NCBI GenBank assembly: GCA_011322625.1
Contig: DRMH01000132.1
Span: forward strand, 1-40,682
DNA length: 40,682 nucleotides
Direction: 5' to 3'
Source: Thermosulfurimonas dismutans
GTDB taxonomy: Bacteria; Desulfobacterota; Thermodesulfobacteria; Thermodesulfobacteriales; Thermodesulfobacteriaceae
Shown: positions 1-40,682 of the stretch, piece by piece
Layout of the letters: every line of letters begins with the position of its first letter
Numbering within the stretch: position 1 is the stretch's first letter
Position numbers and translations under genes: made by a program
The notes under the pieces: generated by a model
Told to the model about the DNA's origin: nothing
Seen by the model: the letters and a program-made list of their open reading frames with translations, nothing else
Databases searched by the model: none

Positions 1-77
1 GCCAGTGAAATCCCCACCAGCTTGCGAAAATTCCTCCTTCCAGGCGTCCTCCCCTCGGTTCCCCGGCATCTTCGGAA

Positions 78-106
78 CTTTTAAGCGGAACCATAGAGAT
101 TGTCAA
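78..106 (-). promoter_or_regulatory. Putative sigma70-type promoter reading leftward out of the window
   Basis: On the minus strand TTGACA (101-106), 17-nt spacer, TAAAAG (78-83). Confidence 0.45.
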
Positions 107-158
107 AAAGTTTTTAAAGATAAAACCCTAAGTATTGATTGATTAATTCGATAAAAGT

Positions 159-815
159 TCAGGAGGATTTGAGGGCCAGGAGGATGAAGAATCCGGCCTG
201 GGGGTGGAAGCCTTCGCGGATTTCCTGGTTGGTGATGGGTCTTTCGGTTTGCGGGGGTTCAAAGAGGGTGCTCAGGATCCTTTTCTCCTTGAAACCGGTG
301 CGGGAGAGCAATTCCCTTAGTTCGGGCAGGGAATAGAAATGGGCCCTCTGGTAGAGGGGGTGCCCGCGGCGTCCCTTTTCCTGGTAGAAGGCGGCCCAGG
401 GGCTTTCCCGGAGGATGAGGCCCAGCACCAGGCGTCCGCCGGGACCGAGCACTCGATGGGCCTCCCGGAGCACCGCCTCCGGGGAATCCACGAAACAGAG
501 GGTGACCATGAGGAGGACCAGATCGAAGCCTCCCGTGACAAAGGGAAGATTTTCCCCTGCGGCCTGAACCACGGTAAGTCCTCTTTTACGGGCCAGCCTT
601 AACATCTCTAGCGATGGGTCTGCCCCGTAAGGGATTCCCAGGGGCAGGGCGAAGCGTCCGGTTCCCACCCCCACCTCCAGGCCCCGCCGGAAGTCCCGGC
701 ATACCCTCCTTAAGGCGGAAAGTTCCAGCGCATAGACCGACCGTCCGAAGGGTTTCTCGTACCAGTGGTCATAATCCCGGGCCAGCTGATCGAAGACCCG
801 AGGGGTCTCCTTCAT
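159..815 (-). CDS. SAM-dependent class I methyltransferase
   Basis: Internal ATG at 813-815 gives MKETPRVFDQLARDYDHWYEKPFG...; motif GLEVGVGTGRFALPLG, then FDLVLLMVTLCFV and AHRVLGPGGRLVLG. The longer track ORF start overlaps the upstream gene. Confidence 0.8.
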   Translation of the reverse strand: MKETPRVFDQLARDYDHWYEKPFGRSVYALELSALRRVCRDFRRGLEVGVGTGRFALPLGIPYGADPSLEMLRLARKRGLTVVQAAGENLPFVTGGFDLVLLMVTLCFVDSPEAVLREAHRVLGPGGRLVLGLILRESPWAAFYQEKGRRGHPLYQRAHFYSLPELRELLSRTGFKEKRILSTLFEPPQTERPITNQEIREGFHPQAGFFILLALKSS

Positions 816-1384
816 GCGGATTTGACCCCCCGGGCGGTATAAAACCATTCGCCGAGAGGGGAGATATCCAGGGCGGTGAAGCCGGCCCTCTCGAGAAAGG
901 CGCGGGTTTCGTCCTCGGTCAAACGTTCGGAAACCGGTGGCCCCATAGGGGTTTCCTTCTTTTGCCATTCGAGGACCAGGACCCGTCCGCCGGGTTTAAG
1001 GAGCCTTCGAACCTCGCGAAGGAGCCGCACCGGGTCCTCCACCTCGTGAAGCACGAAGGCGAGAAGGGCCGCCTCGGCCACGGCCTCAGGCAAAGGAACC
1101 CGGTAGGTCTCGGAACGGACGAGCTCTATCTGGGTGAGTCCGGAGGCCTTTTTCTGTACCTCGGCGAGCATTTCCTCCTCCACATCCACGGCGAGCACCC
1201 GTCCCGAGGGCCCCACCCTTTCGGCGGCGGGAAGGGCGAAGTAGCCCGTGCCGCAGCCGAGATCAAGAAGGGTCTCCCCGGGCTTGAGATCCAGAAGCTC
1301 GAGGACCCTTTCCGGGGGAAGGTGTCTGCGGCGCTCCGGGGATTCCAGTTTGTGTTTCTCCCTGGGGTCGAAGCGATGGGCCAT
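812..1384 (-). CDS. SAM-dependent methyltransferase, UbiE/COQ5-like
   Basis: ATG at 1382-1384 gives MAHRFDPREKHKLESPERRRHLPPERVLELLDLKPGETLLDLGCGTGYFALPAAERVG...; 4-nt overlap with the next gene. Confidence 0.8.
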   Translation of the reverse strand: MAHRFDPREKHKLESPERRRHLPPERVLELLDLKPGETLLDLGCGTGYFALPAAERVGPSGRVLAVDVEEEMLAEVQKKASGLTQIELVRSETYRVPLPEAVAEAALLAFVLHEVEDPVRLLREVRRLLKPGGRVLVLEWQKKETPMGPPVSERLTEDETRAFLERAGFTALDISPLGEWFYTARGVKSA

Positions 1385-1385
1385 C

Positions 1386-2342
1386 TCAGAGGACCTCCCG
1401 CAGGGTCTCGGCCAGGTGCCGGATCTCCCACTGGGCCTTGGGATGGGCCCGTTTCTCCACGAAATCGCGCCAGACGAAAAGCGGCCCGGTGGCAAGCACC
1501 GTGGTGGCCGCCCCCTGAGGGGTGATGAAACGGGCGTCCTCCCTGCGGATGCCGGACTCGACCAGCCGGCGATAGGCCTCCATGGCCCGCCGGATCTCCG
1601 AGGCATAGACCTCCCGATGAGCCTCAAAGGAGGGAGGCAGGACGAACTGATCCACGGAGGTGTAGCGGTGGGAGCGCTGGTTGAAGTTGAGCCAGGTGTG
1701 GCGCACGAACTGATGGGAAAAGAGCCGGGAAAACCCCTCCACGATCACCGCAAGCCACCCGAAGGGTTCCTCCCCGGGAAGCTCTATGGCGGTGACCGCC
1801 GGGAGGGAAAAGAGGCCCTCCTCCGGTTCCGGACGTTCGAACCGGGGAAGGAGCCCGGAAAGCGGCCCGGCATAGACCCTCTTTAAGGGCCAGCCCTCCC
1901 AGCGGAGGGCGGGAAACTCGGTAAAGCCACGGTCCTCAATTCCCGGGGCGATAAGGGTCTCGAATTCCTCATCGGTCAGGCCTTCGGCGAAGTGGCGCAG
2001 GTTGAGCTGAAGGGCCCCGGTTGCGGGGTCGTACCAGGCCTTGTAAAGGGCGGAAAGGAGATCCGCGGAAAGCTCCTTGGGCTTTACGGTTAAGGGGGAG
2101 TGGGCGAAGACGCTCGCGTGCCCCGAGGCCTTAAGGCGCAGGAAGAAGGCCCTAAGTTTTTCCGGGTCGCGGAAGCGCTCCTCGGCAAAGAGGGAAAGCG
2201 GAGGGGTGTCGGCGTAGCAGATCCGGGCCCCGAGGAAGCTCAGAAACAGGCTGCGGCGGAAGGCCTCCCCTCCGAGATCCCGGTAAAGCTTAAGGAGAAA
2301 GTTTCGGCGAAGTTCGGACCAGACCTGGCGTGGATCGGTCAT
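1386..2342 (-). CDS. thyX: FAD-dependent thymidylate synthase ThyX-like
   Basis: Contains FVRHTWLNFNQRSHRYT (ThyX-motif region) and a C-terminal KAQWEIRHLAE block; adjacent to dut. Confidence 0.8.
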   Translation of the reverse strand: MTDPRQVWSELRRNFLLKLYRDLGGEAFRRSLFLSFLGARICYADTPPLSLFAEERFRDPEKLRAFFLRLKASGHASVFAHSPLTVKPKELSADLLSALYKAWYDPATGALQLNLRHFAEGLTDEEFETLIAPGIEDRGFTEFPALRWEGWPLKRVYAGPLSGLLPRFERPEPEEGLFSLPAVTAIELPGEEPFGWLAVIVEGFSRLFSHQFVRHTWLNFNQRSHRYTSVDQFVLPPSFEAHREVYASEIRRAMEAYRRLVESGIRREDARFITPQGAATTVLATGPLFVWRDFVEKRAHPKAQWEIRHLAETLREVL

Positions 2343-2782
2343 CGGTAACCCCCGGTGCTTCCGAAACCCCCGCGGGAGTCCTCGCAGGGGGGATCGGTCA
2401 TCTCCTCAAGTTCCACCCCCTCGGCTACGGCCAGGAGCACCATCTGGGCCAGACGCTCCCCGGCGGAAACCTTAACCGGCTTCGGGCCCGGGTTTAAGAC
2501 CAGGATCTTAAGTTCGTCGTTCTTTCCGCAGTAGTCGAAGTCGATGATCCCTGCCGAATGGGGGAAGAGGAGACCCTTCTTGCGAAAGAGGCTTGAGCGG
2601 GGGAAGACGAAGAGGGCGTAGGGTCTTTCGGTCTTTATGACCAGCCCGGTGCGGATGAAGGTGGGTTCTCCCGGGGGGATCTCCTGGTCCTCGAGGGCAA
2701 AAAGGTCAAAACCCACCGCACCGTCCGAGGCCTTTTCCGGAAGCCGGGCCCGCGGGTCCCTGCGCCAGACCTTAAGTTTCAC
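2339..2782 (-). CDS. dut: dUTP diphosphatase
   Basis: dUTPase motifs: AVGFDLFA, PRSSL, GIIDFDYCG, GERLAQMVLL, RGGFGSTGGY. Confidence 0.9.
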   Translation of the reverse strand: MKLKVWRRDPRARLPEKASDGAVGFDLFALEDQEIPPGEPTFIRTGLVIKTERPYALFVFPRSSLFRKKGLLFPHSAGIIDFDYCGKNDELKILVLNPGPKPVKVSAGERLAQMVLLAVAEGVELEEMTDPPCEDSRGGFGSTGGYR

Positions 2783-3623
2783 CGGCGGCTCCTTTCTTCC
2801 CCACCCTCAGTACCTCGGGGTTCAGGGCCTCAAGATACTCCCCGCCCATGCTTACCAGAAGGACCCCGCGGCGGTTGGCGGTCTCGATCAATCTTTCGGG
2901 AATCTTTAGGGATGCAAGCACGGGAAGGATCTTTCCCCGATAGGCCGGTTCATAGGCCACCAGGTTTTCCAGCTTTTTCCGGAATTCCTCAAAGTGTTCG
3001 GAACGCAAACGGCTTTTCACTTCCGCTACCAGGACCCTCTCCTGCCCGGTTTCATCCTCGGCCACCACGATGGCATCGTATTGATTGGAAGACCCGTCCT
3101 TTTTATATTCCACATCCAGCATCCGCTTTTTCACCCTGAACCCCAGAGACTTTGCCAGATAAGGAATTCCGGGGGCAAAGATGTCCTCGGTAAGGGTTCC
3201 TAGTCTCTGGGCCATCTCGCCCCATTTTTTCCGCATCCACTCCCGGTCTTTTTCGGCCTGTTTTTCCATCCGCTCCAACCGTTTTTCCAGGCGATCGGAC
3301 CGTTTTTCCTTTCGCTCCATCTGTTTTTCCAGGCGATCCAACCGTTTTTCTTTTTGCTCCATCTGCTTTTCGTGACTGATTATGGAGGCCTTAAGTTCCG
3401 AGACCGATTTTCGGAGCTCCCGGATCTTTTGTAACTCCTCCGCGGCCCTCCTCCGCTCCTCGGCAGCCCTCTTTCTTTCCTCCGCGGCCCTTTTTCTTTC
3501 CTCCAGGATGGACATCACCAGATCCGAGGTGATGTCCTTAAGAAGCTCGAGATCCTTTCTGGCCTCCTTCACCTGGGGATAAAGTTCCGCCAGAAGCCTT
3601 TCCACCCTCTCCAGTCGCTCCAT
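2772..3623 (-). CDS. Coiled-coil protein with C-terminal PD-(D/E)XK-like nuclease domain (DUF3782-like)
   Basis: Long charged coiled coil with 7- and 14-residue repeats, then YDAIVVAEDETGQERVLVAEVKSRL resembling a D...ExK core. Confidence 0.65.
   Translation of the reverse strand: MERLERVERLLAELYPQVKEARKDLELLKDITSDLVMSILEERKRAAEERKRAAEERRRAAEELQKIRELRKSVSELKASIISHEKQMEQKEKRLDRLEKQMERKEKRSDRLEKRLERMEKQAEKDREWMRKKWGEMAQRLGTLTEDIFAPGIPYLAKSLGFRVKKRMLDVEYKKDGSSNQYDAIVVAEDETGQERVLVAEVKSRLRSEHFEEFRKKLENLVAYEPAYRGKILPVLASLKIPERLIETANRRGVLLVSMGGEYLEALNPEVLRVGKKGAAGET
3251..3372 (-). repeat. Imperfect 42-bp direct repeats encoding 14-aa coiled-coil units
   Basis: tttttccaggcgatc[gga/caa]ccgtttttc... 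recurs with 42-bp period; protein EKQMEQKEKRLDRL / EKQMERKEKRSDRL / EKRLERMEKQ. Confidence 0.7.
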
Positions 3624-3684
3624 AACTTAATCCTCTTGGAGGTTTCTTTTTCTTATACTAGCAAAATTTTCTCGTCCCGAAAAT

Positions 3685-3960
3685 TTAAGCCCTTCTTTTG
3701 TGGGCCCAGAGCATGTGACTTCTCGGAAACTCGCGGGAAAAGAGCCTCTCGCAGAGCTTGAGGACTTCCTTTTCGCCGGAGGCCTCAAAGTCCTCCCGGA
3801 AAAAGCCCCTTTCCTCCAGGCGGAAACCCTCCTCCGTGCGCACCACCCGCACCAGACGGTTGCGTTTCTTGCAGAGAAAGTCCAGGCACTCTCCGGGGGA
3901 GAGCCCGGGGAGCCTTTCGGAAAGCCAGCGCAGGGCCTCTTCCTTCCTTATGCGGGCCAT
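3685..3960 (-). CDS. Small conserved-looking hypothetical protein (91 aa)
   Basis: Clean ORF MARIRKEEALRWLSERLPGLSPGECLDFLCKKRNRLV...; upstream gggagggg ribosome-binding-like sequence. Confidence 0.55.
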   Translation of the reverse strand: MARIRKEEALRWLSERLPGLSPGECLDFLCKKRNRLVRVVRTEEGFRLEERGFFREDFEASGEKEVLKLCERLFSREFPRSHMLWAHKRRA

Positions 3961-4035
3961 GGAAGATCCCCTCCCGGAAATATGCTAACATAACTTCAAT
4001 CCTCCCTCCGGTTGAGAGGGGGAGTAAAGGAGGGG

Positions 4036-5478
4036 ATGATGAGACGGCTTGCGCTCATCCTGGTCCTTTTCTTGCTGGTCGAAGCCCCGGCCCGGGGGTT
4101 GACCCGCCGGCCCCTTGAACTTTCCCTTACCCCGGAAGGGGCCTATCTCACCGAGGAGATCTCCCTTTCGGCCGGGGAGGTCCGTGAAGCGAGACTTTCT
4201 TTTCCCGGGCGGATCGACCCCGGGAATATTACCGTACTTGGGGTTCCGCAGGGTTGCCTGGTGAATTTTATCCCGCAGGGCTTTGCGAAGCCGCAGGGGC
4301 CGGTGGCCGAGGAGAGCCGCCGGATAAGGGCCGAACTTTCGAAAATCTCTAGGGAAGAAGAGGTGCTCTCCCTCCAGGAAAAATGGCTTTTGAGACTCAG
4401 CCCCCGGGATTTGGGGAGGGATCCCCTTTCGGCCCTTAAGCGGCTGGGGCTTAAGCTTGAGGAGATAAAGACCCGGCAGGCGGAGCTGGAACGGAAACGG
4501 GCCGCACTCAAAAAACGGCTTCTTGCCCTGGAGGAAAAGCTCGCCTTAAAGGAGGAGACCCTTCTTTCCCCGGTCTTCCGCTGCGAAGGGGCTCCTTCGA
4601 CCTATATTCTCAGGGTTCGTTACCCCCTCTCCGGGCTTGAGTACCGGGAGGAGCGTCGGGTCCTGGTATGGCCGGAGAGGTCCCGGGTGGAGTTTCGGCT
4701 GGGGCTATGGCTCACCGAGCGTCTGGGCCGCCCGCTTCCGGAACTTCTACTCCGCTATGAGGTTCGTCCCAAGGGGCCGACCCTTTATGAGCCCCCGCCC
4801 TTCAGGCCCTGGTATGTGGATGAACCCCCGATAAGGATCCTTACCTTAAAGGCCCCGGCTGCGGTAAAGGGAAGGGCTCCCTCCGCAGAGCCCCTCCTCG
4901 AGGGAAGGCTCTATCAGGTTTCCCTCTCCGCCCTTTCCCCGGGAATTCCCCGGTTTGTGCTCCTTGAAAGGCGGGAGTTTCCGGCCCGGGTACGGGTCGA
5001 GGTCCCGGCCTACAGTCTTCCCCGGGCCTATCTGGCGATGAGCCTTCTCCCGCGGGTCTATCTTCCCGGAGGTTCGGCCCGGATCTTCCTTTCCGGAAGA
5101 GAGCTTCCGGAGAGAAAACTTCCGGACCTAAGGCCCGGCCGCAGGCTGGACCTCTATCTTTCCGAGGACCCCTGGGTGGAGGTCACCCGAAAGATCCTGC
5201 GGGACTACGAGGAACGGGTGGGGGTGGTGAAAAAACGCCTGAGGCGCACCCTGAGGTGGCAAATCGAGGTAAAAAGCGCCCACCGGGAAAGACTACCTCT
5301 TATCCTTTACGAGAGGATTCCGGTCAGCCGGAAGAAGGAGATCCGGGTCTCGGTTACCGCCGATCCGCCCTGGAACGAACTTTCCCCCCAGGGACGGGCC
5401 ACCTGGCACCTTACCCTATCTCCTGGGAAACCCCTTAAGATTCTCCTTCAGGCGGTGATCGAGCGTCCGGCCCCTTGA
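4036..5478 (+). CDS. Secreted DUF4140/DUF4139 (MuiA-like) family protein
   Basis: ATG at 4036 after aaggagggg; signal peptide MMRRLALILVLFLLVEAPARG; central coiled coil and beta-rich C-terminus typical of mucoidy inhibitor-like proteins. Confidence 0.6.
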   Translation: MMRRLALILVLFLLVEAPARGLTRRPLELSLTPEGAYLTEEISLSAGEVREARLSFPGRIDPGNITVLGVPQGCLVNFIPQGFAKPQGPVAEESRRIRAELSKISREEEVLSLQEKWLLRLSPRDLGRDPLSALKRLGLKLEEIKTRQAELERKRAALKKRLLALEEKLALKEETLLSPVFRCEGAPSTYILRVRYPLSGLEYREERRVLVWPERSRVEFRLGLWLTERLGRPLPELLLRYEVRPKGPTLYEPPPFRPWYVDEPPIRILTLKAPAAVKGRAPSAEPLLEGRLYQVSLSALSPGIPRFVLLERREFPARVRVEVPAYSLPRAYLAMSLLPRVYLPGGSARIFLSGRELPERKLPDLRPGRRLDLYLSEDPWVEVTRKILRDYEERVGVVKKRLRRTLRWQIEVKSAHRERLPLILYERIPVSRKKEIRVSVTADPPWNELSPQGRATWHLTLSPGKPLKILLQAVIERPAP

Positions 5479-5520
5479 CCGATCCCCCAAACCCTCATAA
5501 GCTTGAGGAGGGAGGTCGAT

Positions 5521-5760
5521 ATGGAGATGGATGTTCAGGATCTAAGGGTCCTTGAAGAAAAGATAGAGACGCTCCTCCAGGTGCTGGGGCGTTTAAAGGC
5601 GGAGAGGGAAGAGCTGCTTTTGAAGCTGCAGGAGAAAGAGGCCGAGGTGGCTCGGCTTCAGGAAGAGTTGAACCGCCGGGAGGAAGAAAGGAGGGCCGTC
5701 AGGGAAAGGATCGGACACCTGATCGAAAGGCTCTCCCAGTTCTCCGAAGGGGGCGCATAA
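5521..5760 (+). CDS. zapB: Coiled-coil cell division protein ZapB-like
   Basis: Short all-helical coiled coil MEMDVQDLRVLEEKIETLLQVLGRLKAEREELLLKLQEKE... immediately upstream of zapA. Confidence 0.6.
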   Translation: MEMDVQDLRVLEEKIETLLQVLGRLKAEREELLLKLQEKEAEVARLQEELNRREEERRAVRERIGHLIERLSQFSEGGA

Positions 5761-5763
5761 AGT

Positions 5764-6060
5764 TTGTCCGAAAGGCTTATTGAATTCGAATTTGCGGGAA
5801 ACCGCTTTACCTTCCGGGCCGAGCTCCCGGAAGAGGAGATAGAAGAAATATTGGCCTATCTGGAGGACCGCAAGAGACGAATTAAGAACCGCCGGCAATT
5901 GTCCCCCTTGAAGCAGGCGGTGGTGCTTTTGCTGGAGATCACGGCGGAGCTGGTAAGGCTTAGGCGCGAGCACCGACTCCTTTCGGAGAAGATAGGGAGA
6001 GAAGCGGTAAGATTGAGCGAAACCATAGAGAGAGAACTCAAATGCCTGGGGTGTGCGTGA
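5764..6060 (+). CDS. zapA: Cell division protein ZapA-like (TTG start)
   Basis: LIEFEFAGNRFTFRAELPEEEIEEILAYLEDR... followed by a long helix; position directly upstream of 6S RNA matches known zapA-ssrS synteny. Confidence 0.7.
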   Translation: MSERLIEFEFAGNRFTFRAELPEEEIEEILAYLEDRKRRIKNRRQLSPLKQAVVLLLEITAELVRLRREHRLLSEKIGREAVRLSETIERELKCLGCA

Positions 6061-6231
6061 TCGGCTATGGCGCCCGCCGAGGCAACACCGTACCCGCGGA
6101 GGGAGCCCTCTCCGTCCTGGTGCATGCTCCGGCCTTGACCGCCGGAGAAGCCGAAGGGGCGGATGGCTCCCTAAGGTAGGACTCAGGTCCTCGAAGCGGG
6201 GCGGCTGACACGGCACCCCGGGCCATTTTTT
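6043..6231 (+). ncRNA. ssrS: 6S RNA
   Basis: Closing stem GGGGUGUGCGUGAUCGGC / GGCUGACACGGCACCCC; central GGGAGCC (6101-6107) pairs GGCUCCC (6165-6171); apical CUCCGGC (6127-6133) / GCCGGAG (6141-6147); sequence GCAUGCUCcgg...GGAGAAGCC matches the E. coli 6S apical region GCAUGCUCGG...CCGAGAAGCC; ends in a T6 run. Confidence 0.9.
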
Positions 6232-6284
6232 AGGGCCCTCCCTTCCTTCCTCCCCCGGCGGAAGAAATAAAGGGGAGGTTCAGA

Positions 6285-7880
6285 ATGAAGATCCTGGCGG
6301 TTTTGTTGGCGCTGATCGTCGGGGCGGTGGTCGGTTTCCTGGTCGGATATCGTTTACGCCGTAAGGAAGAGTTTGAGGATAAGAGACGGGCCGAGGAGGA
6401 AGCCCGGCTGATCCTGGAACGGGCCCGTCGGGAAGCGGAGACCGTGGTCCAGGAGGCCCGGATACGGGCCAAAGAGGAGCTCTTCCGAAAGAAGGAGGAG
6501 CTGGAAAAGGAGCTCCAGCGTCAGAGGGAGGCACAGGAACAGGAGCTCCGTCAAAAGCTCCGGGATCTGGAGAGCCGGGCCGCCCAGATCAACGAAAAGG
6601 AAAAGGAACTTTCCCGTCGTGAGGGAGAGCTCCGGAGTATGGCCGAGGATCTGCGGGCCAAGCTCTCGGAGGTGGATAAGACCCGGGAGGAACTGGCCCG
6701 CCAGAGGGAGGAATTACAGCGGCTGGTGGAGGAGGAGAAGAAGCGGCTGGAGGAGGTGGCCCATCTCAGTGAGGAAGAGGCCCGTAACCTTCTTCTTTCC
6801 CGGGTGGAGGAGGAGGTACGGGAGGAGGCCGCACGGGTGCTCATGCGGGTGGAGGCCGAAACCAAGGAGGAGGCCAAGCGCAAGGCCCAGGAGATCCTGG
6901 CGCTGGCCATTGCCCGCTGTGCCGCGGAATTCGTAACCGAAAAGACGGTCTCGGTGGTGCCGCTTCCCAGCGAGGAGATGAAGGGCCGGATCATCGGGCG
7001 CGAGGGCCGGAACATCCGGGCCTTTGAGGCCGCCACCGGAGTCACGGTCCTCATCGACGATACCCCGGAGGTGGTGGTGCTTTCCTGCTTCAATCCCATT
7101 CGGCGGGAGATCGCCCGGCTGGCCATGGAACGCCTGGTGGCCGATGGCCGTATCCATCCGGCCCGCATCGAGGAGGTGGTCAAAAAGGTGGAAGAGGAGA
7201 TGGAGAGCACCATCAAGGAGACCGGGGAGAAGGCGGCCTTCGATGTGGGGGTTTACGGGCTTCACCCCGAATTGATCAAACTCCTCGGAAAACTCAAATT
7301 CCGCACCAGTTATACCCAGAACGTATTGCAGCATTCCATAGAGGTGGCCTTCATCTGCGGGGTCATGGCCGGGGAGCTGGGGCTGGATGTGAAGAAGGCC
7401 AAGCGGGCCGGGCTCCTTCACGATATCGGTAAGGCCGTGGACTTCGAGCAGGAGGGGCCGCACGCCCTTATCGGGGCGGATCTGGCCCGCAAGTACGGAG
7501 AGGACGAGGAGATCGTGAACGCCATCGCCGCGCACCACGAGGACGTGCCGGCCCAGTCGGTGCTGGCCATCCTGGTGCAGGCCGCGGACGCCGTCTCCGG
7601 GGCCCGTCCCGGGGCCCGGCGGGAGCTCCTGGAAACCTATATCAAACGCCTTCAGGAGCTGGAGAATATCGCGCACAGTTTCAAGGGGGTGCAGAAGGCT
7701 TATGCCATTCAGGCCGGCCGCGAGGTCCGGGTAATCGTGGATAGCGGCAGGGTCTCGGACGAGGAGGCGGTGTTGCTGGCCCGGGATATCGCCCGTAAGA
7801 TCGAGGAAGAGGTCAAGTTCCCCGGGGTGATCAAGGTCACGGTCATCCGGGAGACCCGGGCGGTGGAGTACGCCAAATGA
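6285..7880 (+). CDS. rny: Ribonuclease Y
   Basis: N-terminal TM, long coiled coil, KH ([34 protein letters not shown]), HD ([12 protein letters not shown]). Confidence 0.97.
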
Positions 7881-8656
7881 GGGTGCTCTTTCTCGGGGAT
7901 ATCGTGGGGAACCCCGGACGGCGGGCCGTGCGCACCTTTCTGCCGGGGTTACGGCAGGAATATCAGCCGGACTTTATCCTGGCCAACGCGGAAAATGCCG
8001 CCGGGGGGTACGGTCTTACGGAAAAGATCGCCCAGGAACTCTTCTCTCTGGGGCTGGATCTCCTGACCTCCGGAAACCATATCTGGAAGCGGGAGTTCCT
8101 GCCCTATCTCTCCCGGGCGGAGAGGGTCTTGCGCCCGGCTAACTACCCGGAAGGAGCCCCGGGGCGGGGATGGGCAATCCTGGAAAAGGAGGGCCGGAAA
8201 CTGGGGATAGTGAACCTGGAGGGGCGGGTTTTCATGCGGCCCCTTCGCTGTCCCTTTCGTACCGGGGAGGAACTGGCCCGGCAACTCCGGCAGGAGACTC
8301 CCTGTATCCTGGTGGATTTTCATGCCGAGGCCACCTCGGAGAAGATCGCCCTCTCCTGGTATCTGGACGGAAAGGTTTCGGCCCTGATCGGGACCCATAC
8401 CCATGTGCAGACCGCCGATGAACGGATCCTTCCCGGGGGCACGGCCTATCTCTCGGATGCCGGGATGTGCGGACTGCGGGACGGGGTGATCGGTATGCAT
8501 CGGGACCAGGCCCTGGAGATGTACCTTACCCAGGTTCCGCGCAAACTCGAGGTGCCCAAGAAAGGGCCGGTCAAGGTGGAGGGGGTATTTCTGGAACTGG
8601 ATCCGGCCACGGGGCGTGCGTTGAGGATTGAGACCTTCCGCCGCCAGGAGGATTGA
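7877..8656 (+). CDS. ymdB: TIGR00282-family metallophosphoesterase (YmdB-like)
   Basis: [18 protein letters not shown]...[13 protein letters not shown]...TSGNHIW...[12 protein letters not shown]; downstream of rny. Confidence 0.93.
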
Positions 8657-9264
8657 TGCTGGTTCTGGTGCCCACGGAACAGGAAGCGGCGCCCCTGCGG
8701 GAGGCGTTTCCGGCGCTGGAGGTCATCGGAGTGGGCCCGGTGGAGGCGGCCCTCCGCACCTCCGAGATATTGAGGGAACGGCAGCCCTCGTTGATCCTGC
8801 TCTGCGGCCTGGCCGGGGCCTATCCGGCCACCTCCCTTTCCCCCGGGGATCTGGTCCTGGCCACCGAGGAGATCTTCGGGGACCTGGGGTTGTGTTTTCC
8901 GATGCCTCCGGGGTTTGCGCCGCCGGTGGAGTTTCGGGTCTCCCTGCGCGGTCCCTGGCTGGAAAAGATCCAGGCCTGTCTTTCCGAGGAAGGCCTGGAG
9001 GCGGCTTACGGTCCGCTGGTTACGGTATGCTGCACCTCGCGCGATCCGGAGCGGGCCCGTCTCCTCGGGCATCGCTATGCGGCTCTGGCCGAGAACATGG
9101 AGGGGTTTGCCGTGGCCCGGGCGGCCCGAAAGGCCGGGGTTCCCCTGGTGGAACTACGGGCCGTGAGTAACCTTCTGGAAAATCCGGAGGCCCCCTGGGA
9201 TACCCGGAAGGCCCTTCAGACCCTGCAGGAGGCCCTGCGTTGTCTGGCCCGCGTCTTCACTTAG
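8656..9264 (+). CDS. mqnB: Futalosine hydrolase MqnB
   Basis: [18 protein letters not shown]...CGLAGAYP...ENMEGFAVARAARKAGVPLVELRAVSN; next to mqnD. Confidence 0.85.
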   Translation: MLVLVPTEQEAAPLREAFPALEVIGVGPVEAALRTSEILRERQPSLILLCGLAGAYPATSLSPGDLVLATEEIFGDLGLCFPMPPGFAPPVEFRVSLRGPWLEKIQACLSEEGLEAAYGPLVTVCCTSRDPERARLLGHRYAALAENMEGFAVARAARKAGVPLVELRAVSNLLENPEAPWDTRKALQTLQEALRCLARVFT

Positions 9265-10061
9265 CCATTTCACCCTGTCCGAACGACACCTTCCTCTTCG
9301 GGCCTCTGGCTCTGGGATGGATAGCCCTGCCCTTTGAGCCGGTGTTTCGCTTTGAGGATATAGAGAACCTCAATCGTCTGGCCCTGGCCGGTACGGTTCC
9401 GGTGATCAAGGTTTCCTTCGCCCTCCTAGCGGAGGTGTTTCCCCGGTATCGCGTCTTTCCGGTGGGGGCGGCCCTGGGTCGGGGGTGCGGCCCCATTCTG
9501 GTGGCCCGCGGACCCCTTGCCCGGGAGGAGGTCCCCGGGGTCCGGGTGCTCCTGCCCGGCGAACACACCACGGCGCATCTTCTCTTCCGGCTGGCCTTTC
9601 CGGAGGCCCGGAAAAAGGAGTTCTGTCTCTATTCTCAGATTATTCCCCGCCTTCTTTCCGGTGAGGCCGAAGCCGGGGTGCTCATTCACGAGGAACGTTT
9701 CTCCTTTCGGGAAAAGGGCCTCTATCCGGTGCTGGATCTGGGAGAATGGTGGGAGAAGGAAACCGGTCTGCCCCTTCCTCTGGGGGGGATTTTCGTGCGG
9801 GAGGACCTGCCCCGGGAATGGGGGCAGGTCCTGCTCGCGGCCCTGCGCAAGGCCTTTTTCCAGGCCCGGGCCCGCTTTGAGGACCTCCTGCCCTTCATCC
9901 GGCGCTATGCCCAGGATCTTTCCCGGGAGGTGATCGAGACCCACCTGCGTACCTATGTAAACGAATACACCCTGGATCTGGGAGAGGAGGGGCGCCGGGC
10001 CATCCACGAACTGGCCCGCAGAACCGGGGTTTCTCCGGGGCCGGAACTTTTCTGGGGGTGA
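9240..10061 (+). CDS. mqnD: 1,4-dihydroxy-6-naphthoate synthase MqnD (TTG start; overlaps mqnB 3' end)
   Basis: LHLAISPCPNDTFLFGPLALGWI...LGGIFVREDL...YVNEYTLDLGEEGRRAI. Confidence 0.92.
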   Translation: MSGPRLHLAISPCPNDTFLFGPLALGWIALPFEPVFRFEDIENLNRLALAGTVPVIKVSFALLAEVFPRYRVFPVGAALGRGCGPILVARGPLAREEVPGVRVLLPGEHTTAHLLFRLAFPEARKKEFCLYSQIIPRLLSGEAEAGVLIHEERFSFREKGLYPVLDLGEWWEKETGLPLPLGGIFVREDLPREWGQVLLAALRKAFFQARARFEDLLPFIRRYAQDLSREVIETHLRTYVNEYTLDLGEEGRRAIHELARRTGVSPGPELFWG

Positions 10062-10756
10062 AGTCCATGAAGGTTTGGTATCTCCTGGCGAATCTGGGCC
10101 TGATGGGAAAGATCACCCTTTTGATCCTTTTTCTGCTCTCGGTCTTCACCTGGGCGGTGATTCTCGCCAAATGGAAGGCCGTGCGCGAGGTCCGTCGGGG
10201 GCTTTCCGCCCTGGAGGAGGCCTTCCGCCGGGACGAGGTGCGGTTTTCCTCCCTTCTGGAGGAGATCCCGGCCGGACTCTTTCGGGAGATCATCACCGAC
10301 TATCTCCGGGTCTATCAGCGTCTGAAAAAGGACTTTCTGCCTCCCCGGAGCCCGGAATTGCGGGGGACCTGGTATGCCGGGCTCCGGGAGGTGCTTCTCA
10401 CGGAATGGGCCTATCTGCGGGAGAAACGCACCCGGGATTTTCCGAGTTACCTGGGTTTCCTGGCCACGGTGGGGAATACCGCCCCGTTTATCGGGCTTTT
10501 CGGTACGGTCTGGGGGATCATGGCCGCCTTTCACCAGATCGGGCTTAAGGGGAGCGCAAGTCTGGCCACCGTGGCTCCGGGGATCGCCGAGGCCCTGATA
10601 GCCACGGCCATGGGGCTCTTTGCGGCCATCCCCGCGGTGGTGGCCTATAACTATTTTCACCGGGCGGGAGAGGCCTTTCTGGAAGACCTCTCCCGGGTGG
10701 AAAGGAAACTTCTGGCCCTGTGTCTGCGGGACCTCCTGCGGGAGGTGCTGGATTAA
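10058..10756 (+). CDS. tolQ: MotA/TolQ/ExbB proton channel family protein
   Basis: LGFLATVGNTAPFIGLFGTVWGIMAAFHQIGLKGSASLATVAPGIAEALIATAMGLFAAIPAVVAYNYF. Confidence 0.9.
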   Translation: MKSMKVWYLLANLGLMGKITLLILFLLSVFTWAVILAKWKAVREVRRGLSALEEAFRRDEVRFSSLLEEIPAGLFREIITDYLRVYQRLKKDFLPPRSPELRGTWYAGLREVLLTEWAYLREKRTRDFPSYLGFLATVGNTAPFIGLFGTVWGIMAAFHQIGLKGSASLATVAPGIAEALIATAMGLFAAIPAVVAYNYFHRAGEAFLEDLSRVERKLLALCLRDLLREVLD

Positions 10757-11277
10757 GCCTCCTGGGCCATGAGGTTGAGGTCCAGGGGCCGGGCGGCCAG
10801 CTCCCGATCCAGATGGAAGAGCCCCTGCGGGGAATCCTTAACCAGCTTCATCTGGTTGACCAGGCGCCCGAAGGAATCCTCTTCCTCCACCTGTTCGGAT
10901 ACGAACCACTGAAGGAAGATCTCGGTGGCGTGGTCTCCCTCCTCCTTGGCGGCGGACATGAGGGCGTTGATCCGCCGGCTGACCTCCTGCTCATGGTTCA
11001 GGGCGTATTCCAGACAGGCCAGCGGTGAATCCCAGTCCTCCGGGGGCATGGGGATCTCCTGAAGACGCACCCTTCCCCCGCGTTCATGCACGAACCGGTA
11101 GAACTTCATGGCGTGCATGGTCTCTTCGGCGGCCTGGGCCTTCATCCAGTGGGAAAAGCCCTCCAGCCCCAGATTTTCGAAGTAAGCGGCCATGGAAAGG
11201 TAGAGATAGGCGGAATAAAATTCCCACTTGATCTGCTCGTTGAGTGCGGCCTCCATCTTTTCGGAAAGCATAAGCAA
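10753..11277 (-). CDS. Ferritin
   Basis: MLSEKMEAALNEQIKWEFYSAYLYLSMAAYFE...AAEETMHAMKFYRFVHERGG...WFVSEQVEEEDSFGRLVNQMKLV. Confidence 0.95.
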   Translation of the reverse strand: MLMLSEKMEAALNEQIKWEFYSAYLYLSMAAYFENLGLEGFSHWMKAQAAEETMHAMKFYRFVHERGGRVRLQEIPMPPEDWDSPLACLEYALNHEQEVSRRINALMSAAKEEGDHATEIFLQWFVSEQVEEEDSFGRLVNQMKLVKDSPQGLFHLDRELAARPLDLNLMAQEA

Positions 11278-11338
11278 CCTCCTTTTCGGAACTCCTGGTA
11301 ATGTTTATGGCATACTTTCCCGCTTCCGGCAATCTCGT

Positions 11339-11374
11339 GTAAAACCCCCGGGCTCCGAGCGCTCGCGGGGTTTT
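11339..11374 (-). terminator. Hairpin terminator overlapping the stop codon of the MCP gene
   Basis: AAAACCCC...GGGGTTTT inverted repeat with an inner CGAGCGCTCG palindrome; MCP stop (tta, 11373-11375) lies in the 3' arm as read on +. Confidence 0.65.
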
Positions 11375-12953
11375 ATACCCGGAACTGGGCGGCCAGGGAG
11401 GCCAGTTCCTGGGAGAGTCTGGAGAGGGTTTGAGCCTGTTCCAGGTTGCGGCGGGCGCTATCCAGGGCCTGGATGGCGGCCTCGAAGGCTTCCCGGGCCT
11501 CTTGGGAAAGGGTCTGGGCACTGCCCCGGGTGGCCTCCACCTGCTCGGCAATCTGGGCGATCACCGCGGTCTGTTCCTCTATGGCCGCGGCTATGGCCGA
11601 AGCGATCTGGTTGATCTCCTCGATGACCCTCACGATCTCGTCCGTGGCCTGGACCGCCTGGGAGGCCTCGGCCTGCATGGCTCGCACCTTTTCCGTGATC
11701 TCCCCGGTGGCCTCGGCGGTCTGACGGGCCAGTTCCTTGACCTCGTTGGCCACTACGGCGAACCCCTTCCCGGCCTCCCCGGCCCGGGCCGCCTCGATGG
11801 TGGCATTGAGCGCCAGGAACTTGGTCTGCTCCGCCACCCCGGTGATGAGCTGGATCACGGATTCGATCTCCCGGGAGACCTCGCCCACTTTGTGGATGAT
11901 CCCCTGAGCTAGACGGGCCTTTTCCACGGCCTCGCTGGTGATGGTGTTGGCCTTGGTGGTGTTCTGGCTGATCTCCTGGATGGCCGAGGAGATCTCGTTG
12001 ATGGATCGGGCCTCGGCCTCGGTGTGGGAGAGGATCTCCTCGGCCCCGCGTTTCATATCCTCGGCCCGGGCCTTGGTATGTTCATTAACGGAAATGCCCG
12101 CCTCGGCCGAGCTTTTCATCTCCCGGGCGTCGGCCTCCAGCCGGGCCGAGACCTCGCGCAGCTTTTCGATTACCGGACGGAGATCCTGAATGACCCGGTT
12201 GAGCTTGGTGAGCATCACCGCGATCTCGTCCCGGCCCCGTACCCGGGCCTGAAAGGTGAAATCTCCCCGGGCCATGGAGTCCAGGGCCTCGTCCAGGGTG
12301 GCAAAACCCTGGCGAAGCTTGCGATGCAGATAAAGGGCAAAGACCACCAGCGTAAGCAGGGTCAACAGGGTGAAAACCAACTGCACAATATGGACCAGAC
12401 GTAGCTTCCGCTCGGCTTCCACCTCAAAAACGTCCAGCAGCTTCTGAATGGATTCTATTTCCCGATCCAGAAAACGGTAAATGCCCTTGGTGAGGGGACT
12501 CACCTCCCCGTTATAGAGATCCAGAAGGGTGTCCCGCAGTTCGTCTTCGTCCTCCCATTGATCCGCCCGGGCCAGTATGCCCAGGACCTTGTCGGAGACC
12601 CTTTTCATTTGAAGATATTTCTGCTGAAGCTGCCGGACAAAGACCCGCTCCTTTTCGTCGTGAGGGGTCAGATCCTGGATATCGGCCTCGAGTTTTTTGG
12701 TGGAAAAGATGAAAGGGGAGAGATTGAACATCCCGGAGAGGATGTTCACCTTCCAGCGGGTGAACTGGTACTTAATGTCCTGAAGATCGCTTAGATCGTC
12801 CACATATTCCTGACGTTTGAGGGAGGTTTGATCGTAGGAACGTTTGGCCCAGAAAAAGACCCCCAGGGAAACCAGGTTCAGCGCCACGATAAGCGTAAAG
12901 ACCAGCCCCATCCGCGCCACCAGCCCGAACCGCATCTTTTCCTCCTCCGGCAA
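11373..12953 (-). CDS. Methyl-accepting chemotaxis protein
   Basis: Two TM segments, HAMP-like region, and signalling tip [54 protein letters not shown]. Confidence 0.97.
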
Positions 12954-12962
12954 TGATTTGAA

Positions 12963-12991
12963 AAGATATCAAAGGTGAAGAAAAAGGTCAA
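12963..12991 (-). promoter_or_regulatory. Putative sigma70-type promoter of the MCP gene
   Basis: On minus strand TTGACC (12986-12991), 17-nt spacer, TATCTT (12963-12968). Confidence 0.4.
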
Positions 12992-13018
12992 AATTGATTT
13001 TCAGTAATAATATGCCGG

Positions 13019-14545
13019 TTAGCGGACAATAACCGCGGTTAACCTATTCCGGCCCTGGGTTTTGGAGTAATAAAGGGCCTTGTCCGCGGCCTCGATGAGA
13101 TCGCGCGGGGTTTTATCCGAGGCGGCGGGAAAGATATTGGCCACCCCCAGGCTTACGGTGATGGAGAATTTCTGGTCTCCGTAAGAGAATTCCTGGCGGG
13201 CCACCTCCTCCCGGATCCTTTCTCCCAGGGTGCTGGCCCCCTGAAGATCCGTCTCCGGGGCGATGATGGCGAATTCCTCCCCGCCGTAGCGGGCGGGGAT
13301 ATCGCTTTTACGGATGTTGTGCTGGATGACCTCGGCCACGCCGCGCAGCACCTGATCCCCCACCAGATGTCCGTAGCGGTCGTTGACCCGTTTGAAATGG
13401 TCCAGATCCAGCAGAATCAGGGAAAGGGACCGGCGATAGCGCCGGGCCCGCTCAAATTCCTCGCGCAGCCTTTCCTGAAAATAGCGATGGTTGTAAAGGC
13501 CGGTGAGGCCGTCGGTGATACTCAGGCGGCGCAGTTTTTCATTGGCCTCCCTGAGACGCCGGGCCAGATCCTCGGCCCGGGCCTTCTCCTCCTTTAGCCG
13601 CTGGAGAATCAGGGCACAGTCCAGACTGGATCGTTCCAGTTCCTCGTAGGCCTCCCGGATCAGCTCGGAATAGGAGGTGAGCCCCCGGGCGGAAAGATCG
13701 AAAAAGGAAAAGACCTCCTGACATTCCCGGGCCATCTGGTCCATAAGCTCCAGGGTCTCTTTTTCCGAAAACCCGAGATACCGGGACAGTTCCTCCTTAA
13801 CCCGGCGATAATGTTCGGTCTGCTGACGGCTGAAATAGACCCCGCTTACCGAAAGGGCCAGATCCAGCAGATAGGCATGTTCCCTGAACTCCGGAGGGGC
13901 ATCCTCCCAGGAATGGTGATACAGAATATCCTGATAGATATGTTCCGGAAGCTCCCAGCTTCGCAGGACCCAGGCCCCCACCGGGGCATGGTGAAACCCC
14001 AGTAACTCCCCCTCCACCTGGTGCAAAGGACGCGAGGCCACCTCCTTTTCCTCCAAGACCCGGAGATATTCTCCCCGCAGGAGCACGTAAAGGATGAGCA
14101 CGCCGAGGTCAGCCAGAAGCCCGGCGGAGAAGAGATGATCTTCCTCCATCTTTTTGGTGCGGGCCAGAAGCCGGGCCGCAAGGGCCGTGGCCACCGCCCT
14201 TTTCCAGAAAAGATCCAGATCGAAGAGCCCCTCCGGTGGAGCAGGGTTTCGGAAGGCCCGGGCCACCACAAAAGAAAGGGCCAGATTCTTGATCACCTCC
14301 GTCCCCAGAAGGGATATGGCCACCTCCAGCGAGGTGATGGGGTCCCCGGCATGGTAAAGAGGAGAATTGGCTAACCCCAGAATACGGGCCGAAAGCCCCG
14401 GATCCAGACGAACCGTCTCCGCCAGGGCCTGGTAGTCTTCATATTTAACCGCCTGGATCAAACGCGGGATGAGAGCCGGCGGGGAGGGCAGGGAGAGTTC
14501 CCGATCCCTGAGGAAGGCCTCTACACGTTTGAGTTCTTCCTTCAC
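13019..14545 (-). CDS. HDOD-GGDEF diguanylate cyclase
   Basis: N-terminal HDOD (LPSPPALIPRLIQ...LDPGLSARILGLANSPLY...SLLGTEVIKNLAL), C-terminal GGDEF with intact RYGGEEFAII. Confidence 0.93.
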   Translation of the reverse strand: MKEELKRVEAFLRDRELSLPSPPALIPRLIQAVKYEDYQALAETVRLDPGLSARILGLANSPLYHAGDPITSLEVAISLLGTEVIKNLALSFVVARAFRNPAPPEGLFDLDLFWKRAVATALAARLLARTKKMEEDHLFSAGLLADLGVLILYVLLRGEYLRVLEEKEVASRPLHQVEGELLGFHHAPVGAWVLRSWELPEHIYQDILYHHSWEDAPPEFREHAYLLDLALSVSGVYFSRQQTEHYRRVKEELSRYLGFSEKETLELMDQMARECQEVFSFFDLSARGLTSYSELIREAYEELERSSLDCALILQRLKEEKARAEDLARRLREANEKLRRLSITDGLTGLYNHRYFQERLREEFERARRYRRSLSLILLDLDHFKRVNDRYGHLVGDQVLRGVAEVIQHNIRKSDIPARYGGEEFAIIAPETDLQGASTLGERIREEVARQEFSYGDQKFSITVSLGVANIFPAASDKTPRDLIEAADKALYYSKTQGRNRLTAVIVR

Positions 14546-14611
14546 GCGTGCAAAAACCCCAGAATTCTGTATTCTTTAAAACCGCCGGAAAAAACGACCC
14601 CCGACCCGTAT

Positions 14612-17600
14612 ATGCGACATATCCTACTCAAAAATTGCCGCGAACACAACCTCAAGGGTTTTGATCTAAGTTTGGCTCTCTATCGGGTGATCGCGGTCAC
14701 CGGGGTCTCGGGCTCCGGGAAGTCCAGCCTGGTCTTTGACACCCTCTTTGCCGAGGGCCAGAGACGCTACCTTGAAACCTTCTCCACCTATGTGCGCCAG
14801 TACTTCGAACGCCTTCCCCGGCCTAAGGTGGAATCCATCGAGAACATCCCCCCGGCCATCGCCGTCTCCCAGGTGAACCCGGTGAAAAGCTCCCGCTCCA
14901 CCGTGGGGACCCTTTCGGAGATCACCCACTTTGCCAAGATGCTCTGGTTTCGGGCCGCGGAGGCCCGGTGCGCGGGCTGCGGGCGGCCCATCCTTCCCGC
15001 AGATCCCCTTTCCGCGGCTCGGGCCCTCCTCCGGAACCATCCCGGGGAGCCCGCGGTGATCACCGCCCCGGTGCGCGCGGAAAAAGACCCGGAGCTTCTG
15101 CGCCGGGGGCTCCTTCAGGCCGGATACTTCCGGGCCTTTATCGGCGATAGGGTCTGCGATCTTGAGGAGCTTGAGAGCCCTCCCTCCGAGGTGGAGGTGG
15201 TGCTCGACCGGGTGCGGATCACACCGGAGACCCTTTCGCGCGTCTCCGAGGCCCTGGAGAAGGGGCTTTCCATGTCCGGGGAGGTGCGGGTGCATCTTCC
15301 CTACGGAAGGGAGGAACGCTTCGCCTCCGCCGAGCGCTGTCCCTACTGCGGGCTACCCGTCCCCCGGCGCACCCCGAACCTCTTTTCCTTTAACAGCCCG
15401 CTCGGGGCCTGTCCGGAGTGCCGGGGGTTCGGCCGGGTGCTCGACATAGACTGGGATCTCGTGATCCCCGACAAAAGGAAGTCCCTCTCCCGGGGGGCCA
15501 TAAGCGTGCTCGAGATGCCCTTGGCCTGGGAGGTGCGGGAGGATCTTCTTGATTACTGCCGGAAAAAAGGCATCCCCCTTGACCGACCCTGGGAGGAGCT
15601 TCCGGAGGAGGTGAGAAGGAAGATCCTTTTCGGGGACGGGTCCTGGTACGGGGTGAAGGAGCTTTTTGACTGGCTTGAGACCAAGCGCTACAAGGCCCAT
15701 GTGCGCATCCTCCTTTCCCGCTTCCGGGCCTACCGGAGGTGTCCGGCCTGCGGGGGAACGCGTTTCCGCCCCGAGGCCTTAAGGTTTTATCTTTCGGGTT
15801 TAAACCTCGGGGAGTTTTACGCCCTTTCCGTGGATGAGGCCCTGCGTTTCATGGAGGATTATCTTTCGGGCGGTCCGGCTCCGGCCGAGGAACGCCTGGC
15901 CCGCGAGGTCTTCCGGCGCCTTAAGTATCTTTCCGAGGTCGGGCTCCCCTACCTCACCCTGGATCGCCAGAGCCGCACCCTTTCCGGCGGCGAGGTGGCC
16001 CGGGTGCTTCTCACCCGGGCCCTATCCTCGGAGCTTACCGAGACCCTCTATCTCTTTGACGAACCCACCACCGGGCTCCATCCCCGGGACACCGCCCGGG
16101 TGGTGCGTTTCCTGAGGGAACTTTCCGCCCGCGGGAACACCGCGGTGGTGGTGGAACACGACCCGGAGGTCATCCTTTCCGCGGACGAGGTGGTGGACCT
16201 CGGCCCCGGGGCCGGGGAGGCCGGGGGACACCTCCTCTACCAGGGCCCGCCGGAGGAACTCCTCAAAAAGGACACCCCCACCGGAAGGGCCTTAAGGGAG
16301 ATCCCCCGCCGCCCGCAGGCCCTGCCCCGCACGGAGAAAACCTTTAAAGGATTTCTCGTCCTTTCCGGGGCCCGGGAGAACAACCTAAAGGACCTCACGG
16401 TGCGTTTTCCTCACGGGGCCCTTTCCGTGGTCTGCGGGGTCTCGGGCTCCGGGAAGTCCACCCTGGTGGAGCTCTGTCTCTTTCGGGGACTTAAGCGGGC
16501 CCGGGGCGAGAGCACCGAACCCCCCGGTGCCTTCCGGAGCCTTTCCGGACACGAGGTCTTCTCCACCGTGGAGATGCTGGACCAGAGCCCGCTTGCGAGA
16601 ACTCCCCGCGGGAATCTCGCCACCTACCTCCGGGTCTATGACCTTATAAGGCGGCTCCTTGCTTCCTCGCGCGAGGCCAGGCTCCTGGGCCTAACCCCGG
16701 CCCATTTCTCCTTCAACTCCCCGGAGGGAAGGTGTCCGGAGTGCGAGGGCCTGGGCTATCAGGTGGTGGAGATGCAGTTTCTTTCGGACCTCACCTTTCC
16801 CTGTGAGGCCTGCGGGGGCCGGAGGTTTCAGCCCGAGGTCCTTTCCGTCAGCTGGCGGGGAAGGAATGTGGCCGAGATCCTGGATCTCACCGTATCCGAG
16901 GCCCTTGAGTTTTTCCGGGGGCATGCGGAGATCGTAAGGCGGCTTTCTGCCGCCGAAAGGGTGGGGCTTTCCTATCTCCGGCTGGGGCAGCCCCTTTCCA
17001 CCCTTTCCGGCGGCGAGGCCCAGCGGTTAAAGATGGCCCGGGCCTTTGCCCTTCCCGAGGGCGAAAGGGCCCTTCTGATCCTCGATGAACCCACGGTGGG
17101 GCTTCACCTGGCGGACATTGAAAAACTCCTTTCCGCGCTCAGCGAACTTACCCGCCGGGGCCATACGGTGATCGTGGTGGAGCACCATCCGGAGGTCATC
17201 CTTTCTGCGGACTGGGCGGTGGAACTCGGCCCCGAAGGGGGAAGGGAAGGCGGCTATCTCCTCTTTGAGGGCCCGGTCGCCGAACTCCTTAAAAAAGACA
17301 CCCCCACCGGTGAGTGGCTGAAGCGCTACCTTCGCGGAGAGATCCGTCTTTCCGGAAGGCCGAAGGAGGCTCCCCGCCCCAAGCCCCGGCTCATTGAGAT
17401 CCGCGGTGCCCGGCATCACAACCTGAAAAACCTGGATCTTGACCTTCCCCGGGAGAAATTTATCGTGGTCACCGGGGTTTCGGGCTCCGGAAAATCCACC
17501 CTGGCCTTTGACCTTATCTTTGCCGAGGGTCAGAGACGGTACCTTGAAAGCCTTCCGGCCTATCTGCGTCAGTTCGTAAAGCTTTACGAGGAGCCGGAGG

Positions 17601-19849
17601 TGGACCTCATTGCCGGTCTTCCCCCCACGGTGGCCCTCGAGCAGCGGACGAGCCGCCCGGGCCCCCGCTCCACGGTGGGGACCATGACCGAGGTCCTCCC
17701 CTACCTGAGGCTCCTTTTTGCCCGGCTGGGACGCGCCCACTGTCCCTCCTGCGGAAGACCGCTTTCCCGAGGCGAGCTTTCCGCTTTCGTAAAACGCCTT
17801 GTGCGGGAATTTTCCGGGGCCCGGGTTAAGATTCTCTCCCCGCGGGTTAGACGCCGCAAGGGATTTCACCGCCCGCTCTTTGAGCGGGCCTTAAGGGCCG
17901 GATACCGTGAGGTGCGGGTTGACGGCCGTTTCCTTACCCTTCCTCCCCTCCCGGAGCTTTCCCGTTTCCGGGAACACACCATCGAGGTGGTGGTGGGGGA
18001 GACCGAGGTCGCCCCGGAGAGGGAGGGGGAGCTTTCCGGGCTTCTTCGCGAAGCCCTCACCCAGGGAAGGGGCGAGGTCATAGTGTGGAGCCCTTTCGGG
18101 GAGGTCTTTTTCAGCGAAAGACTCACCTGTGCCGAGTGCGGGGTGAGCCTTCCCGAGCCGGATCCGCTCCTTTTTTCCTTTAACACCCGGGCCGGAGCCT
18201 GTCCCGAGTGTGAGGGAACCGGAAGCGCCGGGGGAGGGGTCTGTGCAAGCTGTGATGGGAGCCGCCTGCGTCCCGAGGCCCTGGCCTTCCGCATCGGAGG
18301 CCGGAACATCGCCGAACTCTCGGATCTTCCGGTCTCGGAACTTAAGCGCTTTCTCTCCGGGCTTTCCTTCTCCGGAAGGGAAGCCGAGATCGCCGAGCCC
18401 ATCCTGCGGGAGGTCCTTTCGCGGCTTGATTTTCTCTGTGATCTCGGGCTTTCCTACCTTTCCCTCTCCCGGGCCGGGGAGAGCCTTTCAGGGGGCGAGG
18501 CCCAGAGGGTGCGTCTTTCCGCGGAACTGGGCTCAAACCTCACCGGGGTGGCCTACATCCTGGATGAGCCCACCATCGGACTTCACCCCCGGGACAACGG
18601 CCGCCTGCTTTCCGCCCTTCGCCGGCTCCGGGATCGGGGAAACACGGTGATCGTGGTGGAGCACGACGAGGAGACCATCCGGGCCGCGGATCTGGTGGTG
18701 GACCTCGGGCCCGGAGGAGGACGAGAGGGAGGACGGGTCATCTATTGCGGGCCTCCGGAGGGACTTTCCCGGGCCGAGGAATCCCTCACCGCCCGGGTCC
18801 TTTCCGACGGGAGTCGCTATCGTCTCTCCGGGAAAGGCCGCCGCCCGGAAAGGTTCTTAACCGTAAAAGGGGCACGGCTTTATAACCTTCAGGACCTCAC
18901 GGTGCGCTTTCCGGTAGGGGCCCTCACCGTGGTCACCGGGGTCTCGGGTTCCGGGAAGTCCACCCTGGTCACCGAGGTGCTCTTTAAATCGCTTGAGAGG
19001 ATTCTTTCCGGGAGGGGTGGTCCGGTGGGGTGCCGGGGAATAGAGGGGCATGAGGCCATAAGGCGGGTGCTTCAGGTGGACCATTCCCCCATCGGGCGCA
19101 CCCCTCGCTCCACCCCGGCCACCTATGTGGGATTCATGACCGAGATCCGCAGGCTCTTTGCCCGGGTGCCCGAGGCCCGGGCCCGGGGCTGGACCGAAAG
19201 TCGGTTTTCCTTCAATGTGGAGGAGGGGAGGTGTCCGGCCTGCAAGGGGCAGGGCCTTGTACGGGTGGAGATGAAGTTTTTGCCCGAGGTATATCAGACC
19301 TGCGAGGTCTGCGGCGGGGCCCGTTACAACGAGGAGACCCTTTCCGTGCGCTGGCGGGGAAGGAACATCGCCGAGGTGCTCTCCATGACCATGGCCGAGG
19401 CCCGGGAGTTTTTCGCCGCGGTGCCGGAGGTGGCCCGGCCGCTTGAGGTGCTCTGCGAGCTGGGGCTGGATTACCTCACCCTGGGGCAACCGAGTCCCAC
19501 CCTTTCCGGCGGCGAGGCCCAGAGGATTAAACTTGCCACGGAATTCGTAAAGGGCCGCCGCGGGGGGACCCTATATATCCTCGACGAGCCCTCCACCGGG
19601 CTTCATATCGCGGATGTGGAAAAGCTTATGCGGCTCCTTCACGGCCTGGTGGATCGGGGGAATACGGTGGTGGTCATCGAGCATAACCTTGAGGTGATCA
19701 GGGAGGCGGACTGGATCGTGGATCTCGGCCCGGAGGGAGGCCCGGAGGGGGGAAGGCTCCTTTATGAGGGGCCCCCGGAAGGGCTTTTAAGTCTTGACAC
19801 CCCCACCTCCCGGGCCCTTAAGGAGTATCTTTCGCGGGGTTTTTCCTGA
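14612..19849 (+). CDS. uvrA: Double-length UvrA (two fused UvrA units, four ATP-binding modules)
   Basis: 1745 aa; four Walker A GVSGSGKS[S/T], four LSGGE signatures, four LFDEP/ILDEP Walker B motifs, repeated UvrA zinc-finger CxxC pairs. Second unit starts near 17390 ([20 protein letters not shown]). Confidence 0.95.
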
Positions 19850-19881
19850 CCCGTTTGGTAAACCCGAAGATTCGGGATATT

Positions 19882-21465
19882 ATGGTCTTGATGAGAAGGC
19901 TTCCGCTTGATACCTCGTCTTTTAAACAGATAAGGGAGCGGGGCTGGGTCTATGTGGACAAAACCCCCTGGATCCACCGCCTGGTAACCGAGGGCATCTG
20001 CTACTTCCTCTCCCGCCCCCGGCGGTTCGGAAAATCGCTCACCGTCAATACCCTGAAGGAACTCTTCCGCGGAAACCGCAAGCTCTTTGAGGGGCTTTAT
20101 ATCCACGATAAGTGGGACTTTACCGAACACCCGGTCCTCATCTTTGACTTTAACGAAATCTCCCATGAAAACGCCGAAAACCTAAAAAGAGGACTCCAGT
20201 ATCGCCTCACAACTTATGCCGAGGATTACGGCGTGGATCTTCCCGAAGGAGATCTCCGGGAAAGATTCGACCGGTTGATTAAGGCCCTCTATCGCAAGAC
20301 GGGCCGTCCGGTGGTGGTCCTGGTGGACGAATACGACAAACCCATCCTGGACCACCTGGGCCTGGGCGAAGAAAGAATGCATATCGCCCGCCAAAACCGG
20401 GAGATCTTAAAGAATTTCTTCGGGGTCCTCAAAGGCGCAGGCGTGGTGGATGAACTGGCCTTCGTCTTCGTCACCGGTGTCTCTTCCTTCACCAAGGTCT
20501 CCATCTTCTCCGAATGGAACAATCTGGTGGATATCACCCTTCACCCAGACTTTGCCGACTTTCTGGGCTACACCGAGGAGGAAATGGTAAGGTTTTTCCC
20601 GGAACACCTCGACCGGCTCTGTGAGGAAAAGGGGTTTAAGGGTCGTGAGGAGTGCCTTTCTGAGATCCGTTTCTGGTATAACGGCTATCGCTTTAGCCCC
20701 CGGCGCGACCTCCGGGTCTATAACCCCATCTCGGTCATGTACTGCCTTTCCTGGCGAAGCTTTGAAAACTTCTGGTTCAGGACCGGAACCCCCACCTTCC
20801 TGGTGAACTGGCTCAAGGAAAAACCCTGGCGTATCCCGGAGCTTGAACGTTTCCCGGTAGGGGCAGAGTTCCTTGAGGCCTTTGACCTGGAAAACCTTCG
20901 GGTGGAGGCCGTGCTTTATCAGGCCGGATATCTTACCATCGGAGAGGTCCGGGATGAGGAATGGGTCCTCACCTATCCCAATCGCGAGGTGCGCCGGAGT
21001 TTCCAGGGTATTCTGCTTCAGGGACTTTGCGACTGGGAGACGAGACCCCGGGTGCTGGCCGACGAACTCGGCCGGGCCATAAGACGCCTGGACTGGGACG
21101 CGGTGCGCGAGATCCTGAACGACATCCTCTCCTATATCCCTCACTCCCTCTATGCTCGTGCCGACGAGCGCTTCTTTCACACCGTGTTCTATCTGGCGCT
21201 GGCGTTATCCGGCTATCGGGCCGAAAGCGAGGTGCTCACCCACCGGGGCCGACTGGATATGGCCGTGCGCTACGAGGGGGAGGGCCGGGTCTTCGTCTTT
21301 GAGTTTAAGGCCGGGGTAAGTGCGGAGGAGGCGCTGAAACAGATCGAGGCCCGGGGCTATGCCGATCGTTTCCGGGCCCGGGGGCTTTCGGTGATAGGCG
21401 TGGGGGTTTCCTTCGACCCCGCCGAGCGCAGGGTCTTAGATATCTCGGTTCGGGCCTCATCTTGA
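19882..21465 (+). CDS. AAA-ATPase-like / PD-(D/E)XK nuclease superfamily protein (DUF1703-type)
   Basis: RLPLDTSSFKQIRERGWVYVDKTPWIHRLV...FLSRPRRFGKSLTVNTLKELF, VVLVDEYDKPIL, C-terminal RLDMAVRYEGEGRVFVFEFKAG. Confidence 0.9.
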   Translation: MVLMRRLPLDTSSFKQIRERGWVYVDKTPWIHRLVTEGICYFLSRPRRFGKSLTVNTLKELFRGNRKLFEGLYIHDKWDFTEHPVLIFDFNEISHENAENLKRGLQYRLTTYAEDYGVDLPEGDLRERFDRLIKALYRKTGRPVVVLVDEYDKPILDHLGLGEERMHIARQNREILKNFFGVLKGAGVVDELAFVFVTGVSSFTKVSIFSEWNNLVDITLHPDFADFLGYTEEEMVRFFPEHLDRLCEEKGFKGREECLSEIRFWYNGYRFSPRRDLRVYNPISVMYCLSWRSFENFWFRTGTPTFLVNWLKEKPWRIPELERFPVGAEFLEAFDLENLRVEAVLYQAGYLTIGEVRDEEWVLTYPNREVRRSFQGILLQGLCDWETRPRVLADELGRAIRRLDWDAVREILNDILSYIPHSLYARADERFFHTVFYLALALSGYRAESEVLTHRGRLDMAVRYEGEGRVFVFEFKAGVSAEEALKQIEARGYADRFRARGLSVIGVGVSFDPAERRVLDISVRASS

Positions 21466-21468
21466 GCG

Positions 21469-22494
21469 GTGTCTCTTAATCCTTCCTTAAAAAGGATCCT
21501 CATCGTCAAGCTTTCGGCTCTCGGGGATGTGGTCCAGGCCCTTCCGGTGCTTGCGGCCTTGAAGAGGGGACACCCGGGCCTTGAGATAGACTGGGTGGCC
21601 GAAAGACCCCAGGCCGAACTCCTTGAGGATCACCCCTTGATCCGAAGGCTCATCGTCTTTCCCCGAAGGGAAATCCTTGCCCTTTTTAAGCGGGGAAGGC
21701 CCGGGGCTGCGGTAAAACTCTTCCGGGAATTCCTGTCCCGCCTTCGGGCCGAGCGCTACGACGCGGTGCTTGACCTTCAGGGGCTTTTTAAAAGCGGCGT
21801 GGTGGTGGCTTTTTCCCGGTCCTCCCGCAAGCTCGGGTTTACCAACCACCGGGAGGGAAGCACCCTTCCCCTAACCGAAAAACTTCCCCCCTATGATCCG
21901 GATCTTCATGCCGTGCGACGCTACCTCCTGGCCGCGGAGGCCCTGGGGGGCGTCTCCGAGCCGGTTGAGTTTCCGCTTCCGCGGTATCCTTCGGCCGGCG
22001 AGGTGGCCCAAAGGCTTGCCCTTCCTCCCCCGCCCTGGCTTATCTTCATCCCGGCCACCCGCTGGAGGACCAAACTCTGGCCGGTTAAAAACTGGCGGGA
22101 GCTTTCCGAGGCGGTCCGGGAGCTGAGCCTTCCCCTCCTCTGGGTCGGGGGTCCGGGAGACCGGGGGTATGTGGAAGGGTGTGCGGCTTGCGGGGAGAAT
22201 CTCTGCGGGCGTCTTACCCTTAAGGAACTCTGCGGGGTCCTCTCCGGCGCCCGGGCCGTGGTCTCGGTGGACACCGGGCCCATGCACCTTGCTGCGGCCC
22301 TGGGGCGGCGAGTGGTGGCCCTCTTCGGGCCCACGGCCCCCTGGCGCACCGGCCCCTTCGGAGAGGGGCACCGCGTGCTGCGGGCCGGGCTCCCCTGCAG
22401 CCCCTGTTTCCGCAAAAAGTGCCGGGATCCGCGCTGTATGGAGGCCCTAACCCCGGAAGAGGTCCTTTCCGCCCTAGCAGAGATCCTTGGTTAA
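21469..22494 (+). CDS. waaC: Glycosyltransferase family 9, LPS heptosyltransferase I-like
   Basis: RILIVKLSALGDVVQALPVLAALKR...YDAVLDLQGLFKS...VSVDTGPMHLAAALGRRVVALFGPTAPWRTGPFG. Confidence 0.85.
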   Translation: MSLNPSLKRILIVKLSALGDVVQALPVLAALKRGHPGLEIDWVAERPQAELLEDHPLIRRLIVFPRREILALFKRGRPGAAVKLFREFLSRLRAERYDAVLDLQGLFKSGVVVAFSRSSRKLGFTNHREGSTLPLTEKLPPYDPDLHAVRRYLLAAEALGGVSEPVEFPLPRYPSAGEVAQRLALPPPPWLIFIPATRWRTKLWPVKNWRELSEAVRELSLPLLWVGGPGDRGYVEGCAACGENLCGRLTLKELCGVLSGARAVVSVDTGPMHLAAALGRRVVALFGPTAPWRTGPFGEGHRVLRAGLPCSPCFRKKCRDPRCMEALTPEEVLSALAEILG

Positions 22495-22551
22495 AGGCTT
22501 TTCCAATACCTTGATGAGATCGTCTCCGGAAATAACGGGAAGTTTAGCCAT
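22474..22551 (-). pseudogene. hicA: Truncated hicA toxin remnant
   Basis: Reverse-strand reading MAKLPVISGDDLIKVLEK|PLTKDLC* ; the first 18 codons match the HicA N-terminus; ATG overlaps hicB stop (TAATG); homology ends about 4 bp from the waaC stop. Confidence 0.75.
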
Positions 22552-22784
22552 TATATGGAAACGGATACCGTGGAAACCAGGATCTTTCGGGACTCCGGGA
22601 GAGGTTCCTCAGATTCTGCAAGGTCTTCCAGGGTTAAAAGGATGGCTTCTTTTATGTTTTCTAAGGCCTCCTCTACGCTTTCGCCCTGGCTGTAACATCC
22701 AGGAAGTTCCGGACACGAAACCACATAACCCCCCGAGGGGTCCGGTTCAAGGATTACCACAAAGTTCAAAACCCGTTTTTCCAT
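22551..22784 (-). CDS. hicB: HicB-family antitoxin
   Basis: VVILEPDPSGGYVVSCPELPGCYSQGESVEEALENIKEAILLTLED; ggagg upstream. Confidence 0.88.
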   Translation of the reverse strand: MEKRVLNFVVILEPDPSGGYVVSCPELPGCYSQGESVEEALENIKEAILLTLEDLAESEEPLPESRKILVSTVSVSI

Positions 22785-22831
22785 CTTTGGCCTCCGCCTT
22801 ACCTTACCATTTTATCAGAGCCTCCTTTCCC

Positions 22832-23875
22832 TTAAAGATGCCCGGGAGGGCAGTAGGGGCGGAAGCCTTCCGGGCCGTAAGTAAAGAGCCCTACGCTTTG
22901 GGGAAGGAGCCCGTAGTGATCGTCTGAGGAAAGGTAATAGGTTCCCCCGGGAAGGTCTATCTTTCCCAGGGATTCGAGGGTATGTTCGCTCGGGGAATGT
23001 CCCCGGCGCAGGGCCTCCCGGGCCAGATAAAAGGCGTCTATCAGGGCGGAGATGCGCAGATCGAGGGGGAAGGGGAAGGCGGAGCGTTTTTCCGGAAGAT
23101 AAAGTCCTGAGGCCGGGAAGGGTTGATTCCACAGGTCGCTGTTTCCGGAAAGCAGGGTTTCGCTGGCGATTTGAGGCCCCCAGAACACCGGCAGGTGAAG
23201 CCCGGAGAGGGCCAGGGCCCGGGCCACCCGTAGGGCACTGGCCTGATCACACCAGATGATCACGGCGTCGGCTCCGAGCAGGGCCTCGAATTTGGGATAA
23301 AGATAGGTATCCTCCGGACCGAACCAGACCACCTTTTCGATTCGCAGCCGGTATTCCCAGGCGTAAAGCTTGAGCCAGCGGAGCCCCAGCCGTCCTTCAT
23401 CGTTCAGGGAAAGGAGCAGTCGCAGGTGATGACGTCCCTGGCCGGCGATGCAGCGCAGAAGCCCCTTGGCGGCCATGCGCGGGGAAAGCCCGGTGCGAAA
23501 GACTCCGCGGAAGGGCTCCCCCGGAATCTTAATGGGATCCACGTCCCCGGTAAGGAGGATCACCGGAATTCCATAGGCCCGGGCAGCCAGGATTACCTCT
23601 CCGTTGGCCCGGGGGTTCAGGGGGCCGATCAGGAGTTGAACCCCCTGGTTGCGGGCCTTTCGTATGACGGAAAGGGCCTGCTGGCCATCCTTCCCGGGAT
23701 CATATATCTTCACCCACAGGGGTAGGCCCTCCAGCCGGAAACGCGAGGCCAGATCCCGGGCCACGGCGATGACTTCCTGCCTTTCGGGACCACCGGAGAC
23801 CAGAAGCCCGATACGGGCGGCCTGGGCCGAAAAGGCCATCCAGAACAGGAGAAGACCGGCCAGAAGGGAACGCAC
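22832..23875 (-). CDS. Periplasmic-binding-protein-like (type 1 fold, ABC branched-chain receptor / LpoA-like) secreted protein
   Basis: Signal peptide MRSLLAGLLLFWMAFSAQAA; RIGLLVSGGPERQEVIAVARD...LLIGPLNPRANGEVILAARAYGIPVILLTG. Confidence 0.65.
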   Translation of the reverse strand: MRSLLAGLLLFWMAFSAQAARIGLLVSGGPERQEVIAVARDLASRFRLEGLPLWVKIYDPGKDGQQALSVIRKARNQGVQLLIGPLNPRANGEVILAARAYGIPVILLTGDVDPIKIPGEPFRGVFRTGLSPRMAAKGLLRCIAGQGRHHLRLLLSLNDEGRLGLRWLKLYAWEYRLRIEKVVWFGPEDTYLYPKFEALLGADAVIIWCDQASALRVARALALSGLHLPVFWGPQIASETLLSGNSDLWNQPFPASGLYLPEKRSAFPFPLDLRISALIDAFYLAREALRRGHSPSEHTLESLGKIDLPGGTYYLSSDDHYGLLPQSVGLFTYGPEGFRPYCPPGHL

Positions 23876-23877
23876 TT

Positions 23878-24687
23878 TTAGCGACCGAGTCGTTTCAGAT
23901 ATTTGCGGGCCACCGGAGCCTGTTCGCTACGGGGATATTCCTTTACGATCTTGCGGAAGAGAATTCGGGCCGCCTCGTTGTCGCCCAGGTGCAGAAAGGA
24001 AAGGGCCTGTTTGAGCAGCGCAGCCGGGACCTTGTAGTGCTTGGGATAATGATCCACCACCTTCTGATATTCCAGAATGGCCTCTTCGTAGCGACGCTGG
24101 GCATAATAGGTCTCACCGATCCAGAAATAGGCGTTGGGAGCATACTTGCCCCGGGGATAGAGTTCCAGATATTTCCGGAAGAGCTTGCGAGCCCGGGCGT
24201 AGTCTTTCTGTTTGAGGGCCGCAAGCCCCTGCCGGTAAAGTTCTTCCTGCCCGGGTCGGGAGGCCTTGCCGGAAGGAGAAGGAGGGGTCGAGACCTTCTT
24301 GCCTTTCTCCAGGGCCGCCAGGCGCTTGAGAACCTCCCCCTGAAATTCGGAAAAGGCCTCCTGATCCTGCCGTTGTTGATAGGAGAGTTCCTCCAGGAGA
24401 CCGTTCAGCCGGGCTATTTCGGCCTGGGTCTTCTGGATCTCCGCGAGCAGATCCGCCCGCCGCTGACTGAGGGCCCCGGTCTCCTTCTCCAGAGCGGAGA
24501 GACGTTTCTCCAGCTCCGAGAGCCGCCGGTTAAGGTCTCTCTGACGGGCTTCCAGACGGGAAAGCCTTTTTTCCTGCGCCTGGAGCTGACCCTCTACCGA
24601 GGATAGACGCAGGGAAAGATCCTGTACCTGCTGGGTATAGGCACAACCACAGAAAAAGAGCAGAATCACCGCCCATAATTTGCGCAT
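23878..24687 (-). CDS. cpoB: Tol-Pal system protein CpoB/YbgF-like lipoprotein with TPRs
   Basis: Lipobox LLFFCGC, coiled coil, then YRQGLAALKQKDYARARKLFRKYLELYPRGKYAPNAYFWIGETYYAQRRYEEAILEYQKVVDHYP. Confidence 0.88.
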   Translation of the reverse strand: MRKLWAVILLFFCGCAYTQQVQDLSLRLSSVEGQLQAQEKRLSRLEARQRDLNRRLSELEKRLSALEKETGALSQRRADLLAEIQKTQAEIARLNGLLEELSYQQRQDQEAFSEFQGEVLKRLAALEKGKKVSTPPSPSGKASRPGQEELYRQGLAALKQKDYARARKLFRKYLELYPRGKYAPNAYFWIGETYYAQRRYEEAILEYQKVVDHYPKHYKVPAALLKQALSFLHLGDNEAARILFRKIVKEYPRSEQAPVARKYLKRLGR

Positions 24688-24697
24688 AGTTTAGCTT

Positions 24698-25546
24698 TTA
24701 GCCGTCTTTGGCCAGGGCGTCAAGCTCGGAAAGGATGCGAAGCGGGGCGCGGGGATCGAGGAGGGTGGCGGTTCCCACCTGGAAGGCCCGGGCCCCGCAG
24801 AGGAGATACTCCCAGGCATCCCGCCCCGAGACGATCCCCCCGCAGGCAATAAGCGGAAGCTTTACCCGGCGGGAGAGTTCATAAACCAGACGCAGGGTGA
24901 GGGGCTTTATGGCCGGGCCGGAAAGGCCCCCGAGATGGAACCGGGGTCCCTTTCCCTCCCGGATCACCGAAAGGGCCGGGTAGGTGTTGGCACAGGTCAG
25001 GGCCTCGGCCCCGGCTTCCTCCGCGGCCTGGGCCACCTCCGAAACCGGCCCCACCGGGGAAAGCTTCACCGCAAGGAACCCCTTCCATACCTCGCGAATC
25101 CTTTTCACCAGGCGGAAGACCCCCTCCGGGTCCTGGGAGAAGGCTATGCCCCCCTTTTTTACATTGGGACAGGAGATGTTCACCTCAAGCCCCGAGGCCC
25201 CGGCCCCGCAAAGCCCCTCGGCAAGGCGCAGGAACTCCTCCTCGCTCTCCCCCAGGATGTTCACCACCACCGGCGGCCCGTAGGAAAGGAGCCGGGGAAG
25301 GATCCTTTCCCGAAAGACCGAAAGCCCGGGATTCTCAAGCCCGATGGAGTTTATAAGCCCGCAGGGGGTTTCGCTAAGCCGCGGCGGAGGGTTCCCCTCG
25401 CGGGGAAAAAGCGAGATCCCCTTGCTCACCAGGGCCCCGGCCCCTTTAAGTACCTCTTGAGGAAGCGTCTCCCCGAAACCCCAGGTGCCGGAGGCAAGCA
25501 TGAGGGGATTTTTAAGTTTTAGCGAGCCGAGACTAAGTAAGGGCAT
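24698..25546 (-). CDS. pyrD: Dihydroorotate dehydrogenase catalytic subunit
   Basis: LKNPLMLASGTWGFGE...NSIGLENPG...LEVNISCPNVKKGG...LTCANTYP...IACGGIVSGRDAWEYLLCGARAFQVGTA. Confidence 0.95.
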   Translation of the reverse strand: MPLLSLGSLKLKNPLMLASGTWGFGETLPQEVLKGAGALVSKGISLFPREGNPPPRLSETPCGLINSIGLENPGLSVFRERILPRLLSYGPPVVVNILGESEEEFLRLAEGLCGAGASGLEVNISCPNVKKGGIAFSQDPEGVFRLVKRIREVWKGFLAVKLSPVGPVSEVAQAAEEAGAEALTCANTYPALSVIREGKGPRFHLGGLSGPAIKPLTLRLVYELSRRVKLPLIACGGIVSGRDAWEYLLCGARAFQVGTATLLDPRAPLRILSELDALAKDG

Positions 25547-26300
25547 CTAGATCCACCTCCCGCAAGCCCACCGCCGGCCCCTCCACGCATACCTTAAGAT
25601 ACCCTCCGTCCCTTCTTGGCACGGCACAGCCCAGACAGAGCCCCCGCCCGCAGGCCATCACCGCCTCAAGGGAAAGCCAGGTCGGGATTCCCGCCTCCCC
25701 GGCTATCCGCCCCACCGCAGAAAGCATGGCCGGCGGACCGCAGGCCAGGATCATCGCCGGCCTCTCCCGGGTCAGGGCCTCGGAGAGGGCCTCGGTTACC
25801 AGGCCGCGTCTTCCCGCCGAGCCGTCCTCGGTGGTAACGATGAGGGGCGAAAGCCGCGCAAGCCGCGAGATCCGCAGGAGATCCCCGCGGGAACGGGCCC
25901 CGTAAAAGAGCCGGCGAGGGACCCCGCGGGCTTTTAAGGTTTCAAGATAAAAAAGAAAAGGGGCCACCCCGATCCCTCCGGCGATAACCCACACCGGTCC
26001 GGCATCCGGCACGGGAAAGGGTCTTCCGAGGGGTCCATCCACTTTTACTTCGTCTCCCCGGCGAAGGGCCGAAAGGATCCGCGTCCCCCTCCCCCGCACC
26101 TGATAGAGCACGGAAATCCTTGCGCCTTCTACCTCGTGGACGGAAAAGGGGCGGGGGAGGAGGGGATCGTTTCCGGGCCAGGCGCTAAGCCTTACGAACT
26201 GCCCCGGAAGGGCCTTTTCCGCCACCTCCGGGGCCTCAAGCTCAAGAAGGAAATATTCTTCCCCGAGTCTTTTTTGCCGGATGACCTTTGCCGGGATCAC
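25533..26300 (-). CDS. pyrK: Dihydroorotate dehydrogenase electron-transfer subunit
   Basis: LPRPFSVHEVEG...GGIGVAPFLFYLETL...C-terminal MACGRGLCLGCAVPRRDGGYLKVCVEGP [2Fe-2S] motif. Confidence 0.93.
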   Translation of the reverse strand: MIPAKVIRQKRLGEEYFLLELEAPEVAEKALPGQFVRLSAWPGNDPLLPRPFSVHEVEGARISVLYQVRGRGTRILSALRRGDEVKVDGPLGRPFPVPDAGPVWVIAGGIGVAPFLFYLETLKARGVPRRLFYGARSRGDLLRISRLARLSPLIVTTEDGSAGRRGLVTEALSEALTRERPAMILACGPPAMLSAVGRIAGEAGIPTWLSLEAVMACGRGLCLGCAVPRRDGGYLKVCVEGPAVGLREVDLDALT

Positions 26301-26821
26301 CAGCCCATTTTCTCAAGAAAGGCGATAAAGGCCAAGAGGGCCCCAGCAAAGATTGCCCCCACCAGGAGCGGCGGGAGGTGAAGCACCATGGGGAGAGAAA
26401 TCTTCCCGTAAGCCCCGATCCCGTAAAGGGTCTTTTTCCAGAAGGGATAGGTATGGGCGAAGGTGGCGGCTCCCACCAGGCCTCCCAGGACCCCGAAAAT
26501 ACCGTCCAGGGATCCCTCACCTATGGCTCCCGGGGCCGTCCCCGGACAGTATCCCAAGACCGCCCAGCCCAGGCCGTAAATTACTCCCCCCACAAGATTA
26601 GCCGCCATAAAGGTGGGTTTGAGATGATACGGCGCCAGGCCCAGGGTGGTTAAAAGCTGGATCCCGATGGCCCCCACCACCACGCCGGAAAGGAGGAACT
26701 TGAGCACCGTGAGATCCGTTAAGGTGAGGAGCCCGATGTGTTTCTCAAAACGCAGGATCCGGGCCCGCTGGAAGATATAGCCCCAGATTATTCCGGTGAT
26801 AAGCCCGATTAAGAGTTCCAT
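26297..26821 (-). CDS. YeeE/YedE family transporter-like protein (half-size)
   Basis: Hydrophobic; NLVGGVIYGLGWAVLGYCPGTAPGAIGEG motif. Confidence 0.8.
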   Translation of the reverse strand: MELLIGLITGIIWGYIFQRARILRFEKHIGLLTLTDLTVLKFLLSGVVVGAIGIQLLTTLGLAPYHLKPTFMAANLVGGVIYGLGWAVLGYCPGTAPGAIGEGSLDGIFGVLGGLVGAATFAHTYPFWKKTLYGIGAYGKISLPMVLHLPPLLVGAIFAGALLAFIAFLEKMGW

Positions 26822-26824
26822 GGC

Positions 26825-27352
26825 CTACCTCCTTTCCCTGCCGTAAAGTATTAGGGCCAGAGGAATACCACCGGCGAAGAATCCTGTCACCACGAAAAAG
26901 GCGCTTACCGCCAGCTGACTCATACCGGAAAGTCCGTGTCCGCTGGGACATCCCCCGGCCAGTCGCGCCCCGTAAATGATGAGGAAACCACCGATAAAGG
27001 CCCCTATGGCCCGCACCACCGGCGAATTCCCGAAACACCGCGTCCATCTCTCCGGAACCCAGCGCAGACGGAACTCTCCGTTGCGCAGGGCCGCCAGCAG
27101 GGCCCCGAGCGGCACCCCCAGGACCAGCATCACCTTCCAGTCGATACCCGTTCCCTCCTTGCGATAGTATTCGTTCCGGGCTACGGCTTGCGGGGAGACC
27201 GCCTTTTCTATCATTCCGGATACCCGTACATAGGCCGTAGAGGTCCCCAGATAACGGGGATGACCGAAGAGCTGATAGGTCACCAGCACCGAGGCCACCA
27301 GCAATAACCCGGTGAGCGCTCCGCCCAGATAGGGAGACCAGCCGTTGCGCAT
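26825..27352 (-). CDS. YeeE/YedE family transporter-like protein (half-size)
   Basis: Hydrophobic; IGGFLIIYGARLAGGCPSGHGLSGMSQLAVSAFFVVTGFFAGG motif. Confidence 0.85.
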   Translation of the reverse strand: MRNGWSPYLGGALTGLLLVASVLVTYQLFGHPRYLGTSTAYVRVSGMIEKAVSPQAVARNEYYRKEGTGIDWKVMLVLGVPLGALLAALRNGEFRLRWVPERWTRCFGNSPVVRAIGAFIGGFLIIYGARLAGGCPSGHGLSGMSQLAVSAFFVVTGFFAGGIPLALILYGRERR

Positions 27353-27483
27353 ACCCCTACCTCCTTGCACCTTATTTTGGACCTCTTCCTCCCACCCCTT
27401 TCCAGGGTGGTTTGTGTCACGATCTCCATTTTTCTAGCTCAACCTGTTTCTTTCAAGTCAAACCATAAGCCTTTTAGGGCCTC

Positions 27484-27512
27484 TTGTCAAAGCCCGGCTT
27501 TTCGGCTAATTC
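27484..27512 (+). promoter_or_regulatory. Putative promoter of the GcvH-like/fabD/OFOR operon
   Basis: TTGTCA, 17-nt spacer, TAATTC, then ggaggtg RBS before ATG 27543. Confidence 0.35.
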
Positions 27513-27542
27513 GGTGAAGATAAATTCTAGTGGAGGTGGTGT

Positions 27543-27989
27543 ATGGCCTTTCCCGAGGATCGGCTTTATTCCGAGGAGCATCTCTGGGTGAAAAAGGAGC
27601 GGGGCGCCAAGGCTCTGCTCGGTCTTTCCGAATTCGCCTGTCGGCGTTACGGAGAGGTGGTGGACCTGGAGCTACCCGAAGAGGGTGAGGAGATCGAGAA
27701 GGGTGAGGTCTTCGGCAGTGTGGAGACCTCCCGGGGGGTGGAGGAACTGGTAGCCCCGGTCTCCGGGGAGGTGACCGCCGTAAACGAGGAGGTGCTGGGG
27801 GATCCGGCTCTGGTGGAGGAGGACCCCTACGGTGACGGCTGGCTTCTCCGGGTTAAACTCCTGGATCCGGACGAGCTGGAGGAGCTCATGAGCGCCGATG
27901 AGTACGAGGATTATCTGGAAGAAGAGGCCGAAGAGGAGCTTTTCGAGGAGGAAGAGGGCCTTGAATTCGAGGAAGAGGAGGAGGAATAG
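27543..27989 (+). CDS. GcvH-like protein with Arg at the lipoyl-lysine position and poly-Glu C-terminal tail
   Basis: GcvH fold sequence FPEDRLYSEEHLWVK...LGLSEFACRRYGEVVDLELPEEGEEIEKGEVFGSVETSRGVEELVAPVSGEVTAVNEEVLGDPALVEEDPYGDGWLLRVK. Confidence 0.9.
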   Translation: MAFPEDRLYSEEHLWVKKERGAKALLGLSEFACRRYGEVVDLELPEEGEEIEKGEVFGSVETSRGVEELVAPVSGEVTAVNEEVLGDPALVEEDPYGDGWLLRVKLLDPDELEELMSADEYEDYLEEEAEEELFEEEEGLEFEEEEEE

Positions 27990-28922
27990 GTGATCGCGGT
28001 GGTCTTTCCCGGGCAGGGCTCGCAGTACGTGGGGATGGGGAAGGCCCTCTATGAGGCCTTTCCCGAGGCCCGGGAGGTGTTTGGGCTTGCCGAAGACCTT
28101 ACCGGCCTCCCCCTGCGCCGGCTCTGTTTTGAAGGCCCCGAGGAGGAACTCTCCGAGACCTCGCGGCTCCAGCCGGCCCTTACCGCGGTGAACCTTTCCG
28201 TATGGCGGGTGCTTTCCGCCCGGGGCCTTCGGCCGGCCTTTTTCGCCGGACACAGTCTGGGGGAGTTCAGCGCCCTCTGTGCGGCAGGCGTTCTGTCTCT
28301 TGAGGATACCTTCCGGCTTACGAAACTCCGCGGGGAACTTATGTCCCGGGCCGGGGAGGAGGCCCCGGGGGCCATGTATGCGGTGATCGGTCTTTCCCGC
28401 GAGAGCTTGACCGAAATCCTTTCCCGGGTTTCGGGCCGGGTGTATCTGGCCAACCACAATTCTCCGGAGCAGAGCGTGATCAGCGGCGAGGAGGCGGCCG
28501 CGGCAAGAGCCGCGGAGGAGGCCAAAGCCCTCGGGGCCAAACGGGTGGTAAGGCTTTCTGTCTCCGGGGCCTTTCACTCTCCGCTCATGGAAAAAGCCGC
28601 CCGAAGGTTTGCCGAGGCCTTAAGAGAAACCCCCTTTTCCCCGGCAAAGATTCCCGTGGTGCTCAATGTCACCGCCACCCCGGAAACCGATCCGGAAGCC
28701 ATCCGCGAGGCCCTTTCCCGCCAGATGCTCTCTCCGGTGCGTTGGGTGGAAAGTGTCGAGGCCATATATGCGGCAGGGGCCCGCACCTTTATTGAAGCAG
28801 GGCCCAAACGGGTCCTTTCCGGGCTCATAAAACGCATCCTTTCCGGGAAGGAGATGCGTGTCTTTCAGGCTGAAACCCCGGAGCAGATCGAAGCCCTTTT
28901 CCGGGAGATGGGAGAGGCTTAG
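27990..28922 (+). CDS. fabD: Malonyl-CoA:ACP transacylase (GTG start)
   Basis: VVFPGQGSQYVGMG...FFAGHSLGEFSALCAAG...GAFHSPLMEKA. Confidence 0.96.
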   Translation: MIAVVFPGQGSQYVGMGKALYEAFPEAREVFGLAEDLTGLPLRRLCFEGPEEELSETSRLQPALTAVNLSVWRVLSARGLRPAFFAGHSLGEFSALCAAGVLSLEDTFRLTKLRGELMSRAGEEAPGAMYAVIGLSRESLTEILSRVSGRVYLANHNSPEQSVISGEEAAAARAAEEAKALGAKRVVRLSVSGAFHSPLMEKAARRFAEALRETPFSPAKIPVVLNVTATPETDPEAIREALSRQMLSPVRWVESVEAIYAAGARTFIEAGPKRVLSGLIKRILSGKEMRVFQAETPEQIEALFREMGEA

Positions 28923-29132
28923 ATGGCGCGTTTTCGGGTCCGGGTCTCCTTTCCCGAAAGATGCAAGGGCTGCGGGCTCTGCGTGCACTTCTGCCCCCGG
29001 AAGATCCTTTCCGTGGGGGTTCGCCGAAATCGGCAGGGCTACCGGGTGGTGGAGGTTACGGAGTCCGAGAAGTGCACCGGCTGCGGGGTGTGCTATCTTA
29101 TGTGTCCGGATGTGGTCCTGGAGGTGGTGTAG
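28923..29132 (+). CDS. 2-oxoacid:ferredoxin oxidoreductase delta (ferredoxin) subunit
   Basis: Two 4Fe-4S motifs CKGCGLCVHFCP and CTGCGVCYLMCP; followed by alpha, beta, gamma subunits. Confidence 0.92.
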   Translation: MARFRVRVSFPERCKGCGLCVHFCPRKILSVGVRRNRQGYRVVEVTESEKCTGCGVCYLMCPDVVLEVV

Positions 29133-30182
29133 GTGAAACCCGTTCTGGTCAAGGGCTCGGAGGCCATTGCCCTGGGAGCGCTTGAGGCGGGCTGCCGGTG
29201 TTACTTCGGATATCCCATCACCCCGCAGAACGAGATCCCGGAACTCATGGCCCGGGAGCTTCCCAAACGGGGCGGGGTCTTTCTTCAGGCCGAAAGCGAG
29301 CTTGCCGCGGTGAACATGCTGCTTGGGGCGGTCTCCACCGGGGTGCGGGCCATGACCTCCTCCTCAAGCCCGGGCATCTCCCTTATGGCCGAGACCTTCT
29401 CCTATCTTGCGGCCCTTGAGCTCCCGGCGGTGATCGTAAACGTCTCCCGCGGAGGCCCGGGGCTCGGCGGGATAGAGGCCTCCCAGGGGGACTACTTCCA
29501 GGCCACCCGCGGGGCCGGACACGGCGACTATCACTTCCTGGTCCTCTCTCCGGCAAGCATCCAGGAGGCCTACGAACTTACGGCCAAGGCCTTTGAGCTT
29601 TCCGAAAAGTATCGGCAGCCAGCCTTGATTCTCACCGACGCCCTCCTCGGCCAGATGAAGGAACCCCTCATCCCCCGCAGACTCCGGGTGCGGGAATATC
29701 CCAAGGACTGGGCGCTTGACGGGGCGCGGGGGCGGCCGGCCCGGGTCCTAAAAAGCCTCTTTCTCGGGCCCGGGGAGCTTCGGGCCCGAAACGAGCTTCT
29801 TAAGAAGAAATACCGGGCCATGCGGCGCGAGGCCCGGGCCGAGGTCCTTTACGCCGAGGGGGCCGAGCTTGCGGTCTGCGCCTTCGGGTCCCTTTCCCGC
29901 ATCGTGAAGGAGGCCGTGGAGATGGCCCGCAAGAAGGGCTATCCCGTGGCCTTCGTGCGGCCCGTAACCCTCTTTCCCTTTCCGGAAAAACCCTTCCGCG
30001 AACTCGCCTTACGGGGGGTGAGGTTCCTGGTGGTGGAGCTTAACTGCGGACAGATGGTGGAGGATGTGAGGCTTTCGGTGTGCGGAAGAACGGAGGTGGA
30101 AAGCCTCGCCCTTCCCCCGAGTGATCTCCCCGCCCCGGAAGATATCTACCGGAGGATCAGGCGGTGTCTCCGAAGAAGATAA
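29133..30182 (+). CDS. 2-oxoacid:ferredoxin oxidoreductase alpha subunit (VorB/KorA type)
   Basis: GSEAIALGALEAGCRCYFGYPITPQNEIPE...TSSSSPGISLMAETFSYLAALELPAVIVNVSRGGPGLGGIEASQGDYFQA. Confidence 0.93.
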   Translation: MKPVLVKGSEAIALGALEAGCRCYFGYPITPQNEIPELMARELPKRGGVFLQAESELAAVNMLLGAVSTGVRAMTSSSSPGISLMAETFSYLAALELPAVIVNVSRGGPGLGGIEASQGDYFQATRGAGHGDYHFLVLSPASIQEAYELTAKAFELSEKYRQPALILTDALLGQMKEPLIPRRLRVREYPKDWALDGARGRPARVLKSLFLGPGELRARNELLKKKYRAMRREARAEVLYAEGAELAVCAFGSLSRIVKEAVEMARKKGYPVAFVRPVTLFPFPEKPFRELALRGVRFLVVELNCGQMVEDVRLSVCGRTEVESLALPPSDLPAPEDIYRRIRRCLRRR

Positions 30183-30913
30183 AACCTCCCCTTACCTTTC
30201 CCCGTTCCCTTACCGAGCGTCCCTTTCACTACTGTCCGGGGTGCCACCACGGCATCGCCCATCGGCTCCTTGCCGAGGTGATAGATGAACTCGGTATCCG
30301 GGAGCGGGCCTACGGGGTGGCCTCCATCGGTTGCGCCTGTTTCCTTTACTATTACTACGACGTGGATATCTGCGAGGCCCCGCACGGAAGGGCCTGCGCC
30401 GCGGCCACCGGGGCCAAACGGGCCCGGCCGGAGCTTGCGGTCTTCACCTATCAGGGTGACGGGGACTTTGCGGCCATCGGCCTTACGGAAAGCCTTCACG
30501 CCGCGGCCCGGGGCGAACGCATCACCGCCATCATGATCAACAACACCGTCTATGGTATGACCGGGGGGCAGCTCTCCCCCACCACCCTCCCCGGTCAGCG
30601 CACCACCACCACGCCCGAGGGGCGCGATCCCCGGGTTTACGGCTATCCCCTCAAGGTGGCCGAGATCCTGGCCCAGTTTCCCGGGGTGGCCTTCTGCGCC
30701 CGGGTGGCGGTGAACACTCCCAAGAGGGTACTTGAGGCCCGGGAGGCCCTGCGCAGGGCCTTTCTCGCCCAGCTTGAGGACCGGGGTTTCGGTTATGTGG
30801 AGTTTCTTTCCGCCTGTCCGGTGAACTGGAAGCTTGATCCGGTTTCCGCGGCCCGCAAGGTGGACGAACTCACCGAGACCTTCCCCCTGGGGGTCTTCCG
30901 GGACCTTACATGA
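30164..30913 (+). CDS. 2-oxoacid:ferredoxin oxidoreductase beta subunit (TPP-binding)
   Basis: YCPGCHHGIAHRLLAEVIDEL...HGRACAAATGAKRA...TYQGDGDFAAIGLTE...NNTVYGMTGGQLSPTT. Confidence 0.95.
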   Translation: MSPKKIKPPLTFPRSLTERPFHYCPGCHHGIAHRLLAEVIDELGIRERAYGVASIGCACFLYYYYDVDICEAPHGRACAAATGAKRARPELAVFTYQGDGDFAAIGLTESLHAAARGERITAIMINNTVYGMTGGQLSPTTLPGQRTTTTPEGRDPRVYGYPLKVAEILAQFPGVAFCARVAVNTPKRVLEAREALRRAFLAQLEDRGFGYVEFLSACPVNWKLDPVSAARKVDELTETFPLGVFRDLT

Positions 30914-31024
30914 GGGATCTTTCGGAAAAGCGGGGCCGAAGTATGTTAGCATGGAGGAGAAGGGAGCCGGAGGAGATACTTCCCGTGGCCGGAAGGGAAG
31001 ATACCGCAGAGGGAGAGACGGCCC

Positions 31025-31594
31025 GTGAAGTTTGAGGTCATTCTCGCCGGATTCGGCGGGCAGGGGATCCTTTTTGCCGGAAACCTCCTGGCCCAGGCCG
31101 GAATGGAGGCCGGGCTGCGGGTGACCTTCCTTCCGGTCTATGGGCCGGAGATGCGCGGGGGGACCTGCAACTGCACGGTGGTGCTCTCCGACCGGGAGAT
31201 CGCCTCCCCGGTGGTCACCCGCCCCAAAGCCCTGGTCATCATGAACCTTCCCTCTTTCGAGAAATTCGTTCCCCGGCTAAAGCCCCGGGGGCTTGCGGTG
31301 GTGAACGAGAACCTGGTTCCCAGGGAGCGCGCGGCAGGGTTCCCCGGACGCCGCTTCCTCTTCCTTCCGGCCGATGATCTGGCCGAGGAGGAAGGGGCGC
31401 CGGGGCTAGCCAACATGGCCGCCCTCGGGGCCCTGGTGGCCGCAACCCGGGTGGTTCCCCCGGAGAAGGTCCTTTCCGGGCTGGAAAGCCTCCTTCCGGA
31501 ACACCGCCGCCACCTCCTTGAGGCAAACCGCAGGGTCTTCAAACGGGGTTACGAGTTTGCCTTAAGGAATTCCGCCACGGCCTCGGAAAGATAG
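31025..31594 (+). CDS. 2-oxoacid:ferredoxin oxidoreductase gamma subunit (GTG start)
   Basis: VILAGFGGQGILFAGNLLAQAGMEAGLRVTFLPVYGPEMRGGTCNCTVVLSDREIASPVV. Confidence 0.95.
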   Translation: MKFEVILAGFGGQGILFAGNLLAQAGMEAGLRVTFLPVYGPEMRGGTCNCTVVLSDREIASPVVTRPKALVIMNLPSFEKFVPRLKPRGLAVVNENLVPRERAAGFPGRRFLFLPADDLAEEEGAPGLANMAALGALVAATRVVPPEKVLSGLESLLPEHRRHLLEANRRVFKRGYEFALRNSATASER

Positions 31595-32364
31595 CCCCGG
31601 AACCGCTCCTCTCCCCCGATAAGTCTCATCCCGAAGACGAAGTTTATCTCGTTTAAAAAGACCTCTCCGGTCTCGGGCCGGAAGAGAAGATCCACGGCCA
31701 TAAGGTTTAGCCCCGAGGCCTCACAGAGCCTCTCCACCACGGAAAGGGCCCGGGCCTCAAGATCCGGGTCCGGACACTCAACCGCTTCTCCCTCCTGGAC
31801 CAGGTTCTTCCGGAACCCTCCCCTGCGCCAGAAGCAAAGGCGCCTCTTCCCGATCACCACCACCCGCAGGTCGTAGTCCCAGGGGAGATATTCCTGGATG
31901 AGGAACCCGAAGCGCCCCGAGGCCTCCCAGTCCCTAAGACGCGAAAGGGCCTCCTCCCAGTCCGAGGCCTCCCTTACCAGGAAGATCTCGCGGCCCTCAT
32001 GACCGTGGTTTCCCTTGACCACGAAGGGGGGCTCGGGGAGGCGAATCTCCGCGGCCCCGGGATGCGGCCCGAAGGCGCAGATCCGCGGCACACAAAGGGT
32101 CTCGGGATAGGGAAGCGAAAGGGCCCGAAAGAGGAGGATCTGTCCGATCTTTCCCGGAAAGGAAAACCGCAGATCGTAGTTGGGAAACACGCGTTTTCCG
32201 AGCCTCCGGACGAAAAAGTAAAACTCCGGAGACACGGTCTGGGGAAGGATCACCGCCTCCGCCGCTTCTAAGGCTGAAAGGACCTCCGGGGTAAGCCCGG
32301 TGAACTGAAAGAAGTTGATATCTCCCTCCACCCAGGGGTTGAAAGAGACCGTCTTTGTGCCCAT
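31549..32364 (-). CDS. ATP-grasp (RimK-like) ligase family protein
   Basis: PFVVKGNHGHEGREIFLV...FLIQEYLPWDYDLRVVVIGKRRLCFWRRGGFRKNLVQEGEAVE...LNLMAVDLLFRPETGEVFLNEINFVFG. Confidence 0.8.
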   Translation of the reverse strand: MGTKTVSFNPWVEGDINFFQFTGLTPEVLSALEAAEAVILPQTVSPEFYFFVRRLGKRVFPNYDLRFSFPGKIGQILLFRALSLPYPETLCVPRICAFGPHPGAAEIRLPEPPFVVKGNHGHEGREIFLVREASDWEEALSRLRDWEASGRFGFLIQEYLPWDYDLRVVVIGKRRLCFWRRGGFRKNLVQEGEAVECPDPDLEARALSVVERLCEASGLNLMAVDLLFRPETGEVFLNEINFVFGMRLIGGEERFRGYLSEAVAEFLKANS

Positions 32365-32399
32365 GTCTTTTAGTGTACCCCGAAAAAGGAGGTTTTCCC

Positions 32400-33695
32400 G
32401 TGCAGGCGGTGATCCTTGCTGCGGGGAAAGGCACGCGCATGGGTCTTCACCGCACGGGCTATCCCAAGGGTCTTCTCCGGGTGGCCGGACGCGAACTCCT
32501 TCTGCGCCACCTGATCCTCCTTTCTCAGGCCGGGGTTGAGGAGTTCGTCTTAGTGGTGAATCCGGAAAACCGGAAATATTTTGAGGAGTTTCTCCGGGCT
32601 CACCCGGAGTTTCGGGTGCGGATGGTAGAGAATCCCCATCCCGAGAGGGGAAACGGCTACTCCCTGTGGTGTGCGCGGGAGGCGGTCTCCGGGCCCTTCG
32701 TTCTCACCATGTCCGACCATCTCTACGAGGAGGACTTCGTGCGAAAGGCGGTCTCGGGTCAGGGCCTCATCTTTGACCGCCGGGGCCTTTACGTGGATCA
32801 CGGGGAGGCCACCCGGGTTAAGCTGCGGGAGGGACGGATCGCGGCCTTGGGAAAGGGCCTTACGGAATATGACGGTTTTGACACCGGATTTTTTGTGCTC
32901 ACCCCGGAGATATTTGCTGTGGCCGAGCGCCTGATAGGGGAAAAGGAGGAGGTGAGCCTTTCGGAGATCGCCGCCGCGGCCCGAATCCCGGCCACCGAAC
33001 TTTCCGGCCTCTTCTGGACCGACATAGACACCCCGGAGGAACTCCGCCGGGCCGAACGCCTTCTCATCCGGGCAAGCGTTAAGGGAGCAGGAGACGGCTT
33101 CATCTCCCGGCACTTAAACCGCAGGCTCTCCACCGCCCTGAGTCCCTACCTCTGCGGCCGCATCACCCCCAACCAGGCCACGATCCTCTCCTTCCTCCTG
33201 GGGATCCTTTCTGCGGTGCTGGCCTTCTTTAACCCTCTTCTCGGGGGGATCCTCTACCAGGTCCACTCCGTCCTTGACGGGGTGGACGGAGAGATCGCCC
33301 GGGCCACCCTAAGCCGCACCCGCTTCGGGGGGCTTCTTGACTCGGTCCTTGACCGCTATGTGGATTTTGCCTTCCTTTCCGTTCTGGTGCTTACGCTAAA
33401 GCCCCGAGGCCTCATGCTTGCTCTCGCCCTTCTCGCCCTTCTCGGTACGGTGATGGTGAGCTATGTCACCGAGCGCTTCAAGGGGGCCTACGCACGCGAC
33501 GCCTACCGCACCTTTCCCGTGCTTCACGCCTTCCCCGGAAAACGCGACGAACGGATCTTCCTCGTCTTCCTCTTCTGCGTCCTCGGATATCCGGAATGGC
33601 TCTTCCCGCTTCTGGCGGTTCTCACCCACGGAAAGGTCCTCTTTACCCTTTTCGTCTTTTACCGGGGAAGAAAGAAGCTAAAAGCGCAGGGCTAG
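32400..33695 (+). CDS. Bifunctional CTP:inositol-1-phosphate cytidylyltransferase / DIPP synthase-like fusion (NTP transferase + CDP-alcohol phosphotransferase; GTG start)
   Basis: N-term QAVILAAGKGTRMG...YPKGLLRVAG; C-term CDP-alcohol motif DGVDGEIARATLSRTRFGGLLDSVLD with multiple TM; GTG at 32400 after aaaaaggagg. Confidence 0.8.
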   Translation: MQAVILAAGKGTRMGLHRTGYPKGLLRVAGRELLLRHLILLSQAGVEEFVLVVNPENRKYFEEFLRAHPEFRVRMVENPHPERGNGYSLWCAREAVSGPFVLTMSDHLYEEDFVRKAVSGQGLIFDRRGLYVDHGEATRVKLREGRIAALGKGLTEYDGFDTGFFVLTPEIFAVAERLIGEKEEVSLSEIAAAARIPATELSGLFWTDIDTPEELRRAERLLIRASVKGAGDGFISRHLNRRLSTALSPYLCGRITPNQATILSFLLGILSAVLAFFNPLLGGILYQVHSVLDGVDGEIARATLSRTRFGGLLDSVLDRYVDFAFLSVLVLTLKPRGLMLALALLALLGTVMVSYVTERFKGAYARDAYRTFPVLHAFPGKRDERIFLVFLFCVLGYPEWLFPLLAVLTHGKVLFTLFVFYRGRKKLKAQG

Positions 33696-34484
33696 GGCCA
33701 GCCACCCCTCCTCCGTTTCCTCACGGAGGACTTCGGCCCGGGGCACGGTGGAAAGGATTTCCCCGCGTTGTCCGGTGGAGATCCCGGAGACGATGACTGC
33801 TCCCCCGGGCCTTAACACCCCGGGGATCTCGGGAAGAAGGGCTGAGAGGGTCCCGATGGTGAGGTTGGCCAGCACCAGATCAAAGCGAGCGAGCGCCGCG
33901 GCATCGAGGCTCCCCCGGACGACCAGGATCCTTCCGGAAAGTTCGTTTTTTTCCACATTGTGCCGGGCTTCGCCCACCGCCCGCGGATCAATGTCCGCGG
34001 CAAGGACCCTTTGCGCCCCGAGCCTTGCCGCGGAAAGGGCCAGGATCCCGCTTCCGCAGCCCAGGTCAAAGACCGTTTCGGGTGCCACCTCCGGGAAAAG
34101 CTCCGTAAGGAGTCTGAGACAGAGCCGGGTGGTGGGATGTCTTCCGCTTCCGAAGGAAAGGGTGGAGCGAAGGTAGATCTCCCCGGGGGCCGGGGTCTCA
34201 TCTTCCGCCGGAACGAAGAACCTTAACGGCCCCACGGAGAAACGCTCCGGTTCGGGAAGCGGGGTCTCCGCAAGCCCGGTCTCCTCCACCTCCTCAAAGG
34301 AGAGCACCCGGGAAAGCCCCCGCAGGGTCTCGTCCAGGTTTTCCGCCGGATACCCCAGGACGAGAAGCCCCTCTCCGGAAAGATACCTCCGGTGCGGGGG
34401 AGAGAGCCCGGCCTTCTTAATCCGCGCGAGAACCTCCTCCGGATCCGTGGTCCGCACCTTTACTTGAAGGAATTGATCTTTCAC
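33678..34484 (-). CDS. prmA: Ribosomal protein L11 methyltransferase
   Basis: LSFGSGRHPTTRLCLRLL...VFDLGCGSGILALSAARLGAQRVLAADIDPRAVGEARHNVEKN...LVLANLT. Confidence 0.92.
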   Translation of the reverse strand: MKDQFLQVKVRTTDPEEVLARIKKAGLSPPHRRYLSGEGLLVLGYPAENLDETLRGLSRVLSFEEVEETGLAETPLPEPERFSVGPLRFFVPAEDETPAPGEIYLRSTLSFGSGRHPTTRLCLRLLTELFPEVAPETVFDLGCGSGILALSAARLGAQRVLAADIDPRAVGEARHNVEKNELSGRILVVRGSLDAAALARFDLVLANLTIGTLSALLPEIPGVLRPGGAVIVSGISTGQRGEILSTVPRAEVLREETEEGWLALALRF

Positions 34485-34930
34485 AGGCGTTTGCGGGAGT
34501 CCAGGATTACGGTTACCGGGCCGTCGTTTACGAGGGCCACCTCCATGTAGGCCCCGAAGACCCCGGTCTTAACCGAAAGTCCCTTCTCGCGGAGGGCTTC
34601 GGCCAGGGCCTCGCATAGCCCGCGGGCCGCCTCCGGGGCCTCGGCCGGATCAAAAGAAGGCCTTCGTCCCCGGCGACAGTCCGCACACACCGTAAAGTTG
34701 GAGACCAGAAGCACTTCTCCGCCGGCTTCCAAGAGCGCAAGGTTCATCTTCCCCGTGGCGTCCTCAAAGAGCCTTAGGCCGGCGATCTTTTCCGCCATCC
34801 AGGAAAGATCCTTTTCCGTATCGCCCTTCTCCACCCCGAGGAGCACAAGAAAGCCCCGCCCGATCCGGGCCACCTCCTTCCCGGAAACCCGCACCGAGGC
34901 CTCCTTAACCCTCTGGATCACGGCGCGCAT
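34481..34930 (-). CDS. dtd: D-aminoacyl-tRNA deacylase
   Basis: MRAVIQRVKEASVRVSGK...VLLGVEKGDTE...LLVSNFTVCADCRRGRRPSFDPA...VALVNDGPVTVILDS. Confidence 0.95.
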   Translation of the reverse strand: MRAVIQRVKEASVRVSGKEVARIGRGFLVLLGVEKGDTEKDLSWMAEKIAGLRLFEDATGKMNLALLEAGGEVLLVSNFTVCADCRRGRRPSFDPAEAPEAARGLCEALAEALREKGLSVKTGVFGAYMEVALVNDGPVTVILDSRKRL

Positions 34931-36981
34931 TTTTTCAGAAACTCCTTTAAGGCGGGAAGTTCCAGCGGCGGCGAAAAGAGGAACCCCTGCCCTTCCTCAC
35001 AGCCCAGTTCGAGAAGGATACGGACCTGTTCCTCTTTTTCTATCCCCTCGGCCACACTCCGGGCCCCTACATTGTGAGCCAGCCCGGTTATGGTGCGCAC
35101 CACATAGCGCGGTTTTTCCCCGAAAAGAAGATTCTCCACGAAGAAGCGATCGATCTTGATCTTATCCACCTCGAAATCCACCAGATAACGCATGGAGGAA
35201 TAACCCATGCCAAAGTCATCGAGGACGATCTTCACCCCCAGCCGACGCAGTTTGGTCAGGATGGAGAGGGTCTTTTCCGGCTCCTCCATGGCCGTGGTCT
35301 CGGTGATTTCCAGATGGAGTCTTTCCGGAGGAAATCCGGTACGTTTGAGGGCCGATTCTATCCTTCGGCTAAGGGCCGGGTCTCTGAACTGACGGGCGGA
35401 AAGGTTGACACAGACGAAACATTCTTCCCGGGAGAGACAGGGACTGAGATCCTCCAGGGTGCGCCGGAGCATAAATTCTCCCAGCTCGTGGATAAAACCG
35501 CTCTTTTCCGCCAGAGGAATGAAACGGGAAGGGGGAAGCACTCCCAGTTCGCGATGTTTCCACCGCACCAGGGCCTCCACCCCCACGATTTTTCTATCTG
35601 ATAGACGCACGATGGGTTGATAAACCGGAAAGAACTCCCCCCTTCGCAGGCCCTCCTGCATGGCTGTCCTGAGGATGGCCTCCTCGGCCAGGCTGCGTTC
35701 GAGCTCGCTGGAAAATACGGCCATGCGCTCGTCGTGTTCCTTGGCCCGTTTGAGGGCGGCCTCGGCCTTGGCCAGAAGGTCCTCGGCCTGGTTGCCGTCC
35801 CGGGGAAAAAGCGAAACCCCGGCCCGGAAGGAAAGGGAGATTTCTCCGCCGTTTACCCGGAAGGGCCGGCGGAAGAGGGCTTCTATCTTCTCCAGTACCG
35901 CCCGGATGCCCCAGGTGCCCCGAACATCCATGCAGATAAGCCCGAAACGGTCGGCAAAGAAGCGGCTCTTGACGTCGCTCCGGCGTAGATTTCGCTCCAG
36001 GCGTCGGGCCACCTCCCGCAGGACCCGGTTTCCCGCCTGATACCCCCACACCGTGTTGACCTCCCGAAAATCCATGAGGTCAAGGACCATCACCATGAGC
36101 TGTTCCCTTTTACGGAGCCCTCGCGCGATAAAGGCCCGCAGTTTCTCCAGAAAGAGCTGCCGATTGGGGAGCCCGGTAAGGGGGTCGAAGAAGGCCAGTT
36201 CGGTGAGCCTGCGTTCCAGGACCCGCTGAGGCGTAAGGTCTATCCCTATTCCCACCCCCACACGTCGGTTCTCCAGATGCACGGTCTCGGTGAAAAGCGT
36301 GACCAGTTTTTCCTGCCCGCTCCGGGTGAGAAGATGGAGCTCCTGATAGGTATAGGGAAAATCCTTTCCTTTGGCCCGGCGTTCCAGGTTCTTCTTGACC
36401 TCCTCCTGGAAACGGGGATGCACCACCTCCCAGACCCGTTTCCGGCGCAGTTCCTCCAGGGAATAACCCAGCAGATTGAGGGCGTAGGAGTTGGCATAAA
36501 GGAAGGTCCCCTCCTGGAGATCGTAAAGCACCAGTCCCACCGGGGCCTTTTCCAAAAGGGTGATCCAGAGGGGCAGCCCCTGCGAGGGGAGGGCCTCCTC
36601 CCCCAGTTTTATCCACAGACCGATAAGGGTGAGGCGCCCCTCCTCTTCCTCCCGGAAGAGGGAAACCCCCTCGCGTAACTGAACGTAGCTTCCATCCGGA
36701 CGACGAAGGCGAAAGGATCGCCACAGTTCACCCTTCCGGGACAGGAGTTGACGCTTGGCCTTCTCCAGCCCCTCACGGTCGTCGGGATGCAAGGCCTCGG
36801 GACGCCAGAGAAGGGGGAAAAGGTCCTCGGTCCCGGCCAGGGCCTTGAGCCTGGGGCTGGCGAAGATCAAGCGCCTGGGTTCGAAAGTCTCCTCCTGGCG
36901 GGAGGCCTCCAGGAGATAAATACCCGCCGGGAGCCCGATGAGATAGTCCTCGCAGGGTGGTTCCAGGGTTAGAAAAAACAT
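34918..36981 (-). CDS. PAS-GGDEF(degenerate)-EAL c-di-GMP phosphodiesterase-like protein
   Basis: PAS segments; GGDEF domain with SRFFADRFGLI in place of RxGGDEF; EAL domain with VEALVRW, LEITETT, LDDFGMGYSSM, KIKIDRFF, AEGIEKEEQ, QGFLFSPPL. Confidence 0.93.
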   Translation of the reverse strand: MFFLTLEPPCEDYLIGLPAGIYLLEASRQEETFEPRRLIFASPRLKALAGTEDLFPLLWRPEALHPDDREGLEKAKRQLLSRKGELWRSFRLRRPDGSYVQLREGVSLFREEEEGRLTLIGLWIKLGEEALPSQGLPLWITLLEKAPVGLVLYDLQEGTFLYANSYALNLLGYSLEELRRKRVWEVVHPRFQEEVKKNLERRAKGKDFPYTYQELHLLTRSGQEKLVTLFTETVHLENRRVGVGIGIDLTPQRVLERRLTELAFFDPLTGLPNRQLFLEKLRAFIARGLRKREQLMVMVLDLMDFREVNTVWGYQAGNRVLREVARRLERNLRRSDVKSRFFADRFGLICMDVRGTWGIRAVLEKIEALFRRPFRVNGGEISLSFRAGVSLFPRDGNQAEDLLAKAEAALKRAKEHDERMAVFSSELERSLAEEAILRTAMQEGLRRGEFFPVYQPIVRLSDRKIVGVEALVRWKHRELGVLPPSRFIPLAEKSGFIHELGEFMLRRTLEDLSPCLSREECFVCVNLSARQFRDPALSRRIESALKRTGFPPERLHLEITETTAMEEPEKTLSILTKLRRLGVKIVLDDFGMGYSSMRYLVDFEVDKIKIDRFFVENLLFGEKPRYVVRTITGLAHNVGARSVAEGIEKEEQVRILLELGCEEGQGFLFSPPLELPALKEFLKKCAP

Positions 36982-37018
36982 ATAAGAATATATAAATCAA
37001 AATTTACTCTTTTGGGAG

Positions 37019-37048
37019 CCCCCCTTTTTGCATTGTCAAAATCGGGGG
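37019..37048. promoter_or_regulatory. Imperfect inverted repeat overlapping the putative hisB promoter
   Basis: CCCCCTTTTTG cattgt CAAAATCGGGGG encloses TTGTCA (-35-like), followed 17 nt later by TAAGCT. Confidence 0.35.
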
Positions 37049-37088
37049 AAAACTTTAAGCTTAGACTCAGGTGCCGCGGAGGTCGGGA

Positions 37089-37664
37089 ATGAGCGAGGTG
37101 GAAATAGGTCGTGAGACGCGGGAGACCACGGTCCGGGTAAGGCTCTCTCTTTCCGGGGAACCGGGGCGGATTGATACCGGCGTGGGTTTTCTGGATCACA
37201 TGCTGGAACTCTGGGCCTATCATGGCCGGCTGGGGCTCACGGTGGAGGCCCGGGGGGATCTCCATGTGGATGCCCACCATACGGTGGAGGACGTGGGCCT
37301 GGTCCTGGGGGAGGCCCTGGCCCGGATCTTGGGAGAAAGGAAGGGGCTGGCTCGATACGGAGAAGCCACCATCCCCATGGAGGAGGCCCTGGCCCAGGTG
37401 GTGGTGGATCTGGCCCGGCGTCCTTATTTTCGCTTTGAGGGGCGATTTCCCGTGGAAAAGGTGGGCACCTTTGATCTGGAATTGATCCCCGAGTTCCTGC
37501 GGGCCCTGACCATGAAGGGGCTCTTCACCCTGCATGCTCGTATCCTTTACGGGGAAAACGCCCACCACATGTCCGAGGCCCTCTTTAAGGCCCTGGCCTA
37601 TGCCCTACGGCGGGCCCTGGCCCGGGAGGGAGAGGACGTCCGTTCCACCAAGGGAGTGCTCTAA
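37089..37664 (+). CDS. hisB: Imidazoleglycerol-phosphate dehydratase
   Basis: GVGFLDHMLELWAYHG...DAHHTVEDVGLVLGEAL...ENAHHMSEALFKALAYALRRAL. Confidence 0.97.
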   Translation: MSEVEIGRETRETTVRVRLSLSGEPGRIDTGVGFLDHMLELWAYHGRLGLTVEARGDLHVDAHHTVEDVGLVLGEALARILGERKGLARYGEATIPMEEALAQVVVDLARRPYFRFEGRFPVEKVGTFDLELIPEFLRALTMKGLFTLHARILYGENAHHMSEALFKALAYALRRALAREGEDVRSTKGVL

Positions 37665-37667
37665 ACC

Positions 37668-38339
37668 ATGTCCGGAGGAAGAATGCCCAGACGAAAGACG
37701 CTCTGGTGCCTGGTCTGTTTGATCCTGGTGGCCTGTACCCACCCGCCGGAGAGGCCGTCCCTGTACGCCCCTCCCCGCAGCATAGCCGTGCTCCCCTTTG
37801 AGGTTACCTGTCCCGGGGAGGGCTGGGGATACTTTCCCTGTCCGGTGCGGGAGATCCCCACCGGGGAGGTGGCTCCCGGAGCGGCGGAGACCATGGATCG
37901 TCTCCTGCGGGAGCTTCTCGCCTCTCATCCCGGGTTTCGTTTTATAAATCGTGGCGATTTTGAGGTTTTATGGAGTCGGGCCCTGGCCAATCTGGCCCAG
38001 CCCTCTCCTGCTCAGATCATCAAGGCCCTGGGGCGGGAAATCGGCACCCAGGCCCTGCTTTACGGAAGGATTTTCCGTTTTCGGGAACGCCGGGGCAAGG
38101 GCTATGCGGTGGAAAGGCCGGCCTCGGTGGCCTTCGCTCTGGTCCTTTTCGATGCCCGAAGCGGGCGCGTGCTCTGGAAAGGATGGTTCGATGAGACCCA
38201 GCAACCCCTGAGCCGGAATCTCTTCAAGATCAAACTCTACGGCGGGGTCCGCTGGCTCACCGCGGAGGAGTTGGCCCGCCGGGGGCTGCAAAAGGTTCTT
38301 AAGGATTTCCCCTTTCCGCAGGGTGGCAGTGGAGGATAA
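37668..38339 (+). CDS. Predicted outer-membrane-type lipoprotein of unknown function
   Basis: N-terminal lipobox LCLILVACTHPPERP; SIAVLPFEVTCPGEG...; C-terminal FALVLFDARSGRVLWKGWFDETQ resembling LpoB/GNA1162-type lipoproteins. Confidence 0.7.
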   Translation: MSGGRMPRRKTLWCLVCLILVACTHPPERPSLYAPPRSIAVLPFEVTCPGEGWGYFPCPVREIPTGEVAPGAAETMDRLLRELLASHPGFRFINRGDFEVLWSRALANLAQPSPAQIIKALGREIGTQALLYGRIFRFRERRGKGYAVERPASVAFALVLFDARSGRVLWKGWFDETQQPLSRNLFKIKLYGGVRWLTAEELARRGLQKVLKDFPFPQGGSGG

Positions 38340-38342
38340 GCC

Positions 38343-39068
38343 ATGCTGGTGATACCCGCTATCGATTTGAAGGACGGGCGGTGTGTGCGTCTCTATCAGG
38401 GAGATTATGCCCGGGAAACAGTGTACGGGGAGGACCCGGTGGCCCAGATCAGGGCCTTCGCCCGGGAGGGGGCCCCGAAGATTCATATCGTGGATCTCTC
38501 CGGAGCCCGGGAGGGGCGTCCGGTTCACCTGGAGATTATTCTGAGCATGGTCCGGGCGGTGGAGGTCCCGGTGGAGGTGGGAGGAGGTATTCGGGATCTT
38601 TCCACCATCGAACGATACCTGGAGGCCGGGGTGGCGCAGGTTATCCTGGGCACGGTGGCTTGTCGCGAACCGGAACTGGTACGCAGGGCAGCCGCACGTT
38701 TCCCCGGACGTATCCTGGTGAGCCTGGATGTTCGGGGGGAGAGGGTGGCGGTGTCCGGCTGGACCCGGGCCGAGGATCTCCATTATCTGGAGCTGGCTCG
38801 AACCCTGGAGCAGGCCGGGGTGGCCGGATTTATCTTTACCGAGATCGAGAGGGACGGCACCGGAAAAGGGGTCTATACCCGGAGGCTGGAGAGGCTTCTG
38901 GAAACGGTGAAGGTCCCGGTTACCCTGGCCGGGGGAGTCTCCACGGTGGAGGATATTCGGTGCCTTAAGCCCCTGGAAGGAAAGGGCCTTTCCGGGGTTA
39001 TCGTGGGAAGGGCCCTCTACGAAGGCACCCTGTCCCTCTCCGAAGCCCTGAAGGTGGCTCAGAGCTAA
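38343..39068 (+). CDS. hisA: ProFAR isomerase HisA
   Basis: LVIPAIDLKDGRCVRLYQGDY...KIHIVDLSGAREG...VEVGGGIRDLSTIERYLEAGVAQVILGT. Confidence 0.97.
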   Translation: MLVIPAIDLKDGRCVRLYQGDYARETVYGEDPVAQIRAFAREGAPKIHIVDLSGAREGRPVHLEIILSMVRAVEVPVEVGGGIRDLSTIERYLEAGVAQVILGTVACREPELVRRAAARFPGRILVSLDVRGERVAVSGWTRAEDLHYLELARTLEQAGVAGFIFTEIERDGTGKGVYTRRLERLLETVKVPVTLAGGVSTVEDIRCLKPLEGKGLSGVIVGRALYEGTLSLSEALKVAQS

Positions 39069-40682
39069 TGGGAGAGCGAGAGGATCTGGTCGGCCGGCTG
39101 GCCGAGGTAATTCAGCATGGCCGGCCGCTTCCGGTTTATGTCCTGGGGACTAAAGGAAAGCGCCTGCGGGTGCTCCTGCCCTCGGGGAAGGAAGAAACCG
39201 TCTCTTCCGGGCAGACCCTCCTTCTTTCCCGAAAGCGTCTGCGGGGACTTTCGCGCCACGAGGCCCTGTCCCTTCTGGCCGAAACGGACAAAAAACGCTC
39301 CGCCCTGCGGACGGAAATAGATCTTCCCATCCTCTGGGAACTGGTGGTGGATGAGGCCGAGGTCTTTGATCCTTATGAGCTGGCGGCCCTTTACTTCGGG
39401 AATCAGAGCGGAGACGATGAAGCCGCAGCGCTAGTCCGGGCGGTGCTGGAGGATCGCCTCTATTTTCGATGGCGCGAGGGGAAGATCCTGGTGCATACCC
39501 GGGAAGAGGTGGAAAGACTGCGTCTGGCCCGGGAGAGGGAGGCCGAACGACTTCGACGTCTTTCCCTGGGCGAGGCCTTTCTGGGCGGGCTCCTGCGGGG
39601 AGAGGAACCCCCGGACCTCCCCCCGGAGATTCGGGAATATTTCCTCTCGGCCCTCCGCGATTATTGCCTTTTCGGCGAGGAAGCCCCCCGGGCCCGGGAG
39701 ATCCGGGAGGTCCTTACCCGGATCAAGGCCACCGGTCCGGAGACGCCCTTTCGTCTTCTGGTGCGGGCCGGGGTCTTCCGGGAGGACGAAAACCTGGAAC
39801 TTTTGCGCTATCGGATCCCGGTGGATTTCCCCGAGGAGGTGCTGCGCGAGGCCGAGGGCCTCAGGGAGCGGGAGCTACCCCGCGAAGACCTTACCTCGCT
39901 TAACACCTTTACCATCGACGCCGAAGACACCCGGGACTTCGACGATGCCCTGCACGTGGAAGAGACCGACGAGGGCTGGGTGGTGGGGGTGCATATAACC
40001 GATGTGGCTTCGGTGGTGCCCCCCGGGAGCAAGGTCTTCGGGGAGGCCCTGCGCCGCGGGCAGACCCTCTATCTACCGGAAGGCATCATTCCCATGCTGC
40101 CTCCTCTCCTTTCCGAGGAGAAACTCAGCCTCCGGGCCGGAGAAAAACGCCCGGCGGTTTCCTTTCTGCTTTTCTTCTCTCCGGAAGGGGAACTGCGGGA
40201 GTTCCGTTTGCTCCTCAGCTATATCCGGGTGGCCCGGCGGTTGACCTATGAGGAGGTGGATAAACGTATAGAGAGCGGGGATCCCTTCTGGGTCCGGCTT
40301 TACGATCTGGCCCGGGGGTTTGCCGCCCGGCGCAGGAAGGCGGGAGCGCTGGCGGTGACCCTTCCGGAAATAGTGATCCGGGTGGAGGAGGGAGGGGAGA
40401 TCCGCATCGAAAGGCTGGAATTCACCCCCGCGCGCCTTCTGGTGGCGGAGTTCATGATCGCCGCCAACTTCGCCGCAGCCAGATTTATGGCCGACCACGG
40501 AGTGCCGGCCCTTTATCGGTTTCAGAAGGAACCCCTGGAACGTCTCCTTCGGGAGGGGGAAGAGGAGGATCTGGTCAAGGTCTTTCAGCAACTGCGGTAT
40601 CTGGTCCGCGGGGAACTGGGGCTTTCCCCGGAGTTCCATCACGGCCTGGGGCTTCCGGCCTATACCACCGTAACTTCTCCCA
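39068..40682 (+). CDS. RNase II/RNase R family exoribonuclease, 3' end outside the window
   Basis: Open frame from ATG 39068 (overlaps hisA stop by 1 nt) to the window edge; RNB signature NTFTIDAEDTRDFDDALHVEETDEGWVVGVHITDVASVVPPGS. Not in the ORF track because it has no stop inside the window. Confidence 0.9.
   Translation, partial: MGEREDLVGRLAEVIQHGRPLPVYVLGTKGKRLRVLLPSGKEETVSSGQTLLLSRKRLRGLSRHEALSLLAETDKKRSALRTEIDLPILWELVVDEAEVFDPYELAALYFGNQSGDDEAAALVRAVLEDRLYFRWREGKILVHTREEVERLRLAREREAERLRRLSLGEAFLGGLLRGEEPPDLPPEIREYFLSALRDYCLFGEEAPRAREIREVLTRIKATGPETPFRLLVRAGVFREDENLELLRYRIPVDFPEEVLREAEGLRERELPREDLTSLNTFTIDAEDTRDFDDALHVEETDEGWVVGVHITDVASVVPPGSKVFGEALRRGQTLYLPEGIIPMLPPLLSEEKLSLRAGEKRPAVSFLLFFSPEGELREFRLLLSYIRVARRLTYEEVDKRIESGDPFWVRLYDLARGFAARRRKAGALAVTLPEIVIRVEEGGEIRIERLEFTPARLLVAEFMIAANFAAARFMADHGVPALYRFQKEPLERLLREGEEEDLVKVFQQLRYLVRGELGLSPEFHHGLGLPAYTTVTSP

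Follow-up and report, generated by a model that had tools for sequence, protein, structure and literature searches.

Throughout its order of thermophilic sulfur bacteria, a GcvH-like protein is kept in which the lipoyl-bearing lysine is gone; the evidence is good both that lipoylation was lost and that the protein was retained. We label the lipoyl-less protein of the window (the whole stretch of 40,682 nucleotides analysed here) and its lysine-less counterparts in the order GcvH*. It is probably a cofactor-free paralog of the H-protein that serves in some process other than glycine cleavage, most likely as a non-covalent partner or regulator of FabD. The cofactor-free and glycine-cleavage-independent part of this reading is highly probable; the step to FabD, which we infer from gene linkage, is tentative. 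It seems that an ancient carrier has taken on a different task. Neither a GcvH without the lysine nor a pairing of gcvH with fabD turned up in the open-access literature that we searched. The gene and its relevant positions in the window are:

27543..27989, + strand: GcvH*, lipoyl-less GcvH-like protein of 148 residues, one open frame with ATG start, fold from AlphaFold2 and Foldseek
27582..27584, + strand: codon 14, Leu replacing the cavity residue Glu14, Leu in 40/40 order genomes
27732..27734, + strand: codon 64 (cgg, Arg) at the lipoyl lysine position by gapless alignment, in the turn between predicted strands 56-62 and 65-70
27909..27986, + strand: codons 123-148, C-terminal region with disordered acidic tail, pLDDT <50 from residue 134

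By profile and by fold, the window protein is a GcvH. Pfam GCV_H matches its residues 8-127 with 123.7 bits (cut-off 22.2, E 5e-36), and it scores above the curated cut-offs of the NCBIfam gcvH models. No second full-length GcvH is encoded in the host genome. AlphaFold2 predicts the H-protein fold confidently (mean pLDDT 85.7), with residue 64 in a turn flanked by strands 56-62 and 65-70, and the carrier hairpin is predicted to be intact. The top solved structure in Foldseek is the H-protein of Thermus (1onl, TM 0.94, rmsd 1.0). GcvH* also shares with GcvH the length of the core and the scaffold residues H13, W15, G27, P72, G75, N81, W100 and Y121, all of which are kept in the order. It differs from GcvH in lacking the lipoyl lysine, in the exchange of Glu14 for Leu, in the loss of Ser67 and Tyr70, in its acidic C-terminal tail, of which residues 134-148 are disordered in the AlphaFold2 model, and in its genomic setting, which is linked to fabD and in which no GcvP or lipoylation enzymes were found. 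GcvH* is strongly acidic (computed pI 4.05-4.23).

When GSVETSRGVEELVAPVSGEV is aligned with the segment GSVESVKAxSDxYAPVSGEV of 53 GcvH proteins, sampled inside and outside the phylum and uniformly Lys-bearing, no gaps are needed and Arg64 (cgg) falls at the position of the Lys; the turn contains no Lys elsewhere. Both points had been made in the earlier note from the window alone and are confirmed by the alignment. The loss exceeds the lysine. The numbering of GcvH* coincides with that of the E. coli H-protein, in which the aminomethyl group is bound by Glu12 and Glu14, with Ser67, Asp68 and Tyr70 along the exit of the aminomethyl-lipoate cavity (PMC7733448); of these cavity positions, 14, 67 and 70 are occupied in the window protein by Leu, Glu and Val. 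Across the order, Ser67 is replaced by F, E, Y or V and Tyr70 most commonly by V, I or L. Judged from the residues, the pattern in the order is one of a retained scaffold and a lost active site. Residue 64 itself is Glu in 21 order genomes, Arg in 10, Gln in 7, His in one and Asp in one; Lys, which the earlier note had named as the refuting state in orthologs, occurs in 0 of these 40, which include complete single-contig genomes. Across all non-Lys copies E, Q, R, H, D, S, N, L, G and F are seen at this site. Since the residue varies freely, a special role for Arg64 is rejected.

Exactly one full-length GcvH* is present in 40 of the 41 order genomes. The single genome without it (G199) is 76% complete and lacks fabD as well, a double absence that is expected if the two genes share a missing contig. 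The nearest named relatives of the window protein come from Thermosulfurimonas and Thermodesulfobacteriaceae, and in a first tree the GcvH* proteins of the order form one group (SH-aLRT 97). In profile searches, none of the 41 genomes had a match over the cut-off to LipA, to the catalytic family of LplA/LipB or to GcvP (glycine decarboxylase P-protein, PF02347), and none had a lipoyl-dependent 2-oxoacid dehydrogenase E2, with most of 14 control genomes positive in each of these searches; the lipoylation search comprised LipA and LplA/LipB profiles, with the alternative synthases LipS1/LipS2 outside its direct range. The missing lysine and the absence of GcvP and lipoylation genes (0/41) support the earlier proposal that the protein is not a lipoyl carrier of glycine cleavage. 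A 2026 survey reported no species of its clade B with the gene set of the reductive glycine pathway (PMC12827605), and we infer from the listing of Thermosulfuriphilus there that this clade covers the present order.

Purifying selection on the GcvH* gene is strong. Among its relatives, 11 pairs could be measured; the dN/dS of GcvH* in these ranges from 0 to 0.065 and is below that of FabD in 11 of 11, a result that includes several pairs with saturated dS and is the same in the five with GcvH* dS <1. Two pairs have identical GcvH* proteins despite 15-16 synonymous changes. The view of the protein as a retained derivative and not a casual mutant, also taken in the earlier note, is borne out by the 40 of 40 non-Lys genomes.

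The order is not the only place where such proteins occur. A profile of the order GcvH* has as next best matches proteins of family f19, with Glu at the site and fabD, ferredoxin and OFOR genes behind them; the other families with adjacent fabD have Asp (f49) or Ser (f62). Non-Lys copies without adjacent fabD were found in f6, f8, f11, f13, f28, f45, f52 and f54, with lgt, sir2/tol, resB-ccsA or efp as neighbours where these were readable. Among the 70 rows of the clade tree, Glu14 is absent in 32 of 32 non-Lys proteins and present in 31 of 38 Lys-bearing ones, and most non-Lys proteins have the acidic C-terminal tail, with L168 and L177 lacking a clear one. This tree, computed without columns 14, 64 and the tail from a short alignment that leaves its details unsure, gathers 31 of the 32 non-Lys rows in one clade, inside which lie the Lys-bearing L172 and L173. 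A single clade of the non-Lys rows together with L172 and L173 was not rejected (p-AU 0.67), and one of the non-Lys rows alone was borderline (p-AU 0.058). L172 and L173 have kept Lys and lost Glu14, and L173 has an acidic tail; they may be intermediates still open to lipoylation. From sequence comparison, the non-Lys copies probably constitute one phylum-wide paralogous group, marked by the loss of Glu14 and usually by the acidic tail, within a sampling that covers one phylum, as the search centred on L056, meant for Myxococcota, sampled the same phylum again.

GcvP is present in 7 of 18 genomes tested from this wider set, and five of the seven (G056, G092, G142, G047, G026) also carry a non-Lys protein. 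In four of these (G056, G092, G047, G026), another GcvH match adjoins gcvP; the one in G056 (L002), whose sequence was read, has the Lys. The non-Lys protein is therefore the product of a separate gene that coexists with a normal glycine cleavage system, and this coexistence, together with retention where the GcvP system is absent, argues against simple decay.

Within the order, GcvH* is followed by fabD. The downstream genes in the window are:

27990..28922, + strand: fabD, malonyl-CoA:ACP transacylase, the genome's only fabD, GTG start abutting the GcvH* stop, with GQGSQ, GHSLGE and AFHSPL motifs
28923..29132, + strand: small ferredoxin-like protein of 69 residues, behind fabD in f1 and f19 only
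29133..31594, + strand: 2-oxoacid:ferredoxin oxidoreductase (OFOR)-like subunits, alpha 29133-30182, beta 30164-30913, gamma 31025-31594

The stop codon TAG of GcvH* is followed at once by the GTG of fabD. In 40 of 40 order genomes with GcvH*, the sole fabD of the genome lies directly downstream (in G230 it is cut by the contig end) and starts at -4 to +8 nt from the stop codon; the adjacency recurs in families f19, f49 and f62. The ferredoxin and OFOR genes stand behind fabD only in f1 within the order and in f19 outside it, and are absent there in f2 and f78, where the GcvH*-fabD pair is still found. FabD and not OFOR is therefore the constant neighbour. Of the tie to the fabD/OFOR genes suggested in the earlier note, the part concerning fabD holds across the 40 order genomes and the three further families, and the part concerning OFOR fails in f2 and f78, for which OFOR as a constant partner is rejected. 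Upstream of GcvH* the genes vary (yeeE/pyrK in its own genus, moaA in f2 and f78, ileS-lspA-lgt among the variants), so the GcvH*-fabD linkage outlasts rearrangement. In the window, two adjacent YeeE/YedE-like half proteins of 174 and 181 residues appear to be encoded divergently from GcvH* at 26297-27370 on the minus strand, and such halves adjoin GcvH* in its own genus and close relatives.

Several other explanations of these observations have to be weighed. That the window merely records a sequencing error, an isolated mutation or the decaying remnant of a glycine cleavage system since lost is hardly credible: the order has indeed lost glycine cleavage, and clade B has no reductive glycine gene set (PMC12827605), but the agreement of 40 out of 40 genomes refutes error and isolated mutation, and a dN/dS of at most 0.065 as well as the persistence of the paralog beside a second, gcvP-adjacent GcvH in GcvP-positive genomes speak against a relic. 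A carrier with a different covalent group, on residue 64 or elsewhere in the same turn, would be compatible with the predicted intact hairpin and with the conservation of Ser/Thr59 in the order. We consider it very unlikely in view of the chemically unlike residues among which position 64 is free to vary, the lack of conservation of Ser59 in the wider non-Lys group and the lack of any LplA/LipB-type attachment enzyme over the cut-off in the order.

The close junction with fabD raises the question of whether the frame is kept mainly as a translational leader that supplies the ribosome-binding site of fabD or couples its translation, with a protein that does little. Stop and start nearly touch throughout the order, and the last Glu codons of the tail, gaggaggaggaa, are purine-rich and resemble a Shine-Dalgarno ribosome-binding site for fabD; yet the amino-acid sequence of GcvH* is more constrained than that of FabD, its predicted fold is intact and the acidic-tailed paralog is retained also without an adjacent fabD, which makes a leader quite improbable and rules out the tail as a mere ribosome-binding site of fabD. 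A partnership with the downstream OFOR, for example in supplying acyl-CoA primers to fatty-acid synthesis, is unlikely as well. It could account for the ferredoxin and OFOR genes behind GcvH*-fabD in f1 and f19 and for order genomes without a lipoyl 2-oxoacid dehydrogenase E2, but not for the f2 and f78 loci, in which OFOR is missing and GcvH*-fabD stays.

The reading we favour is a cofactor-free paralog that is, more tentatively, a partner of FabD. Since neither a site for attachment nor the enzymes for it were found, it would act through non-covalent protein-protein contact. Throughout the order FabD is its invariable neighbour, and the expression of the two is tightly linked at the DNA level; the most economical proposal is therefore that GcvH* would be made together with FabD and serve as an accessory or regulatory partner at the malonyl-CoA:ACP step of fatty-acid synthesis. 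GcvH* is acidic like acyl carrier proteins and might compete with them for their docking surface or support it: the place where the acidic acyl carrier protein binds could be taken up by the acidic core and tail of GcvH*. An AlphaFold2 model of a single read-through chain that joins GcvH* to FabD, from an alignment of 14 rows only, gave no confident interface; its pTM of 0.67 is about FabD's fraction of the chain, and about the value expected for FabD alone. Conserved adjacency is by itself no proof of contact. Since other families have the non-Lys paralog without a fabD neighbour, FabD cannot be the only partner everywhere, and the group may represent a general adaptor with lineage-specific partners. 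It is conceivable, if doubtful, that in this order a carrier of one-carbon metabolism has come to serve malonyl-CoA:ACP transacylase alone, as a cofactor-free subunit or regulator, and that its lysine-less relatives across the phylum work with other partners. If true, type II fatty-acid synthesis would have a previously undescribed point of control.

Comparison with known GcvH-like families, as suggested in the earlier note, yielded no assignment. LbpA of Hdr-like sulfur oxidation is likewise a GcvH-like protein that acts outside glycine cleavage in sulfur-metabolising prokaryotes; it has a strictly conserved lysine and, some archaeal LbpA excepted, usually two conserved cysteines (PMC6067878). 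Both features are missing from GcvH*, whose only Cys in the window protein (C33) is not conserved across the order. LbpA is encoded with hdr-like genes, whereas GcvH* has yeeE-type genes, fabD, ferredoxin and OFOR as neighbours. Two curated NCBIfam models describe GcvH-like proteins separate from GcvH, namely NF045810 (GcvH_rel_desulf) and TIGR03077 (not_gcvH). The window protein scores below the cut-offs of both (61 vs 150 bits and 57 vs 144 bits), and other non-Lys members fail them too. Scores and residues thus rule out membership in NF045810, TIGR03077 or LbpA. GcvH-L of Streptococcus (PDB 5a35) resembles GcvH* in having a GcvH-like fold and a role outside glycine cleavage, with a weak match of 16% identity. 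GcvH-L is a modified carrier encoded with a SirTM/macrodomain operon, and no such operon is seen beside the GcvH* gene of the window. At two of the wider-set loci (L165 and L167, f11), directly downstream of the non-Lys GcvH-like gene lie a Sir2-type deacetylase gene and tolQRAB-like genes; the sirtuin neighbour recalls SirTM systems, yet looks like an ordinary Sir2.

Annotation pipelines name the non-Lys proteins GcvH, at scores above curated cut-offs, and where glycine cleavage or a reductive glycine pathway is claimed from genomes of this phylum, the H-proteins counted may therefore include some that are unable to carry lipoate. A recent survey left the origin of scattered H-proteins unresolved (PMC12827605), to which an overlooked non-lipoyl paralog may have contributed. 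GcvH* offers a clear case of a swinging-arm carrier that has outlived its arm, in cells where lipoylation is not detected, and the sole fabD of each order genome with GcvH*, to which it is invariably linked, provides one concrete lead to a partner.

Further downstream in the window, 32355-33695 on the plus strand apparently encodes a sugar-phosphate cytidylyltransferase-like domain fused to a CDP-alcohol phosphotransferase-like one, a putative combination suggestive of di-myo-inositol phosphate synthesis in thermophiles.
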